Source of the DNA: Acidocella sp.
Lineage (GTDB): Bacteria; Pseudomonadota; Alphaproteobacteria; Acetobacterales; Acetobacteraceae
Length of the DNA stretch: 64,000 bases
Direction of reading: 5' to 3'
Assembly (NCBI GenBank): GCA_031291755.1
Contig: JARLIK010000002.1
Span: 62,001 to 126,000 of the forward strand
Below the pieces are notes generated by a model. The model did not search any database. It saw only the letters and a program-made list of their open reading frames with translations, and was not told the origin of the DNA. The translations under genes were made by a program, and so were the position numbers. Of this stretch, positions 1 through 64,000 are shown piece by piece. How positions within the stretch are numbered: the stretch's first letter is position 1; each line of letters starts with the position of its first letter.

Positions 1-376
1 GGGCATGGCCAGCTTGTCGGTGGATGGTATGGATGTGATGGCGGTGAAAGCCGCCGGCGAGATTGCCGTAGCGCATTGCCGCGCCGGCCATGGGCCGTTT
101 TTGCTGGAAATGAAAACCTACCGTTATCGCGGCCACTCGATGTCTGACCCCGCCAAGTACCGCACCCGTGAGGAAGTGCAGCGGATGCGCGCTGAGCATG
201 ATTGCTTGGATGCGGCGAAGAAGATGCTGGAAGACCAGGGCGTGAGCGAGGCCGATTTGAAGAAACTCGATGACGACATCAAGGCCCGCGTGCAGGAGGC
301 GGCAGATTTTGCCCAGACCTCGCCGGAGCCGGATGAGGCGGAAATTTGGACTGACGTTTTGGTGGAGGGCGTATAA
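1..376 (+). CDS. pdhA: Pyruvate dehydrogenase E1 alpha subunit (C-terminal part)
   Basis: Thiamine-diphosphate-dependent decarboxylation of pyruvate is carried out by the alpha2-beta2 E1 component. Only the last ~124 residues are in the window; the gene enters from the left edge in the frame of position 2. The visible part has the family pattern VDGMDVMAV, then [19 protein letters not shown] (the conserved RGHSMSDP segment near the E1-alpha C-terminus), then a charged helical end. It is 2 nt from pdhB and clearly co-transcribed with it. The truncation is caused by the window edge only. Confidence 0.95.
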
Positions 377-378
377 TT

Positions 379-1725
379 ATGGCAACCGAAATTTTGATGC
401 CAGCACTTTCGCCCACCATGACGGAAGGCAAGCTTTCCAAATGGCTGAAGAAAGTTGGCGATGATGTGAAATCCGGCGATGTGATTGCCGAGATTGAGAC
501 CGATAAAGCGACGATGGAAGTTGAAGCCGTTGATGAGGGAAAAATCCTTAGCATTCTGGTGGAAGAAGGCACTGAAGGCGTGCCGGTGAATGCCGTGATC
601 GCCACATTGGGCGTTGAAGGCGAAACGGCCAAAGCCGCACCCGCAGCGGCACCGAAGGTTGAAGCTCCCAAAGCTGAACCAAAGGCCGCCGCACCGGCGC
701 AGGCCGTAAAAGCCGAGCATCATGAAATTGCTGAGCCATCCTGGGGCGAGACCAAACCCACCACCGTACGCGAAGCTTTGCGTGCAGGCATGAGCCTGGA
801 GATGCGCGCTGACCCCGATGTGTTCCTGATGGGTGAAGAAGTGGCGCAGTACCAGGGCGCTTATAAAATCAGTCAGGGGATGCTCGATGAATTTGGCCCC
901 CGCCGCGTGATCGATACGCCGATCACTGAACATGGCTTTACCGGCATGGCCGTGGGTGCGGCGATGAACGGGCTGAAGCCGATTGTTGAATTCATGACCT
1001 TCAACTTCGCCATGCAGGCGATTGACCAGATCATCAATTCCGCTGCCAAAACTCTGTATATGTCAGGCGGCCAGATGGGCTGCCCGATCGTGTTCCGTGG
1101 CCCCAATGGTGCAGCATCGCGCGTCGGTGCCCAGCATAGCCAGTGCTTTGCGTCCTGGTACGCCCATTGCCCTGGTTTGAAGGTGGTGGCCCCGTGGTCT
1201 GCCGCGGATGCCAAGGGCTTGATGCGCGCGGCCATCCGCGACCCGAACCCGGTGATTTTTCTGGAAAATGAAATTCTTTATGGCCAGACCTTCGATTGTC
1301 CGGTTTCCGATGATTTCATCCTGCCCATCGGCAAGGCGAAAGTTGAGCGCGTTGGCTCGGATGTGACGATCGTTGCGTTCTCCATCATGGTGGATGTGGC
1401 GCTGAAGGCGGCCGAGATTTTGGCCGGGCAGGGGATCAGCGCCGAGGTGATCAATTTGCGCACCATCCGGCCTTTGGATGTGGCGACAATTGTGGAATCG
1501 GTGAAAAAAACCAACCGCGTGGTGAGCGTGGAAGAGGGCTGGCCCTTCGCAGGGATCGGTTCAGAGATTTGCATGACCGTCACTGAGCATTGCTTCGACT
1601 GGCTGGATGCACCGCCGGTGCGGGTGGCGGGGCTGGACGTACCGATGCCGTATGCGGCGAATCTCGAAAAACTGGCGCTGCCGCAACCGAATTGGGTTGT
1701 GGATGCGGTCAAGAAAATTATCTGA
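379..1725 (+). CDS. pdhB: Pyruvate dehydrogenase E1 beta subunit with N-terminal lipoyl domain
   Basis: Beta subunit of the E1 decarboxylase, 448 residues. Residues 1-80 form a biotinyl/lipoyl domain with the lipoylation motif [11 protein letters not shown] Pro/Ala/Lys-rich linker (about 85-120) follows, then the transketolase-like E1-beta body with [20 protein letters not shown] and [16 protein letters not shown]. Plain E1-beta is about 325 residues; the extra lipoyl domain is typical of many alphaproteobacteria. The lipoyl domain is strikingly similar to that of the next gene (pdhC), suggesting a duplicated module. It sits between pdhA and pdhC, as expected for one operon. Confidence 0.96.
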
Positions 1726-1741
1726 GGCAGGGAGCACACAC

Positions 1742-3016
1742 ATGGCAACCAATATATTGATGCCGGCACTTTCGCCTACGATGACGGAAGGCAAATTGTC
1801 GCGCTGGCTGAAGAAAGAAGGCGACGAGGTGAAATCCGGCGACCTGCTCGCGGAAATCGAAACCGATAAGGCGACGATGGAAGTAGAAGCGGTGGACGAA
1901 GGGTTCGTTGCGAAAATTGTAGTCCCTGAGGGCACTGAGGGCGTGGCGGTGAATGCGGTGATTGCCATTCTTACTGCCACCAGGGGTGAAAAAACTGACG
2001 CTCCGGCGGCGGCTCCGGCTCCGGTGGCAGCGCCTGCTGCTGCACCGACGACTGCAACGGTACCGGCGGCAACGCCTGCGCCTGCACCGGCGGCGGAGGA
2101 CCACGGCGAGCGCGTATATGCCTCGCCATTAGCACGCCGTATGGCCAAGCAGGCCGGGATCGACCTTGCCAATGTCAAAGGTTCAGGTCCCAACGGACGG
2201 ATCGTGAAGGCAGATATCGCGGGCGGCGTCCCCCATGCGCCAGCACCAAAGGCCGAGGCGGTAGCACCTGCCGCAGCACCGGCACCAAAACCAGCGGCTC
2301 CGGCCCCGGTGATTACAGCCCCGCACAAGAAAGTGCCCAACTCCACCATGCGCAAGGTTATCGCCAAGCGTCTGACGGAATCCAAACGAAACGTTCCGCA
2401 TTTCTACCTCACCAGCCACATTGAGATCGACGCGCTGCTGAAATTGCGGGCTGAGCTGAACGCAAAATCACCGAAGGATGGTGCCAGCGCCTTCAAACTT
2501 TCGGTCAACGACCTTATCATCAAGGCCTGCGGTGTGGCGCTGCGCCGGCATCCACAGGTGAATGCCTCGTACACCGAAGAGGCGATCATTCAGTATGATG
2601 ATGTGGATATTTCCATTGCTGTCTCCATTCCGGATGGCTTGATCACCCCGATTGTCCGCAAGGCCGATCAACTTGGTTTAGCCGCCATCAGCAACACCAT
2701 GAAAGACTTGGGCGCCCGCGCCAAAACGGGTAAGTTGAAGCCGGAAGAATTCCAAGGCGGCGGCTTCTCAATATCAAACCTTGGCATGTTCGGCATTCCG
2801 GAATTTTCCGCCATCATCAATCCGCCGCAGGCCGGTATTCTGGCGGTGGGCGCTGGTGAAAAACGCGCCGTGGTAAAGAACGACGCCATCGTGATTGCCA
2901 CCATGATGACGGTCACGCTCTCATGCGATCACCGGGTGGTGGATGGCGCCCTGGGCGCGGAATTCCTATCGACCTTGAAAGCCATTATTGAAGACCCGCT
3001 GAGCCTGATGCTGTGA
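1742..3016 (+). CDS. pdhC: Pyruvate dehydrogenase E2, dihydrolipoamide acetyltransferase
   Basis: E2 core of the pyruvate dehydrogenase complex; it moves the acetyl group from lipoate to CoA. It has 424 residues. A single lipoyl domain (1-80, [10 protein letters not shown]) is followed by an Ala/Pro linker, the peripheral subunit-binding domain ([28 protein letters not shown]), a second Ala/Pro linker, and the catalytic domain ending with the active-site motif [10 protein letters not shown]. The ATG at 1742 follows a GGCAGGGAGC ribosome-binding stretch and begins directly with the lipoyl domain [10 protein letters not shown], parallel to pdhB. The stop overlaps the GTG of the next gene. Confidence 0.96.
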
Positions 3017-3492
3017 TCATACGCGCCATAACTCCTGCGGACGTGCCGGCGATTCACGATTTCATCGTGCAATTGGCAACGTTTGAGCGGGAGCCTCATA
3101 TGGTGAAGATGACGCTCGAGGAACTGCACGAAGCCTTGTTTAATGAAGTTCCCCGGGCGCAGGCGATTATCGTGGATTCCGATGAAGGCGAGATCGGCTT
3201 TGCAATATTCTCGGAGAGTTTCAATACCTGGACCGGCAAGCCCACCCTGCATGTTGAGGATGTGTTTGTGAATGAATCCGCCCGCGGGCTTGGGGCGGGG
3301 CACTTAATATTTCAGTATCTGGCAGCACTCACTGTATCGCGCGGGTATCACAGAATGGAATGGTCGGTTCTCAATTGGAACCGCCCCGCCATTCGGTTTT
3401 ACGAATCAATCGGTGCGACCTCGATGGCTGAATGGACCAAATATCGCTTGAGCGGTGATGCGCTGCATGCCCTCGCGGAAAAAGGAATTTGA
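3013..3492 (+). CDS. GNAT-family N-acetyltransferase
   Basis: A 159-residue acyl-CoA N-acyltransferase. The N-terminus [17 protein letters not shown] and the acetyl-CoA-binding segment [24 protein letters not shown] (Q/RxxGxG/A type) are family hallmarks, as is the C-terminal [19 protein letters not shown]. It resembles diamine/spermidine acetyltransferase-like GNATs, but the substrate cannot be read from sequence. It starts with GTG inside the pdhC stop (GTGA overlap) and ends 2 nt before the lpdA start, so it is translated within the pdh operon. A role in acetyl-CoA-linked metabolism is only suggested by that position. Confidence 0.88.
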
Positions 3493-3494
3493 AC

Positions 3495-4895
3495 ATGGCA
3501 GATGAGATGAATTTTGACTTAATCGTTGTTGGTGGCGGGCCAGGTGGCTACGTCGCCGCAATTCGGGCCGCGCAGTTGAAGATGAAGGTGGCGCTGGTTG
3601 AAGGCAAACATCTCGGCGGTATCTGTCTCAACTGGGGGTGTATTCCCACCAAGGCATTGTTGCGATCATCAGAAATCAACCATCTGCTGCATCATCTCGA
3701 TGAGTTCGGTTTTTCGGGCGGCAATTTCAGCTTCGATGTCGAGAAAATCGTCAAGCGCTCGCGCGGCATTGCCAAACAGCTCTCTTCTGGCGTCACGCAT
3801 CTGCTGAAGAAGAACAAAGTCACGGTGATCGACGGCTACGGTAAGCTGGCCGGCAAAGGCACGCTTGAAGTGACCAAAGACGGTAAAAAGATTGCCACCC
3901 TCATCGCCAAAAACATTATCCTCGCCACCGGCGCACGGCCCCGCCAAATTCCGGGCATCGAGGTGGATGGCAAGCTGATCTGGAGCTATTTCGAGGCGAT
4001 GGTGCCCACTGAAATGCCGAAAAGCCTGTTGGTGATGGGCTCTGGCGCCATCGGCATCGAATTTGCCAGTTTCTACCAGAACATGGGCGCAAAAGTGACC
4101 GTGGTGGAAATGCTTGACCGTGTGCTGCCGGTGGAGGATGCCGAGGTTTCCGCCTTCGCCCGCAAAGCTTTTGAGAAGCAGGGAATGAGCATCATCACCT
4201 CTGCCACCGTCAAGGGCGTCAAGAAGGGCGCCAACAATGTCACCGTCACTGTTGAAGCCGGTGGCAAGACGCAGGAGATTACCGTGGATCGGGTGATCTC
4301 GGCGGTTGGCATTGTCGGCAATGTCGAGAACATTGGGCTGGAAGGCACCAAGGCCAAGGTTGAACGTACCCATGTGGTGGTAGATGGCTACGGCTTCACC
4401 GGCGAGCCGGGCGTCTATGCCATCGGCGACCTCGCCGGTCCGCCCTGGCTGGCGCATAAAGCCAGCCATGAAGGCGTGGTTTGCGTTGAGCACATCGCCG
4501 GGCTGAAACCGCACCCGATGGAGACTGGCAACATTCCGGGCTGCACCTATTGCCGGCCGCAGGTGGCTTCAGTGGGGCTGACTGAGGCCAAGGCCAAAGA
4601 GGCTGGGCATGAGATCAAAGTGGGCCGCTTCCCCTTTATCGGCAACGGCAAGGCCATCGCCATGGGCGAGCCGGAGGGCTTCGTGAAAACCGTGTTCGAC
4701 GCCAAAACCGGCGAATTGCTGGGTGCTCACATGATCGGCGCCGAGGTTACCGAGATGATCCAGGGCTACGTGATCGCCCGCACCTTGGAGACCACCGAGG
4801 CGGAATTGATGCACACGGTGTTCCCGCACCCCACCATCAGTGAAGCCATGCACGAGTCGGTGCTTGACGCCTATGGCAGGGTTATACACTTCTAG
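3495..4895 (+). CDS. lpdA: Dihydrolipoyl dehydrogenase (E3)
   Basis: FAD-dependent reoxidation of dihydrolipoamide with NAD+, serving the adjacent pyruvate dehydrogenase complex. It has 466 residues. Visible motifs are the FAD Rossmann [15 protein letters not shown], the redox-active disulfide [13 protein letters not shown], the NAD-binding [24 protein letters not shown], the FAD-contact [18 protein letters not shown], and the C-terminal HPHPTISE-like motif ([15 protein letters not shown]) with the catalytic His-Glu. I chose the ATG at 3495; a TTG lies two codons upstream. It is the E3 subunit at its usual place after E2 in this operon. Confidence 0.96.
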
Positions 4896-4899
4896 GGCC

Positions 4900-5850
4900 A
4901 TGAGCACCCGCATCGAGATCGACCATCGCCTCCGCCACCCGGAGAAGCAGCACCGGGCGGATAACCCGATCAGCCGCAAGCCGGCCTGGATTCGTGTGAA
5001 AGCGCCAACCAGCCCAGTTTACCATGAGACCCATGCGCTGATGCGGGCGAACGGGCTGGTGACGGTGTGCGAGGAAGCCGCTTGCCCGAATATCGGCGAA
5101 TGCTGGTCGCAGCGGCACGCCACCATGATGATCATGGGTGAGATTTGCACCCGCGCCTGCAGCTTCTGCAATGTCGCCACCGGGGTTCCTAACGCTCTGG
5201 ACGCCACCGAGCCAGCTCGCGTTGCCGACGCGGTGGCAACGCTCGGGCTGCGCCATGTGGTGATCACCTCGGTGGACCGCGATGATTTGGCCGACGGCGG
5301 GGCGGCACATTTTGCCGCCGTGATTGCGGCCATCCGCAATGCGGCGCCTGCCACCACCATCGAGATTTTAACGCCGGACTTTTTACGTAAGCCCGGCGCG
5401 ATTGAAATTGTGGTGGCGGCCAAACCCGATGTGTTCAACCACAATCTGGAGACCGTGCCGCGGCTGTACCCCACCATTCGGCCCGGCGCCCGGTATTTTC
5501 AGTCGCTGCGGCTGCTTGATACCGTAAAGGCGCTAGATGCTTCGATTTTCACCAAATCCGGCCTGATGGTGGGTTTGGGCGAGGCCAAGCCGGAAATTGG
5601 ACAGGTGATGGATGATTTGCGGATCGCCGATGTGGATTTTCTCACGCTCGGGCAATATTTGCAGCCCACCGTGAAGCATGCGGCGGTGGAGCGGTTTGTC
5701 ACACCCGAGGAATTTGCGGAATACGCCGCCATCGCCCGCGCCAAGGGCTTTTTGCAGGTTTCTGCCACGCCGCTGACCCGCAGCTCTTACCACGCCGATG
5801 CCGACTTTGCGGCGTTGCGCGAGGCCCGCGCCAAAAAGCTGGCGGCCTGA
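4900..5850 (+). CDS. lipA: Lipoyl synthase
   Basis: Radical-SAM enzyme that inserts two sulfurs into protein-bound octanoate, making the lipoyl cofactor needed by the E2 and E1-beta lipoyl domains encoded upstream. It has 316 residues. The auxiliary cluster cysteines are C57, C62 and C68 ([12 protein letters not shown]). The SAM-cluster cysteines are C83, C87 and C90 (CTRACSFC). The C-terminal serine-ligand motif TRSSYHAD is present. The ATG at 4900 is 4 nt after the lpdA stop. The tight coupling to the pdh genes makes functional sense. Confidence 0.96.
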
Positions 5851-5854
5851 CCAT

Positions 5855-6349
5855 ATGACCAGCTACACCGAGCGCAAGCTGGTGGAGTATTCGCCGGCGC
5901 AATTATTTGCGCTGGTGGCGGATGTGGGGAAATATCCGAGTTTTCTGCCATGGTGTGTTGGCGCACGGATTCGCAGCAATCAGGGGAATGTCCTGGTGGC
6001 GGATTTAACCATCGGCTTTGGCCCGTTCCGCGAAAGCTTCACCAGCCGCGTGACACTGACCCCGCCTGATGCCACCGGCTATTGCGCCATTAACGTAAAA
6101 TACGAAAACGGACCGTTTAAATATCTGCATAACGAATGGAAATTCACGCCGGACGCACAAGGCTGCGTGGTGGATTTTTATGTCGATTTCGAGTTCCGCA
6201 ACATCGTTTTGCAAAAAGCCATCGGCGTGGTGTTCACCGAAGCGGTGCGGCTGATGGTGAACGCATTTTTAAAGCGGGCACGAACAGTGTATGGGCCGCC
6301 GGTCGGAACAGAAGCGGTGATGTCGCAAGAATTCAAGGCTGGAGCTTGA
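5855..6349 (+). CDS. Coq10/RatA-type START-domain protein
   Basis: A 164-residue START/SRPBCC-fold protein of the Coq10 (ubiquinone-binding) family, called RatA in enterobacteria. The opening ERKLVEYSPAQLFALVADVGKYPSFLPWC and the segment YENGPFKYLHNEWKFTPDAQGCVVDFYVDFEF are typical. In alphaproteobacteria this family is thought to bind ubiquinone for respiration; RatA was described as a ribosome-binding toxin. The sequence cannot separate the two, though ubiquinone binding is the likelier role. The ATG at 5855 is 4 nt after the lipA stop, making it the last gene of the pdh-lip transcription unit. Confidence 0.88.
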   Translation: MTSYTERKLVEYSPAQLFALVADVGKYPSFLPWCVGARIRSNQGNVLVADLTIGFGPFRESFTSRVTLTPPDATGYCAINVKYENGPFKYLHNEWKFTPDAQGCVVDFYVDFEFRNIVLQKAIGVVFTEAVRLMVNAFLKRARTVYGPPVGTEAVMSQEFKAGA

Positions 6350-6352
6350 TCT

Positions 6353-6805
6353 TTGTCTGATGACAAGCCCACTGAGGATCGTTTTCTACCAAGTCTTTGG
6401 TTGTGGATGTTGGCATTTTTTATATCCCCACCAATTGCGGGTATATGTATTGGTCTCTTTTTAGGTGTACCGCATTCGTTTGCCGATGCTAAATTTTTCT
6501 TGCTGTCGGTACCCGCATTTGCGGCGATTTCGGGATATCCGCCAGAACTGGTTCTGGGACTTCCGCTATTTTTCTTGTGCGTTTTATTGGGCTGGGTCCG
6601 TTTAATTCATTTTTTAGCTGCTGGGTTTGTCGCCGGGTTACTTTCCCCATTCATTATTATGCTTGCTTACCCAAACGCTAATTTCTCAGGATCCCAACAT
6701 ACCATTTTCGGCGAATTCGAAGTGATTTGTCTAACAGCCAGCATGATTTCAAGTGTGTTAACTTGGTTGATTATCCGACCTTGGAGAGGTCGCTCATCAT
6801 TATAA
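6353..6805 (+). CDS. Hypothetical polytopic membrane protein
   Basis: I do not recognise this 150-residue protein. It has about four hydrophobic stretches (roughly 15-37, 55-80, 83-108 and 122-140) separated by short loops, and a short basic end (RPWRGRSSL). The likely start is TTG at 6353, because the first in-frame ATG lies 18 codons in, inside the first membrane segment. It begins 3 nt after the coq10-like stop, so it may ride on that transcript. Its base composition is visibly more AT-rich than its neighbours, with TTT, ATT and TTA codons, which hints at transfer or relaxed codon use. Confidence 0.6.
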   Translation: MSDDKPTEDRFLPSLWLWMLAFFISPPIAGICIGLFLGVPHSFADAKFFLLSVPAFAAISGYPPELVLGLPLFFLCVLLGWVRLIHFLAAGFVAGLLSPFIIMLAYPNANFSGSQHTIFGEFEVICLTASMISSVLTWLIIRPWRGRSSL

Positions 6806-6849
6806 TATTGTGCAATAGAAATTATTTTACCTTCCTCGTAGCAATTATA

Positions 6850-8067
6850 TTAAACGCTAAACTCAATCACCTCCCGCACGCGCGGATAAATCTCGGTCGC
6901 CCAGCGCTTGCCGGAAAACACGCCGTAGTGGCCGACCCCGGTTTGCACATGGTGGCGCTTCAGCAGCGGGCGGATGCCGGTGCATAAATCCAGCGCCGAG
7001 GCGGTTTGCCCCAGCCCGCAAATATCATCGCGCTCACCTTCCACGGTGAACAGGAAAGTTTTTTTAATCATCTCGGGCCGCACCGGCTTGCCGCGGTACT
7101 TTAATTCGCCTTTGGGTAATTCATGGTCCATGAAAATACGCTTGACGGTTTCGAGGTAGAATTCCGCCGGTAAATCCATCACCGCCAGATATTCATCATA
7201 GAAGGCGCGGTGAGTGTCGGCGGCTTCATTGTCCTGGGCCGCCAGGGAACGAAATTGCTTGAAGTGCGCCGACATATGCTTGTCGAGATTCATCGAGACA
7301 AACGCCGAGAGTTGCACAAAGCCCGGATACACCCGCCGTCCGGCGCCACGGTAGCGCCACGGCACCACGCCGATCATTTTTTTCTCGAACCACGAAATAT
7401 CCTTGGTTTTGGCAAGAATATTCACCCGGGTCGGGTTGCGCCTGGTATCAATCGGGCCGGCCATTAGTGTCATGCTGCGTGGCGTCGCCGGGTTATTGTT
7501 TTCCGCCATTACTGCGACTGCCGCCAGCACTGCCACGGTGGGCTGACAAACCCCGACCACATGGCTGCGAGGGCCAAGTTGTTCAAGGAATTTCATGATG
7601 TGCTCGACATATTCGTCAAACCCGAAGACACCAGCCTCAACCGGGATATCTCGCGCATTATGCCAGTCGGTTATGTAAACATCGTGGTCCTGCAATAACA
7701 CCTCGACCGTATGGCGCAGCAGTGTGGCAAAATGGCCCGACATAGGGGCGCAGAGCAAAACTTTGGGTTGTTTGCGGTCGGAATCTTTTTTGAAATGAAC
7801 CAGGCTGGCGAACGGGGTTTCGAACACCACTTCGTCCTCAACATCCACCATGGCATTGCCCACCTGCACCTGTTTGATGCCGTAGGCGGGGCGTTTGTGG
7901 GTGGTACCGGAATAGCCGAACACTTCAAAAGCGGCGTTTACATGCCGCATCGCCAACCCGAACGGCTCTTGCGGGGTCACGGTCTTCATCAAGCGGCTGG
8001 TGGTCCGCGCCATCATACGCAGCGGGTCCATAATATCGGCTTGGGCCTGGTACATCTGGTAGATCAT
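6850..8067 (-). CDS. phaZ: Intracellular polyhydroxyalkanoate (PHB) depolymerase
   Basis: Mobilises stored poly-3-hydroxybutyrate in the cytoplasm. It has 405 residues and matches the Ralstonia-type PhaZ family. The start MIYQMYQAQADIMDPLRMMA is characteristic. The nucleophile is a cysteine in a lipase-box-like GVCQP (C174) rather than the serine of extracellular enzymes. The motif LLCAPMSGHFATLLRHTVEVLL and the C-terminal CTGIRPLLKRHHVQTGVGHYGVFSGKRW carry the expected later catalytic His region. I chose the ATG at 8067; a TTG two codons upstream also fits. It is divergent from the GST gene and convergent with the membrane-protein gene. No PHA synthase is in the window. Confidence 0.93.
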   Translation of the reverse strand: MIYQMYQAQADIMDPLRMMARTTSRLMKTVTPQEPFGLAMRHVNAAFEVFGYSGTTHKRPAYGIKQVQVGNAMVDVEDEVVFETPFASLVHFKKDSDRKQPKVLLCAPMSGHFATLLRHTVEVLLQDHDVYITDWHNARDIPVEAGVFGFDEYVEHIMKFLEQLGPRSHVVGVCQPTVAVLAAVAVMAENNNPATPRSMTLMAGPIDTRRNPTRVNILAKTKDISWFEKKMIGVVPWRYRGAGRRVYPGFVQLSAFVSMNLDKHMSAHFKQFRSLAAQDNEAADTHRAFYDEYLAVMDLPAEFYLETVKRIFMDHELPKGELKYRGKPVRPEMIKKTFLFTVEGERDDICGLGQTASALDLCTGIRPLLKRHHVQTGVGHYGVFSGKRWATEIYPRVREVIEFSV

Positions 8068-8201
8068 ACGCAAATCCTAACCGCGGTATGCGGCGTTTTC
8101 GGGGCTAATTTCGTCATCCGTAAAATAACCATTGCATTGCTTTGCTCTCGAAGCTCAAATAAACATGGAGTGGTTTTCACTAAAAAGAAAGGGCAAACCG
8201 T

Positions 8202-8858
8202 ATGGCTGAGGCAACGCTGCTTATAAGCAGCAAGAATTACTCGTCCTGGTCGTTGCGCGGTTTTCTGCTGGCCCGGCTCTCGGGCATTGATTTTGTTGAG
8301 GAAAGAGTGGCTGCTGATGACGCCCGGGCGAAGGAGGAGCTGCTGATGCGCACTTCCTCTATTTTGGTGCCGTGCCTGATCCATGGCGAGGTTTCGGTGT
8401 GGGATACGCTGGCGATTGCCGAGTATCTCAACGAATTGTTCCCTGAAGCCGCCATGCTGCCGGCTGAAAAAGTCGCTCGTGCCCGCTGCCGCTCGATTTC
8501 GGGGGAAATGCACTCGGGGTTTGCGGCTTTGCGGTCCTCGCTGCCGATGAATCTGCGTTTTCATAAGCCAGGCTTCACGGTTTGGTCCTCGGCGCAGGCC
8601 GATATCGACCGGATCACCAGCATCTGGCGTGATTGCCTGACCACTTGGAAAGGTCCGTATCTGTTCGGCAAAAAGCCCACCATCGCGGATGCCATGTACG
8701 CGCCGGTGGTGACGCGTTTCCTCAGCTACGATGTGGCGGTTGATGATCTCTCGAAAGCTTATGGCGAGACCATCATGCGTTGGGCGCCGATGAAGGAATG
8801 GGTTGCGGAGTCTCACGACGAACCACAGGAAATTATCGAATTGGATTTGGATTTTTAA
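8202..8858 (+). CDS. Glutathione S-transferase family protein
   Basis: A 218-residue soluble GST. The N-terminal thioredoxin-like domain (about 1-80) contains SSKNYSSWSLRGFLLARLSG with the usual active-site Ser region, and PCLIHGEVSVWDTLAIAEYLNE (cis-Pro and glutathione gamma-Glu contact region). An alpha-helical C-terminal domain includes LFGKKPTIADAMYAPVVTRFLSYDV, with the conserved ADAM(Y)xP N-capping/staple motif. The specific substrate is unknown. The gene is transcribed away from phaZ across a 134-nt gap and converges on the cupin gene. Confidence 0.88.
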   Translation: MAEATLLISSKNYSSWSLRGFLLARLSGIDFVEERVAADDARAKEELLMRTSSILVPCLIHGEVSVWDTLAIAEYLNELFPEAAMLPAEKVARARCRSISGEMHSGFAALRSSLPMNLRFHKPGFTVWSSAQADIDRITSIWRDCLTTWKGPYLFGKKPTIADAMYAPVVTRFLSYDVAVDDLSKAYGETIMRWAPMKEWVAESHDEPQEIIELDLDF

Positions 8859-8872
8859 GGACCCCAAAGCCC

Positions 8873-8900
8873 CGTCATTCCCGCGCAGGCGGGAATGACG
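8873..8900. repeat. Perfect inverted repeat, REP-like or bidirectional terminator
   Basis: Two 12-nt arms (CGTCATTCCCGC and its complement GCGGGAATGACG) enclose a GCAG loop, between the convergent ends of the GST and cupin genes. The sequence is of the CGTCATTCCCGC...GCGGGAATGACG kind seen as a dispersed palindrome in many proteobacteria. There is no T-tract after either arm, so a mobile REP-like element that also stops transcription is a better description than a classical terminator. Confidence 0.75.
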
Positions 8901-8917
8901 TCAACAGCCGGTGAGAA

Positions 8918-9364
8918 TTACTCTGCGGCTTTTACCCAGGGTGTCGGTGCCGGAATATCAACACCGGGGCTCTCAACTTCCACGGTGCCGAAATCAGCTG
9001 GCGAAACTATTTCGAGATATTCCATATCCGGCGAATAATCGAACAGATAATGTGTGATGCCCGGGCGCTGGTGCACGCAATCACCAGCGGAAACCAGATG
9101 CTCGGTGCCCTCATACATGAAGCGCGCCCAGCCTTTGTTCATGATCACGATCTGGAATTCCGCCACATGCTGGTGCCAGCCGGTGCCGGCTTCGGGCGGA
9201 CAATCCGGGTTGGCCTTCACCAGATGGGCGATCACCCGCCCGCCGGTGGCATCCTTGATGCCCAGGTCGCGGTAGAGGAAAAAGTCTCGTAAGCCATCAG
9301 TCCGCCAGGGGGTATCGCTGGGTTTAACGTGCGAAAACTCGTTAACGACAGGTTTATCGAGCAT
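8918..9364 (-). CDS. Cupin-domain protein
   Basis: A 148-residue single-domain cupin. Motif 1 is partly visible as GTGWHQHVAEFQIVIMNKGWARF (metal-ligand HxH with a downstream Glu). Motif 2 is GDCVHQRPGITHYLFDYSPDMEYLEIVSP with a His. Function is unknown; similar small cupins bind a metal and act as isomerases, dioxygenases or sensors. The start is fixed by a strong ribosome-binding site, GGAGGA, 9 nt upstream of the ATG at 9364. It lies downstream of metH on the same strand, separated by 141 nt that contain a hairpin, so it is probably transcribed on its own. Confidence 0.82.
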   Translation of the reverse strand: MLDKPVVNEFSHVKPSDTPWRTDGLRDFFLYRDLGIKDATGGRVIAHLVKANPDCPPEAGTGWHQHVAEFQIVIMNKGWARFMYEGTEHLVSAGDCVHQRPGITHYLFDYSPDMEYLEIVSPADFGTVEVESPGVDIPAPTPWVKAAE

Positions 9365-9466
9365 TGGCTTAACTCCTCCGTTCGTATGAAAGACACAGAA
9401 TTGTTGCATAGATAATACGCAAAGGCCAAGAAATTTTTGCGTCGCAACAATACGTCGCCTTCTAGC

Positions 9467-9483
9467 TGCTTAATTTTTAAGCA
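9467..9483 (-). terminator. Small AT-rich hairpin between metH and the cupin gene
   Basis: TGCTTAA-TTT-TTAAGCA is a perfect 7-bp stem 22 nt past the metH stop. It may end metH transcription, but the stem is AT-rich and no clear U-tract follows, so an operator for the cupin gene is equally possible. Confidence 0.3.
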
Positions 9484-9505
9484 ATATTAAGCTAACGCTC
9501 TCATA

Positions 9506-12500
9506 TCAAACGGAAAAATACTTCGCGTGCCGGTTCAACACCACAATCGCGCTGGTCGATTGCTCGGGATGGAGCTGGTATTCATCCGACAGCGATACGC
9601 CAATCCGCTCGGCCCCCAGTAACTTCAGCAATTGCTCCTGGTCCTCGATATTCGGGCAGGCCGGGTAGCCAAACGAGTAGCGCGAGCCACGATAGGACTG
9701 GCTGAGCATTTTCTCCATGTCGCGGTCGTCCTCGGCGGCAAAGCCCAGCTCGGCGCGGATGCGCTTATGGGTGTATTCGGCCAGAGCCTCCGCCATTTCC
9801 ACTGAAATGCCGTGCAGGTACAAATAATCCTGATACCGGTTTTCCTCGAACCACTCGCGCGCCACTTCCGAGGCCCGCTGGCCCATGGTGACCACTTGCA
9901 GCCCAATCACGTCGCGCTGTTCGTCATCCACATCGCGGAAGAAATCGGCGATACATTCGCCGTCATCCTTCGGCTGGCGGGGCAGGGCAAAGCGGGCCAC
10001 TTCGGTTGCGCCATCTTCGGCAAACAAAATCAGATCATTGCCCTGGCCGGCGGCTTTCCAATAGCCATAGGCGGCCTGCGGATGGAGGATTTTATCAGCT
10101 TCGCATAAGTCCAGCATCCGCTTCATCACCGGTCGCAACTCCTGCCGTGCCCAGCCGAGGAAATCTTCCAGGGTTTTGCCCTGCTTGCGGAAGCCCCATT
10201 GGAACTGAAATAGCGAACGTTCATTGATGAATGGTACAATGGCCTTGGCCGGTGCCTCCAATATTTTAGCCCCCCAGAACGGCGGCGTGATCACAGGCTC
10301 AGCCTGCGTCAACCGGCGCCGGCGTACCTGTACCGCTTTCACATCCACCGGCTGAAACGCGGCGACATCAGCGGTGCCAAGCTGGCGCTTGGTGTTTTTG
10401 GATTTGCCTTTGCGCTTCGATTGGATGACGGCCAGATAATCATCGAAGGCATTGCCGGTAACCTTGTCCATCAGATGCAGCCCGTCAAACGCATCACGCG
10501 CATAGGCCACGCGGCCTGAGGCATAGGCGGCCACACAATCATCTTCCACATAGTTGCGCGTCAGTGCGGCACCACCCAGCATCACCGGAATCGTCAGCCC
10601 CTGGCGGGACATTTCCTCGAGGTTCTCGCGCATCACCACGGTGGATTTTACCAGCAGGCCGGACATGCCAATGGCGTGCGCCCGGTGTTCCTTGGCCGCC
10701 ACCACCATATCCGCCAACGGCACCTTGATGCCGAGATTGACCACCTTGTAGCCGTTATTGGTGAGGATGATATCGACGAGGTTTTTGCCGATATCATGCA
10801 CATCGCCCTTCACGGTGGCGAGCACGATAATCCCGCGCTCCTCACCGGCCACCCGCTCCATCATCGGTTCCAGGTAGGCTACCGCAGCCTTCATCGTCTC
10901 AGCCGATTGCAGCACAAACGGCAATTGCATCTTGCCCGCGCCAAATAACTCTCCAACCACTTTCATGCCGTCCAGCAGCACGTTGTTGATGATCTCCAAC
11001 GGCTTGAGGGTTTTCAGGGCCTCGTCCAACTCATCCGACAAACCTTTGCGGTCGCCATCCACAATCCGGTCCTTCAACCGGCCTTCAACCGTCTCCGAGC
11101 GTTTTTTCTTGGTCGCATCGGCCAGTTTACGGTCGGCGAATATTTCCAGCAGCTTTTGCAGCGGGTCGTAATCTTCGGTGCGGCGGTCGTAGATCAAATC
11201 CTCGCACACTTTCACTTCCTCAGCCGCAATCAAATGCAGGGGCCGGATTTTCGAGACATGCACGATCGCCCCGGTCATCCCGGCTTTCACCGCCAAATCC
11301 AGGAACACCGAGTTCAGCACGGCGCGGGCGGCGGGGTTCAGGCCGAAGGAGATGTTCGACAAGCCAAGGATAATCTGAATATCCGGAAATTCATCGTGGA
11401 TGGCCTTGATGCCCTCCAACGTCCATTGCCCCAATTTACGATCATCCTCATTGCCGGTGGCAATGGTGAAGGTCAGCGGGTCGATCAATAAATCCGATTG
11501 CGCCAGGCCGTGCTTGTTGCAGGCAAAATCTACCAGGCGGCGGGCGATGCGCAGCTTGTCGGCAGGCTCCTTTGCCATGCCGACTTCATCGATGGTCAGC
11601 GCGATCACCGCGGCGCCGAATTTCTTCGCCAGAATCAAGCGGTCAGTGGCGTGGCCTTCACCATCCTCGAAATTGATCGAGTTGATGATCGGCTTGCCGC
11701 CATGCAGTTTCAGTGCGGCTTCGATGACAGGGGTTTCGGTGGAATCGATCACCAAAGGCGCGTTCACCGAGGAGGTGAAGCGGGTGATGACCTCGTTCAT
11801 CTCGGCCACTTCGTTGCGGCCCACAAAGGCGGTGCAGATGTCTAGCGCGTTGGAGAATTCCGCCACCTGTTCGCGGCCTACCGCCACACAGCCATCCCAG
11901 TCCCCGGCTTCCTGCAATTCGCGCCATTTTTTCGAGCCATTGGCGTTGCAGCGCTCGCCGATCGAGAAATAGCTGTTTTCCTGCCGTAAGGGAGTCGCGC
12001 CATACAGGCTGGCCACAGACGGTACCCAAATGGGCTTGCGCAGCACCGGCGCCGGGCGCGGTTGGCCTAAGCGCTTGAGCATCGCATCCAGTGCCTCGAT
12101 ATGCGGGATGGAGGTGCCGCAGCAGCCGCCGATCAAATTAACACCGTCTTCCACCACAAAGCGCTCCACCCAGCTTGCCATTTCGGGCCCTGCCAGCGGG
12201 TAGTGGGTTTTGCCATCCACCAGCTCCGGCAGCCCGGCATTGGGTTGCACTGAAATCAGACCCGGCCAGTTTTGGCTGAGGAATCGCACATGCTCTGCCA
12301 TTTCCTGCGGTCCGGTGGCGCAATTCAGCCCCATCATCGGTACATCGAGCGCATGGATCACGGTTGAAGCCGCGGCAATATCCGGCCCCACCAGCAAAGT
12401 GCCGGTGGTCTCCACGGTCACCTGCACGAAAATGGGGATGTCGGACTTCGCCTCAAGCCGTGCCCGTTTGGCGCCATTCACCGCCGCTTTGATCTGCAAC

Positions 12501-12991
12501 GTGTCCTGGCAGGTCTCGATCAGGATCGCATCCACGCCACCCGCGATGAGGCCTTGCGATTGCTGGTAGAGTGCGAATTCCAGCGGGTCATAGGCAATAT
12601 TGCCCAGGCTCGGCAGCTTGGTGCCCGGCCCGATGGAGCCGATGACATAACGAACCCGGCCATCGGCAAAGCTCTCAGCCGCTTCCAGTGCCAGTTCCCC
12701 GGCGATTTTATTGATCTCGAAGGCGCGGTCTTCCAGTTGAAACTCAGCCAAAGTGATCGGCGAGCCGCCAAAGCTGTTGGTCTGCACCATGTCAGAGCCC
12801 GCGGCGAAATAGCCGCGGTGGATTTCCCGCACCAGATCAGGCCGCGACAGGTTCAGCACTTCCGTGCAGTTTTCCTTATCCCAATAGTCTTTCTCGACAT
12901 CGAGAGTGAGCGCCTGGACGCGCGAGCCCATGCCGCCGTCGCAGAGCAGGACATGGTGTTGCAGAGCTTCAAGAAGATGTGGCTTGGTCAT
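9506..12991 (-). CDS. metH: Cobalamin-dependent methionine synthase
   Basis: Transfers a methyl group from 5-methyltetrahydrofolate via cobalamin to homocysteine. The full four-module enzyme has 1161 residues: homocysteine/zinc domain (about 1-325, ending GGCCGTSIPHIEAL with zinc cysteines), pterin domain (SIGERCNANGSKKWREL, INSINFEDGEG), cobalamin cap and Rossmann domains (ATVKGDVHDIGKNLVDIIL, the DxHxxG cobalt ligand), and the AdoMet reactivation domain (SRYSFGYPACPNIEDQ). The ATG at 12991 gives a start at MTKPHLLEALQHH, directly before the barrel. Only 38 nt separate it from the divergent ATG at 13030, so there is no room for a cobalamin riboswitch immediately upstream. Confidence 0.97.
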   Translation of the reverse strand: MTKPHLLEALQHHVLLCDGGMGSRVQALTLDVEKDYWDKENCTEVLNLSRPDLVREIHRGYFAAGSDMVQTNSFGGSPITLAEFQLEDRAFEINKIAGELALEAAESFADGRVRYVIGSIGPGTKLPSLGNIAYDPLEFALYQQSQGLIAGGVDAILIETCQDTLQIKAAVNGAKRARLEAKSDIPIFVQVTVETTGTLLVGPDIAAASTVIHALDVPMMGLNCATGPQEMAEHVRFLSQNWPGLISVQPNAGLPELVDGKTHYPLAGPEMASWVERFVVEDGVNLIGGCCGTSIPHIEALDAMLKRLGQPRPAPVLRKPIWVPSVASLYGATPLRQENSYFSIGERCNANGSKKWRELQEAGDWDGCVAVGREQVAEFSNALDICTAFVGRNEVAEMNEVITRFTSSVNAPLVIDSTETPVIEAALKLHGGKPIINSINFEDGEGHATDRLILAKKFGAAVIALTIDEVGMAKEPADKLRIARRLVDFACNKHGLAQSDLLIDPLTFTIATGNEDDRKLGQWTLEGIKAIHDEFPDIQIILGLSNISFGLNPAARAVLNSVFLDLAVKAGMTGAIVHVSKIRPLHLIAAEEVKVCEDLIYDRRTEDYDPLQKLLEIFADRKLADATKKKRSETVEGRLKDRIVDGDRKGLSDELDEALKTLKPLEIINNVLLDGMKVVGELFGAGKMQLPFVLQSAETMKAAVAYLEPMMERVAGEERGIIVLATVKGDVHDIGKNLVDIILTNNGYKVVNLGIKVPLADMVVAAKEHRAHAIGMSGLLVKSTVVMRENLEEMSRQGLTIPVMLGGAALTRNYVEDDCVAAYASGRVAYARDAFDGLHLMDKVTGNAFDDYLAVIQSKRKGKSKNTKRQLGTADVAAFQPVDVKAVQVRRRRLTQAEPVITPPFWGAKILEAPAKAIVPFINERSLFQFQWGFRKQGKTLEDFLGWARQELRPVMKRMLDLCEADKILHPQAAYGYWKAAGQGNDLILFAEDGATEVARFALPRQPKDDGECIADFFRDVDDEQRDVIGLQVVTMGQRASEVAREWFEENRYQDYLYLHGISVEMAEALAEYTHKRIRAELGFAAEDDRDMEKMLSQSYRGSRYSFGYPACPNIEDQEQLLKLLGAERIGVSLSDEYQLHPEQSTSAIVVLNRHAKYFSV

Positions 12992-13029
12992 CCCTGTCAG
13001 ATACACCGGAAACGCCCTATGTCCAGAGA

Positions 13030-13362
13030 ATGACCAGTTCGACTGATATGCGTATTGAGATTGTGATGGGAGGCGCACCCGGCACGACTGACGCTGTTTT
13101 GGCGGAAGCTGGGCATGAAGTCCCATCGGGTAGCTACGCGGTTACCTTTGCGCCAGGTAAGCCAGGCCATGTTGTCGGTTGTACCTGCTGCACACCGCGT
13201 GGTCCGGTGGCTGATGCCCTGAGCGCCATGTTCCGTGCCCGCGCCACCGGCAAAGCGCCGTATTTCAAGCGGGTGGTGGTGCTGGCCTCACCGGAAGGCG
13301 AAACCGTGGTGCGTGACGCAGTAGCAAACGATGTAATGAGCGCCGCACGTTACCGCTTATAG
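13030..13362 (+). CDS. Small CXCC protein resembling a piece of a CobW/COG0523 GTPase
   Basis: A 110-residue protein without an assigned name. Residues 50-110 (GCTCCTPRG, then ADALSAMFRARATGKAPYF, RVVV, and ending SAARYRL) line up with the metal-binding part of CobW/YjiA-type G3E GTPases. In those, GCxCCxxRGDL is followed by a helix, then RVVIETTGLADP and later AARYRLDGVV. The CXCC cysteines are C51, C53 and C54. The N-terminus VMGGAPGTTDAVL resembles a P-loop, but the Walker lysine is missing, and the protein stops where the GTPase would continue. It is divergent from metH (38 nt between starts) and overlaps the pssA end by 6 nt. The homology is my inference; function is unknown. Confidence 0.75.
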   Translation: MTSSTDMRIEIVMGGAPGTTDAVLAEAGHEVPSGSYAVTFAPGKPGHVVGCTCCTPRGPVADALSAMFRARATGKAPYFKRVVVLASPEGETVVRDAVANDVMSAARYRL

Positions 13363-14196
13363 GGCCAGTTCCGTGCCTTTTGTATCCTCATGGTGCCGCC
13401 GTTCCTCGGCCTCGGCGGCCAGCTTTTTGTAGCTGCGGCGGCTGAACGGCAGCATTGCCACATACACAATCCCAACTAACGCGCCCGCCGCGTAGGGGTC
13501 GGCGATCAGCACGGCGGCGAAGATCACCACGCCCAGCAATAACGGCAGTACGCTGGCGGTCGGCACTTTGAAGTTTTTAAAACTCCACACCGGCAGGGTG
13601 GAGACGCACAACAGCGCCACCGCCACCAGAATGCCACCGGAAAACAACGGAAACCCAACCGCATCCCGCAGCCATATCCAGTGCGCCTTATCCGCCTCAA
13701 GCCCGACAAACAGCGGAAACAACGCCAATATCGCCCCCGCCGGGGCCGGGACTCCGGTGAAAAAATTATAGGCAAAGGCGGCCGGCGGTGCAGTCTCCAA
13801 TGCCGCGTTAAACCGCGCCAGCCGCAGCGCCATGGCCGAGACATACATCAGCGTCGGCAAAAACCCGATCGCGCCCCAATCCTGCAACGACCACATGTAA
13901 ATCACGAATCCAGGCGCCACGCCAAAGCACAAAAAATCCGCCAGACTGTCGAACTCAGCGCCAAAGCGCGAGGTGGCTTTGAGCAACCGCGCCAAACGGC
14001 CATCCAGCCCATCGATGACGCCTGAAACCGCAATGGCGATCACCGCGCCGCCGAAGCGTCCATCCATCGCCAGCCGTACGGCCGACAACCCGATGCATAA
14101 CCCCATAAGGGTCATCAGGTTGGGCAGCATCCGGTTGAAACTCTGGCCGGTGAGCCGTGGGCGGCGAGGCGGGCGGCGGCGCATGTTGTTGCTCAT
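13357..14196 (-). CDS. pssA: CDP-diacylglycerol-serine O-phosphatidyltransferase
   Basis: Makes phosphatidylserine from CDP-diacylglycerol and L-serine at the inner membrane; the product is decarboxylated by Psd, encoded just upstream. It has 279 residues. The CDP-alcohol phosphotransferase signature DGLDGRLARLLKATSRFGAE followed by FDSLADF matches DGxxAR(x8)GxxxDxxxD. Several membrane segments follow, and the C-terminal tail is basic then acidic. The ATG at 14196 is preceded by an in-frame TTG. It starts 13 nt after the psd stop, giving a psd-pssA operon for phosphatidylethanolamine synthesis. Confidence 0.93.
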   Translation of the reverse strand: MSNNMRRRPPRRPRLTGQSFNRMLPNLMTLMGLCIGLSAVRLAMDGRFGGAVIAIAVSGVIDGLDGRLARLLKATSRFGAEFDSLADFLCFGVAPGFVIYMWSLQDWGAIGFLPTLMYVSAMALRLARFNAALETAPPAAFAYNFFTGVPAPAGAILALFPLFVGLEADKAHWIWLRDAVGFPLFSGGILVAVALLCVSTLPVWSFKNFKVPTASVLPLLLGVVIFAAVLIADPYAAGALVGIVYVAMLPFSRRSYKKLAAEAEERRHHEDTKGTELAL

Positions 14197-14209
14197 CAAG
14201 CCGCTCTCA

Positions 14210-14884
14210 TTAAGCCGTGGGCAACTCAGCGATGACGGTTTCGCCGCCGATCATCCGCTGGCCCACTGCCACCAACGGCACGGTGCCTTCGGGCAAATAC
14301 AAATCGGTGCGGCTGCCAAAACGAATGATCCCGAACCGCTCACCAGCGGCAAGGCTCTGGCCTTCCTTGGCGTCGCACAAAATCCGCCGCGCGATCAGCC
14401 CGGCGATCTGCACCACGGCAATCTCATGGCCGGAGGGCAGCTTCATCGCCAGCGCGTTGCGTTCGTTTTCATCGGAGGCTTTATCCTCAGCCGCGTTGAG
14501 GAACTTGCCGGCGCGATAGGCAATACGCGTGACAGTGCCGACGATCGGTGAGCGGTTCACATGCACATCCAGCACCGATAGAAAAATCGCCACGCGGGGA
14601 CGCGATGTTTCGCCAAGCCCAAGCTCGACCGGCGGCACGGCTTGTTCAATACTCACCACCAGCCCGTCGGCTGGCGCCAGAAACACATTGCCGCGCGGTG
14701 GCGCCACGCGCTCTGGGTCGCGGAAAAAATACAGGCAGAACACCGCAAAAATCAGCCCCAGCCACGCCAGCGGATGCCAAAAAAGCAGCCCCAGAAACGC
14801 CACCACAATGCCACCTGCGATGAACGGGTACCCGGCCTTATGCGGCGGGGAAAAGGCTGATTTGATGCTCTCGAAAATATCCAT
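14210..14884 (-). CDS. psd: Phosphatidylserine decarboxylase proenzyme
   Basis: Pyruvoyl-dependent conversion of phosphatidylserine to phosphatidylethanolamine. It has 224 residues and is the short, PSD-A-like form common in alphaproteobacteria. A membrane hairpin lies at about 20-52 (AGGIVVAFLGLLFWHPLAWLG). VFLAPADGLVV and FLSVLDVHVNRSPIVGTV are core motifs. RFGSRTDLYLP near the C-terminus holds the Gly-Ser autocleavage site that makes the pyruvoyl group. Its stop is 13 nt before pssA, and the LysM-protein gene ends 9 nt upstream, so all three could share a transcript. Confidence 0.94.
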   Translation of the reverse strand: MDIFESIKSAFSPPHKAGYPFIAGGIVVAFLGLLFWHPLAWLGLIFAVFCLYFFRDPERVAPPRGNVFLAPADGLVVSIEQAVPPVELGLGETSRPRVAIFLSVLDVHVNRSPIVGTVTRIAYRAGKFLNAAEDKASDENERNALAMKLPSGHEIAVVQIAGLIARRILCDAKEGQSLAAGERFGIIRFGSRTDLYLPEGTVPLVAVGQRMIGGETVIAELPTA

Positions 14885-14893
14885 GGTAACCCA

Positions 14894-15817
14894 TTAACCT
14901 TTTGGCTGCGGAAGCGCGAATGCCTGGCCCGGATAGATCAGGTTCGGGTCCCGGATTTGTTGCGAGTTGGCCTTGTAAATCAGGGTGTACATGTTGCCGT
15001 GGCCATAAACATGGCGGGCAATCACCCACAAATTATCGCCCGGCGCGATGACGATATGCCCATTGGCCACCGCATTCGCCAGGGTTTCCAGCGCGAACGG
15101 TGCTCTGACAATGACGTTTTTGTCCACCACTGTAAGCGTTCCGCTGGTCGCCGGAACTTGCGCCGATATATGCCATGTGCCGTCGGCCCCGGTGGTGGCG
15201 TAGCCAAGCGGCACACCATCCAGCGACAACGCAACCTGATCGCCCGCCGGGGCGGTGCCCGAGAATATGGCATGGCCCTCGGCGTCGTAATCCACTGTGC
15301 CAATCCCCAGTGTGCCTGCTTGTGGCCCCTGGCCAGAGACAACTTTCGAGCCAGCCGGGCCGGAAAGCACGGTCAGCGTCTGGCCGTTCGGACCGTTGGC
15401 GACATCCACCGAGGCACTGCCGGTGCCAGCAATAACCTGGCCGTTCGGCAGCTTCTCGGAGAGGCTTAACTCCTGCGCGCCCGGCGCCAATGGGGTTTGC
15501 AGCACTAGGGCGAAGGCGCCGCTGGCGTCGGCGGTGGCGGTGCCGATGATGTTATCGCCGCTTTTGAGGGTGACTTCAGCGCCTGGCGCGGCGCGGCCCG
15601 CGACCACCGTATTTCCGGAGGAATCCACCCGAACTACGTCAAATTCAGGTGCGGCAGGTGCTACGGCGGCGGCGACTGGCGCGGGCGGCGGCGGCGGCGC
15701 TTTGGGCGTCGGCTGCAGGGTGGGTTTCGAGCCCAGGTAATACAGGCCGCCCACCGCGCCCAGCGCCACAAGTACGAGAATAACGATGCCAGTCTTAGAG
15801 CGTGCGTCCTGCGCCAT
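14894..15817 (-). CDS. Membrane-anchored LysM-domain protein
   Basis: A 307-residue protein with one N-terminal membrane segment (about 11-30, GIVILVLVALGAVGGLYYLG), a Pro/Ala-rich stretch (about 35-65), and two or three Ig/BON-like beta repeats (ASGAFALVLQTPLAPGAQE, ADGTWHISAQVPATSGTL). The C-terminal LysM motif (APGDNLWVIARHVYGHGNMYTLIYKAN...DPNLIYPGQAFALP) binds peptidoglycan-type glycans. Similar proteins are common in alphaproteobacteria. The ATG at 15817 starts just before the hydrophobic segment. It lies 9 nt upstream of psd, and its start faces the divergent LOG gene across 71 nt. Confidence 0.85.
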   Translation of the reverse strand: MAQDARSKTGIVILVLVALGAVGGLYYLGSKPTLQPTPKAPPPPPAPVAAAVAPAAPEFDVVRVDSSGNTVVAGRAAPGAEVTLKSGDNIIGTATADASGAFALVLQTPLAPGAQELSLSEKLPNGQVIAGTGSASVDVANGPNGQTLTVLSGPAGSKVVSGQGPQAGTLGIGTVDYDAEGHAIFSGTAPAGDQVALSLDGVPLGYATTGADGTWHISAQVPATSGTLTVVDKNVIVRAPFALETLANAVANGHIVIAPGDNLWVIARHVYGHGNMYTLIYKANSQQIRDPNLIYPGQAFALPQPKG

Positions 15818-15888
15818 TTCGGATCCCAACCTTGCTTGCCACATTTACGTCAGCCTGCCACGAAGCGGCGAACTCCGAAAGCGAACCG

Positions 15889-16470
15889 ATGAATGATGTT
15901 GTCATGAGTAGCTATTCTGTCACAGTTTTCTGTGGGTCTTCCGCCGGTGTCGACCCTTTGTACGCTGCCAATGCCAAAAAATTGGGCGAAGGGCTAGCCA
16001 GTCATGGAATGAATATGGTGTTTGGCGGGGGCAATGTGGGGTTGATGGGCATTACCGCCAGCGCCGCCCTGGCCGCCGGTGCCCATGTAACAGGCATTAT
16101 CCCGGATTTCCTGCGTCAGCGCGAGGTTGAGTTTCACGGTTTGTCGGAGCTGATCGTGACCGACTCGATGCACACCCGCAAGCGCCGGCTGTTCGCGCTA
16201 GGCGATGTTTTCGTGGTGCTGCCGGGTGGTTTGGGAACTTATGATGAAACCTTTGAGATTCTCACGTGGAAGCAGCTAGGCCGCCACGACAAGCCGATCA
16301 TCCTATGTGACATTCTGGGCTGGGCGCAGCCATTCCTTGCCATGGTCACGCAAACGGTGGAACGCGGCTTCGCCAAACCCAACGTGCTGGAAATGTTCGA
16401 GATGCAGCCCAGCGTGGCCGCAACCCTGGCCCGGCTGGATGAGCTTCGCAGCAGTAATTTGCAGAGCTAG
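15889..16470 (+). CDS. LOG-family (cytokinin riboside 5'-monophosphate phosphoribohydrolase-like) protein
   Basis: A 193-residue Rossmann-fold nucleotide hydrolase of the TIGR00730/LOG family, which cleaves the N-glycosidic bond of nucleoside 5'-monophosphates. Diagnostic motifs are VFCGSSAG at the start, MVFGGGNVGLMG, and PGGLGTYDETFEILTWKQLG (PGGxGTxxE catalytic signature), with MHTRKRRLF before it. The start could be the ATG at 15889 or the in-frame ATG at 15904, which begins closer to the fold. Its 3' end overlaps the convergent DUF3297 gene by 4 nt. Confidence 0.9.
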   Translation: MNDVVMSSYSVTVFCGSSAGVDPLYAANAKKLGEGLASHGMNMVFGGGNVGLMGITASAALAAGAHVTGIIPDFLRQREVEFHGLSELIVTDSMHTRKRRLFALGDVFVVLPGGLGTYDETFEILTWKQLGRHDKPIILCDILGWAQPFLAMVTQTVERGFAKPNVLEMFEMQPSVAATLARLDELRSSNLQS

Positions 16471-16733
16471 TCTGTGATATCCCGGAAGTAAGGCTCGACC
16501 ACGCCTTTCAGCTTCATCGTCATAGGGTTACCTTTGCGGTCAACGGATTTGCCAAGGCTGACCCGCACCCAGCCTTCCTTCACGTTATATTCCTCAACAT
16601 TGGTCTTCTCGACCCCGTTGAACCGGATGCCGATGCCACGGTCCAAAATCGCCTCATTGAAAAACGGGCTTTTCGGGTCGATGGATAGGTGATCCGGCGG
16701 TGTTTCGGGGTTTTCTGGCGTGTTTTCGGTCAT
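16467..16733 (-). CDS. DUF3297 family protein
   Basis: A small, acidic, soluble protein of 88 residues. The segment HLSIDPKSPFFNEAILDRGIGIRFNGVEKTNVEEYNVKEGWVRV is characteristic of DUF3297, a family of unknown function spread through proteobacteria and sometimes mislabelled glutathione peroxidase. No catalytic motif can be claimed. It lies 9 nt downstream of the minus-strand carboxypeptidase gene start region and may be its distal partner in transcription. Confidence 0.85.
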   Translation of the reverse strand: MTENTPENPETPPDHLSIDPKSPFFNEAILDRGIGIRFNGVEKTNVEEYNVKEGWVRVSLGKSVDRKGNPMTMKLKGVVEPYFRDITD

Positions 16734-16742
16734 GTTATGGGC

Positions 16743-18029
16743 TCACAGCATTTTCTTGATGGCGCGGGACAGTTTGGTAGACCAGCTTGCAGCCGGGGCA
16801 TCGGCCAGCGCAACGGCGGGCAGGTTGGCGATGGTCTTGCCATCCAGCGTGTAATTGATGGTTCCCAGAACCTCGCCTTTGGTCACGCCATTACTGACAT
16901 CGGTAGTGTAGGTCACTGCGTGCTCAACATGCCCGGCGGCATCCGCCGGCAGGGTGATGACGCTGGCATTGGCGACACCCACCGGCACCTGTCCGGCATC
17001 AAGGGCGGCACTTTGCAGCGTGTCGATCTGGGTTCCGGGGCTGGCGAGGGTTACGTCGGTGAAGAATTTTTCACCATAATCGAGAATTGATTCAATCGCC
17101 GCCGTGCTAGCGTGCCAGGTCGGCCCGCCCATCACGACCGCGATCAACCGGCGCCCGCCGCGAACGGCGGTGGCATCGATGCAGTGGCCCGACTCATCGG
17201 TCAGACCGGTTTTCATGCCATCCACCGTGGGGTCATGCTGCAAAACCGGGTTCCAGCTCGCCTGGGTGATATTATTGAAAGTGTAGTTCGGCTCTTTCGA
17301 GATATTCAGGAATTCCGGCTCATCTTGCAAAATAATGCGGCTAAGTTTGGCGACATCCATGGCGGTGGTGTGCATCGCCGGATCCGGCAGGCCGGTGACA
17401 TTGGTATAGACCGTGTTGGTCAATCCCATATCGGCGGCGTCCTTGGTCATCATCTGCACAAAGGCACTCTGGCTGCCGGCGATTTGCTCAGCCAGCGCCG
17501 TCGCGGCGTCGTTGCCGGAATCGATAATCAGCCCGTGCAGTAACTGGTCCACGGTCACCACCGAGGTGGTGTCGATGAACATGCGCGAACCGCCGGCGTG
17601 CCAGGCGGCGGCGCTGACCGGTACGGTTTGGTCCAGTTTCAGGCTGCCGTGATGCAGGGCTTGGTAGGTGATGTGAGCTGTCATCAGCTTGGTCAGACTG
17701 GCCGGGGCTACCTGCAAATTCGGCGCCGCTTCGGCCAGTATGGCGCCGGTGGTGGCATCCATCAGCACGTAGGAGGTCATGTCCGGCAGGGTCGGCGGGG
17801 CGGGGGTGTTCTTGTCAGCCGTCGGCGAATCCGGCACCGGCACCGGCCCGGTCGGCATCGGGGTGGCGGTGGCTTTCTCGGGGTCGCCGCTGTCGGTGCC
17901 CTTGCCAGCCGCCGCATCATGGGCATGCGGTTTGGTATGCGGCTTGGCCGCCTCGGCGGTGAACGGGGCGGCAATGGTGGCGCTGATGGCGAGAAAAGCC
18001 AGGAAGGCGCGTGTGATGCTGGTATTCAT
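16743..18029 (-). CDS. D-alanyl-D-alanine carboxypeptidase (penicillin-binding protein 5/6 family)
   Basis: Periplasmic serine peptidase trimming the terminal D-Ala of peptidoglycan stem peptides. It has 428 residues. A signal peptide (about 1-27, ending TAEAA) is followed by a Pro/Thr-rich linker (30-80) that is longer than usual. The active-site motifs are SLTK (S111, K114), SGN (171-173) and KTG (273-275). A C-terminal beta domain and an amphipathic basic end (SWSTKLSRAIKKML) fit peripheral membrane attachment, as in DacA/DacC. It is divergent from lepB across 149 nt. Confidence 0.94.
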   Translation of the reverse strand: MNTSITRAFLAFLAISATIAAPFTAEAAKPHTKPHAHDAAAGKGTDSGDPEKATATPMPTGPVPVPDSPTADKNTPAPPTLPDMTSYVLMDATTGAILAEAAPNLQVAPASLTKLMTAHITYQALHHGSLKLDQTVPVSAAAWHAGGSRMFIDTTSVVTVDQLLHGLIIDSGNDAATALAEQIAGSQSAFVQMMTKDAADMGLTNTVYTNVTGLPDPAMHTTAMDVAKLSRIILQDEPEFLNISKEPNYTFNNITQASWNPVLQHDPTVDGMKTGLTDESGHCIDATAVRGGRRLIAVVMGGPTWHASTAAIESILDYGEKFFTDVTLASPGTQIDTLQSAALDAGQVPVGVANASVITLPADAAGHVEHAVTYTTDVSNGVTKGEVLGTINYTLDGKTIANLPAVALADAPAASWSTKLSRAIKKML

Positions 18030-18178
18030 CGGCAGGGTAGTCCTCGGCTAGGTAGCAATTCGCGCCTTCTCTGCACCCATTTCTTGACAAGCTGCAAGCA
18101 CCGGGCTTGATGCCGTTGACTTAAACGCGCAACTGCGCCCGTGACTTGTGACCGCATCCACTGACAAGGCTGAACCTC

Positions 18179-18919
18179 GTGAAACGTCCGCAGAAACACT
18201 CCACCACGGCCGATAATGTCAAAACGATCATTTATGCGGGCTTGATCGCCGTATTGATTAGAACTTTTCTGTTTGAACCGTTCTTTATTCCCTCCGGCAG
18301 TATGGTGCCGACTTTGCTGGTGGGTGACTATGTGTTTGTGGATAAGTTTGCCTATGGCTATTCGCACTTCTCCCTGCCATTTTCGCCGCCGATTTTTTCA
18401 GGCCGGATTCCTGACGGGGTGCCAAAGCGCGGTGATGTGGTGGTGTTCCGGCTGCCGCGCGATACCTCGGTTGATTATGTGAAACGGGTGATCGGTCTGC
18501 CTGGCGATACCATTCAGGTCACAGATGGCCAGCTTTACATTAATGGCACTGAAGTGCCCCGCACCGATGATGGTGATTATGTTGATACCAGCAGCGGCGG
18601 CCCGGTGGTGATGCGCCGCTATACTGAGAGCTTGCCGGGCGGCAGAGTGCATTCGATTTTGAAGGCGACTGAAGACGGGTTTGCCAACAATACCCAGGTT
18701 TATACCGTGCCACCGGGTGATTTGTTCATGATGGGCGATAGCCGCGATAATTCGGAGGATTCCCGCTTCCAGGATGCGGTCGGCTATGTGCCTATTGAAA
18801 ACGTGCTAGGCCCGGCAACGATTATTTTCTTCTCGATTGATTTGCAGGACCCCTGGTATGAGTTCTGGGATTGGCCGTTTGAGATCCGTTGGGACCGGCT
18901 GTTTCACCCGATTTCATGA
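18179..18919 (+). CDS. lepB: Signal peptidase I
   Basis: Inner-membrane serine-lysine protease that removes signal peptides of secreted proteins. It has 246 residues and one membrane segment (about 14-33). Catalytic residues are S41 in PSGSMVPTLLVGD and K102 in DYVKRVIGLPGD. The conserved box GDSRDNSEDSR is present near 190. It starts with GTG at 18179; no better ATG fits. It leads the lepB-rnc-era cluster common in alphaproteobacteria, and its TGA overlaps the rnc ATG. Confidence 0.95.
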   Translation: MKRPQKHSTTADNVKTIIYAGLIAVLIRTFLFEPFFIPSGSMVPTLLVGDYVFVDKFAYGYSHFSLPFSPPIFSGRIPDGVPKRGDVVVFRLPRDTSVDYVKRVIGLPGDTIQVTDGQLYINGTEVPRTDDGDYVDTSSGGPVVMRRYTESLPGGRVHSILKATEDGFANNTQVYTVPPGDLFMMGDSRDNSEDSRFQDAVGYVPIENVLGPATIIFFSIDLQDPWYEFWDWPFEIRWDRLFHPIS

Positions 18920-19605
18920 GGCGCACACCAGCAAAATCTGGCGATGATGCGGCGGAGATTTTGTTGGGGCACAAATTTGTCCAGCCGAAATTACTGACTG
19001 AGGCGCTTACGCATCGCTCGGCGGCGGGCGCCAAGGGGCATGGCTCGAACGAGCGGCTGGAATTTATCGGCGACCGGGTATTGGGGCTGATTGTTGCGGA
19101 GTGGCTGATTGAGCGTTTCCCTCAGGAGCGCGAAGGTGCGCTGGGGCCGCGTTTGGCGGCATTGGTATCGCGCCCTGCGCTGACGGTGATTGCAGAAACC
19201 CATGGGCTGGCCGCTTTGCTGGCGGTGGCACCTGGAGAATCCAAGCGCGGCGTACGCGAACGCTCCACTGTGCTGGCCGATGCACTGGAGGCGCTGATTG
19301 GGGCGCTTTATCTCGATGGTGGTCTGGCGGTGGCAAGGGACTTTATCCGCCGGGTGATGGCTGATGTGGTGGACCAGCAATTTGTGCCACCGAAGGACCC
19401 GAAAACCGCCCTGCAGGAATGGGCGCTGAAACGCGCTTTGGCTTTGCCGGCTTATGACGTTCTCGAACAAACGGGCCCATCCCACGCTCCTAGTTTTATC
19501 ATCAGGGTGACGGTGGGAGACGCCAGCGCCACCGGTGCGGCGGGCTCAAAACGTGCGGCCGAGCAGGAAGCTGCCACCGCCTTATTAGGAATTTTACCAC
19601 CATGA
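18916..19605 (+). CDS. rnc: Ribonuclease III
   Basis: Double-strand-specific endoribonuclease for rRNA and mRNA processing. It has 229 residues. The catalytic signature NERLEFIGDRVLGL is near 42-55, and ADALEALIGALYLDGG near 118-133 provides the second acidic metal-ligand set. The double-stranded RNA-binding domain occupies about 155-228 (DPKTALQEWAL ... GSKRAAEQEAATALL). The ATG at 18916 overlaps the lepB stop (ATGA), and its own stop overlaps the era ATG in the same way. Confidence 0.96.
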   Translation: MRRTPAKSGDDAAEILLGHKFVQPKLLTEALTHRSAAGAKGHGSNERLEFIGDRVLGLIVAEWLIERFPQEREGALGPRLAALVSRPALTVIAETHGLAALLAVAPGESKRGVRERSTVLADALEALIGALYLDGGLAVARDFIRRVMADVVDQQFVPPKDPKTALQEWALKRALALPAYDVLEQTGPSHAPSFIIRVTVGDASATGAAGSKRAAEQEAATALLGILPP

Positions 19606-20504
19606 ACGAGACCACGCGCTGCGGGTTTATCGCCATTATCGGCGCGCCCAACGCGGGCAAATCCACACTGCTAAACCGTCTAACGGGTGCCAAACTCTCG
19701 ATCGTGACGCCCAAAGCGCAAACCACGCGGGCGCGGGTGCTGGGCATCCTCATGCGTGGCACCGCGCAGGTTTTGCTGGTGGATACGCCAGGCATTTTCT
19801 TGCCCAAGCGCCGGCTGGACCGCGCCATGGTGGCCGCCGCTTGGGGTGGTGCGGATGAAGCGGACCATGCGCTGCTGATTGTGGATTCCAAATCGGGAAT
19901 GACCAAAGCGGTGCAGGATATCGCTGAACGACTGGGTTCCACCGGGCGGCGCATCAGTCTGGTGTTGAACAAAACCGATCTGGTGGAGCGTCCAAATCTG
20001 CTGCCGTTGGCAGAGGCTTTAGCAAAGCTGACAAATTTTGAGCAGGTATTCATGGTGAGTGCCGCCACCGGCGACGGTATTGAAGCACTACTTGATTTCT
20101 GCGCGGCTACCGTGCCCGTGGGGCCGTATTTGTACCCGGAAGACGACCTGACCGATTTGCCGGACCGCCTGCTGGCCGCTGAAATTGTGCGCGAGCAGGT
20201 ATTTTTGCAGACCCGCGATGAGGTGCCCTATGGCACCACGGTTGAGACCGAGAGTTTCGTTGAGCAGAAAGATGGCTCTGCTCGTATCGAGGCGATTATT
20301 TATGTGGCGCGGGCTGGCCATAAAGCGATTCTGATCGGTGCCGGTGGTGCGCGGATACGCGATATCGGCGCACGCGCCCGGCGGGAGTTGAGTGCCCTGC
20401 TGGAGCGCAATGTGCATCTGTTTTTGCGCGTCAAGGAACGCCCGGGCTGGGATGAGGAAGCTGCCCGCATCCGGGCTACGGGGTTGAATGATCCGAGTGT
20501 CTGA
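19602..20504 (+). CDS. era: GTPase Era
   Basis: Ribosome-associated GTPase that binds 16S rRNA during 30S maturation. It has 300 residues: G1 GAPNAGKS, G2 region QTTRARVLGI, G3 DTPG, G4 NKTD, and G5 SAATGDG. The C-terminal KH domain has the Era-type ILIGAGGARIRDIGARARRELSALL. The start overlaps rnc. RecO, often next in this cluster in other alphaproteobacteria, is absent here; the next gene, a membrane protein, overlaps the era end by 17 nt. Confidence 0.96.
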   Translation: MNETTRCGFIAIIGAPNAGKSTLLNRLTGAKLSIVTPKAQTTRARVLGILMRGTAQVLLVDTPGIFLPKRRLDRAMVAAAWGGADEADHALLIVDSKSGMTKAVQDIAERLGSTGRRISLVLNKTDLVERPNLLPLAEALAKLTNFEQVFMVSAATGDGIEALLDFCAATVPVGPYLYPEDDLTDLPDRLLAAEIVREQVFLQTRDEVPYGTTVETESFVEQKDGSARIEAIIYVARAGHKAILIGAGGARIRDIGARARRELSALLERNVHLFLRVKERPGWDEEAARIRATGLNDPSV

Positions 20505-22152
20505 CCGACTCTGGCGTTGGCATGCTGCGGCGCTGCTCATCTATGCAGCTTGCGCGGTTATTTACATCGATCACGGCCAGTCGCTGTTCGCGAAAATTTC
20601 GGGCTCAGGGTCTGACCCGTTCATTTTCATCTGGGATTTTGCCTGGTGGCCCTGGGCCATCGCGCATCATCAAAATTTGCTGCATACAAATTTGATGTGG
20701 CAGCCGCTGGGTGTTTATCTAGGCTGGATCACCTCGATCCCCCTGCTCGCAATTGTGGGCAGCCCGCTGACAATGCTTTTTGGCCCGGTATTCAGCTATA
20801 ATTTTTTCATCATCTGTGCGCCGGTATTGTCGGCCTGGGTGGCGTATTTTTTATGTTTAAAAATTACCCAAAGCCCGCTGGCGGCTTTGTTCGGTGGTTA
20901 TCTGTTCGGCTTTTCCACCTATGAAATGGCGCAGGAAACTGCGGCATTGAATTTGAATTTTACCGCCTTTGTTCCGGCCTTGCTGCTGGTCATTATTATG
21001 CGTCAGCGCGATGAGCTGACCCGCTGGCAGGTAGCGCTGCTGGCGGGTCTGATTCTGGCGGCGCAGTTTTTCATTTCTATCGAGATATTTGCGCTGGTGT
21101 TTGTATTCGGCGCCGTCGTATGGCTGTTTGCCATGCTGTATTTAGCACATGAGCGAGCCAAATTACGGCGCCTGGTTGTTGATGCATTTGCCTCAGCACC
21201 TTTAACAATCGTTCTGGTCGCGCCGTTTTTGGTGTCTATGCTGGATCATTTTTCCTATGTGCATTTGCCAGACGTGTGGCCGTATTATTTCACCATCGAT
21301 TTTCTGAATATTTTCCTGCCCGGCCATATTAATCTCATCGGTGGTTCCTGGTTTCATTGGTTGTCAAAACATTATTTCGATGATTTTCAGGAGCAGGATG
21401 GCTATATCGGCATCCCTCTCTTAATAATTCTATATATGTTTTTCCGAAAAAATACTGCGATCGGCATGCCGCGTTTTCTGTTGGTGACACTCATAGCTCT
21501 GATCTTGTTTAGCTTCGGACCTCAACTATGGTTTGGCGGTGTTTATACCAAACTTGGCTTGCCTTGGGCGCTGATCATGAAGTTGCCGTTGCTGTCATCG
21601 GCCCTGCCATGCCGGTTTTTCCTGTTTGTATCGTTGCTAGTGGCGGTGATTGCGGCACTTTGGGTGGCGCAAACGCTGCGTACAGGCCGGCGAAATTTTG
21701 CGATCATCATGGGGCTGTTAGCGTGCGTCGCGCTCCTGCCAAGCTATCATGGCTGGATGAACATTCCGGACGCGAAGTTTTTTGCGCCAGGCCGGGTGAC
21801 ATCCGTGCTGGGGCCCGAGACGCAAATTCTTATCATACCATCAGGCATCAATGGCCCGTCATCCTATTGGCAAGCCGAGAGTGATTTTTCGTTTCATCAA
21901 ACCGGCGGGTATCTTGGTTTCGCCCCCGCGCCGATGCAGCCCTACCAGGCGGTGCAGGATTTTTATCTGCTGGGAATGAACACAGATCATCTGAATGCAT
22001 TAAAATTATATTGCTGGAAAACCAGAACGCAATATATTGTCATTGGACCTGGAACACCGCCGGAAGTTTCGGTTGGGTTGGCTGGGCTGGACTGGCCGAT
22101 GCGGAAAATTGATGACGTAACGATCATTACCGTTCCACCGCAACAGAGTTGA
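20488..22152 (+). CDS. Polytopic membrane protein, GT-C glycosyltransferase-like
   Basis: A 554-residue protein with about 10-12 membrane segments and a C-terminal soluble portion (about 430-554). The first periplasmic loop (SGSGSDPFIFIWDFAWWPWA and ..NLMWQPLGVYLGW) has the aromatic/acidic character of GT-C transferases that use polyprenyl-phosphate sugars. The exact family is not clear to me. It begins 17 nt inside era and is followed 13 nt later by a GT2 of the polyprenyl-phosphate glycosyltransferase type and then a methyltransferase. This suggests a three-gene module that makes a lipid-linked sugar and transfers it outside. Confidence 0.75.
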   Translation: MIRVSDRLWRWHAAALLIYAACAVIYIDHGQSLFAKISGSGSDPFIFIWDFAWWPWAIAHHQNLLHTNLMWQPLGVYLGWITSIPLLAIVGSPLTMLFGPVFSYNFFIICAPVLSAWVAYFLCLKITQSPLAALFGGYLFGFSTYEMAQETAALNLNFTAFVPALLLVIIMRQRDELTRWQVALLAGLILAAQFFISIEIFALVFVFGAVVWLFAMLYLAHERAKLRRLVVDAFASAPLTIVLVAPFLVSMLDHFSYVHLPDVWPYYFTIDFLNIFLPGHINLIGGSWFHWLSKHYFDDFQEQDGYIGIPLLIILYMFFRKNTAIGMPRFLLVTLIALILFSFGPQLWFGGVYTKLGLPWALIMKLPLLSSALPCRFFLFVSLLVAVIAALWVAQTLRTGRRNFAIIMGLLACVALLPSYHGWMNIPDAKFFAPGRVTSVLGPETQILIIPSGINGPSSYWQAESDFSFHQTGGYLGFAPAPMQPYQAVQDFYLLGMNTDHLNALKLYCWKTRTQYIVIGPGTPPEVSVGLAGLDWPMRKIDDVTIITVPPQQS

Positions 22153-22165
22153 AGGGCAGGGTAGC

Positions 22166-23116
22166 GTGAACGCCGTTTCATTGGTTTCCATTGTCGTCCC
22201 ATTCTTCAATGAAGAGTCAGGCACCCTAACGTTTCATCAATCATTATGCACGAGCCTGGACTTGGTTCCTGATGTCGCCTGGGAAATTTTATGTGTCGAT
22301 GACGGCAGCGCTGATGGTACGCTGGCGGAATTGCTGGCGCTGACAGTCAAGGACTCTCGGGTAAAAATCATCGAACTCTCACGCAACTTCGGCAAGGAAG
22401 CAGCGCTCACGGCCGGTCTCGATGCCGCACAAGGCGATGCGGTAATTCCGATTGATGCTGATTTGCAGGACCCGCCGGATTTGATCCCGCTGATGATCGA
22501 GGCGTGGCGCGCCGGGGCTGAGGTGGTGCAGGCAAGGCGGATTGATCGCTCGCACGATAGCATGTTGAAGCGCCAGACCGCCGCCTGGTTCTACCGGTTG
22601 CATAACCGGCTTTCGAAGACCAAAATTCCCGAAAACGTTGGTGATTTCAGGCTGATGGACCGGCTGGTCGTGGACGCGCTCAAGCAATTACCAGAGCGTC
22701 AGCGCTTCATGAAAGGCCTGTTTGCCTGGGTCGGCTTTAAAACCGTGACGATCGATTATGCGCGCGCTGAGCGTTCCCGCGGGGCTTCCAAATTCTCCGG
22801 CTTGAATTTGTGGAATTTCGCGCTTGAGGGTTTTACCAGCTTCAGCACGGCACCGTTGAAAGTGTGGACCTACCTTGGCGCCATCTCGGCGTGCCTTACT
22901 TTATTTTATGCCCTATTCATCATTCTCCACACTTTGTTCACCGGCATCGAAGTTCCCGGCTACGCCTCGCTGCTGGTGGCGGTGCTGTTTTTTGGCAGCG
23001 TGCAGCTGATCAGCATTGGTCTTTTGGGCGAATATATTGGCCGCATCTATATCGAAACCAAACAGCGGCCATCGTATATTATCCGGAAAATTCACGACGG
23101 CTCGGATGGAGCATGA
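22166..23116 (+). CDS. Family 2 glycosyltransferase, polyprenyl-phosphate sugar synthase type
   Basis: A 316-residue GT2 of the DPM1/GtrB/ArnC type, transferring a sugar from a nucleotide donor to a polyprenyl phosphate on the cytoplasmic face. The catalytic domain has VSIVVPFFNEESG, CVDDGSADGT, and IDADLQDPPDLIPLM (DxD-type metal site). Two C-terminal membrane segments (about 233-255 and 267-290) end with the usual GEYIGRIYIETKQRPSYI. It starts with GTG at 22166. The methyltransferase start overlaps its end by 11 nt, indicating translational coupling. Confidence 0.9.
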   Translation: MNAVSLVSIVVPFFNEESGTLTFHQSLCTSLDLVPDVAWEILCVDDGSADGTLAELLALTVKDSRVKIIELSRNFGKEAALTAGLDAAQGDAVIPIDADLQDPPDLIPLMIEAWRAGAEVVQARRIDRSHDSMLKRQTAAWFYRLHNRLSKTKIPENVGDFRLMDRLVVDALKQLPERQRFMKGLFAWVGFKTVTIDYARAERSRGASKFSGLNLWNFALEGFTSFSTAPLKVWTYLGAISACLTLFYALFIILHTLFTGIEVPGYASLLVAVLFFGSVQLISIGLLGEYIGRIYIETKQRPSYIIRKIHDGSDGA

Positions 23117-23849
23117 AGCCTATCTCGATATGGCGGCCTCTGAGGAGCGTCATTGGTGGTTCCGCGGGCGGCGGCAAATTCTTGATCAAGTCATCGGTGG
23201 CTTGAATTTACCAGCGGGTGCCAGGATTTTGGAACTCGGCTCCGGCACCGGCGGTAATCTGGCGATGCTATCAAGTTATGGCGTTGTTACCGCCGTTGAA
23301 ATGGATGAGACCGCGCGCGCCCTGGCAGCGGCAAAAGCCGGCGGCGCAGATTATATTTTTGCTGGAACACTGCCGGATCGGCTTCCTGCATTTGCCGAAC
23401 CGTTCGATTTAATCTGCATGTTCGATGTGCTGGAGCATATTGAAGATGATGAAGCCACTTTGAAAATTGTCCTTAGCCATCTGGCCCCTGGTGGGCGCGC
23501 GGTCATCACGGTGCCGGCGTTCGCGCGATTGTGGGGGCCGCATGATGCCGCCCTGCATCATAAACGCCGCTATGAAAAATCTGAATTGCAGCAAAAATTG
23601 CTGGCAGCCGGTTTTTCCATCACGCAGCTTACTTACACGAACATGCTGCTGTTTCCGGCGGCTTTAGCAGCCCGGCTGCTCGATAAACTGTGCCGTCCTG
23701 GTAAGGCGGCTGGTACTTCCATACCGCCCGTGTGGTTGAATGAGGTATTCGCCAGCCTGTTCGGCTCGGAAAGGCATCTGATCCAGCACGTGAATCTCCC
23801 TTTTGGGCTATCTCTGCTTGCCGTCATTCAGGCCGCTGCGATACGCTGA
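23106..23849 (+). CDS. Class I SAM-dependent methyltransferase
   Basis: A 247-residue methyltransferase. Motif I is ILELGSGTGGNLAML, the acidic loop VEMDETARALA follows, and FDLICMFDVLEHIEDD is motif IV. The N-terminus EERHWWFRGRRQIL is common in methyltransferases encoded beside glycan-assembly genes. The C-terminal half has a hydrophobic stretch (NMLLFPAALAARLLDKL) that may touch the membrane. The ATG at 23106 lies inside the GT2 end. The substrate could be the lipid-linked sugar made by the two upstream genes; this is inferred from context only. Confidence 0.87.
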   Translation: MEHEAYLDMAASEERHWWFRGRRQILDQVIGGLNLPAGARILELGSGTGGNLAMLSSYGVVTAVEMDETARALAAAKAGGADYIFAGTLPDRLPAFAEPFDLICMFDVLEHIEDDEATLKIVLSHLAPGGRAVITVPAFARLWGPHDAALHHKRRYEKSELQQKLLAAGFSITQLTYTNMLLFPAALAARLLDKLCRPGKAAGTSIPPVWLNEVFASLFGSERHLIQHVNLPFGLSLLAVIQAAAIR

Positions 23850-23921
23850 TCCAACCGGCACTTGGCCGCCAAGCTATTTCGCTTTACCATCAGGCGGATA
23901 GTAAGGTGATGGGTTGTCTTC

Positions 23922-24758
23922 ATGCGGGTTAGTATCATTCAGATGTCGCCCACCGCCGACAAGGCGGCGAATATCGCGCAGGCGCGCTCGTTGATTGAGC
24001 GTGCGGTGGAAGCTGACCGGCCGGATCTGGTGGCTTTGCCCGAAATGTGGACATGCCTGGGTGGCACGCGCGCTGAGAAATTCGCCGCCGCCGAGACTTT
24101 GCCGGTGGCGGGATCGAACGCACCGGGTGGGGCGGCCTATGAAGCGCTGCGTGATTTGGCGCGGTTGCATAAAATTACCCTGCATGGCGGCTCCATTGGC
24201 GAGTTGGATGGCGAACAGCTTTATAATACCAGTCTGCTGTTCGGGCCGGATGGCAATGAAATGGCGCGTTACCGCAAAATCCATCTGTTCGATATCACCA
24301 CCCCTGACGGCCAAGGCTACAAGGAAAGTGCTACCTACGGTGCCGGCAATAAAATCGTGGTCGCCGATGTGGCCGGATTCAAAGTAGGTCTGGCGATATG
24401 TTATGATTTGCGCTTCGCCGAATTATTCCTGGCGCTACGCCAGCAGGGTGCCGAGTTGATTATCCTCCCGGCGGCATTTACCTTGCAAACCGGCAAGGAC
24501 CATTGGGAGGTTTTGTTGCGGGCCCGCGCTATTGAAACCCAATGCTGGATCGCTGCCCCTGCCTGCACCGGGCCGCACCAGGAAGCCTCTGGTGAGGTTC
24601 GCTACACCTATGGTCATTCCCTCGTCGCTGACCCGTGGGGGCACATCGTCGCCAAAGCCTCCGATGGTCTAGGCTGGGCCTCCGCCGCCATCGACAAGGT
24701 TCTTATGGAGCGTGTGCGCGCTGACATGCCGGTTATTCAGCATCGGAAATTAGCGTGA
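23922..24758 (+). CDS. Nitrilase-superfamily amidase (Nit1/deaminated-glutathione amidase type)
   Basis: A 278-residue carbon-nitrogen hydrolase with the Glu-Lys-Cys triad: E41 (LPEMWT), K119 (RKIHLFDI) and C160 ([10 protein letters not shown]). Spacing and the strings [23 protein letters not shown] and [20 protein letters not shown] fit the Nit1/YbeM branch, which hydrolyses deaminated glutathione or omega-amides. The exact substrate is inferred. The ATG at 23922 begins the fold directly. Its stop overlaps the nadK GTG, so it forms an operon with nadK and gpt. Confidence 0.9.
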
Positions 24759-25516
24759 CAAGCGTTGCCTTCGTCGCTGCGCAAACTGAAATTGCCATCG
24801 CCGCCCGCCACCGGCTCACCAGCATGTATGGCGACACCACGCCGGAGTCCTCCGATATCATCGTGGCCCTCGGTGGCGATGGGTTGATGCTGGAATGCCT
24901 GCACCGGGTGCTGGGCACCAACAAACCAGTGTATGGCATGAACTGCGGCTCGGTCGGCTTTATGATGAATGAATTCTCTGAGATGAATTTGTGGGACCGC
25001 CTGGCCCGCGCCCAGGCCAGTATTCTGCATCCGCTGCGGATGCATGCGATCACCGCCTCCGGTGTGGTGGAGGAAGCTCTGGCGTTAAATGAGGTGAGCT
25101 TGCTGCGGCAACTCCGCCAGGCTGCGAAAATCCGTATTACAGTGGACCAGCGCGAACGTCTGGCGGAATTGATTTGCGACGGCGTGCTGATTTCAACCCC
25201 GGCCGGTTCCACCGCGTATAATCTCTCGGCGCACGGTCCGATCATTCCGCTCTCGGCCAATTTGCTGCCGCTGACACCCATTTCGGCGTTTCGCCCGCGC
25301 CGCTGGCGTGGCGCGTTACTGCCCTCAACGGTGGAGGTGCTGTTTGAAATTCTCGAATCCGACAAGCGCCCGGTGGCAGCGGTGGCGGATTTTACCGAAG
25401 TACGTAATGTGGTCTCAGTGGCGGTCAGTGAGGACCGCAGCATTAGTGCCACAGTGTTATTCGACCCCGATCGCGCTCTCTCCGAGCGCATCATTACGGA
25501 ACAATTTACGGTTTAA
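24755..25516 (+). CDS. nadK: NAD kinase
   Basis: Phosphorylates NAD+ to NADP+. It has 253 residues, the compact form found in alphaproteobacteria. Hallmarks are [18 protein letters not shown] (GGDG), [24 protein letters not shown] (NE motif), and [24 protein letters not shown]. It starts with GTG at 24755, overlapping the amidase stop, and abuts gpt with no gap. A second NAD-related locus (nadQ-nadABC) lies 19 kb downstream, with no visible link in regulation. Confidence 0.94.
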
Positions 25517-25993
25517 ATGGCTCAACATTATTACATCGTTACCTGGGATCAACTGCACCGCGACGCCAAGGCGCTGGCTTGGCGCTTGCACGAAAAGGGT
25601 CCTTGGATCGGCATTGTGGCAATCACCCGCGGCGGGTTGATCCCTGCCGCCATCATCGCCCGCGAGCTAGAATGCCGGCTGGTTGAGAGCGTCTCAATCA
25701 CCACCTATGACGATGAAAATCTCGGCCAGGCGCAAGTCACCAAATATCCCGCCGCCGCTGGTGACGGCACCGGGTTTTTAATCATCGATGATCTGGTCGA
25801 CACCGGCACCACCGCGAAACTGGTGCGTGGTCTTTTGCCCAAAGCGCATTTTGCCACCGTTTATGCCAAGCCGGCTGGTAAGCCGGTGGTGGATACCTTC
25901 ATCACTGAGGTTAGTCAGGACACTTGGATATTGTTTCCATGGGACACCGAACCGCAGTTCATCGCGCCTTTGGCGCGTGGAAAGAAGCAATAG
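25517..25993 (+). CDS. gpt: Xanthine-guanine phosphoribosyltransferase
   Basis: Purine salvage: converts guanine or xanthine plus PRPP to the nucleotide. It has 158 residues. The N-terminal [20 protein letters not shown] and the PRPP loop [18 protein letters not shown] are typical of the E. coli Gpt type, as is the end [11 protein letters not shown]. The ATG directly follows the nadK TAA. The last codons (PLARGKKQ and the stop) lie inside a 27-nt tandem duplication whose second copy continues past the stop. Confidence 0.92.
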
Positions 25994-26020
25994 CCTTTGG
26001 CGCGTGGAAAGAAGTCATTG
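25967..26020 (+). repeat. 27-nt tandem duplication across the gpt stop codon
   Basis: CCTTTGGCGCGTGGAAAGAAG occurs at 25967-25987 and again at 25994-26014, a period of 27 nt. The first copy includes the gpt stop; the second follows it with a diverging 3' end. It looks like a small slippage duplication and has no obvious role. Confidence 0.85.
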
Positions 26021-26048
26021 CCTCTCACCTGTACCGCTAAATAACGCT

Positions 26049-27251
26049 TCAGCTCCCCATCGCGACCCGCATGAAGCGGGCCTTCAGCCGTGGCATGCGC
26101 TCGACGGCAGCCAGACCCAGATCACGTGCCAGCCTGATGGCCGGGTTATTGGTCGAAAATAAGCGGTCCAGCGTGTCGGTCGCCGCCAGCATCGCCATGT
26201 TGGCCGGCCGGCGAACGGCCTGATAACGCGCCAGCAGCGCCGGTTCACCAGGGTCAGCGCCCGGACCAGCCGCTTTGAGCAAATCCGTAAAGGCCAGCGC
26301 ATCGCGTAGCCCCAGGTTCAGGCCCTGACCGGAAATCGGGTGGACGCCATGCGCGGCATCGCCCATCAGCGCCAGCCGTGTGCCCGTATAGCGGGCGGCA
26401 TACATGGCCGAGAGCGGGTAGGTCCAGCGCTTGCCGACGATCTCGATTTTACCCAGTTGCGGGCCGAGGCGGCGGGCAACCTCGTAGTGGAAACGTTCCG
26501 GCTCCAACTCGTGCAGACGCGCGGCGACGGCGGCTTTGTCCGTAAAGACGATGGCGGAGAGATTCTCGTGCTCCGGTGTCGGGCTCATTGGCAACTGTGC
26601 AAACGGGCCGCCGGGGAGAAAATGCTCCAGCGCCAAACCATGATGCGGTTTCTCATGTGCAATGGCGCAAAGTACGGCAGATTGGTGATACGGAATGCGG
26701 GTGACCGGAATGCCAGCCTTGGCGCGAACCTGGCTGTTGCGGCCATCGGCAGCCACCACCAGTTTTGCGGTGAAAGCCGGGCCATTTACAATCTGGACCG
26801 TTGCGGCATCGGCTTTACGCGAGACCGAGGCTTCGGCGGGCGCAAACAAGGTGATGTTGGGGATTTCGTTGAGGCGCCGGTTGATGGCGATGCGCAGTGC
26901 CCGGGCTTCGATGATCCAGCCAAACGGTTCATCGCCCACGGCTGAATGGTCAAAATGCAGTTTCAGAGGCGATGGCGGCCGGCCGGGTTTGCCATCGGTT
27001 ACCCGGATATCGAGGATCGGGCAGGGGGCGAAAGGCAATTCGTCCCAAAGTCCGGCTTCGTCCAGCAACCGCTTGCAACCATAGGCGATGGCGTAGGCGC
27101 GGCCGTCAAAATCCGGGTGTTCCATGGGCGGTAAAGCGGCCTTGTCGACCAAGGCGATGTGTAAACCAGAGGCGGCCAGGGCACAGGCCAAGGCACCGCC
27201 CACCGGTCCGGCACCGATAATCGCTACATCATAGGCTGAAGCTGTTTTCAT
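26049..27251 (-). CDS. UbiH/UbiF/Coq6-family FAD monooxygenase
   Basis: Flavin hydroxylase of the ubiquinone-biosynthesis family, 400 residues. The N-terminal dinucleotide fold is VAIIGAGPVGGALACALAASG (GxGxxG at 13-18). The middle DG motif is LVVAADGRNSQVRAKAGI. The FAD-ribityl motif is ALMGDAAHGVHPISGQGLNLGLRDA. It most likely hydroxylates the ubiquinone ring, but the ring position cannot be assigned by sequence (UbiH, UbiF, UbiI and UbiL are close paralogues). I chose the ATG at 27251 (MKTASAYDVAIIG); alternative starts lie upstream. It converges on gpt. Confidence 0.9.
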   Translation of the reverse strand: MKTASAYDVAIIGAGPVGGALACALAASGLHIALVDKAALPPMEHPDFDGRAYAIAYGCKRLLDEAGLWDELPFAPCPILDIRVTDGKPGRPPSPLKLHFDHSAVGDEPFGWIIEARALRIAINRRLNEIPNITLFAPAEASVSRKADAATVQIVNGPAFTAKLVVAADGRNSQVRAKAGIPVTRIPYHQSAVLCAIAHEKPHHGLALEHFLPGGPFAQLPMSPTPEHENLSAIVFTDKAAVAARLHELEPERFHYEVARRLGPQLGKIEIVGKRWTYPLSAMYAARYTGTRLALMGDAAHGVHPISGQGLNLGLRDALAFTDLLKAAGPGADPGEPALLARYQAVRRPANMAMLAATDTLDRLFSTNNPAIRLARDLGLAAVERMPRLKARFMRVAMGS

Positions 27252-27591
27252 GGCGGTAACTTGGCAGGAGTTGAGACGAGCGCAAGCCATGCAGACGTTA
27301 AAATCCCAGGTTTCCTTTTAAGAATAATTAAATATCTTTACGAAATTACCCTACCGGCTTGTTTTGTAATGAATTCCCCCAATTTCTATTTGCTTAAATT
27401 CTAAGCATTTTCCCGCCCGCCAAATAAGCATGGTCGTTTTGATGACATCTGGTTAACCCCTGCGACTCGCTCACCGGGGGTTTTCACGAATTTGGCATAA
27501 AAGGTGCAAGACAGGTTGTGGGGCAAGGCGGCTAAATTCGCGCTTGCGTCTTTGTGCAACACACAGCTGGGAACAGTGGAGACGTGATAAT
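27252..27591. other. 340-nt AT-rich intergenic region between the Ubi-type gene and amtB
   Basis: This divergent region holds the sigma-54-type promoter and leader of amtB. Upstream of it, about 27300-27420 is visibly AT-rich and could carry activator sites, but I could not recognise a clear NtrC dyad. A weak stem (AACCCC at about 27453, GGGGGTT at about 27475) lies in the middle. I see no small gene or RNA here. Confidence 0.5.
27493..27508 (+). promoter_or_regulatory. Sigma-54 (RpoN) promoter of amtB
   Basis: TGGCATAAAAGGTGCA matches the -24/-12 consensus TGGCAC(N5)TTGCW, with GG at 27494-27495 and GC at 27506-27507 in the exact 10-nt spacing. Transcription would begin near 27519, giving a leader of about 70 nt to the amtB ATG at 27592. 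Sigma-54/NtrC control is established for ammonium-transporter genes in many proteobacteria. Confidence 0.8.
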
Positions 27592-28965
27592 ATGGCAATA
27601 GTACCTGCATTACCGGGCAGTTGGCTCGATACAGGCGACAATGCCTGGCAGCTCACAGCGGCGACTTTCGTCGGCTTGCAGAGCGTGCCGGGTCTGGTCG
27701 TCCTCTATGGCGGCATCGTTAAAAAGAAATGGGCGATCAACTCCGCCTTCATGGCATTCTATGCGTTTGCCGCTGTTCTGATTGTGTGGGTTCTGTGGGC
27801 CTACAATATGTCGTTCGGCAAACCTTGGCTCACCATGCCGTTCATCGGCGGCGGCAACCAGTTTATCGGCCATCCTGGCCAGATTACCTCCGCCTGGAAC
27901 GAAACCAAAGAAGCGATCATCCCGGCTGCTGCCAGTGGCATGCCACCCATCGGCTTCCCGATGGCAACCATGGTGTTCTTCCAGTTTGTGTTCGCCGCCA
28001 TTACCGTGATCATTCTGCAAGGCTCGATCATCGGCCGTATGAACTTTAAGGCCTGGATGATCTTCGTGCCGGTCTGGATGAGCTTGATCTATCCGCTCGG
28101 CGCCTTCTCGCTTTGGGCTGGCGGCTGGCTGGGATCCATGGGCGTGGTCGACTACTCCGGTGGTTACGTTATTCATTTGACCGCCGCTGCCTCCGGCTTC
28201 ACCGCTGCTGCCGTGATCGGGCCGCGTATTGCGCGTGACCGCGAAAACTTCCAGCCGAACAATCTGCTCATCACCATGGTTGGTGCTGGCATTCTGTGGC
28301 TTGGCTGGGATGGCTTCAACGGTGGTGACCCATACTTCGCCAACGCTGATGCTGGCGCTGCCGTGCTGAACACCAACATCGCCACCGCTGCGGCGCTGCT
28401 GTCCTGGACCATGCTGGACGTATTCACCTACGGCAAGCCTTCCGTGCTGGGTGCTGTGAACGGCATGATTGCCGGCCTCGTCGCCATCACCCCGGCGGCT
28501 GGTTACATCAACGGCGCTGAAGCCATCGTGCTTGGCATTGTTGCTGGTATCATTCCCTGGATGTCCTGGAACCTGCTTGGCAAGACTTGGCTGTTCCGCA
28601 AGGTCGATGACTGCCTCGGCGTGTTCCATACCCATGGTGTGGCGGCTCTCGTCGGCGGCATTGGCACCGGTATCCTGGCTGACCCTGGCATGATCGAATA
28701 TTATGCAACGGGTAAAGACAGCGCCGTGAACGTCACGGGTGCATTGTTCGGCAATCTTCATCAGGTCGTTCTGCAATGCTACGGTGCTGCGTTCATCATC
28801 GTGGTCAACGTGATCGGCACCTTCATCATTCTCAAGCTCATCGGCCTGGTTGTGCCGCTGCGCTCCGATGATGAAACACTGATGATCGGTGACGATGCGA
28901 TCCATGGTGAAGAAGCCTACGCGATCTTCGCCGATGGCCAGAAGATCCCGGTGATGGGTGACTAA
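27592..28965 (+). CDS. amtB: Ammonium transporter
   Basis: Inner-membrane ammonium channel of the Amt/MEP/Rh family, 457 residues with about 11 membrane segments and no obvious cleaved signal peptide. Motifs include GLQSVPGLVVLYGGIVKKKWAINS, DYSGGYVIHLTAAASGFTAA (the D-x-A/S-G-G-x-V-V-H region), WLGWDGFNGGDPYFAN, and DDCLGVFHTHGVAALVGGIGTGILA with the pore histidine. The ATG at 27592 follows GGAGACG. There is no glnK next to it, unlike most amtB loci; the regulatory PII protein must be encoded elsewhere. Confidence 0.95.
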   Translation: MAIVPALPGSWLDTGDNAWQLTAATFVGLQSVPGLVVLYGGIVKKKWAINSAFMAFYAFAAVLIVWVLWAYNMSFGKPWLTMPFIGGGNQFIGHPGQITSAWNETKEAIIPAAASGMPPIGFPMATMVFFQFVFAAITVIILQGSIIGRMNFKAWMIFVPVWMSLIYPLGAFSLWAGGWLGSMGVVDYSGGYVIHLTAAASGFTAAAVIGPRIARDRENFQPNNLLITMVGAGILWLGWDGFNGGDPYFANADAGAAVLNTNIATAAALLSWTMLDVFTYGKPSVLGAVNGMIAGLVAITPAAGYINGAEAIVLGIVAGIIPWMSWNLLGKTWLFRKVDDCLGVFHTHGVAALVGGIGTGILADPGMIEYYATGKDSAVNVTGALFGNLHQVVLQCYGAAFIIVVNVIGTFIILKLIGLVVPLRSDDETLMIGDDAIHGEEAYAIFADGQKIPVMGD

Positions 28966-28977
28966 TCTCTAACAAAC

Positions 28978-29003
28978 CCGCCGCATCCTTTGGGGTGCGG
29001 CGG
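28978..29003 (+). terminator. Hairpin after amtB
   Basis: CCGCCGCA and TGCGGCGG form a perfect 8-bp GC-rich stem around a 10-nt loop, 13 nt after the amtB stop. Only a short ATTT follows, so it probably acts together with the next hairpin. Confidence 0.55.
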
Positions 29004-29021
29004 ATTTGCCTGTTGATTTGC

Positions 29022-29053
29022 AAAACCCTGCCCGCGAAAGCGGGCAGGGTTTT
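29022..29053. terminator. Bidirectional terminator between amtB and the che operon
   Basis: A perfect 14-bp stem (AAAACCCTGCCCGC and its complement) closes a GAAA tetraloop. It ends in TTTT on the plus strand and, because the left arm starts AAAA, also in UUUU when read on the minus strand. It lies between amtB and the last gene of the convergent chemotaxis operon and can serve both. Confidence 0.85.
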
Positions 29054-29070
29054 GGCGTTCGGTTTAGAGG

Positions 29071-29442
29071 CTAAAAAGTCTCCAGTTCCCCGGCAGGGTG
29101 ATGCTCCTGCGGGTTATGATGGCCCTGCAGCCGCCAGGCGAGTTCCGATAGTGTTACAGCGCTCAAGGCGGTGCGGGAATTGATCAGCCAGCCCGATGGC
29201 ACGGCATGGCCAAGTGATAGAAAAAACACCGCCAGCACACTCAGGCGCTGAGAGAGTAAATCCAGCATCTGCACGTTACGGTGGCAAAGCGGATCGTCAG
29301 CCAGCCGCAATAACGACGGGCCGAGGGTTGACTGCAACTGTTCGGCAAACTGACCCAACTCGGTCAGTTCATCGCTCACCGCGCTGATAAGACTGATCAG
29401 CGGTGTTTCGACTGTGCTTATCTGGGGTCGTAATTGTTCCAT
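29071..29442 (-). CDS. CheT/CheZ-like small chemotaxis protein
   Basis: The last gene of the che operon, 123 residues and mostly helical. I recognise no named family with certainty. QMLDLLSQRLSVL contains D61-LLS-Q65, the DxxxQ pattern that is the catalytic core of CheZ-type CheY phosphatases. The position directly after cheD is that of cheT in the Sinorhizobium che operon. The C-terminus ends GELETF, sharing ETF with the NWETF-type tether that binds CheR. It starts at the ATG at 29442, 16 nt after the cheD stop. No conventional cheZ is visible. A role in CheY-P turnover or CheR binding is inference. Confidence 0.7.
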   Translation of the reverse strand: MEQLRPQISTVETPLISLISAVSDELTELGQFAEQLQSTLGPSLLRLADDPLCHRNVQMLDLLSQRLSVLAVFFLSLGHAVPSGWLINSRTALSAVTLSELAWRLQGHHNPQEHHPAGELETF

Positions 29443-29458
29443 GGTGCGGCCGCCTTCG

Positions 29459-30022
29459 CTAAAATAATTCGAGTGCGCCAGCCTGAGCTGATGGCCTAGT
29501 GGGCACGAATTCGCGCTCTGGCCGCACGCTGGTCTGTTCGAGGCCAATGAGAACTTGCCTGGCCCGGCCTGAGACCGGCCAGAATTGAATGCGCCGTCCC
29601 TGGTTGCCGCGCAGACTGCCGCCGACAATGGCAATACCTTCAGCCCGCAGAAACCTCTCAGCAAAAGCGGCGTTCAAATCACCAATATCTGTCAGCCCTT
29701 TGATCATCCGCGCACCGCCAAATAGTTTCGCCTGCAGCCGGCGCCGGTCTGCGCCTTGTTGCAGCAGGCCATTCACCAGCAGTTCCATGGCGTGCACGCC
29801 ATGGCGCATGGCGGCGCCCCCAGGTTGCGGGTGCCGGCTGTCAACGCCGGGCAACAAAAAATGATTCATCCCGCCCAGCCCCGCGAGGGAATCCCATAGG
29901 CAGGCAGCAACGCACGAGCCAAGAATGGTGGTGAGTTTGGTGCGCGGGTCGTTATTCACCTGATACTCGCCCTGCACAATGTTCAGGCTGCGTTCTTCCA
30001 GCAGCGGTGTATAAATTTTCAT
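29459..30022 (-). CDS. cheD: Chemoreceptor glutamine deamidase CheD
   Basis: Deamidates Gln residues in chemoreceptor methylation helices. It has 187 residues. The catalytic Cys is C37 in [12 protein letters not shown] and the His is H54 in [10 protein letters not shown]. The distal Thr region is near [15 protein letters not shown]. The start codon overlaps the cheB stop (ATGA), so the two adaptation enzymes are translationally coupled. An in-frame N-terminal extension is not needed. Confidence 0.93.
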
Positions 30023-31050
30023 CCCACGGTCTCCCGACGGGCGGCCTGGGCGTGTTGCAGAATTTGCGCGGCTATTCGCTCCAGTGAATATTGCTGTGCC
30101 ACCGCCCCTATTTCAAAGGCCACCTTGGGCATACCATAAACCACACAGCTTGCTTCATCCTGGCCGATGGTTTCAGCTCCTGCACGCCGCATCTCAAGCA
30201 AGCCTGCTGCGCCATCACGGCCCATGCCGGTCAGGATCACACCGATGGCCTTCGCCTTGAATTGCCGTGCGACGGCGTTGAACATCATGTCAACCGACGG
30301 GCAATGTCCATTGACTCGATCGCCGTGATTTAACTGGCAACGCGGCTCCGGATAGTTCTTTACCTCCAGATGTGCATCGCCGGGGGCCACATAGATATGG
30401 CCGGGCTTGATCAACGCGCCATCGGTGGCTTGTGCGACATGCGCAGCGCATAGCCGGTTCAGCCGCTCGGCAAAGCTTTTGGTGAAATTGGCCGGCATAT
30501 GCTGGCTGATCAAGGTGGGCGGACAATTCACTGGAAAATGCGACAGAATTTCCACCAGCGCCTCGACACCGCCGGTTGAAGAGCCGATGGCGACAACACG
30601 GCCATTGGGTACAAAACTTCCCGCCGGGGGCTGGGCCGCTGGCTTCCGGAGCAGCGGCGTGCGGCGGGAACGTGATGCAGCCTTCACTTTTTCGACAAGC
30701 GATTCAAAACTGTCGCTGTGCTGACGGGTGGGTTTGGCGACGCAATCGAACGCGCCAAATTCCAGCGCACGTAAGTTTATATCGGCGCCTTTCTGGGTCA
30801 ATGTTGAAACCATGATCACCGGCGTTGGCCGCAGGCGCATGATTCTTTCAAGAAAATCCAGCCCGTTCATGTTCGGCATCTCGATGTCGAGCGTTATGAC
30901 ATCCGGATACAGCAGCTTGATGGCACGCCGCGCCTCGTTCGGGTCAGACGCTTCGCCGACAATTTCAATCATCGGGTCAGCCCGCAAAGTGGCCGAAATC
31001 AGGCGGCGCATGGTTGGCGAATCATCGACCACCAGAACGCGGATGCTCAT
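30019..31050 (-). CDS. cheB: Chemotaxis response regulator protein-glutamate methylesterase CheB
   Basis: Removes methyl groups from chemoreceptors once phosphorylated by CheA. It has 343 residues: an N-terminal receiver domain ([13 protein letters not shown], phosphoacceptor D55 in [13 protein letters not shown]), a linker, and a C-terminal esterase domain with the Ser-His-Asp triad in [18 protein letters not shown] and [10 protein letters not shown]. The ATG at 31050 overlaps the cheR stop. The longer reading frame upstream antisense-extends over cheR and is not the start. Confidence 0.95.
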
Positions 31051-31958
31051 GGTGCAACCCGCGTGCCGTGCGCATGACGATAGATGGTAACTCCATCGCT
31101 GCGCAACAGCGCCTCGGCGGGACCAGAAATTCGCTCGGAATGACCGATGTATAAGGCGGCTTCTGGTGCCAATAATGGCACCATCCGGCTCCATACCCGG
31201 CTCTGCGTTTCATTATCAAAATAGATCACCACGTTCCGGCAGAAAATGGCATGGAACAAGCCACGCATTGGCCAATTGCCCATTAGGTTTAGTTTGCGGA
31301 ACCGCACGAGGGTACGTAACTCGGCATTGGCCCGCATCTCGCCCGAGCCACTCGCGACGGGTGAAAACCATCGCTGTACCATCGTAGGTGGAACGGCGTT
31401 CAAAGCTGATTTATCATAATTGCCGGCCTCGCCAAGCGCGATCATATTCGGATCGATATCGCTCGCCAAAATTTTTATGTTGTAATTTGCAGCCTCGGGC
31501 AGCAGGCTCAATATGGTTAGCCCAATGGAATAAGGCTCCTGCCCGCTGGAGCAGGCGGAGGACCATATCCGGATGGGTTGGCCAAGCTTTGCCTGATGAA
31601 TGAGCTTGGGCAAAATATGCAACTTCAGATGCTCGAAATGATGTGGCTCTCGAAAAAACTTGGTTACGTTGGTAGTCAGGGCGGCGATCATGGCGTCACG
31701 TTCATTGCGGCCTGGCGGACTGCTATGGTCTCTGATTACATTGCAATATTCATGAAAATTATTAAGCCCCAGCAAGCGCAGCCGCTTTGCCAGGCGCGAA
31801 TAAACCAGGTTCACTTTGTTCTCGGGCAATGCAATGCCGGCCTCGCGATGCATGACAGCGGCGATCTCTGCAAAATCCTTTGCAGTTAGACAAAACTCAC
31901 CGCTACTCACCAGATTGTCGCGCGTATGCGGCTTCACTTGAGTATCCACATTGGTCAT
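31047..31958 (-). CDS. cheR: Chemoreceptor methyltransferase CheR
   Basis: SAM-dependent methylation of receptor glutamates, 303 residues. An N-terminal helical domain ([23 protein letters not shown]) is followed by the catalytic domain with [21 protein letters not shown] (SAM motif), [18 protein letters not shown], and [18 protein letters not shown]. Its start overlaps cheW and its stop overlaps cheB, each by 4 nt. The receptor encoded upstream ends in NWDEF, a pentapeptide suited to docking this enzyme. Confidence 0.95.
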
Positions 31959-32419
31959 GCGGCCTCAAGCTCATGGTCGGGTAGAACATGGTCGAGTGCG
32001 AGCAGGCTGATCATGCGGCCTTCTACGGGCAGTAGCCCGCGCACGAAGGTTTTCACCAGGTCTGAGGCAACGTCTGGCGTCGGTTGAATATGCTCCTCAT
32101 TCAAGGTTAAAATATCGGATACCGCGTCGACCAGCAGGCCAATCTGCTGCTGCCCGATTTGCGCAACGATGATGACATTGCGTGCCGTCGGTTCGCTGCT
32201 TGGCAGTCCCAGCCTGATAGCGAGATCAATAATGGGTAGCACAGCACCACGTAGATTAATTACGCCGCGCAGATAATCCGGCGAGTGTGGCAGCGCAGTT
32301 GCCACTGTCCAACCGCGGATTTCGCGGACGGCCATGATATTGATACAGAATTCCTGCTGACCGATGCGAAAGGCGATCAGTTCACGCGCCTTCACGTCGG
32401 GTGCAAATGCTTGGCTCAT
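31955..32419 (-). CDS. cheW: Chemotaxis adaptor CheW
   Basis: Couples CheA to receptors in the signalling array. It has 154 residues and is a single SH3-like CheW domain: [48 protein letters not shown], and [22 protein letters not shown] are family-defining. Its ATG is 3 nt after the cheA stop, and its TGA overlaps cheR. Confidence 0.95.
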
Positions 32420-32422
32420 TGC

Positions 32423-34525
32423 TCAACTCGCTTCCATAAGAGTAACAACTGCTCGCATCGATTCAATTCGCGGCGACTCGGCACGCGAAGTCGACACAAT
32501 TGAATCGACATCTAAAATCAATGCGACTCTACCATCGCCCATCACGGTCGCTGCCGCGATGCCTGGAACGGCCTGATAGTTTGCCTCGAGACTTTTGATT
32601 ACGACCTGCCGTTGGCTTTGAATTGTATCAAACAGCAGGACCGCCTGCGAACCGCCTTCACATTCAACAAGCAAAGCAACCGATCTTGTCGGTTCGATAG
32701 CTTCGCTGCGGTAGCCAAGTGCTAGTGCTACATCGACCATCGGAACATAGCCGCCGCGCAATGATAGCACCCGTACTTTGCTATCGAGCGGATGCACATC
32801 ATTAGCACGTGGCTGTAAGGTTTCCAATATCGCGCCGAGGGGCACAATAAGAGTATGCGTGGCGGCAGTAACCACCATCCCGTCAAGCACTGCGAGGGTA
32901 AGAGGCAAACTTAAGGTAAATGTTGATCCGATGCCGGGTTTCGATGAAATTGAAATCCGCCCGCCAAGCGCTTGTACCGAGCGGCGAACAACATCCATAC
33001 CGACACCGCGGCCAGAAATGTCAGTCACAGCACTGGCCGTTGAAAATCCAGGCATGAAGATCAGATTATCAATCTCATCATCAGTCAAGGTGGCGTCTGC
33101 GTTGATTAAACCATTTTCGAGAGCCTTGGCTTTTACGCGATTGCGATTAATGCCGGCGCCATCGTCGGCCACTTCCACGACAATGCGCCCGGAGCGGTGT
33201 AAGGCAGCCAGTCGCACTGTACCCTCAGCCGGCTTGCCGGATGCCCGCCTGACTTCCGGTGTTTCAAGTCCGTGATCAATGGCATTACGAATCATGTGAG
33301 TCAGCGGATCGGAAATTCGTTCTATGACCGTTTTGTCAACTTCAGTGCTTTCACCCTCGGTTAATAGCCGTACCTGCTTGCCAGTTTGCGCGGCAACTTC
33401 GCGTACCAGCCGTGGCATGCGTTGAAACACCGAGCGTACTGGCTGAGCCCGGATGGCCATCACGCTATCCTGAATCTCACGTGTTAAATTCTCAAGTTCT
33501 TCTAAGGCCACCGCCACGCCAGAAGCCCGGACAATGCCAGCTTCCAGAACACGCTGGCTTAACATGGCTTCATTGATGACAAGCTCGCCTACCAAGTCGA
33601 TCATGCGATCAACACGTTCAAGATCGACACGAATGGTGGCGGTGGTTGCAGAGTCTTGCTTTGCTACCGAATTGTCAAGTTTTGCCGTGATCTCTAACTT
33701 TTCGTTGGTTGGCAGTATGGGGACCGGTTCAATAGGGTTGGAAGGAAAGAATTCGAAGCCTTCAAAAAACGCTGGAGGTTCGTCCGGCATATCGGTGCTA
33801 ACAGGCATAGCAATGATGCTGAGATCGCAGTCTCCTTCGACAAACTCAAAAACATCGCGCACGGAGGCTTCGTCGCATTCTGATTTCAAAATGATAGTCC
33901 AACTCAAGTATGCTCCATCAGGATCGATTTGATGAAGCTCCGGCAAGCGGCTCGCATTCAGCATAACCTCAACCTCACCCAGACGGCGCAGGTCACGCAA
34001 CAGCAAGGCAGGTTCGTTAGCTTTCGCATATAGCTCGGGATGGGGACAAAATGTAATTTGCCAATTATGCGCATGCGAAGGCGCTAACGTTGGGGCTGGT
34101 GCATTGACGATGGTAGCAAACTGTAAACTTGATTCAGCAGACTCTTGATTTAATTTCGTGAGTTCTCCGATAAGTCCACTCGTTTGTTCTTCACTAAAAA
34201 TTGTATTTTCTCGCGCGGCGTGGACCAGATCAGCCAATACGTCTGCTGCCCGCAGTAGAGTGAGCATTACAGTTGGCGTCGAAACCATCCGGCCGCAACG
34301 TACGCTGTCAAGGGTTGTCTCAAAGGCATGTGCAAACCTTACTAACCCATCCAGTCCAAATATACCGGCCCCACCCTTAATTGAGTGCACGGCACGAAAC
34401 ACGGCATTCACGGTATCCGCAGACTGAGTTTCTGCTTGCATGTGAAGCAGTCCGGTTTCGAGTTCACCTAGTTGCTCATTACATTCCTGAAAGAACGTCT
34501 CGCGAATTTCCTCCATTGGGTCCAT
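32423..34525 (-). CDS. cheA: Chemotaxis histidine kinase CheA
   Basis: Autophosphorylating kinase that feeds CheY and CheB. It has 700 residues: P1 Hpt (H47 in RAVHSIKGGAGIFGL), a P2-like CheY-binding region (about 155-240), P3 dimerisation helices (RVDRMIDLVGELVINEAML), P4 ATPase (N box MIRNAIDHGLETPEVR, G1 VADDGAGINRNRV, G2 GRGVGMDVVRRSV), and P5 CheW-like domain (DGMVVTAATHTLIVPLGAI). The ATG at 34525 is preceded by an in-frame TTG. It lies 16 nt after cheY. Confidence 0.96.
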   Translation of the reverse strand: MDPMEEIRETFFQECNEQLGELETGLLHMQAETQSADTVNAVFRAVHSIKGGAGIFGLDGLVRFAHAFETTLDSVRCGRMVSTPTVMLTLLRAADVLADLVHAARENTIFSEEQTSGLIGELTKLNQESAESSLQFATIVNAPAPTLAPSHAHNWQITFCPHPELYAKANEPALLLRDLRRLGEVEVMLNASRLPELHQIDPDGAYLSWTIILKSECDEASVRDVFEFVEGDCDLSIIAMPVSTDMPDEPPAFFEGFEFFPSNPIEPVPILPTNEKLEITAKLDNSVAKQDSATTATIRVDLERVDRMIDLVGELVINEAMLSQRVLEAGIVRASGVAVALEELENLTREIQDSVMAIRAQPVRSVFQRMPRLVREVAAQTGKQVRLLTEGESTEVDKTVIERISDPLTHMIRNAIDHGLETPEVRRASGKPAEGTVRLAALHRSGRIVVEVADDGAGINRNRVKAKALENGLINADATLTDDEIDNLIFMPGFSTASAVTDISGRGVGMDVVRRSVQALGGRISISSKPGIGSTFTLSLPLTLAVLDGMVVTAATHTLIVPLGAILETLQPRANDVHPLDSKVRVLSLRGGYVPMVDVALALGYRSEAIEPTRSVALLVECEGGSQAVLLFDTIQSQRQVVIKSLEANYQAVPGIAAATVMGDGRVALILDVDSIVSTSRAESPRIESMRAVVTLMEAS

Positions 34526-34541
34526 CAACGCTGCTCCTGTT

Positions 34542-34907
34542 TCAGGCCGCTACACGGCGGATGGCGTCCACCAGTTTCACCGGATCAAATGGCTTCACAA
34601 TCCATCCGGTAGCGCCCGCGGCTTTGGCGCGGCTTTTCTTTTCAGAATCAACCTCCGTGGTCAGAACCAATACGGGCATTGATTTGTGATCGATATGGCG
34701 GCGGATGGCTTCGATAAACCCAAAGCCATCAAGTCGTGGCATGTTGAGGTCAGTCACGATAACGTCAGGCTGTTCTGTCTTCAAAACTTCCAGCCCATCG
34801 AGCCCATCTTCGGCTTGGAGAACCCGGAACCCAGCCTTTAGAAGTGAATGCTTCAACATGTCGCGCATGGTACGTGAATCATCAACGGTAAGAACAGTTT
34901 TATTCAT
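34542..34907 (-). CDS. cheY: CheY-type response regulator
   Basis: Single-domain receiver of 121 residues that carries phosphate from CheA to the motor or acts as a phosphate sink. Acidic pocket D9-D10 (VDDSRTMRD), phosphoacceptor D53 (TDLNMPRLDG), T83 (LTTE) and K105 (VKPFD) are all present. The start overlaps the STAS gene by 4 nt, and cheA follows. A second receiver of the same length lies upstream of the receptor gene. Confidence 0.94.
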   Translation of the reverse strand: MNKTVLTVDDSRTMRDMLKHSLLKAGFRVLQAEDGLDGLEVLKTEQPDVIVTDLNMPRLDGFGFIEAIRRHIDHKSMPVLVLTTEVDSEKKSRAKAAGATGWIVKPFDPVKLVDAIRRVAA

Positions 34908-35224
34908 GGCGTTATCTCCCTTTGATCAGAGAATAACTCTGGTGAGACACCGAGCAATTCGATGCCAGCGGTAAGTTCATCCGACATTGGCAAGATGGTA
35001 AATTGAAGCTGATCGGTGCGCCAGGCTGCCTGCGCCGCAAGAAGGATTTGCAAATACTGTGCGCCAAATTTTCGAACTTCAGCGCCGCTTAATTGCAGAT
35101 CAGCTCCACGATGAGATAGAAATGAATTAATCAGATCAGAGATTGTGCTTGCACTAAATGATGCTGGCAACTCGGTGAAATCGGTGCGATCCACGGATTT
35201 TTTTGACGGCTTATTAGAATTCAT
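34904..35224 (-). CDS. STAS-domain protein of the che operon
   Basis: A 106-residue protein with a STAS (anti-sigma-factor antagonist) fold: FTELPASFSASTISDLINSFLSHRGADLQLSGAEVRKFGAQYLQILLAA. In place of the usual phosphorylatable Ser, the loop reads LSGAEVRKFGAQ, as in many chemotaxis STAS proteins. The same position, between the receptor and cheY, is held by CheS/orf2-like proteins in rhizobial che operons, where CheS assists phosphate turnover of the sink regulator. The homology is likely; the exact role is not visible. Its start lies 11 nt inside the receptor gene. Confidence 0.8.
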   Translation of the reverse strand: MNSNKPSKKSVDRTDFTELPASFSASTISDLINSFLSHRGADLQLSGAEVRKFGAQYLQILLAAQAAWRTDQLQFTILPMSDELTAGIELLGVSPELFSDQREITP

Positions 35225-37196
35225 CCCAATTATCCTCTGCCGCCGCCGCTGCTGTGTTGGTTGTTCGCCGCTTTTGTGAAGCTATGCCGGCTGCAGATAA
35301 TCCAGAAGACAAAGTTGATTTTCTGGCTAATGGTTTTAGCGTGTCTGATATATTTTTTGGAACGGCTTTTAATGACAGGCGTTGTACAGAAGCCTGCATG
35401 ATTTCTCCTATTTCAAATTGATTTATCAGCCGCGCCAGTTCTTCGGCTTCGTTGGCCAAACCATGGCTGGCGGCGGTAGATTCTTCGACCATGGCGGCAT
35501 TTTGCTGTGTTACCTGGTCCATCTGTGTAACCGCAATATTGACCTGGCTGAGGCCAGACGATTGTTCAAGCGTAGAGGCCGCCATCTCGATCAAAAGCCC
35601 ATTGAGCTTGCTGATCTGCTCAACGATTCGATTCAACGAATTGCCGGTCTCTCCTACCAAACGGACTCCTTTGCTAACCTGGGTATTGGATTCCGAAATC
35701 AGTAATTTGATTTCCCGCGCTGCATCGGCGGATCGCTGTGCTAAGGCCCGTACCTCCGTGGCGACCACAGCGAAGCCTCGCCCGGCGTCTCCGGCGCGGG
35801 CTGCTTCAACTCCGGCATTGAGGGCGAGAAGATTTGTCTGAAAGGCAATTTCATCGATAACGCTGATAATGTTGCTAATTTTTTTCGACGATAGCTCAAT
35901 GCCGCCCATGGCTGATACGGTTTCTTTGAGTACGCTGCTCGAGCGGTCAGCATCGGACTTTGCGGCTGCGACAGCAGTGCGTGCGGCCTCAGCATTGTCT
36001 GCTGATCTTTTTACAGTCTCAGTAATTTGACCGAGCGCCGCAGCGGTTTGTTCAAGGCTGGCCGCTTGCTGTTCAGTACGGCGCGCTAGATCATCAGATG
36101 CGCGTGTCATTTCGCCGGTCCCGGCTCGTACCGCCATAATATTGCCAGTGATAGATTGAACGGTCGTCTGCAATGTCGTCATCGCGGCATTGAAATCGCG
36201 GTATAGTTGCTGGTATTCCTCGCTGAATGTGCTGGTCAGCCTGTACATTAATTGACCGCTGGCCAGCTTTCCGAGACCATCCGCTAAGGCATTGACGACA
36301 GTCTGTAGGTTCTGGGCAGAAATCTGCTGCTCAGTTTCGATGCGCTGTTGTTCCGCAGTGGTTGCCTGACGTTGTAATTCAGCATCCCGCTCAAGCTTAA
36401 TTTTTTCTAATCCCGCCTCTTTGAATTTTAACAATGTCCTAGCCATCAGTCCGACTTCGTCGCGGCGTTTTAAGCCCGGAATATCAGCCTGATAACCATT
36501 GCTGGATAGATGATCCATGGTTCCCAATAGAGCCTTCAACGGTGCCACGATCCATCGGCGAATTGCAAAATCGCCACCGACCAGGACGAGCAGAAGTCCA
36601 AATAGAATAAAACCGTAGGTTATCATGATAGTGCGTCGTGTGCTGCTGTTTAAATCTGCCAAATCACGATCGGCTTGCGCCTGTAGGCTTTTCTTCTCCG
36701 CAATCATGTCCTGCACCATCACCGGGAATGACGGAGCGCAGTGCCCCAAAAATTCTGTTTGCGCAGCCATGTTAGCATCAGCGAGGGTAGTGCTTTTGCC
36801 CATAGCAAGAGCTGACTGGCAATCTTGACTGAAAATGCTGTCAGCCCGCCGCTTCAATGCGATGATATCAGTTTGATGCCGGGGATCGAGCAAGGCGGCG
36901 TGATTCATATTGATATCAAATGTTGTGTTATCCGTGGCGAGAGAGGCTAATGCGGTTTGCTTGCCTATGGTAGTTGTTTCAATCAAAAACTGAGCGACAT
37001 CCTCGCGTCCGGCGACAAAGGCGCGGTTTGCAGATGCCAGCAATGTCGCTGCGGTTGCGGTGCCTTGTGCTACGTTAATATAGCCGGTTTGAATTACCGA
37101 CATCTGAGAGGTCGAATAATATATAGAAATGATGACGAAGAACCCGAAGGTGCCCAAGATTGTTAGGAATTTGCCGATAATCGGAATGTTTTTCAC
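35214..37196 (-). CDS. Methyl-accepting chemotaxis protein with C-terminal NWDEF tether
   Basis: Transmembrane chemoreceptor of 660 residues. Membrane segments lie at about 9-27 and 190-210, flanking a helical periplasmic sensor domain with two Cys. A HAMP domain (RRWIVAPLKALLGTMDHL), a second coiled helix with another HAMP-like stretch, and the signalling hairpin with the tip EIAFQTNLLALNAGVEAARAG follow. The last residues NWDEF fit the CheR/CheB-binding pentapeptide of high-abundance receptors. The ligand is unknown. It is the first structural gene of the operon before the STAS gene, 179 nt downstream of a receiver gene. Confidence 0.94.
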   Translation of the reverse strand: MKNIPIIGKFLTILGTFGFFVIISIYYSTSQMSVIQTGYINVAQGTATAATLLASANRAFVAGREDVAQFLIETTTIGKQTALASLATDNTTFDINMNHAALLDPRHQTDIIALKRRADSIFSQDCQSALAMGKSTTLADANMAAQTEFLGHCAPSFPVMVQDMIAEKKSLQAQADRDLADLNSSTRRTIMITYGFILFGLLLVLVGGDFAIRRWIVAPLKALLGTMDHLSSNGYQADIPGLKRRDEVGLMARTLLKFKEAGLEKIKLERDAELQRQATTAEQQRIETEQQISAQNLQTVVNALADGLGKLASGQLMYRLTSTFSEEYQQLYRDFNAAMTTLQTTVQSITGNIMAVRAGTGEMTRASDDLARRTEQQAASLEQTAAALGQITETVKRSADNAEAARTAVAAAKSDADRSSSVLKETVSAMGGIELSSKKISNIISVIDEIAFQTNLLALNAGVEAARAGDAGRGFAVVATEVRALAQRSADAAREIKLLISESNTQVSKGVRLVGETGNSLNRIVEQISKLNGLLIEMAASTLEQSSGLSQVNIAVTQMDQVTQQNAAMVEESTAASHGLANEAEELARLINQFEIGEIMQASVQRLSLKAVPKNISDTLKPLARKSTLSSGLSAAGIASQKRRTTNTAAAAAEDNWDEF

Positions 37197-37375
37197 GAAA
37201 CCACACTAAGTTTAAAAATTATGACGTCATCTGAGTGAAGCCTAGGGGTCTGAAAGTTAAAATGGAGATAATTATTTAGCCTGCTTTGAATGTTTATGCC
37301 GAAGGAATTGATTTTAATGATGTGATGAATAATGCTGGTCGCTAAAACAGCCTCCTGTATGTTCCTGCGCAACAT

Positions 37376-37747
37376 TCAGGCAACCGGCAATAGTTGTTTT
37401 ACCACATAGAGTAGTTGATTTGCTTGTGGCGGCTTTGTCAGCCATCCCGAGGCGCCGGCTGAGCGGGCGTCATCGCGCTTGCGCCCATCTGAATCACCGC
37501 TCAGAACGATGATCGGCGTGAATTTCGTGGCATTGGCTTTGCGTGCTTCCTTGATGAAGGCAATACCATCCATTTCCGGCATATTAAGATCCGTGAGGAT
37601 CACAGTCGGCTTTAGCCCATCACTGATTTGCTGAACGCCTTCTTTGCCGTTGGCCGCCGTGGCAACTTCATATCCGGCTTTTGTAAGAATCTGCGACAGA
37701 CTCATAATGATGGTCGGTGAATCGTCAAGAATCAGAATGATGGCCAT
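37376..37747 (-). CDS. Second CheY-like response regulator
   Basis: A stand-alone receiver of 123 residues with D8-D9 (ILDDSPTII), phosphoacceptor D53 (TDLNMPEMDG), S83 (LSGD) and K105 (TKPP). The Phe/Pro after the lysine differs from the KPF of the other regulator, so the output surface is not the same. The ATG at 37747 is the first codon of the fold. It precedes the receptor gene by 179 nt on the same strand and is probably the first gene of the che transcript or has its own promoter. It may be the phosphate-sink or the motor-binding CheY. Confidence 0.9.
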   Translation of the reverse strand: MAIILILDDSPTIIMSLSQILTKAGYEVATAANGKEGVQQISDGLKPTVILTDLNMPEMDGIAFIKEARKANATKFTPIIVLSGDSDGRKRDDARSAGASGWLTKPPQANQLLYVVKQLLPVA

Positions 37748-37981
37748 GGTCAAATATTCTCTTGAGCTGTGAGGGTCTGTCAGCATGTTTTTAGGGGAAA
37801 ATGAATGATAAACGATTAAGAGCGACCGTCCGGTTCGCTGCTATGCAGACAATTTATTAACGTCAGCCAAACTTTCGGTTTGTTTTTATCTAAATTATGC
37901 CTGGAAACCTTACCTTAATAGATACTCCTGTAGGCTTGGGGATATCTTGATCAGTGCTTGGGCAGGGAGTGCGGCATACGA

Positions 37982-39226
37982 ATGTTGGAGCAGGTGACAG
38001 ATATTCCCGCACTGGATTTATTGGCTTCCGGCAGAACACCGCAGCGCCGCTCAGCGCTGATGGAAGCGCAGTCTGATGTCATCATGCGCAAGATCGGCTT
38101 CATGCTGTTTCAAAAAATGCGCTGCAATGTTCGTCTGCTGAGTTGCATTAACGGCGTGATCAGCCACGAGGCGGCTTTGGCAGCCTTGCCCGATGTTATG
38201 CTGGCCGGTATCGCCGAAATGGCGCCCTTGCATGGGCGGGTGATCGTGGCGATCGAAGGCGATTTGATCGGCGCTGTGGTCGATGGCATGTGTGGTGCCA
38301 CCAGTTCGGACGTGTTCTACCGCACTGAACTTTCCGCCATGGAAATGCGCGTTGCCAAGCAGATGGTGGAGTTGACATATACAGCCATCGCGGAGGTTTT
38401 TGCCAATTTGATGACGCTGAAATGGACTGTGGCTCAGTATGAAACCACCACCAGCATGCTGACCATCGCCGCCGAGCAGGACTGGATGATCTCAACGACG
38501 GGTATTTTTGAAACACCTATAGGCATTGGCTCAATCCGCTTTATCGCCCCCTATGCCGGTTTTGAACCTCTGGAAAACAAAGTCTCGTCGCAACTGGGTA
38601 TTACCGGTTCATCAGCGGCTGATCAGCGTTGGATGGCGGCCCTGTCGCCGCTGATTGATAACGTGCCGTTTGAAATTCGCTTTGAGATCGTGCGGAGTGA
38701 TGTTCCTCTCGGGGTGTTTTGTGCTCTGGAGCGCGGCGATGTTTTGCCCTGTTTTATTTTGCCGGAAGCCATCGCGGTGGCCGGCGGTATTGATCTGTTT
38801 ACCGCCGATTATGGCCAGCACGATGGCTTTATGTGCTGCTCGCCCCGCCGCAGCGATGCTGCCGGAAAATTGCGCCGCTCGCACAGCCTGGCATCTGGCC
38901 TCGCGCGGGATATGGTGGTTGATGGCGAGGCGGTGCTGACCAGTCATGCTGTAGCACTCGTTGAGGCCATGCCTGCGGACCGGGTGACTGTCCGGCTTAC
39001 GGTTGAACTCGGCAGCATCAGCCTCTCGTTCAATCGGTTCTCTGAACTGCGGGCCGGCGAGCTGCTGGTGCTTGATCAACTGGCGGGCGAGAGTTTGCGC
39101 ATCTTCGCCAATGGATACCATGTCGGCACCGGCGAAGTGGTGATGCAAGCTGGAGACAAGTGCGGCATCCGGCTGGTTTCAATCAATGCTGATCCGCAGA
39201 TGCACCGCTCATTCTCGATGGGGTAA
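37982..39226 (+). CDS. fliM: Flagellar motor switch protein FliM-like
   Basis: A 414-residue protein. The middle domain (about 35-220; LMEAQSDVIMRKIGFMLFQKM..., ELSAMEMRVAKQMVELTY) fits the CheC/FliM-type fold. The C-terminal SpoA domain (about 330-405) reads ADRVTVRLTVELGSISLSFNRFSELRAGELLVLDQ and is characteristic of switch-complex proteins. The N-terminus VTDIPALDLLASG is only a loose version of the LSQxEIDALL CheY-binding peptide. It is divergent from the che operon (234 nt apart) and stands alone, without fliN or fliG. The start could also be TTG at 37958. Confidence 0.8.
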   Translation: MLEQVTDIPALDLLASGRTPQRRSALMEAQSDVIMRKIGFMLFQKMRCNVRLLSCINGVISHEAALAALPDVMLAGIAEMAPLHGRVIVAIEGDLIGAVVDGMCGATSSDVFYRTELSAMEMRVAKQMVELTYTAIAEVFANLMTLKWTVAQYETTTSMLTIAAEQDWMISTTGIFETPIGIGSIRFIAPYAGFEPLENKVSSQLGITGSSAADQRWMAALSPLIDNVPFEIRFEIVRSDVPLGVFCALERGDVLPCFILPEAIAVAGGIDLFTADYGQHDGFMCCSPRRSDAAGKLRRSHSLASGLARDMVVDGEAVLTSHAVALVEAMPADRVTVRLTVELGSISLSFNRFSELRAGELLVLDQLAGESLRIFANGYHVGTGEVVMQAGDKCGIRLVSINADPQMHRSFSMG

Positions 39227-39263
39227 ATCTATAGAGGTTTCGGATGGTAAATTTAAAGTTATA

Positions 39264-39297
39264 TTGACGATAGACAATACAACCCTAGATGTATAAT
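39264..39297 (+). promoter_or_regulatory. Possible promoter of the sugar-transferase gene
   Basis: A perfect -10 box TATAAT is at 39292-39297. Upstream candidates for -35 are TTGACG at 39264 (22-nt spacing, too long) and TAGACA at 39271 (15-nt spacing). Transcription would start near 39304, 43 nt before the ATG. The sequence around it is AT-rich compared with the flanking genes. Confidence 0.4.
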
Positions 39298-39346
39298 CTG
39301 TGCTGAGCGGGCATTTCCGTGGTCTTTTACGGGGCGGGACGCGGCA

Positions 39347-40831
39347 ATGGCCGAATTGTCGAAGGCTTCATTCCAGGGCGGGCCGGCGTCTGCACGTGCG
39401 GGCAAGGCGCCAAGCCGGCGCTGTTCCAGGCTACTGGCCGGCTGGAAGCTGAGTTGCATCGCGCAACTTTCCGATTTTGCCGCCGTAAATGGCGCTGCGC
39501 TTGCCGGATACATGATCGCCGACGGCACGGGCGGGTCCATACCGCTGCGCTACAGTCTCGTGTTTATCGGCACGTCATTGCTTTGCCAGATCAGCTTCAT
39601 GCAAGGCCAGCTCTATAGCATCCGCGAACTGTCCGATCCGGTTCGCGCCATGAAGGCAATGGTGCCGCGCTGGTCGTTCATTTTCCTGATGCTGGCGGCC
39701 ACCGCGGCCTTGACGCATGAGCCTGCACTATTTTCCCGTCTCTGGTTTGGCCTGTTCTACGTGGGCGGGGTTAGCTTGCTGTTCCTCGGGCGCCTCCTCA
39801 TCGCTCGTGCCATCCGCTCCTTGATAGCGGCGGGGTTTTATACAAGCCGGGTGGTGATTATCGGTGACAATGAAGTCTCGGCGGCTTTAATCGCACTTGT
39901 ATCAACCTCGGCGGCGGGCGTTCATTTTGATGCCGTTTTCAATGACGGAGACTCCGCTGGCATTGGCTTCATCGGCGGTGTGCCGAAGCGGGGCGGGGTT
40001 GATGAGCTGATTGCCCACGCCAAGGCCCACCAGGTTGATCTGGTGATCGTGACGCTGCCGATCGCTGAAAGCGGCCGGATCACCAGGCTGCTGCGCCGTT
40101 TGCAGAACGAGCCTTTAACCATTCGGGTTTTGCCAGGCAGCTTGGGCATGCAACGCATATCGCCGATTCGCCTCACGCGCGATGAACTGCCGGGCGTTCA
40201 ACTGATTCCACTCGCAGACCGGCCAATTTCCGGGGTGGCATTTTTTGCCAAAGGTTTGTTCGATCGCACCACCGCCCTATGTGCTTTGGTGATTTTTACA
40301 CCGGTTCTGCTGCTATGCGTCCTGGCAATTATGCTGAGCGACCCTGGCCCGGTGTTTTTCGTGCAGCCGCGCATCGGGTATAAAGGCCGGGAATTTAACA
40401 TCGTAAAATTTCGCACCATGTACCGCACGGCTGCGGGTAGCCAGTCGCCAGCGGAACGCGCCGATGCCAGGGTGTTCAAGGCAGGCGGTTGGCTGCGCCG
40501 GTTCAGCCTCGATGAATTGCCGCAGTTGATCAACGTGCTGCGCGGCGACATGTCATTGGTCGGGCCGCGGCCTCACATGGTGGGACAACAGGTTGACGGC
40601 CGTGAATTTGCTGAAGCCGTCGACGAATATGCGGGCCGTCATTGGGTGAAGCCGGGCATGACAGGCTGGGCGCAGGTCAATGGCTGGCGCGGCCCGGCGG
40701 TGACTCTTGAGCAGATCGAACGCCGGGTCGAGCACGATATTTATTATATCGAGAACTGGTCGCTGACGTTCGATCTGATCATTCTGGCGAAAACAATTTT
40801 TGTAGGCTTTATCGGCAAAAACGTCTTTTAG
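39347..40831 (+). CDS. Undecaprenyl-phosphate sugar phosphotransferase (WcaJ/ExoY family)
   Basis: Initiates exopolysaccharide or O-antigen synthesis by moving a sugar phosphate onto undecaprenyl phosphate. It has 494 residues. An N-terminal half with four membrane segments (about 40-150) and a CoA-binding-like Rossmann domain (TSRVVIIGDNEVSAALIALV) precedes the catalytic part with FVQPRIGYKGREFNIVKFRTM, SLDELPQLINVLRGDMSLVGPRPH and VKPGMTGWAQVNGWRG. The first residues are basic and lack a clear domain. No polymerase or export genes lie beside it, so it is an orphan initiator here. Confidence 0.92.
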   Translation: MAELSKASFQGGPASARAGKAPSRRCSRLLAGWKLSCIAQLSDFAAVNGAALAGYMIADGTGGSIPLRYSLVFIGTSLLCQISFMQGQLYSIRELSDPVRAMKAMVPRWSFIFLMLAATAALTHEPALFSRLWFGLFYVGGVSLLFLGRLLIARAIRSLIAAGFYTSRVVIIGDNEVSAALIALVSTSAAGVHFDAVFNDGDSAGIGFIGGVPKRGGVDELIAHAKAHQVDLVIVTLPIAESGRITRLLRRLQNEPLTIRVLPGSLGMQRISPIRLTRDELPGVQLIPLADRPISGVAFFAKGLFDRTTALCALVIFTPVLLLCVLAIMLSDPGPVFFVQPRIGYKGREFNIVKFRTMYRTAAGSQSPAERADARVFKAGGWLRRFSLDELPQLINVLRGDMSLVGPRPHMVGQQVDGREFAEAVDEYAGRHWVKPGMTGWAQVNGWRGPAVTLEQIERRVEHDIYYIENWSLTFDLIILAKTIFVGFIGKNVF

Positions 40832-41799
40832 TAGCCCTTTGCCATATCCACCAAAGTCGGCGGTTTTTTGCCGGCCAGATACGCTGCCAGATTTTCAAAA
40901 AATATGTCCAGCGTGTCGGCATTGTAAGCCAGCGGGTCATCAGCCGACATATGCGGCGTAATCACCATGTTTTGCGCGGTCCATATTCGGTCAGCAGGTG
41001 GAATGGGCTCGACGGCAAATACATCCAGCACAGCCCCGCCCAGATGTCCGGCCTCAAGCGCATCGCATAGCGCTTCCTGGTCCAGCAATTTGCCGCGCCC
41101 CACGTTGATCACCCCGGCCCCATTCGGCAGCAGCGCAATCCGTTCACGCGAGAGCAAATTGGTGGTCAGCGGTGTCAGCGGGCAGGCCAGCAGCAAAATA
41201 TCGGTGGCCGTTAAAACCTTATCAAGCTCGCTCATCGGGAAGGTCTCATCGCAATCAGGATGTGGTGCATCGCCATGCCGAATACCGGTGATATGCATCC
41301 CCAATTTACGCGCCCACCCGGCAGCGCCGGTGCCAATGGCACCCAGCCCGACGATGGTGATACGCTGGCGGTTCGCCAGGCTGCCGATGGCACGTTGCCA
41401 ATGTTTGTTGCGCTGCTGGGTGATAAACAACGGCATCTTGTTGGTAAGCATCAAAATCGCCATCGCACAATATTCACCGGCACGCTTGCCGTGCACGCCG
41501 CGATTATTCAGTAATAGGGCGGTCTTTGGAATCATGTCGAACGGATGCAAACTATCCATCCCGGCGTAGGTGGACTGGATAATCTTCAGCTTTGGTGCAC
41601 TGTGCATATCAATCTGCTGCAGCCGGTAGGGCGGCGCGATAATCACCTCCACGCTGTCACGCACCGAATCAAAATCGGTGCTGAAGGTCACCACATGGCC
41701 TTGGCCCAAGGCCCCGGCACGCTTGGCGGCCGCCTCCCATTCCGCCGGCTGCACCGGGAGTTTTTCATGGTCGAGTGTATCGTGAAAATGAATATGCAT
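40828..41799 (-). CDS. D-2-hydroxyacid dehydrogenase (GhrA-like)
   Basis: NAD(P)H-dependent 2-hydroxyacid dehydrogenase of 323 residues. The cofactor fold is ITIVGLGAIGTGAAGWARKLGM. The catalytic set Arg-Glu-His is in NVGRGKLLD, VFAVEPIPP and VITPHMSAD. The N-terminal half carries the GhrA-like substrate loop, STYAGMDSLHPFDMIP and NNRGVHGKRAGEYCAM. The substrate may be glyoxylate or hydroxypyruvate, judged by family only. It overlaps the sugar-transferase end by 4 nt (convergent), and its ATG overlaps the DUF445 stop by 1 nt. Confidence 0.9.
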   Translation of the reverse strand: MHIHFHDTLDHEKLPVQPAEWEAAAKRAGALGQGHVVTFSTDFDSVRDSVEVIIAPPYRLQQIDMHSAPKLKIIQSTYAGMDSLHPFDMIPKTALLLNNRGVHGKRAGEYCAMAILMLTNKMPLFITQQRNKHWQRAIGSLANRQRITIVGLGAIGTGAAGWARKLGMHITGIRHGDAPHPDCDETFPMSELDKVLTATDILLLACPLTPLTTNLLSRERIALLPNGAGVINVGRGKLLDQEALCDALEAGHLGGAVLDVFAVEPIPPADRIWTAQNMVITPHMSADDPLAYNADTLDIFFENLAAYLAGKKPPTLVDMAKGY

Positions 41800-43067
41800 T
41801 ATTTAACCACCAGTAAAATTCCGTAAATGATAGCGCCAAGTAAACAGCCCACCAGCGTCCCATTGACCCGAATATATTGCAGATCTTTGCCGACGCGAAG
41901 TTCCAGTTTGTCGGTAATCGTCGCAGCATCCCACTGGCCAATCACGCGCCCGATAAAATCAGCCAATTCTGCCTGTGCCGCCGGCAGAATATTCAGCGCC
42001 AGCGTCTGCACGGCCGCATTCACCCGCGCTTTTGCGGCATCGTCGTGACCCAGCACCTCGCCAAGGCTGGCCAGCGCCCCTTCAATCACCGCTACCGAGC
42101 GTCCATGCGGCTTGGCGGCATCCATTTCCAGAGCCCGCCGCAGCCGCGCCCAAACATCCCAGGCCCAGGCTTTCACTGTGTCATGCGCCAGAATATTTTT
42201 TACAGCCCCTCCCAACTCGGTGGCACGGTCCGGGTCAGTTTCCAATTTATCGATTTCGCGGCGGACCCATTCATCAAACGCGTCGCGCATTTCCGAGCTA
42301 TCAGGGCTTATCCGCTCCAACTCCAGGTTAACGCCGCTGATCACCCGGCGTGCCACAGTGGCCCCAATGGCCCATCCTACCAGGCGCCCACCTTGTTCTC
42401 GCACCCGCTCTTTGATCGCCTCGCGTAATACATCCTCGCGGGCCCGCAAGGTATCCTTCAACTGGTTAAGAATAAACGAGAACACTTCCTGGTGCCGCCC
42501 GCCTTCCACCAGGCCGCCCAAAGCCCGCGCCAGAATCACCCCCGCCGTCCGGCCACCGATCAACCGCGGCAGCAACCGCGCCAGCAAGCGCCGGGCTTTG
42601 CCGTCCTCGATGCTTGCCAGAAGTTTCGGCAGCATCCCAGCCAGCGCTTCAGCCACCGGCGCGGTGGAGGCCGCATCCGAGAGAAAGCGGCGCAGAATGC
42701 CGGGACTGTCCAAATTGCCAAGAAATTTCCTTACATCGGCTTCGGTGAACACGTGGTTAGCGACAAACCTGCCCAGCGCAGCGCCCAGCCGGATTTTTTG
42801 GGCAGGCAATATGGCCGTGTGCGGTATCGGCAGCCCCAACGGGTGCCGGAACAACGCGGTCACCGCGAACCAGTCAGCCACGCCGCCGATAAACCCGGCC
42901 TTGGCAGAATCCCGTAACAGGCCGGTCCATACGTTGAAGGGCAGCGCGTAGCCCACAACCGCCAGAAGCGCCATCAAAACCAGCAAGCCGGTCGCGAATG
43001 CCCGGTGTCGGGCCAATTGGCGGCGCAGTTCGATGTCGGGGTCGGGTAGCGGTGCTGGCGTGGTCAT
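41799..43067 (-). CDS. DUF445 family membrane protein
   Basis: A 422-residue protein. The opening LRRQLARHRAFATGLLVLMALLAVVGYALPFNVWTGLLRDSAKAGFIGGVADWFAVTALFRHPLGLPIPHTAILPAQKIRLGAALGRFV is diagnostic of DUF445. It is followed by a long helical region and a C-terminal membrane segment (LVGCLLGAIIYGILLVV). DUF445 proteins are membrane-bound and uncharacterised. The ATG at 43067 gives the usual short polar N-terminus; longer frames exist but are not supported. It is transcribed with the dehydrogenase gene. Confidence 0.9.
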   Translation of the reverse strand: MTTPAPLPDPDIELRRQLARHRAFATGLLVLMALLAVVGYALPFNVWTGLLRDSAKAGFIGGVADWFAVTALFRHPLGLPIPHTAILPAQKIRLGAALGRFVANHVFTEADVRKFLGNLDSPGILRRFLSDAASTAPVAEALAGMLPKLLASIEDGKARRLLARLLPRLIGGRTAGVILARALGGLVEGGRHQEVFSFILNQLKDTLRAREDVLREAIKERVREQGGRLVGWAIGATVARRVISGVNLELERISPDSSEMRDAFDEWVRREIDKLETDPDRATELGGAVKNILAHDTVKAWAWDVWARLRRALEMDAAKPHGRSVAVIEGALASLGEVLGHDDAAKARVNAAVQTLALNILPAAQAELADFIGRVIGQWDAATITDKLELRVGKDLQYIRVNGTLVGCLLGAIIYGILLVVK

Positions 43068-43239
43068 CTGCCACCAGACATAGGGGGGTGGCGGGTCTCT
43101 CGGCAAGTCATCGCGACCGCCAACGGTTTTTGTTGCACAAGGCAAGAATTTTGGCGCATGCTCGCACGGCGCTGCGGTTCAAAAATGTCAAATCTGACGT
43201 GGCGTAGAAGGTTGAATTTGTTGGTCCAGGACAAAGTCA

Positions 43240-43398
43240 ATGAAAACAAGAGATTTCGACGCGTTGTCGAGACAGAATGTGAGACAAGCCGCCCGCCGAA
43301 AGGCTAGCGAGGGGCCGAGCTTCGCCGTGGCTCTGCTGGCCGGTATCTGCGTGCTCGGTATGTTCGCCGTTTTGGCACTGCTCTATCACGTTCAATAG
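43240..43398 (+). CDS. Small 52-residue single-span membrane protein
   Basis: A short gene reading MKTRDFDALSRQNVRQAARR and so on: a basic N-terminal half (about 1-25) and one hydrophobic segment (about 28-48, FAVALLAGICVLGMFAVLALL). AGGAC lies 9 nt before the ATG. No family is recognised. The N-in topology follows from the positive N-terminus. It lies between the divergent DUF445 gene and the downstream MBL gene (51 nt away). The length and the frame-consistent ribosome-binding site support it, but it could be fortuitous. Confidence 0.5.
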   Translation: MKTRDFDALSRQNVRQAARRKASEGPSFAVALLAGICVLGMFAVLALLYHVQ

Positions 43399-43449
43399 AG
43401 CGAGGGTCTTGAGGTTTACAACCGGCTGCTGACCGCGCCACAATCCGCT

Positions 43450-44394
43450 ATGACTTTTTTAACTGAATCCGAACCCGCACGCGGCATCGCCTTGGATGTT
43501 TTGCCCGGCATCCGCAGGGTCGTCGCCCGCAACCCCAGTGTCATGACGTATTTCGGCACCAACACTTATCTGATCAGCGGCGATGACGGCCTGACCGTCA
43601 TCGATCCCGGCCCGGATGATGACCAGCATGTGCAGGATGTCCTGAAGGCTGCCGCCGCTGAGCCAGTCGCGCGGCTGGTGCTCACCCACACCCATTCTGA
43701 CCATCTGGGTGCCACCGCAAAATTGCAGGCCGCCACCGGGGCAAGAGTTTACGGCTACCGGCACTCCGCCAAAGCCGAATTTGAACCCGACGTGAAACTC
43801 GATGATGGCGATATCGTCGCCGGGTTCACCGCCGTCCATACTCCAGGTCATGCTGCCGATCATTTAAGTTTCGCTTATGATGTTGCGGGCATTGGCGCGA
43901 TATTGTTCAGCGGCGATCATGTCATGTCCTGGTCATCTTCGATCGTCTCACCGCCCGATGGCGACATGGTGGCTTATTACAAATCACTGGAGTTATTGCT
44001 GGCGCGGCACGAGGCGATTTACTTGTCAGGGCATGGCCCGCTGTTGCGGCAGCCGCGTGATTTGGTGCGGCAATTATTGTCGCATCGTCAGAGGCGCGAG
44101 GCCACCATTCTGGCGGCGCTGCAGGCTGGGCAATCAAGCGTGGCAGAGTTGGCCGAGCACCTCTATCATAAAACTGATTATCGTTTGAAAATCGCTGCGC
44201 AGCGCAATGTTCTGGCGCATCTGCTGAAACTTGCCCATGAGGGCAGGGTGGTTCAATTGGAGCCGGATGATGATGTGTCCGCTGAACCGGTCATCAATGA
44301 AGATCTGCCGCCCGAAGATGCGAAATCCACCAAACCCGCCATTGTAGCGATGTTCCTGCACGATGGCGCGCGCCGCTTTGCTGTTGCTGCGTAA
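43450..44394 (+). CDS. MBL-fold metallo-hydrolase (LACTB2-like)
   Basis: A 314-residue metallo-beta-lactamase-fold protein. The metal motif THTHSDHLG (H80, H82, D84, H85) and later VHTPGHAADHLSF and FSGDHVMSWSSS give the full ligand set. The C-terminal region (about 205-280; RQRREATILAALQAGQSSVAELAEHLYHKTD) is a winged-helix-like tail as in LACTB2-type endoribonucleases. The substrate is unknown. It overlaps the nadQ start by one base, so the two are co-transcribed. Confidence 0.88.
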   Translation: MTFLTESEPARGIALDVLPGIRRVVARNPSVMTYFGTNTYLISGDDGLTVIDPGPDDDQHVQDVLKAAAAEPVARLVLTHTHSDHLGATAKLQAATGARVYGYRHSAKAEFEPDVKLDDGDIVAGFTAVHTPGHAADHLSFAYDVAGIGAILFSGDHVMSWSSSIVSPPDGDMVAYYKSLELLLARHEAIYLSGHGPLLRQPRDLVRQLLSHRQRREATILAALQAGQSSVAELAEHLYHKTDYRLKIAAQRNVLAHLLKLAHEGRVVQLEPDDDVSAEPVINEDLPPEDAKSTKPAIVAMFLHDGARRFAVAA

Positions 44395-45326
44395 TGGTAG
44401 CAAGTTCAGTCGCGGCTGAACTGATCGCCGTTCTGGTCGCCGTCACCGGCGCCACACCACAGGTTTTAACCATTGCCCGGGGTGCCTCACTCCCCTCCGG
44501 CCCGCTGTCGCCCGAGCATCGTTCATTGCAGGCCGGGGTGCGCGCCTGGGTGGAACGCCAGACGCACCACCCGCTGGGCTATGTGGAACAGCTTTACACC
44601 TTTGCCGATAACGACCGGAATGCGGTATCCCGTGCTGAAGGCCGTGCCATCTCGATCTCGTATTTGGGTCTCACCCGTGAACAACCCAATGCCGAGGATG
44701 ATGGCGCCACCTGGTGCAACTGGTACGATTATTTCCCGTGGGAAGATCGCCGCCATGGCGGTGTCGGGGATTCCGCCATCATTCTGGCTTTGCACGCCTG
44801 GGTTGAAGCCGCCCCTAAACCTTCGGAAATCCGCGCCCGTAGCTTGCGCGTTGCCGTAGCTTTCGGCCTCGAAGGCCGGCGTTGGAATGAGGAGTTAGTG
44901 TTGCAGCGCTATGAGTTGCTGTACGAGGCCGGCTTGGTGGCCGAAGCCACCCGCGACGGCATTGCCTGCCACAGCGACACCAGTGGCCTCGGCCTTGGCC
45001 TGCCCATGCAGCAGGACCACCGGCGCATTCTTGCCACCGGAATTGCCCGCCTGCGCGCCAAAATCACCTACCGCCCGGTGGTGTTCGAGCTGATGCCGCC
45101 GATGTTCACCCTGCTTGATTTGCAGCGCAGCGTTGAAGCTCTTGCGGGGCGGCTGTTGCACAAGCAAAACTTCCGCCGCCTGGTTGAGCAGCAAGAACTA
45201 GTGGAAGAAACCGGGATAATGGCCGAGCCCACGGGTGGCAGGCCGGCCAAACTCTTCCGCTTCCGTGCCGATATTCTGCAGGAACGCGCCTATGCCGGCA
45301 CCAAGCCGCCTCTGGCCCGCAGTTAG
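44394..45326 (+). CDS. nadQ: NAD-biosynthesis transcriptional regulator, NadQ-like
   Basis: A 310-residue protein of the alphaproteobacterial COG4111/NadQ family. The Nudix-related N-terminal half (AVLVAVTGATPQVLTI; LQAGVRAWVERQTHHPLGYVEQLYTFAD; ISISYLGLTRE) would sense an NAD-related ligand. The C-terminal winged helix (FTLLDLQRSVEALAGRLLHKQNFRRLVEQQELVEET) binds DNA. It directly precedes nadABC on the same strand, and the intervening 117 nt contain a strong promoter and a perfect palindrome, fitting repression of nadABC. The family assignment is from memory of sequence features; the regulatory role is inferred from context. Confidence 0.85.
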   Translation: MVASSVAAELIAVLVAVTGATPQVLTIARGASLPSGPLSPEHRSLQAGVRAWVERQTHHPLGYVEQLYTFADNDRNAVSRAEGRAISISYLGLTREQPNAEDDGATWCNWYDYFPWEDRRHGGVGDSAIILALHAWVEAAPKPSEIRARSLRVAVAFGLEGRRWNEELVLQRYELLYEAGLVAEATRDGIACHSDTSGLGLGLPMQQDHRRILATGIARLRAKITYRPVVFELMPPMFTLLDLQRSVEALAGRLLHKQNFRRLVEQQELVEETGIMAEPTGGRPAKLFRFRADILQERAYAGTKPPLARS

Positions 45327-45342
45327 ATTGTCATATTTCAAC

Positions 45343-45373
45343 TTGACATTCTTATGCTCATCCCAAGTATAAT
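45343..45373 (+). promoter_or_regulatory. nadABC promoter with embedded operator half-site
   Basis: TTGACA (45343-45348) and TATAAT (45368-45373) are perfect boxes at a wide 19-nt spacing. The half-site TATGCTCAT sits between them at 45353-45361. Transcription would begin near 45380, giving a leader of about 60 nt to nadA. Confidence 0.75.
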
Positions 45374-45414
45374 CACGAGGTACAGGGGCAACGCCCTTAT
45401 TTTTACAATCTAAT

Positions 45415-45433
45415 TATGCTCATTATGAGCATA
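45415..45433. promoter_or_regulatory. 19-nt palindromic operator upstream of nadA
   Basis: TATGCTCATTATGAGCATA has perfect 9-nt arms around a central T. It overlaps the start of the nadA ribosome-binding site (AGGAG at 45433-45437) and repeats the half-site TATGCTCAT found in the promoter spacer about 62 nt upstream. It is probably the NadQ binding site; two sites could allow looping or occlusion. Confidence 0.8.
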
Positions 45434-45443
45434 GGAGTTAGCG

Positions 45444-46412
45444 ATGCCGCTAGACCTGACCGACCTCTACCAACGTGTTGCACGGGTAATTCCTCCGGCT
45501 GAGTGGGCCTTGTTCACGCCTGACATTGCGGCCATTCAAAAGCTCAAACGTGAACGCAAAGCGGTCATATTGGCGCATAACTACCAAACCCCAGAAATTT
45601 TCCACGGCGTGGCCGACATTGTGGGCGACAGCCTGGCCCTGGCCCGCGAGGCCATGCGGGTGGATGCCGATGTCATCGTGCTGGCCGGCGTGCATTTCAT
45701 GGCCGAGACCGCTAAGCTGCTGAACCCCAGCAAAACGGTGCTGATCCCCGATACGCGGGCGGGTTGCTCTCTGGCCGACAGCATCACCCCGGCTGATATC
45801 GCCCTGCTGCGGCAACGCTACCCTGGCGTGCCAGTGGTGGCCTATGTGAACACCTCCGCCGCCGTGAAAGCGGCTTCTGATATTTGCTGCACCTCAGGTA
45901 ACGCCAAAAAAATCGTCGAGAGCTTAGGTGTGCCCGAGGTCATCATGCTGCCCGATGAATATTTGGCGCAAAACATTGCTGCCCAGACCAAGGTGAAAGT
46001 GATTTCCTGGGCCGGTCATTGCGAAGTGCATGAACGTTTCACCCCGCAGGAAATCATCAATCTGCGTGCCGCTCACCCTGGCTTGATCGTGCTGGCGCAC
46101 CCCGAATGCCCGCCCGATGTGGTGGCGCAGGCGGATTTTGCTGGTTCCACCGCCGCGATGAGTGACTATGTTGGCCGCGAGAAACCCGCCCGCGTGGTGC
46201 TGATCACCGAATGTTCGATGAGCGACAATGTGGCGGCGATGCACCCGGCCACCGACTTCATCCGCCCCTGCAATCTCTGCCCACATATGAAACGCATTAC
46301 GCTTAGTAATATCCGCGAGTGTCTGGAAACCATGCAGACCGAAGTGGTCATCGACCCCGCTTTGATCGCCCCTGCACGTCTCTCTGTTGAGCGGATGCTG
46401 GCGGTATCATGA
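45444..46412 (+). CDS. nadA: Quinolinate synthase
   Basis: 4Fe-4S enzyme that condenses iminoaspartate with dihydroxyacetone phosphate. It has 322 residues. The motifs [35 protein letters not shown] and [12 protein letters not shown] mark the NadA fold, and the cluster cysteines lie in the ICCTSG, ITECSM and CNLCPH segments. The ATG at 45444 is 6 nt after an AGGAG site and just downstream of the operator. It is the first gene of nadABC; the stop overlaps nadB. Confidence 0.96.
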
Positions 46413-47875
46413 ACAACCAGCCGGTGATTATTGGCGGCGGCGCTGCCGGACTGATGGCAGCGCTTTGCCTGGCTCCGCAAAAATCTGTGCTGCTCTGTGG
46501 TGGCAGTCTGGGTGGCAATGCCGCCAGCGGCTGGGCGCAAGGCGGCATCGCCGCGGTTGTTGGGCCGGATGACAGTATCGACCTGCATATCGCCGATACC
46601 ATCGCCGCCGGTGCGGGATTATGTGACCCCGCCACTGTCGCCCGCATCATTGCCGGTGGGCCATGGGTGATCGAAACTTTGCTGAAATATGGCGCAGATT
46701 TTGGCTGTAACCCGGATGGCAGTCTAGCCCTCGGGCTGGAAGCCGCGCATTCGCGCCGCCGCATCGTGCACGCCAAGGACGCCACCGGCGCTGAGATAAT
46801 GCGGGTGCTGATCAACGTCGTTCGCGCCACCCCCAGCATCACTGTCATTGAAGAGGCGGTGGCCGAGCACGTGTTCGTTAAAGACAATGCGGTGCAGGGC
46901 GTGCAATTTCGCGTTGGGGATCATGTAAGCTTACTGCCAACCTCCTCTGTGATTATCGCCACTGGCGGCGCAGGTGGGCTGTTTGCCCACACCACCAACC
47001 CGCGCACCGCCACCGGTGCCGGCTTAGCACTTGCCGCCAGGGCCGGGGCTGATTTGCGCGACATTGAATTCATGCAGTTCCATCCAACAGCTTTCGCCTG
47101 TGGGCTGGACCCGATGCCGCTGATCAGCGAAGCTCTGCGCGGCGAAGGTGCGGTATTTGTGGATACGTCCGGCAAGCCCTTCATGAACGGCGGCGACCTC
47201 GCCGCGCGCGACATTGTGGCTCGCGCCGTTGCGGCAAAATATGCAGCGGGTGGGAAAGTGTTTCTCGATGCCCGCGATGTACCCGCGGATAAATTTCCCA
47301 GCATTTTTGCGGTCTGCCGCGAAAACTTCATCGACCCCGCCACCCAGCCGATTCCGGTACGTCCCGCTGCGCACTATCACATGGGCGGTATCGCGGTGGA
47401 TGCGCATAGCGAGAGCAGCGTCCACGGTCTGTTCGCCTGCGGCGAGGCCGCCGCGACCGGGCTGCACGGCGCCAATCGTCTGGCCAGCAATTCACTCCTC
47501 GAAGCCATGGTCACAGGCCGGGATGCCGCCGCTGCCATCGCATCCCGCCATGCTCGCTTGTTGGCCGACACGCCGTTGCTCACGCATCAGCGCCAAACGA
47601 CTGACAGTTTGGCAGAGATTCGCCATATTTGCAGCGAAAACCTAGGTATTTTGCGTTCCGCTGAGGGGCTTTCCCGCGCCATTGCGCAATTAACCCCGCT
47701 AGCGCAAACCTCCAACGCCGCTCTGCTGGCCCTGCTGATGGCGCAAGCCGCCTTGCGCCGCACCGAGAGCCGGGGCGGGCAGTTCCGCACCGATTACCCG
47801 CTGACCAACCCGGCTCTGGCGCACTCTATGATCACCAATATCCGGGATGTCCAAGCCATGAAAATCGCAGCATGA
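46409..47875 (+). CDS. nadB: L-aspartate oxidase
   Basis: FAD enzyme producing iminoaspartate for NadA. It has 488 residues. The FAD fold is [62 protein letters not shown] and [14 protein letters not shown] are family motifs carrying the active-site His and Arg. The C-terminal helical domain is complete. Its ATG overlaps the nadA stop (ATGA), and it ends overlapping nadC the same way. Confidence 0.96.
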
Positions 47876-48714
47876 GCCTGCCTTATTTGCTCGTTGAACC
47901 AGCCGTGCGGGCCGGATTGCTAGAAGATATTGGCAGGGCAGGGGACATCACCAGCGAGGCCGTCATCCCAGCATCCAGTCGCACTATTTGCGCTTTGGAG
48001 GTACGCGAGCCTGGTGTCATCGCCGGGCTTGATTTTGCCCGCACCGCATTTTTCCTGATTGACCCCGCGATCAAATTTACCTCCCTGCTTGCCGATGGCA
48101 CCCGCGTGCAACCCGGCGACATCATCGCAACCATCGAGGGCCCTTCACGTGGCATTTTATCTGCTGAGCGCGTCGCGTTAAATTTCCTCGGCCATCTCTC
48201 CGGCATCGCTACCGCCACCCGTGGCATCGCCGATGCCATCGCCCACACCAAAGCCCGCATCACCTGCACCCGCAAAACGATGCCAGGTCTGCGTTTCGCC
48301 CAAAAATACGCGGTGCGTTGCGGCGGTGGGGCCAATCATCGCTTCGGCCTCGATGACGCGATTCTCATCAAGGATAACCACGTCGCCATCGCCGGCGGCA
48401 TCCGCAATGTTTTACGGGCGGCCAAAAAATCCGCTGGTCATCTGGTGAAAATCGAACTGGAAGTAGATTCGCTGATGCAGTTAGGCGAGGCCCTCGATGA
48501 AGGCGTGGATGTGGTATTGCTCGATAATTTCGACCTCATCGGCCTGCGTGAAGCCGTGGCGCTGATTGATGGCCGTGCCATCGCTGAAGCCTCAGGCCGG
48601 ATTTCTCCAGTCACAGCACCTGCCATCGCCGAAACCGGCGTTGATTATCTTTCCGCCGGTTGGCTCACCCATACGGTGCGCGTGCTGGATATCGGTCTCG
48701 ATTTCAGGGCGTAG
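47872..48714 (+). CDS. nadC: Nicotinate-nucleotide pyrophosphorylase (carboxylating)
   Basis: Converts quinolinate and PRPP to nicotinate mononucleotide, completing the de novo arm. It has 280 residues. The motifs EDIGRAGDITSEAVIP, ERVALNFLGHLSGIATATRG, RKTMPGLRFAQKYAVRCGGGANHRFGL and EASGRISPVTAPAIAETGVDYLSAG are diagnostic. It overlaps nadB and stops 3 nt before the convergent AsmA gene, so no de novo NAD gene is missing between aspartate and nicotinate mononucleotide. Confidence 0.96.
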   Translation: MSLPYLLVEPAVRAGLLEDIGRAGDITSEAVIPASSRTICALEVREPGVIAGLDFARTAFFLIDPAIKFTSLLADGTRVQPGDIIATIEGPSRGILSAERVALNFLGHLSGIATATRGIADAIAHTKARITCTRKTMPGLRFAQKYAVRCGGGANHRFGLDDAILIKDNHVAIAGGIRNVLRAAKKSAGHLVKIELEVDSLMQLGEALDEGVDVVLLDNFDLIGLREAVALIDGRAIAEASGRISPVTAPAIAETGVDYLSAGWLTHTVRVLDIGLDFRA

Positions 48715-48717
48715 GTT

Positions 48718-51525
48718 TTAGGGTATAGGCTGCCAGCGTAACCCGGCCCGGATATCAGGCACCTTATGCGCACTCCCCCACGGCCCGACGATGGCGAGCC
48801 CGATATCCGGCGGCGATGCAACATTCGCGAGCAGGTGAATGTTGAGGGCAGTTTCCTGGTCCGGCAGATCAATGGTCCCGGTAGCGGAAGCTTTACCTAT
48901 GCCAGATTGCAGACTGGCGCTGCCAATTTTGACAATTCCATGGTCGACCGTGGCGTCCATTGTTAGGTTGTCAAACGCGGTGGCTCCCGTCGTGCAGGCG
49001 TTACGCAAGCTGGTGGCGCGGCTTGGCAAAGTCAGGGCGTAGCTGAGCCCACCCAGGTTAAATCCTGTAAGTCCGCCCGCCTTGATTTGTATCGTTCCCG
49101 TCCCGTTCAGTGTCGCCACCCACGTTGCCGGTGAAAACCCTGAGGCGGTAAGGTTGATCTGCCCATCGGCCAGACCACTTGGCAAGGTAAGCGGAAACGC
49201 GACGGGTAGATGCACAGCGGTCAAATCGACAGCCTTTACAGTCACCGAAACCCCAAGGCTTGGCGGCGTTGCCGGCGCGGTGGTGGTGGAGATACTTCCA
49301 CTAATCGTGCCGTTCCCAAAACTCGCATGCGCAACCGTTAACACATCGTCATTCGGCTGCATCGCAATCGACCCCGCACTGGCGCCGAATATCTGGTTGC
49401 CGGCGTATAAAACGCGGTTAGCCGAAACATCGATTTTACCACTCGCCGTGGCAATGCCGGCCCACAGCGAAGATAGATCTGATGACATCGGCGGTAGTGC
49501 CAAAGTGTCGGCATCAATCTGCGCGGTGATTTTGTCATCCGGCGTCATTGCAAATTTGCCTGCTGCCGTGAGGTCTCCCATGGAGAGCACAAAATCTGTA
49601 AGCCCTATTTGCGTTTGTGAAATTGCCATGTTGGCTCTCAATGAAATCGAACCAGCACCTGGCCACGCGAGATTGGCTGGCAATCCGAACGCCTTGAATG
49701 CGGCGATGGCGCTGGGGTGGCGCATAGTGAGCGGCCCCTTCGCGGCTAAATGGACGAAATCCAAAACAGGTGAGGCCGTGATGCTAAACGGCCCCAACGT
49801 CAGCGTGCCGCTGGTCGCTAAAGCATCGGCAGGGCCAGAAGCTTCAATGAGGGCAGCCAGCGGCGTGTTCGTTATCGCAACCGGAGGTGACAATGCTGCG
49901 GGCAGCAATGCTGCCAAAGGCAATGCAGAGGGCATCGTCAGCAATGCGCGGGCCGACGAAATCTGCCCCCCTGCGGCCACTGTGAAGCTAGCAGCCGCCA
50001 CCCCATTGTAAAGCGACGCGGTAAGTCTGCGAACGACAAGTTGATCGGAAAATCCTGCATCTATCAAAAAATTCGTCATCAAAATTTTGTGAAAGTTGGC
50101 GCGGTCGGCGGTTAACTCGATATCTGCCGACATATTACTGGCAGGTTTGAATTGGCTCAGCGCCGCCACCAGCGGCGTCAGATCTAATTCACTGAGGTGC
50201 CATGCACCGTTTATTGCCAAATGCCCAGGCGTACTTTGCAGCCGGGCCGTTCCGCTCAGCGTGGCCGGCCCCAGCGTGCCAGTAACGGCGGAAATATCAA
50301 GTTGATTGAGCGGGCCACTAAGATTTGCCGCTAGACTGGTTTGCCAACCGGCCGGCAGCGGTGCCTTGATTCCGAAAGCGCTGAGGGCGCCAGCAAAATC
50401 ATCCGCCGTCAATGCCGTTTTGCCTCGCAGATTTCCTGAAGGATCAATCGCCCCGGTGAAACTAAGCACGCCATTTCCGGGTAAGGTAACGTTCAGTGCG
50501 GTGATGGAAACGCCCGATTGCGCGATATCCGCACTCGTCTGAATGTTCGTCAGTGTCACGCCCGCCACTGTCGAATTGTTGAAATTTAGGTCTATATGCA
50601 CATTGAGTGCGTGCAAGGTTGCAAGTTCGCTCGCTGATAATGTCGGCTGAATATCAAGTTGATCGCCCGCCAAGTGAAGATCAAGTTGTGGTTTTTTGAA
50701 ATCGAAAGCTGCATCGCCGGTAAGTTGCGCCGACGCTTGTGTTGCTACCAGGTTTGAAATCCGGAAACCAACCGGGTCAGCATGTATGGTACCCGAGGCC
50801 GTCACCGGTAGGGTACTGGCCTTTGAAAGCCAGCCAGTGCCTGTTGTGGTCAGTGAAATTTTGCCCGTCAGAGAATTTTCAGTCGAGAAAATCCCCGAAA
50901 GATGCATTTGTGTATTGGCTGTTTTTACATCAATGGTCACGGGCGCGGTTCCGGTCGTATCGAGCGCACCCAGGCTGAGGCTCAATTCGATATGCTGGCC
51001 TTGCAGCAAACCACTGCCTGAAACCGAAAGGCTGCCCTGGGCGCCGGTAAAAATATCAGCTGAAACATGGGTAAACATTAAACTGCCAAAGCTGATCTGA
51101 CCATCATTAATTTGCGCATGCAAAGCTGCCAGCCACGGCGGCGGCGCAATAGCTGCGGCACCATTTGGCAAAGGCCATGGAAAATTGATCGTAGGAGATT
51201 GCAGCATCAAACTACTGGCGCTGAGTTCTCCGTGCAGTAACGCCCCGAGCGCAATATCGAGCGTCAGCGACTTGGCAGTGATAATTTCCGCATCGGGTCC
51301 AGTAATCGTCACATCACCGGCGATAAGCTGTGGTGCCGGTTTAAGGGCTAACGAAAGATTGCCACTGATATGAACATTCCGTCCCGTTAACGACGATGCT
51401 AACTCCTCAATCGTTGTCCGGTTTTGCGGTGAGGATACCAGGCTCGGGAGCGCCAAAATCAAACTCGCGGCCAGCAATAAAATGCCGACCGGCAGAGCAA
51501 TCCAGAGTGCCTTTTTGCGTGTCAT
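48718..51525 (-). CDS. AsmA-family outer-membrane-biogenesis protein
   Basis: A large protein of 935 residues with one N-terminal membrane segment (about 8-28, IALPVGILLLAASLILALP). Beta-strand-rich repeats follow, typical of AsmA/TamB-like bridges of the periplasm. The early segment ASSLTGRNVHISGNLSLALKPAPQLIAGDVTITGPD matches the AsmA N-domain, and GTGTIQIKAGGLTGFNLGGL matches the AsmA C-domain. It likely influences lipid delivery to the outer membrane. It begins 4 nt inside the oxoprolinase end, an odd partner for co-transcription. Confidence 0.86.
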   Translation of the reverse strand: MTRKKALWIALPVGILLLAASLILALPSLVSSPQNRTTIEELASSLTGRNVHISGNLSLALKPAPQLIAGDVTITGPDAEIITAKSLTLDIALGALLHGELSASSLMLQSPTINFPWPLPNGAAAIAPPPWLAALHAQINDGQISFGSLMFTHVSADIFTGAQGSLSVSGSGLLQGQHIELSLSLGALDTTGTAPVTIDVKTANTQMHLSGIFSTENSLTGKISLTTTGTGWLSKASTLPVTASGTIHADPVGFRISNLVATQASAQLTGDAAFDFKKPQLDLHLAGDQLDIQPTLSASELATLHALNVHIDLNFNNSTVAGVTLTNIQTSADIAQSGVSITALNVTLPGNGVLSFTGAIDPSGNLRGKTALTADDFAGALSAFGIKAPLPAGWQTSLAANLSGPLNQLDISAVTGTLGPATLSGTARLQSTPGHLAINGAWHLSELDLTPLVAALSQFKPASNMSADIELTADRANFHKILMTNFLIDAGFSDQLVVRRLTASLYNGVAAASFTVAAGGQISSARALLTMPSALPLAALLPAALSPPVAITNTPLAALIEASGPADALATSGTLTLGPFSITASPVLDFVHLAAKGPLTMRHPSAIAAFKAFGLPANLAWPGAGSISLRANMAISQTQIGLTDFVLSMGDLTAAGKFAMTPDDKITAQIDADTLALPPMSSDLSSLWAGIATASGKIDVSANRVLYAGNQIFGASAGSIAMQPNDDVLTVAHASFGNGTISGSISTTTAPATPPSLGVSVTVKAVDLTAVHLPVAFPLTLPSGLADGQINLTASGFSPATWVATLNGTGTIQIKAGGLTGFNLGGLSYALTLPSRATSLRNACTTGATAFDNLTMDATVDHGIVKIGSASLQSGIGKASATGTIDLPDQETALNIHLLANVASPPDIGLAIVGPWGSAHKVPDIRAGLRWQPIP

Positions 51526-54500
51526 GCCACGCCGTATCCGCCGCCGCCGGGTGTTGCGATGATAAACGCATCACCCGCCGCCAAATTTACCTGCGCACAA
51601 CCTGCCAATTTCTCAATGGCGCCATCGCGGCGCTCTACACACTGCCGCCCGGCCGCCCCAGCATTACCTCCAGCCAAACCAAACGGGCCTTGCCGCCGCC
51701 GTGATGAAACAATCGTCGCCACCATCGGTTCCAGAAAACGTAATTTTCGGACAGCCCCGTTGCCACCAGAATATTTCCCACGACCGCCAGAACCCCGCCG
51801 GATCGAAAACTCCTCGACCCGAACTGGATAGCGTAACTCCATAATTTCCGGGTCCGTCATCCGCGTGTTGGTCATGTGCGTATGCACGGCGGACGTGCCC
51901 GCAAAGCCTGGCCCGGCGCCAGCGCCACCGCAAATGGTCTCATAATATTGCCGTGTCGCATCGCCAAACAAAAAGTTGTTCATGGTGGCCTGCGATGCCG
52001 CGCACGCGCCGAGCGCTCCCAGCAACGCCACGGTTACCGCCTGGCTCACTTCGGTATTCCCCGCCACCACCGCCGAACCCGGCAACGGTGATAGAAAACA
52101 TCCAGCCGGAATGACAATCTTCAGAGGCTTCAGGCAGCCCTCGTTCAACGGAATATCAGTGCCCACCAAACAGCGGAACGCATATAAAACCGCAGCGGTA
52201 GTCACGGCCGGCGGCGCGTTGAAATTATTCGCAATCGGCGGCGCACCAGTGCCGGTAAAATCAATCACCGCCGATTGCTCCTGATGATTGATGGTAACGC
52301 TAACCTTCAATGGCGTTCCATCATCCATCTCATAATCAAAAGCGCCATCGCTCAGTCTGCCGATCACTCGGCGGATCGAGGCTTCGGCATTATTCTTCAC
52401 ATGCCCCATATAGGCCTGCACAACATCCCAGCCATAGCGCGTAATAATGCCGTTGAGCGCGGCCACGCCTGTTGCATTAGCGGCAATCTGTGCCTGCATA
52501 TCGGCCACATTCTGGCCTGGGTTGCGGGCCGGATATTTTGCACCGGCCAAAATATCCCGGAACGCCGCCTCCTGAAACACGCCGTCGGACAGCAGTAAAA
52601 AATTATCAATCACCACGCCTTCATCGTCCAGCGTTTTGGAAAATGGCGGCGTTGAGCCAGGCGTCAGCCCGCCCACATCGGCATGATGCCCCCGGCACGC
52701 CACAAAAAACCGCAGGCTCTCGCCCGCTTCATCAAACACCGGCGTAATCAGCGTGATATCCGGCAGATGCGTACCCCCGGCAAACGGGTTATTCAGCGCC
52801 ACCGCATCGCCCGGCTTTAAGGAGCTGCCTCGCGCCCGAATCACCGCCCGCACGCTCTCCCCCATCGCGCCCAGATGCACCGGCACATGCGGCGCATTGG
52901 CAATCAGGCCACCGGCGGCATCAAAAATTGCGCAGGAAAAATCAAGACGTTCCTTGATATTCACACTCTGTGCGGTGTTGCGCAGCACGGTGCCGCATTG
53001 CTCGGCAATTGCCATGAACAGGTTATTGAACAATTCCAGCAGCACCGGGTCGGCGCGGGATATATCCCGCACCACTTCATTATCCCGAGGTATGATACGG
53101 CGTAAAATTATGTGATTCTGCGCCGTAACTTCCGCTTGCCAGCCAGGTTCGATGATGGTGGTGGCATTGGCTTCACGGATCATGGCCGGGCCGGTCAATT
53201 GATCACCGGCCAGCAGCGCCGTGCGTTCAAACACCGGCGCAGTATGGGCAGCACCACCGGTAAATATCTGCACCTCGTCCACCGGTTCGCAAGCACCTTC
53301 CGTGCGGGCGCCAAGTGCTGCCTCCACCACCGCATCACCGGGCGCCATCGCTTCAACCGCCACGGTCTCGGCAATAATTGGCTTCTCGGCTGTGATAAAG
53401 CCAAACAAGCGTTTATGCGCTGTTTCAAATTCAGACACCATCGCGGCGTAGCCTGCCAGCGTTACCGGCAGCGGCGCATCGGTGCCGCTATAGCGCAAAT
53501 GCACAAACTGTTTCGTTTGAATCAGCGCCCGGTCAACATCCTGTGCCCGCAACGCCTCCACAGCGCTGGCTTCCAGCATGCCCGCCACAATTTTCAATTC
53601 ATTAACCGCATCCGGCGTCAACGCAATTTCCACCGCCTGCTCGCGCAGCATCAAAAAATCCGCAAGGCCCATCCCATAGGCTGAAAGCACCCCTGCCAGC
53701 GGATGAATAAATATCCGCTCCATCCCCAATTCATCAGCCACCAGACACGCATGCTGCCCGCCGGCGCCACCAAAACTGGTCAACACAAAATCCGCCGGGT
53801 TGCGCCCCCGCTGCACGGTAATCTGCCGGATTGCGTGCGCCATATTGGCCACCGCAATCGCAATAAACCCTTCCGCCAATTCCGCTGCACTTCGTAAAAC
53901 CCCGGTCGCCGCGGCCACCTCGGCAGCCAGTGCTGCAAACTTGGTATGCACAATCTCAGCATCCAGCATCGCATCACCGCAGGGCCCAAATATCGCCGGA
54001 AAATGCGCTGGCTGAATTTTCCCCACCAGCACATTGGCATCCGTCACCGTCAGCGGCCCGCCATTGCGGTAACACGCCGGCCCTGGGTTAGCCCCGGCAC
54101 TTTCTGGCCCCACCCGCAGCCGCGCCCCATCAAAGCTCAATATCGAACCCCCACCGGCTGCCACGGTATTGATCGCCAGCATCGGCGCGCGCAGCCGTAC
54201 CCCGGCAATCTCGGTCTCGAAGCTGCGCTCGAACGCCCCGTCATAAAGCGCCACATCGGTTGAGGTGCCGCCCATGTCAAACCCGATCACATGGATAAAC
54301 CCCGCCATCGCCGCCGTCCGCGCCGCCCCCACTATGCCGCCTGCCGGGCCCGAAAGCACCGCATCCTTGCCGGAAAAACTCTCGGCCTTTGCCAGCCCGC
54401 CATGCGACTGCATGAAGAACAATTTAGCCCCACTCAACCCCGCTGCCACCTGGTCGATGTAACGCCGCAGCACCGGCGAGAGATACGCATCCGCCACCGT

Positions 54501-55097
54501 GGTATCGCCGCGCGGCACCAGCCTGAGCAACGGGCTGGCCACATGGCTGAGTGAAATCTGGGTAAACCCGGCCTCGGCGGCTAATTCCCCTAGCCTGGTT
54601 TCCTGCGCCGGATATTTCCAGGCGTGGATCAGCGCAATCGCCACCGCCTCCATGCCCTCCGCGCGGGCCGCCCGCATGGTTGCCAGCGCCGCCGCCTCAT
54701 CAAGCGCCTCAATCTCGGTGCCATCCACCGCCACCCGGCCCGCCACTTCCGCTACCTTGGCATAAAGCATGCTGGGCAGCTTGATAGCGAGGTCAAACAG
54801 CCGGGGCCTGGCCTGGTTTCCAATCCGCAGTAAATCCGCAAAGCCCCGGTTGGTCAGCAGCAGTACTGGCACGCCTTTACGCTCCAGCAGCGCGTTGGTG
54901 GCCACCGTGGTACCCATTTTCACTGCCTCAACCGGCGCACCCCCGGCCATCTCGGCAATTCCCGCCAGCGCCGCATCAGCATAACGGGCGGGGTTTTCCG
55001 AGAGCAGCTTTTTGGTCACCAGCACGCCGTCAGGGCGCCGCGCCACGATGTCGGTAAACGTGCCCCCCCGATCGATCCAGAACTGCCAGCCCGCCAT
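51522..55097 (-). CDS. 5-oxoprolinase (fused HyuA-HyuB hydantoinase/oxoprolinase)
   Basis: ATP-dependent ring opening of 5-oxoproline or a related hydantoin. It has 1191 residues. The N-terminal HyuA half (about 1-690) has [19 protein letters not shown] and [16 protein letters not shown] nucleotide motifs. The C-terminal HyuB half (about 695-1190) has [34 protein letters not shown] and [23 protein letters not shown]. Fusion into one chain is the eukaryote-like 5-oxoprolinase format, found in many bacteria. The substrate is inferred. The ATG at 55097 faces the DnaJ-like gene. Confidence 0.92.
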
Positions 55098-55176
55098 TCA
55101 ACCCGTCCGAAAACCTAGTTAGGTGATGCTGTATTGTGCGGTTGGGTTCAAGGGCAGGGGCATGTTATGAGGGCGA

Positions 55177-55929
55177 ATGTCCTATTGGGGTAAGGTAATC
55201 GGCGGCGTGGCAGGCTTTGCCATGGCCGGGCCGTGGGGGGCGCTGTTTGGTGCCTCGCTGGGCCATGCGGTTGATAATGGCGCGTTGCCGAACTTCAACG
55301 GCCGCGCACTGCCGTTCGATTCAGCGCGGCTGGCCGCCATGCTGGGCCGGCGCGAGCAGGTGTTTGCCATCAGCGTTACCACCCTGGCCGCCAAGCTCGC
55401 CAAATGCGACGGCCCGGTCAGCCGCGCCGAGATTGACGCCTTCCGCGCCAGCTTCCGAATCCCTGACCAGAACGTGCGCGAAATTGGCCTGCTGTTCGAC
55501 CAGGCCCGCGATTCCCCTGACGGCTATGAATCCCACGCCCGCCAGCTTGGCCTGGCCTTCGCCGACCATCGCAGCATCCTCGAGCAGGTGCTGGCCGGTC
55601 TGTACCAAATTGCCAGGGCGGATGGCCCGGTAAACGCTGCCGAGTCCATCTTCCTGGGCCGGGTGGCTTACGAATTTGGTTTGGACAATGCCGCCGCCAA
55701 CCGCGCCAACTTCGGCACCGCGGCGAGCAACCCCTACGAGGTGCTGGGCATCAACCGCGCCGCAACCAACGACGAGGTGCGCACCCGCTGGAAAACCCTG
55801 GTCCGCGAACATCACCCGGACGGTCTGGCCTCCAAAGGCGTGCCACCCGAGATGATTAAGGCCGCCACCGACCGCATCGCCAAAATCAACGCCGCCTATG
55901 ATGTCATCAAGCGCGAGCGCAAACTTTGA
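55177..55929 (+). CDS. DjlA-like co-chaperone with TerB and J domains
   Basis: A 250-residue protein. A Gly-rich hydrophobic start (MSYWGKVIGGVAGFAMAGPWGALFGASLGHAVD) resembles the DjlA membrane or dimerisation element. A TerB-like helical domain occupies about 60-165, and a C-terminal J domain reads NPYEVLGINRAATNDEVRTRWKTLVREHHPDGLASKGVPPEM with the HPD tripeptide. It would stimulate DnaK ATPase. The ATG at 55177 follows GAGGGCGA. The ampD TTG overlaps its stop. Confidence 0.9.
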   Translation: MSYWGKVIGGVAGFAMAGPWGALFGASLGHAVDNGALPNFNGRALPFDSARLAAMLGRREQVFAISVTTLAAKLAKCDGPVSRAEIDAFRASFRIPDQNVREIGLLFDQARDSPDGYESHARQLGLAFADHRSILEQVLAGLYQIARADGPVNAAESIFLGRVAYEFGLDNAAANRANFGTAASNPYEVLGINRAATNDEVRTRWKTLVREHHPDGLASKGVPPEMIKAATDRIAKINAAYDVIKRERKL

Positions 55930-56585
55930 TTTTTTCTCCCTCGCCGAATTTTGATGCCCGGCCGGAGGGGGCGCCGATTGATCATTTGGTGCTGCACTAC
56001 ACTGGCATGCTGAGTGCAAAAGCCGCCATTGACCGCTTGCGCGACCCCGCCGCCAAAGTATCCGCGCATTATGTGGTGGACGAGGACGGCACGGTTTACG
56101 CACTGGTGGACGAGGACAAACGCGCCTGGCACGCCGGGGTGAGTTATTGGCGCGGTGTTAAGCAGCTTAACGACCGCTCAATTGGTATCGAAATCGTCAA
56201 CCCCGGCCACGAATGGGGCTACTGCGCCTTCCCCGAAGCGCAGATGCTGGCGCTGCGCGATTTGTGTTTGGGCATTCTCTCCCGCCACCCGATCCCCGCC
56301 CGCAATGTGGTGGGCCACTCTGACATCGCCCCTGACCGTAAGCAGGACCCTGGGGAATTGTTTGATTGGCAATGGCTGGCCGCGCAGGGGGTGGGGTTTT
56401 GGACCGATGCGTTCGGAGAGCCAGGCGATTTGATGCAGGATTTGGCGGCGATTGGGTATGATGTGAGCTTGCCGGAGGCCGCTGTGATCACGGCGTTTCA
56501 ACGACGGTTTTTGCCGGGGTGGCTGAGTGGGGTGGGGGATGAGGTGACGCGGAAGAGGGTGGTGGGGGTTTTGAAGAGGCTATAA
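55926..56585 (+). CDS. N-acetylmuramoyl-L-alanine amidase (AmpD/Amidase_2 family)
   Basis: Zinc amidase recycling cell-wall anhydromuropeptides or splitting peptidoglycan. It has 219 residues. The zinc ligands appear in LVLHYTGML (His) and NVVGHSDIAPDRKQDPGELFDW (His, Asp). Other AmpD features are SAHYVVDEDGTVYALVDEDKRAWHAGVSYW and GIEIVNPGHEWGY. It starts with TTG at 55926 in a TTGA overlap with the upstream stop; the first in-frame ATG is too deep. There is no signal peptide, fitting cytoplasmic AmpD. Confidence 0.88.
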   Translation: MIFSPSPNFDARPEGAPIDHLVLHYTGMLSAKAAIDRLRDPAAKVSAHYVVDEDGTVYALVDEDKRAWHAGVSYWRGVKQLNDRSIGIEIVNPGHEWGYCAFPEAQMLALRDLCLGILSRHPIPARNVVGHSDIAPDRKQDPGELFDWQWLAAQGVGFWTDAFGEPGDLMQDLAAIGYDVSLPEAAVITAFQRRFLPGWLSGVGDEVTRKRVVGVLKRL

Positions 56586-56605
56586 AACGAGATAGAGATA
56601 AGCAT

Positions 56606-57655
56606 TCAAAAAATTTTCAATGTCTTTTTCAACACTCCAGACTGCTCTTCATCAATCAACGGCGCGACCCATTCTTCTAGTTCTTTGAGGGAATAAAATT
56701 TAGGCATTGGTCGTTCACCCCACGGGTCTTGTTGCAAATTTGCCCAGGCAAGTGATTCACAGGATCGCCTAGGGTGGGACATAAGTGCGCTTGTACTGAG
56801 GTCTGAGTTTACGCCAAAAAAACTTTCGTCTTGGATAAAATTTGACCAGGAGTTCATTATTTCTTTGGGATCTTTAAGGTCGATAAGAGCTATGTGAGCG
56901 ATCCATTTGCCTGCATTTTGTTTCCAAGCGGAGAGCAATAGCGACTTTGCTTCAACATCTGAAATTGGAGCACTATAACCAAAAATAGTAAGGAAATAGC
57001 ATTTAGAAATAAATTCTTGAGAGGCCCTCCATTGTTCAGAAATAAACGGATTAGCATTATAGTCTTTGTTGTCTACGGGGAACAGTAATGGCGATGGCTC
57101 CATATAGTGGCCATTGTAAGGTCCATCGGATAAAAAGCCTACAGATTTTTGTTTCAGATCATATCCCACATCAATATTTCCATGTAGAAAAAATAACTGT
57201 GGTAAGACTTTTCCTAGGTGTCTCCACCTTTTATATGCTTGTACGAGCAGTGGATCCCAATTGAAGGTGATTATTGCATCCTTTTGTCTCAGCGATAAAA
57301 TTAAGTAATCATACAATGTAGGAGATTTAGAAATTTGTATTTTAGAAAAATAAGAACCAATCTCAGCATTTAAATTTTGAATTATATCATTTCTATTTTG
57401 TTTAATTGCTTCACTGTAAATAAGTTCAAAATTATTTTCTGAAAAATTCAGTTCTTTTATAATGTTTTTTAAATTCAGAGTTTCAATGAAGTCATTCATC
57501 AAAGGTAATTTTTGATGAAATTTGTCTCCATCTGGACAACAAGCACGACTAGCGCCGGCGCCAAGTATCACGACATGAGGTGAGTGATTATGGTTTGTTT
57601 TAATGTCCAGATTTGGCATTTGTAAACTAGTAAATCGTGGTTTTTGTTGCTTCAT
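56606..57655 (-). CDS. SIR2-like domain protein (AT-rich accessory gene)
   Basis: A 349-residue protein with weak but consistent SIR2/NAD-binding features: HVVILGAGASRACCPDG (GAGAS at 32-36), ITFNWD (N132, D134), FFLHGNI (H158) and LTIFGYSAPISD (225-233). These correspond to GAGxS, TTNYD, HG and GYS blocks of SIR2-like domains used as NADases in defence proteins. No second domain or zinc ribbon is visible; the last 100 residues are unassigned. The base composition is strongly AT-rich compared with its neighbours, so it was probably acquired. The ATG at 57655 is used; a TTG lies further upstream. No partner gene is adjacent. Confidence 0.7.
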   Translation of the reverse strand: MKQQKPRFTSLQMPNLDIKTNHNHSPHVVILGAGASRACCPDGDKFHQKLPLMNDFIETLNLKNIIKELNFSENNFELIYSEAIKQNRNDIIQNLNAEIGSYFSKIQISKSPTLYDYLILSLRQKDAIITFNWDPLLVQAYKRWRHLGKVLPQLFFLHGNIDVGYDLKQKSVGFLSDGPYNGHYMEPSPLLFPVDNKDYNANPFISEQWRASQEFISKCYFLTIFGYSAPISDVEAKSLLLSAWKQNAGKWIAHIALIDLKDPKEIMNSWSNFIQDESFFGVNSDLSTSALMSHPRRSCESLAWANLQQDPWGERPMPKFYSLKELEEWVAPLIDEEQSGVLKKTLKIF

Positions 57656-57672
57656 AATTGATCTCTGCAAGC

Positions 57673-57756
57673 GTAGGGTGGGTGAGCGCAGCGCTACCCA
57701 CCATTGTTTATGGTTTCAACGCACACGGTGGGTTACGCTTCGCTCACCCACCCTAC
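57673..57756. repeat. Imperfect palindromic repeat element (GTAGGGTGGGTGAGCG type)
   Basis: GTAGGGTGGGTGAGCG at 57673-57688 (then CAGCG) is matched by its complement CGCTCACCCACCCTAC at 57741-57756 (preceded by CGCTT). Inner CTACCCACCA / GGTGGGTTACG also pair. The element would fold into one long hairpin. It resembles dispersed noncoding palindromes of proteobacterial genomes and lies just upstream of the SIR2-like gene. Confidence 0.75.
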
Positions 57757-57766
57757 AGGCCCATCC

Positions 57767-57859
57767 CCGTCATTGCGAGCGCAGCGAAGCAATCTATCTT
57801 TTACGAAACGGCCACCAGAGATGGATTGCCGCGGCCGCTGTGCGGCCCCGCAATGACGG
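57767..57859. repeat. Imperfect palindromic repeat element (CGTCATTGCGAGCG type)
   Basis: CCGTCATTGCG at 57767-57777 pairs with CGCAATGACGG at 57849-57859. Inside it, GAAGCAATCTATC and GATGGATTGCC are partial complements. This is the CGTCATTGCGAGC...GAAGCAATC family of intergenic repeats common across proteobacteria. It ends 2 nt before the stop of the small minus-strand gene at 57862 and may also serve as its terminator. Confidence 0.75.
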
Positions 57860-57861
57860 CA

Positions 57862-58050
57862 TTAATCTCTGCGCTTGCGCAGCAGCCGAACCAGTGCCGC
57901 GCCGCCGCCGACCGCGATGAACGCCGGAATCCCCGAGGCCAGCATCGGGGCCGGGGCGGCGGGTGGTGGATCATCTATGAATGCAAACGCCGGGGCGATC
58001 GCGAGCAAGCCCCACATCAACAAGGCTGCCGTCATGCCAAGCGTCTTCAT
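57862..58050 (-). CDS. Tiny secreted protein with PEP-CTERM-like sorting tail
   Basis: A 62-residue protein. An N-terminal signal peptide (about 1-23, cleaved after AFA) is followed by a 10-residue Pro-rich mature stretch (FIDDPPPAAP). A C-terminal tripartite tail then follows: PAPMLASG at about 33-40, a hydrophobic glycine-rich helix (41-54) and a basic end RLLRKRRD. This layout matches PEP-CTERM-like exosortase substrates. AGGAG lies 8 nt before the ATG at 58050. The gene is divergent from the exosortase-like gene (109 nt between starts), which suggests a dedicated enzyme-substrate pair. Its length is below the usual gene-calling cut-off. Confidence 0.7.
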   Translation of the reverse strand: MKTLGMTAALLMWGLLAIAPAFAFIDDPPPAAPAPMLASGIPAFIAVGGGAALVRLLRKRRD

Positions 58051-58159
58051 CGGTGCTGCTCCTGCTCTGCGCGATACCATAGCGTAGTCTTTGAATGAGA
58101 ATTTGCGCAACATAAAGTAACGATACCCGAAACCGGCACCATGCTCTACCATCAAACCC

Positions 58160-59002
58160 ATGAAACAAATATGTCCCGCGCAGGTTAGCCGGGTTGATGC
58201 AGGCCGCGCGGGCCTCATAGGCCTGGCAGTGGTGTTCATGGGCTGCGGTGCCGCTTGGCTGGTAGTGTTTGCCCGCAATTCCAGTCTGCTGCTGTCCGAT
58301 ACGCTGCTGGACGATTTTTTCCGCCTCGGCGCCTTCAACATTGCGGCGTGGCTGATGATCTTCGCGCGTGCCGGCCACATCATCTCGCCCCATCCCGCCG
58401 CTACCCGCATTATCGTCGCGGCGATGGTTGCGGCATTGGCGGCGTTGCTGGCTGTACCCTCCGTGCTGGGTGTGGGGTTGGCCATGGCGCTGCTAGGCGG
58501 TGGCATTCTGTTGCAACCAAAGCTTTTAACGCCTGCCCGCGAATCCGGCTGGCTCCTGCTGGCTTTGGCGGCCTGCGCTGCTACGCTGTCTCTCTGTGCT
58601 TTCAGCCTGCCGGTAGCTGATTGGGATGCCCAAGCTGCCGCCTGGCTTAGCCGGCTGGCGGGGTTTCATGCCACCGCCCAGGGGCCATTGGCCGGGGTTG
58701 GCGCGTTCCGTGTCATCATCCTCACCGGTTGCTCGTCGATAACGCCGCTGGCCAGCGTGTGGCTCGCCTACCTGGTTATCCTGCTGTTCATGCGCGTCAC
58801 CCCTGGCCGGGCCGATATCCCCTGGCTGCTGGCTTCCTTCATTACCAGCATTGCCCTCACCGAAATCCGCCTCTCGCTGATGCTGCCCAGCGCCGCCGCC
58901 TGGAATTGGTGGCATAATGGCCCTGGCGTCACGCTGTATGAGCTCACCGCCCTGGCCGCCGCAGCTTTGTTCCCGCTGCTGGCCTCCCGCCGCGCCGCTT
59001 GA
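58160..59002 (+). CDS. Exosortase-like membrane transpeptidase
   Basis: A 280-residue protein with about seven membrane segments. The C-terminal half has the exosortase arrangement: WLSRLAGFHATAQGPLAGVG before the catalytic Cys C191 in ILTGCSSITPLAS, then Arg R237 in LTEIRLSLM, then His H252 in NWWHNGPGVTLYELTALA. In known exosortases these correspond to ACSG, NxxR and HxxxG motifs; here Ser replaces the usual glycine after CS, and Thr-Glu replaces Asn. Family membership is inferred from this pattern. The divergent neighbour encodes a plausible substrate. It ends 33 nt before the RNase P RNA. It has no EPS cluster beside it, unlike EpsH. Confidence 0.72.
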   Translation: MKQICPAQVSRVDAGRAGLIGLAVVFMGCGAAWLVVFARNSSLLLSDTLLDDFFRLGAFNIAAWLMIFARAGHIISPHPAATRIIVAAMVAALAALLAVPSVLGVGLAMALLGGGILLQPKLLTPARESGWLLLALAACAATLSLCAFSLPVADWDAQAAAWLSRLAGFHATAQGPLAGVGAFRVIILTGCSSITPLASVWLAYLVILLFMRVTPGRADIPWLLASFITSIALTEIRLSLMLPSAAAWNWWHNGPGVTLYELTALAAAALFPLLASRRAA

Positions 59003-59034
59003 CCCGTTCCGCCAACAAGCGCACGGAGCAGCCT

Positions 59035-59426
59035 TCCAGACGGTTGGACGGCCGCTGCCAAAGGTAACTTTGGTGGAGGAAAGTCCGGGCTCCACGGAAA
59101 TACGGTGCCGGCTAACAGCCGGCGGGGGTGACCCCAGGGACAGTGCCACAGAAAACAAACCTCCTCCCAGGCTTGCCTGAAGGGAAGGGTGAAACGGTGC
59201 GGTAAGAGCGCACCGCGGCCTTGGTAACAAGGCTGGCAGGGTAAACCCCACCGGGAGCAAGACCGAATAGGGGCGGCCGGCTTTGTGTGAAAGCATGGAA
59301 GCGGGAGTATTTTCGATCCGCCGCCCGGGTTGGTCGCGCGAGGCGTGTTGCAAAACACGTCCCAGAGGAATGGCCGTCCAGCGCCCGCGAGGGTGTGGAC
59401 AGAACCCGGCTTACAGGCCGTCTGGA
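59035..59426 (+). ncRNA. rnpB: RNase P RNA (class A)
   Basis: Catalytic RNA that matures tRNA 5' ends. The conserved 5' element GGAGGAAAGTCCGGGCTCC and the later GGTAAACCCC, GGAGCAAGACCGAATAG, AGAGGAATGGCCGTC and GACAGAACCCGGCTTACAG elements appear in the correct order. The ends pair as P1: CCAGACGG at 59036-59043 with CCGTCTGG at 59418-59425, which sets the limits at about 392 nt. Several short frames read through it are not genes. Confidence 0.96.
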
Positions 59427-59576
59427 TATTTTCTTTCGATGTTTTATTTTTGTTCCGCGTGAAACGAAAGAACAAAACAGAAACAAACGATTCAGAAACC
59501 TCTTAGAGATTCGCACGCCATTTTTAAACGAATCGCAGGCGTTTTGAACCGATTTTCCCCCGATTCTCTTTGACGG

Positions 59577-59610
59577 CCCATGCTTACCCATGTTATCCCA
59601 TAGATACCCA
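59577..59610. promoter_or_regulatory. MraZ operator with four repeats
   Basis: CCCA appears at 59577, 59587, 59597 and 59607, an exact 10-nt period, so the minus strand reads TGGG four times on one helix face. MraZ is known to bind TGGGN repeats with 5-nt spacers upstream of its own gene. A TTGACG box at 59570 may be the -35 of the promoter. It lies 31-64 nt upstream of the mraZ ATG and fits autoregulation of the division cluster. Confidence 0.8.
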
Positions 59611-59640
59611 TAACCGACCCAAGGAATCGCAGTCGCGCCC

Positions 59641-60108
59641 ATGAGCCAATTTTTAGGCACCCACCAGAATCGGCTCGACGCCAAAGGGCGTGTGTCTGTT
59701 CCTGCGCCCTTCCGGGCGTTGCTGAAAGGTGCTGATGGTACGGCGAGCCTGGTGCTGCGTCCCTCGCACCAGCATCGCTGCATTGAAGTCTGGCCGGCGT
59801 CGGCGTTTTACGCGCTATCAAAATCCCTCGAAGGGTTTGAATTGTTTAGCGAAGAATATGAGGACAAAGCCACATCATTGTTCGCCGATGCCTATCCCAT
59901 CGAGACCGACAAGGAAGGCCGCATCCTGCTGCCGGAATCCCTGGTGGCCCATGCGCAACTTGCCGATAGCGTGACATTTCTCGGTATCGGCGCAACCTTT
60001 CACATCTGGGAGCCCGCTGCCGCCGCCGCCTTCAAGGAAGCCGCGCGCGAGCGCTCCCGTGCCCGCAGCGCTACCAGCAGCGCGCAACGCACGGTGCCCG
60101 CCCAATGA
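59641..60108 (+). CDS. mraZ: Transcriptional regulator MraZ
   Basis: AbrB-like DNA-binding protein that regulates the division and cell-wall cluster it opens. It has 155 residues. Two SpoVT/AbrB-type repeats are visible: [17 protein letters not shown] near 10 and [17 protein letters not shown] near 85. The C-terminus ([22 protein letters not shown]) is a basic disordered tail. The ATG at 59641 follows an operator of four TGGG repeats. It overlaps rsmH by 4 nt. Confidence 0.95.
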
Positions 60109-61040
60109 GCGGCTATTCCCACATTCCGGTGCTGCGCGATGAAGCGGTGGCCATGTTGCGCCCGCAAGCTGGTAAAACCTATCTCGACGGCACCTTCGGC
60201 GGCGGCGGTTATGCGCGCAGCATTCTCGACACCGCGCCATGCACCCTCTGGGCGATCGACCGCGACCCGGACGCCATCGCCCGCGGCGCCGCACTGGCCG
60301 CGATCTACCCCAACCGCCTGCATTTGTTGCAAGGCCGTATCAGTGAACTTTTCGACCTGCTGAATGCCGCCGGCGTCGCCAGCCTGGACGGCGCGGTGTT
60401 CGACCTCGGCGTTTCATCCTACCAGATCGATGATCCCGCGCGTGGTTTCAGCTTCCGTCAGAACGGCCCGCTCGACATGCGGATGGGCGCCGGTGAAGTG
60501 AGTGCGGCAAAATTAGTGAATACACTCCCCGAATCGGAACTTGCTGATATTCTCTATGAGTTTGGTGAAGAAAAAGCCTCGCGGCGCATTGCGAAAGCGA
60601 TTGTTGATAGGCGGAGCCAACAAAAATTTGAAATGACGGCGGATTTAGCGAGTGTGATACGAAGCGTGGTACGGCCCGATAAATCGGGCATTGATCCAGC
60701 AACCCGCAGTTTTCAGGCGCTGCGGATTGCTGTGAACGAGGAACTATCCGACATCGAAGCCGCTTTGGCACAGGCGGCATCCATGTTGAGCCCTGGTGGC
60801 CGCTTGGTGGTGGTAAGTTTCCACTCGCTGGAAGACCGTATCGTGAAGCGCTTCATGGCCGGTGCTTCTGGCCGCACGCCGGGCGCTTCGCGCCATGCCC
60901 CTGCCAGCATGCAACAAACCGCAAAACCCGGTTTTAAACTTCTTACCGGCAGCCCAGTGACCGCCTCCGAAGTGGAATCCCGCGCCAATCCCCGCGCCCG
61001 CAGTGCTAAGCTGCGCGCCATGGAAAGGCTGGCAGCATGA
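60105..61040 (+). CDS. rsmH: 16S rRNA (cytosine1402-N4)-methyltransferase
   Basis: Methylates C1402 of 16S rRNA using SAM. It has 311 residues. The start [38 protein letters not shown] is the RsmH signature. [29 protein letters not shown] and [16 protein letters not shown] are further family motifs. The ATG overlaps the mraZ stop (ATGA); the ftsL gene overlaps its end by 4 nt. Confidence 0.96.
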
Positions 61041-61771
61041 TCCGCCCGCTAACCTTGCTCACCATGATCCTGGCGGCGGTTTCCGGCGCTTACATGTTCG
61101 CGGTCAAGCATCGCGCCCAGGTACTCGATGACCAGTTGGCCTCGGTGGCGCAGCAAACCCGGCTTGATCAGGAGCGTATCCGGGTTCTGCAAGCCCAATG
61201 GGCGTTGGAAACCGCGCCGCCCAGGATCAAGCAGCTGGCGGCGCAATTTACCGACCTGCAGCCGGTGAAGCCGACGCAAATGGTCACTTTGGCGGCGCTG
61301 AGCAGCATTTTGCCGCCGCCCAGCAAAGTCGTTCCCGAGGCCACCCCAGCTGCGCCGCCCCCGCCGGTCATCGCCGCCGCCGCGCCCGCGCCTTCCGCTG
61401 CAGCCCCGCCATCCACTGCGCCCGTGGCCGCTATGGCGCAGGTGGTACCGCCGCCGTCCGCTACGCTAAAATCCAGCACACCTGCCAAGCTGGCCAGCGT
61501 CGTAGCGCATCATGTAGCCAGCCAGCCGCATCAGCTATCGCTCACCTCGCGGCCGCACACAGCACCGCACGTCGCGTCCACGCAACTGGCCGATAATGAG
61601 GTGCCGCACCCCGTACATTCCTTCTATGTCGCGCCGCCGCCGGCTTATCATTCAGTTTCATCGCCAGTTTATCATCCGGCCCCATCGTCAGGCGGCGATG
61701 TATCTGCCTTGGCAATGGCCGCTGATTTGCCGCCGCCGCGGCCTTTGTCGGGCAACGGATCAAATAATTGA
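61037..61771 (+). CDS. ftsL: FtsL-like division protein with long Pro/Ala-rich tail
   Basis: Bitopic septal protein at the position of ftsL between rsmH and ftsI. It has 244 residues: a membrane segment (about 5-22), then a coiled coil ([48 protein letters not shown]) like FtsL, where the core family ends near residue 100. The remaining ~140 residues are Pro/Ala/Ser/His-rich and of low complexity. This tail is unusual for FtsL. The start overlaps rsmH, and the stop overlaps the ftsI TTG. Confidence 0.82.
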
Positions 61772-63795
61772 CCCTCACATTCCGCCCCGAACCGCCCCCT
61801 CCCTCGCGCCGCAAAGGTGCCCCGGCGCAGGGGGCGACGCTGCGTATGGAGCATGTCCGTGTCACCGCGCCGGATTTGCAACGCCGCGCGCAATTGGACA
61901 AAGCCCGTAAGCGGATGCTGCTGTGCGCCGGGCTGTTCGGCGTGCTTTATATGGTCCTTGCCGCCAAACTCACCCTCGCCACCATCATCCACCCGATTTT
62001 ACCGACGCAGGCGGTGCTCGATGCTATGCAGCCGACCCTGGATGTCACCCCGCCGCCGCCTGACCGCGCCACCATTACTGACCGCAACGGCACCATTCTG
62101 GCGGTCTCGCTCCCTGGCGCCGAGCTCTACGCCGACCCCAAACAAGTGCCCGATCCGCAAGCCGCCACCGCCAAGTTAGCGAGTGTCCTGCCAGGGTTGG
62201 ATGTTGCCGAGACCGAGAAAAAGCTCTCATCCGGCAAGGATTTCGTCTATCTCGACCGCCGCCTGACCCCGTCTGAGGAGCTGTCCGTCAACGCGCTGGG
62301 GATCCCCGGCGTGAATTTTGAGGATGGTGATAAGCGCCATTACCCGGAGGGCGACCTCGCCGCGCATATTTTGGGCGGCGTCGATGTCGGTGGCAAAGGT
62401 GTGGCCGGCGTGGAAGCCTATTTCCAGACCCGCCTGACCACCAACCCCACCCCGCTGGCGCTCTCCATCGACATCGGCATCGAGGGCATCGTGCATGATG
62501 AACTCGCCGCCGCCCTCAAGGAGTTCCAATCCCCCGGCGGCTGTGCGATTGTGATGAATGCCCATACCGGCGAAGTTCTGGCGATGGTCAGCCTGCCGGA
62601 TTACGACGCCGGCACGCTCGGCACCGCCAGCGCCGACAGTCGCTTCAACCGCTGCGTCACCGGCAATTATGAACCAGGCAGCGTGTTCAAGCTGCAAACC
62701 ATCTCGATGGCGCTGGATTCCGGGATGATCCATTACTGGGATTACTTCGACACCACCCACCCGTTGCACGTTGGCAAATTCACCATCACCGACTTTGAGC
62801 CCGCCAATGAGTGGATGGCGGTGCCGCATATTCTCGATGTGTCCTCCAACATCGGCGCATCCCGCATCGCCACCATTCTGGGGCCGCGCATCGAGCAGGA
62901 ATGGTACCAAAAGCAGGGGTTCTTCAGTAAGCTGCCGATCCAACTGCCGGAAGCCCAGCCGCCGCTATATCCGTCGTTCAAAAACTGGGGCCTTTCCACC
63001 ACCATGACCGTCTCGTTCGGCAACGGCATTGCGGTCTCGCCCTTGCACCTCATTACCGGCGTGCTGCCAATTGTGAACGGCGGCATCCGCTATGAGCCCA
63101 CCTTGCTGGCGGTGAACCCGAACAGCCCACCGCCAACCGGCGTGCGGGTAATGAGCCAGCAAACCTCGGATACAATGCGCAAGCTGATGACCGGCGTGGT
63201 GATGTCAGGCACCGGCAAAAACGCCGCGGTGCCCGGTTACGTGGTAGGCGGCAAGACCGGCACCGCCCAGGTGGTCGGGCCAAACGGCAAATATCTGCTG
63301 CATACCAATAACGCCTCCTTCATGGCGGCCTTCCCGATGAACGACCCGCAATACGTCATCTACGTGCTGGTCCTGCAACCGCATCCGGACTCCACCACCG
63401 GCGGTTTTACCACCGGCGGCGTGATTGCGGCCCCCACGGTAGGCCGGATTATCGCTCGCATCGGCCCGATGCTGGGGATTTTGCCCGCTACCGGTGACAC
63501 TTTGGCAGCACTTGATGCCGCATTGACGGTGCCGATGAACCCCACGCCGCCGCCCGGGCAAGTGGCGCTGGGGCCAGGCCATCCGCTGCCCGCCGGGGCC
63601 AATGCATTTGCCTATCAGCTACTCGGCGAGACACCGCCGGGAGCCAGCCCAGCAAAAACCGGGCATCCAAGTGCCTTGATTTCCGACACGCATAATGTTT
63701 CGCAACGCCCGGCGCATGAGGCGCCGGGAGACTCGAGTGTGAAGCGTATGGTGCGGGCTACAAAAAAACAGAGTGTTGAAGTTGCGAACAATTGA
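61768..63795 (+). CDS. ftsI: Penicillin-binding protein 3, septal transpeptidase
   Basis: Divisome D,D-transpeptidase cross-linking septal peptidoglycan. It has 675 residues: a Pro/Arg-rich cytoplasmic start, a membrane segment (about 49-67), a pedestal domain, and a transpeptidase domain with SVFK (S305, K308), SSN (359-361) and KTG (496-498). The C-terminus has a Pro-rich and basic extension beyond about 585. The first codon is TTG in a TTGA overlap with ftsL; an ATG at 61846 is an alternative start. Confidence 0.94.
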
Positions 63796-63799
63796 GCTG

Positions 63800-64000
63800 A
63801 TGGGCATGAACATCCGAGGCATCACCGCTGATAGCCGCTCCGTCCAGCCGGGCTTCGTGTTCGCGGCTTTGCCGGGTGTGAAGCTGGATGGAAGAGAATT
63901 TATCGCCGATGCGGTGGCGCGCGGTGCCGCCGCCATTCTGGCGCCGCTCGGCACGCAATGGCCTGCCGGCGTGCCGGAACGCCCGCTCCTCACCGATGCC
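63800..64000 (+). CDS. murE: UDP-N-acetylmuramoyl-tripeptide synthetase MurE (N-terminal part)
   Basis: Cytoplasmic ligase adding the third stem-peptide residue. Only the first 67 residues lie in the window: [43 protein letters not shown], the MurE N-terminal UDP-binding motif (TADSRxVxPGxxFAALPG). The ATG at 63800 is 4 nt after the ftsI stop, but in-frame TTG codons at 63776 and 63782 would give the more usual MKLRTIEL-like opening inside ftsI. The gene is cut by the window edge. Confidence 0.9.

Follow-up and report, generated by a model that had tools for sequence, protein, structure and literature searches.

In the window, that is, the whole 64,000-nucleotide stretch of Acidocella DNA that was analysed, two divergent genes are separated by 109 nt. 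One encodes a polytopic membrane protein of 280 residues and the other a protein of 62 residues (MKTLGMTAALLMWGLLAIAPAFA-FIDDPPPAAPAPMLASGIPAFIAVGGGAALVRLLRKRRD). The genome to which the window belongs (G000) has 2.59 Mb and is 83.67% complete. The positions of the open reading frames, the divergent gap, residues C191, R237 and H252, and a tail of the form PAPMLASG-helix-RLLRKRRD were all found as described in an earlier reading of the letters alone (the sequence-only reading). The features are as follows.

55926..56585, plus strand: ampD-like N-acetylmuramoyl-L-alanine amidase gene, left border of the insertion site (PF01510, 130.7 bits)
57862..58050, minus strand: small partner or substrate gene, 62 residues (open reading frame, SD-like AGGAG, dN/dS, homologue by the enzyme gene in 6/6 loci)
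57982..58050, minus strand: predicted Sec signal peptide, residues 1-23, with AFA end (by inspection of the letters; the AxA columns do not vary in the six-homologue alignment)
57946..57981, minus strand: short Pro-rich stretch, residues 24-35 (FIDDPPPAAPAP), the sole part between both predicted cleavage regions
57865..57960, minus strand: tripartite C-terminal sorting tail, residues 31-62, made of AAPAP-M-L-A-S-G-IPAF, a hydrophobic helix and RLLRKRRD (conserved tail alignment)
58051..58159, no strand: divergent intergenic region of 109 nt between the start codons of the enzyme gene and the small gene
58160..59002, plus strand: exosortase-like membrane protein gene, 280 residues (open reading frame; hhalign of the family against 17 PF09721 exosortases, E = 3.3e-6)
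58730-58732, 58868-58870, 58913-58915 and 58925-58927, plus strand: catalytic-type codons of the enzyme for C191, R237, H252 and G256, respectively (residues checked)
59036..59429, plus strand: rnpB, the gene for class A RNase P RNA, bordering the insertion site on the right (RF00010, 322 bits)

Between the amidase gene, which we take to be ampD, and the pair lies a gene for a protein of about 349 residues (56606-57670, minus strand), without match in Pfam or NCBIfam; a weak PADLOC match was to PDC-S25 (E = 0.0029). This gene is missing between ampD and the pair at locus L001, and another open reading frame is found at that place in L003. Right after the small gene, positions 57660-57860 contain repeat-like, partly palindromic stretches (GGTGGGTGAGCGCAGCG..., CGTCATTGCGAGCGCAGCGAAGCAATC), recognized by eye only. 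Other neighbouring open reading frames are presumably mraZ, rsmH, ftsL and ftsI. As the sequence-only reading had it, no glycan-export cluster was recognized among the immediate neighbours of the pair (the ampD-like amidase gene, the 349-residue gene, rnpB, and the mraZ/rsmH/ftsL/ftsI-like frames).

The ATG of the small gene is preceded by an SD-like AGGAG, which is also present in L001 and L002. The encoded protein consists of a signal peptide, a short Pro-rich part and a PAPMLASG-helix-RKRR tail; about 12 residues, instead of the ten counted previously, separate the probable AFA cleavage site from the end of the PAP motif. No match was found in Pfam, nor in NCBIfam up to E = 10, model TIGR04200 included. 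At all six window-type loci, the small gene product (62-137 residues) ends in APAPxL[AG][AS]G[IL]PA[FL] followed by a hydrophobic helix and then by basic residues, with PAP rather than PEP as the motif in 6/6 cases. Conservation is highest in the tail. An AxA signal-peptidase-like site is found in all six homologues, and the spacer between AxA and APAP, from 8 residues in the window protein to 70, is Pro- or Gly-rich and not conserved.

The enzyme shows six hydrophobic segments in a 19-residue hydropathy scan. As segment 74-125 is long enough to hold two spans, the seven spans previously proposed are a possible count, compatible with the scan. An AlphaFold2 model computed with the window sequence and three Acidocella homologues had a mean pLDDT of 39.8, too low for use, and a search of the PDB returned no sequence relative for profile A5 at E values up to 1, nor for profile A6 at values up to 0.1.

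Taken alone, the window protein matched the exosortase model PF09721 with 14.2 bits (E = 0.028), under the cut-off of 25.7 bits, and had no NCBIfam match up to E = 10. The homologues L001 and L002 scored 16.9 and 21.4 bits, both under the cut-off, and the L008 and L009 enzymes had no Pfam match. The sole window-type member above the cut-off was L003, an Acidocella homologue that is 54% identical to the window enzyme and scored 31.6 bits. For profile comparisons, a reference set of 17 PF09721 proteins was taken from 142 genomes of the same class, L067 and L072 being left out of the 19 matches. Using hhalign, the profile of window-type sequences (A1) aligned with this set with a probability of 87.8 and E = 3.3e-6, the Cys, Arg and His motifs being aligned; a wider profile of ten sequences (A5) gave a probability of 94.2 and E = 1.1e-7. 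For A1 and A5 alike, the real score was matched neither by the reversed profile nor in any of 100 column shuffles or 100 block shuffles, and masking the four catalytic-motif columns left E values of 2.9e-4 and 4.7e-5, respectively. The exosortase likeness claimed from sequence, which the search with the window protein alone did not confirm, was borne out by L003 and by the profile-profile comparison. That the large protein is unrelated to exosortases and resembles them by chance would fit its own Pfam E value, its lack of NCBIfam match, and a weak Pfam match to DUF2232 in one distant relative (L032, E = 0.065), but this is made extremely improbable by the score of L003, by the hhalign scores with their shuffle controls, and by the tripartite-tail gene adjoining the enzyme gene. 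Judged by these profile similarities, the window enzyme is a distant homologue of exosortases and archaeosortases.

By curated cut-offs, no named exosortase, cyanoexosortase or archaeosortase family includes the window enzyme. The NCBIfam matches of its relatives, all below cut-off, were mostly to exosortase or archaeosortase models (XrtH, XrtV, XrtD, CrtA, CrtC, ArtE, XrtR, XrtK and XrtX), with a few weak ones to unrelated models (cellulose synthase, TmcC and an acetyltransferase). L001, L003, L008 and L009 were under every NCBIfam cut-off, and L001, L123 and L125 had no NCBIfam match whatever. A tree of 42 proteins places the six window-type enzymes together in one group (support 94/94) and sets all 25 divergent enzymes apart from the 17 PF09721 sequences (100/99); the program flagged two branches as long, and seven rows as odd in composition.

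The catalytic-type residues of the window enzyme occur in the same order as, and are aligned with, the Cys, Arg and His-x3-Gly motifs of exosortases. In the 2006 description of the PEP-CTERM/EpsH system, these motifs are named C-x-G, N-x-x-R and H-x3-G (PMC1569441). Their six defined residues are invariant in 17/17 PF09721 sequences. In the window enzyme, H-x3-G is intact (H252-G256), whereas C-S-S and T-E-I-R stand in place of the canonical C-x-G and N-x-x-R; throughout the window group, Ser replaces the Gly of the former and Thr the Asn of the latter. This Asn is kept in the four more distant Acetobacteraceae sequences of A5. The CSS motif had been considered unusual, and possible uniqueness was given up once each of the five same-class relatives read (L123-L127) proved to have C-x-S. 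One of these, L124, from another family of the class, has a tiny divergent open reading frame ending in PSPAPELSMGL-helix-RLNKRK (1022-1228, minus strand, of the reverse-complemented locus) beside its CSS-type exosortase relative.

The occurrence of the enzyme was examined with increasingly wide queries. With the single protein, it was found in 4/38 genomes of the genus and 4/299 of the family, the window's genome included; three Acidocella records hold a relative, and their contigs recur among the genus genomes searched. A six-sequence profile retrieved it from at least 8 of 397 family genomes and at least 6 of 357 class genomes, again counting the window's. The ten-sequence profile A5 gave at least 20 matches in at least 19 of 394 family genomes, from at least 12 of 102 genera, that of the window included.

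Two of the four Acidocella enzymes are truncated. About 40 N-terminal residues are missing from L002, with an in-frame TAA upstream, and L003 has lost its last helix, its frame running into the start of rnpB (L003:8686-8774). The latter overlap implies either an altered start of the RNase P RNA or a misassembled MAG. The truncation of two of four genes hints either at dispensability, with real erosion, or at MAG error. Together with the changed C-x-G and N-x-x-R residues and the sporadic distribution in the genus, it could be taken to mean that the pair is the decaying relic of an exosortase system, now functionless in the window genome. Several observations make this highly unlikely. Both the window copy and that of L001 are full length, and every one of the ten A5 sequences, the two truncated ones among them, keeps C191, R237, H252 and G256. 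The dN/dS ratio (Nei-Gojobori) is low in the 11 measurable comparisons out of 12, with values of 0.17-0.33 for the enzyme in 6/6 Acidocella pairs and 0.10-0.33 for the small gene in 5/6 pairs, dS being saturated in the remaining one. Both genes are under purifying selection. A chance open reading frame was likewise dismissed, on the conservation of the pair and on dN/dS.

The conservation of the pair, which the sequence-only reading had proposed to test, was confirmed: the small gene lies divergent beside the enzyme gene in 6/6 window-type loci, four from Acidocella and two from other genera. More broadly, of 20 Acetobacteraceae loci encoding exosortase-like proteins, 18 have a tail-bearing gene next to the one for the enzyme, a count that combines the loci passing an automatic filter (signal peptide and basic tail), the window-type genes recognized by their pattern, and five loci accepted after relaxed reading. 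The filter alone detected an adjacent tail gene in 11/20 loci; its two other matches (L090 and L091) proved to be something else than tail genes. Apart from the window-type loci, 12 of the other 14 have a directly adjoining tail gene (7 by the filter and 5 by relaxed reading), and none was detected in L086 and L091. As controls, the filter was passed by 3/28 rnpB loci, none with a PxP tail, by 1/17 other loci, which was a true PEP-CTERM cluster, and by 3/19 PF09721 loci, one of the three matches being inside the enzyme gene. In the 299-genome search, matches of the tail profile with E between 0.001 and 0.1 were mostly short and inside long frames, and those with loci were examined; L032 and L036 were kept, and no others counted, because both end as tails beside enzymes. 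At L032 (1786-2997), the exosortase-like protein, encoded after a 90-residue tail protein, is extended at its C-terminus by about 140 residues, which we suppose may be a fused EpsI-like part.

In the window genome, the tail profile gave one strong match (E = 3.5e-19), the next best having E = 0.219, and the idea of further substrates elsewhere in this genome (83.67% complete) was given up. The search for other proteins with such a tail had been suggested by the sequence-only reading. The other five window-type genomes likewise had one strong match each. On the enzyme side, A5 has one match in the window genome, PF09721 has none, although this model also misses the window's own enzyme, and no second exosortase was found by profiles in the genomes carrying the pair. 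An orphan protein with a PAPLLAAGVPAF tail was seen in another genome (G186; L054:8626-8874), with a weaker match (E = 1.2e-8). It adjoins a gene that we presume to be phnM-like, and no window-type enzyme was found in G186.

The strict one-to-one linkage would also suit a complex. The small protein could be a regulatory or partner microprotein with two helices, the N-terminus staying as a membrane anchor and the tail binding the enzyme, which would then act on something else. The mature part of only about 12 residues in the window protein, which leaves little cargo, and the highest conservation in the tail agree with such an arrangement. It is nevertheless distinctly unlikely, considering the AxA signal-peptidase-like site present in six out of six homologues and the middle part, whose length ranges from 12 to 74 residues and whose low-complexity sequences are unrelated to one another, as expected for a cargo rather than a subunit. 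Moreover, in related loci the position of the small gene is occupied by secreted-type proteins of about 270-290 residues with similar tails. One of these, the neighbour of the L080 (= L020) enzyme, matches the curated Npun_F0296-type exosortase-dependent surface protein model NF050191 with 85.5 bits (cut-off 29).

The genomic site of the pair was compared across the genus. RNase P RNA was matched 35 times, in 33 of the 38 genomes, and 30 loci were examined. In 24 of these, a gap of about 12-86 nt separates the end of the ampD-like frame from rnpB. The six others comprise the pair-bearing loci of G000 and G029, two loci with a wider gap (627 nt in G026 and 749 nt in G028), that of G016 without ampD within 1.5 kb, and that of G035 at a contig end. 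The order ampD-pair-rnpB is also found in the pair-bearing genomes G006 and G037 (loci L003 and L001). Since ampD and rnpB adjoin in most genomes and enclose the pair in four, the pair has therefore been gained or lost as a unit at this junction, in either direction. The junction (55926-59036 in the window) is usually short, but with the pair present in four genomes, the wider gaps in G026 and G028 and the rearrangement in G016, it may be an insertion hot spot. A mobile-element origin was also considered and set aside, there being no match among 72,556 plasmid records.

The pair was compared to known sorting systems. Like PEP-CTERM/EpsH (PF09721, TIGR02602, XrtA), it has a polytopic enzyme with Cys, Arg and His-x3-Gly in the same order, and a partner with a signal peptide and a tripartite motif-helix-basic tail. 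It differs by C-x-S, T-x-x-R and PAPxLxxG[IL]PA instead of C-x-G, N-x-x-R and PEP, by an enzyme under the curated cut-offs, and by the lack of recognized exopolysaccharide genes among its immediate neighbours. It also has one target, whereas a median of eight is given in Haft et al. 2006 (PMC1569441). The target of exosortase J is little more than a signal peptide and a sorting tail, like the very short window protein, and is described by the NCBIfam model TIGR04200 of 57 positions (PExPT-CTERM protein, target of XrtJ); unlike that system, neither the enzyme nor the small protein of the window has any NCBIfam match up to E = 10. The L080 enzyme belongs to the same broad divergent branch as that of the window, and its neighbour's tail contains PAPLP and RRRR, but the cargo is a secreted-type protein of 271 residues, the two genes are on the same strand and N-x-x-R is intact.

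Archaeosortase A (ArtA), as presented in PMC9263693, requires Cys173, Arg214 and Arg253, and attaches a lipid after processing of a tripartite tail. The Cys-Arg transpeptidase logic and the tripartite tail of this PGF-CTERM system are shared with the window pair, the lipid attachment after cleavage being that of ArtA, which further differs by being archaeal, by its main substrate, the S-layer glycoprotein, and by its third critical residue, an Arg rather than a His. Dedicated systems with one enzyme and one target are an accepted concept, according to the paper on the rhombosortase/GlyGly-CTERM pairs (PMC3237569), which also have adjacent genes; unlike the window enzyme, rhombosortase is an unrelated rhomboid serine protease.

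In the titles and abstracts searched, nothing was found on this enzyme/small-gene pair. The exosortases CrtB and XrtF are treated in biofilm and motility papers (PMC12188702, PMC10936215), and in the sole paper found with both "exosortase" and "Acidocella", the former appears in the reference list only (PMC8776678).

The novelty of the pair is considered moderate. It is an uncatalogued system, but dedicated systems, C-x-S motifs and CTERM-like proteins of 54-56 residues exist elsewhere. The concept of the dedicated pair is a known one, as the sequence-only reading had it, and in this Acetobacteraceae branch such pairs are common (18/20 loci). The minimal substrate is less unusual than first proposed, given those proteins of 54-56 residues and the 57 positions of TIGR04200, and the notion of the smallest substrate known was abandoned in view of L046, L071 and L073. 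At L046 (1366-2013, G125 contig 4), three tandem genes, of 54-66 residues as first called, encode a signal peptide followed by VPEPAS[LF]ALLAIGAGGVxLAxLR; the 54-residue protein, the one scanned, is over the PEP-CTERM cut-off, and the cargo is even shorter than that of the window protein. At L071, a gene for a 55-residue protein with a VPEIS tail (2743-2910; VPEID-CTERM, sub-threshold, E = 0.017) lies about 0.5 kb from, and divergent to, an exosortase E-type gene (L071:1501-2232), as another tiny divergent pair. A CTERM-like protein of 56 residues is found near a PF09721 exosortase in L073.

As relatives carry both genes side by side, the pair probably constitutes a very small surface-anchoring system, of the dedicated exosortase type as far as can be judged from the two sequences, in which one enzyme serves one very small substrate. 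The 62-residue protein would be exported by Sec and its signal peptide cut after AFA. The C-terminal helix and the RKRR cluster would retain this protein in the inner membrane, the PAP-x-L-A-S-G motif lying at the periplasmic face. Cys191, aided by Arg237 and His252, would attack near this motif, and the helix-RKRR remnant would be released by the enzyme. The remaining Pro-rich peptide, predicted to have about 12-18 residues in Acidocella, and 41 and 74 residues in the two other genera, would be passed to a membrane or envelope acceptor, for instance a lipid or a glycan. No acceptor gene was recognized adjoining the pair. The cassette would be gained or lost whole at the ampD-rnpB junction.

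To our knowledge, the chemistry of bacterial exosortases, whether cleavage alone or cleavage and transfer, and to which acceptor, is still mostly inferred. The tail might instead simply be cut by proteolysis, freeing a short signal- or pheromone-like Pro-rich peptide to the periplasm or the medium without transfer to an acceptor. As this shares all steps but the last with the dedicated system, the likelihoods of the two overlap. Simple proteolysis would account for the very short product, and for the lack of recognized glycan or lipid biosynthesis genes among the neighbours. It is judged fairly unlikely, because the peptide sequence varies between species, which is unexpected for a peptide signal, and no receptor or exporter gene was recognized by the pair. 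The attachment of a lipid after processing by the related ArtA (PMC9263693) also speaks for transfer.

In its most specific form, the dedicated system would be a stand-alone peptide-conjugation cassette, in which a Cys exosortase of the C-x-S/T-x-x-R type moves a Pro-rich peptide of 12-18 residues to a membrane lipid or an envelope polymer, and which is mobile via the ampD-rnpB site. This is possible but fairly unlikely. Such a cassette would generate a peptidolipid or a peptide-decorated polymer rather than an anchored protein, and would move between strains.

For identifying an exosortase product by mass spectrometry, a natural substrate of 62 residues served by one cognate enzyme is about as simple a case as can be had. 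For finding which tail residues an exosortase reads, the 20 Acetobacteraceae loci, 18 of which have an adjacent tail gene, provide a ready series. Sister enzymes of this series share tail types, with FGWATL in L021 and L083, and LPxAGIPTA in L036 and L084.
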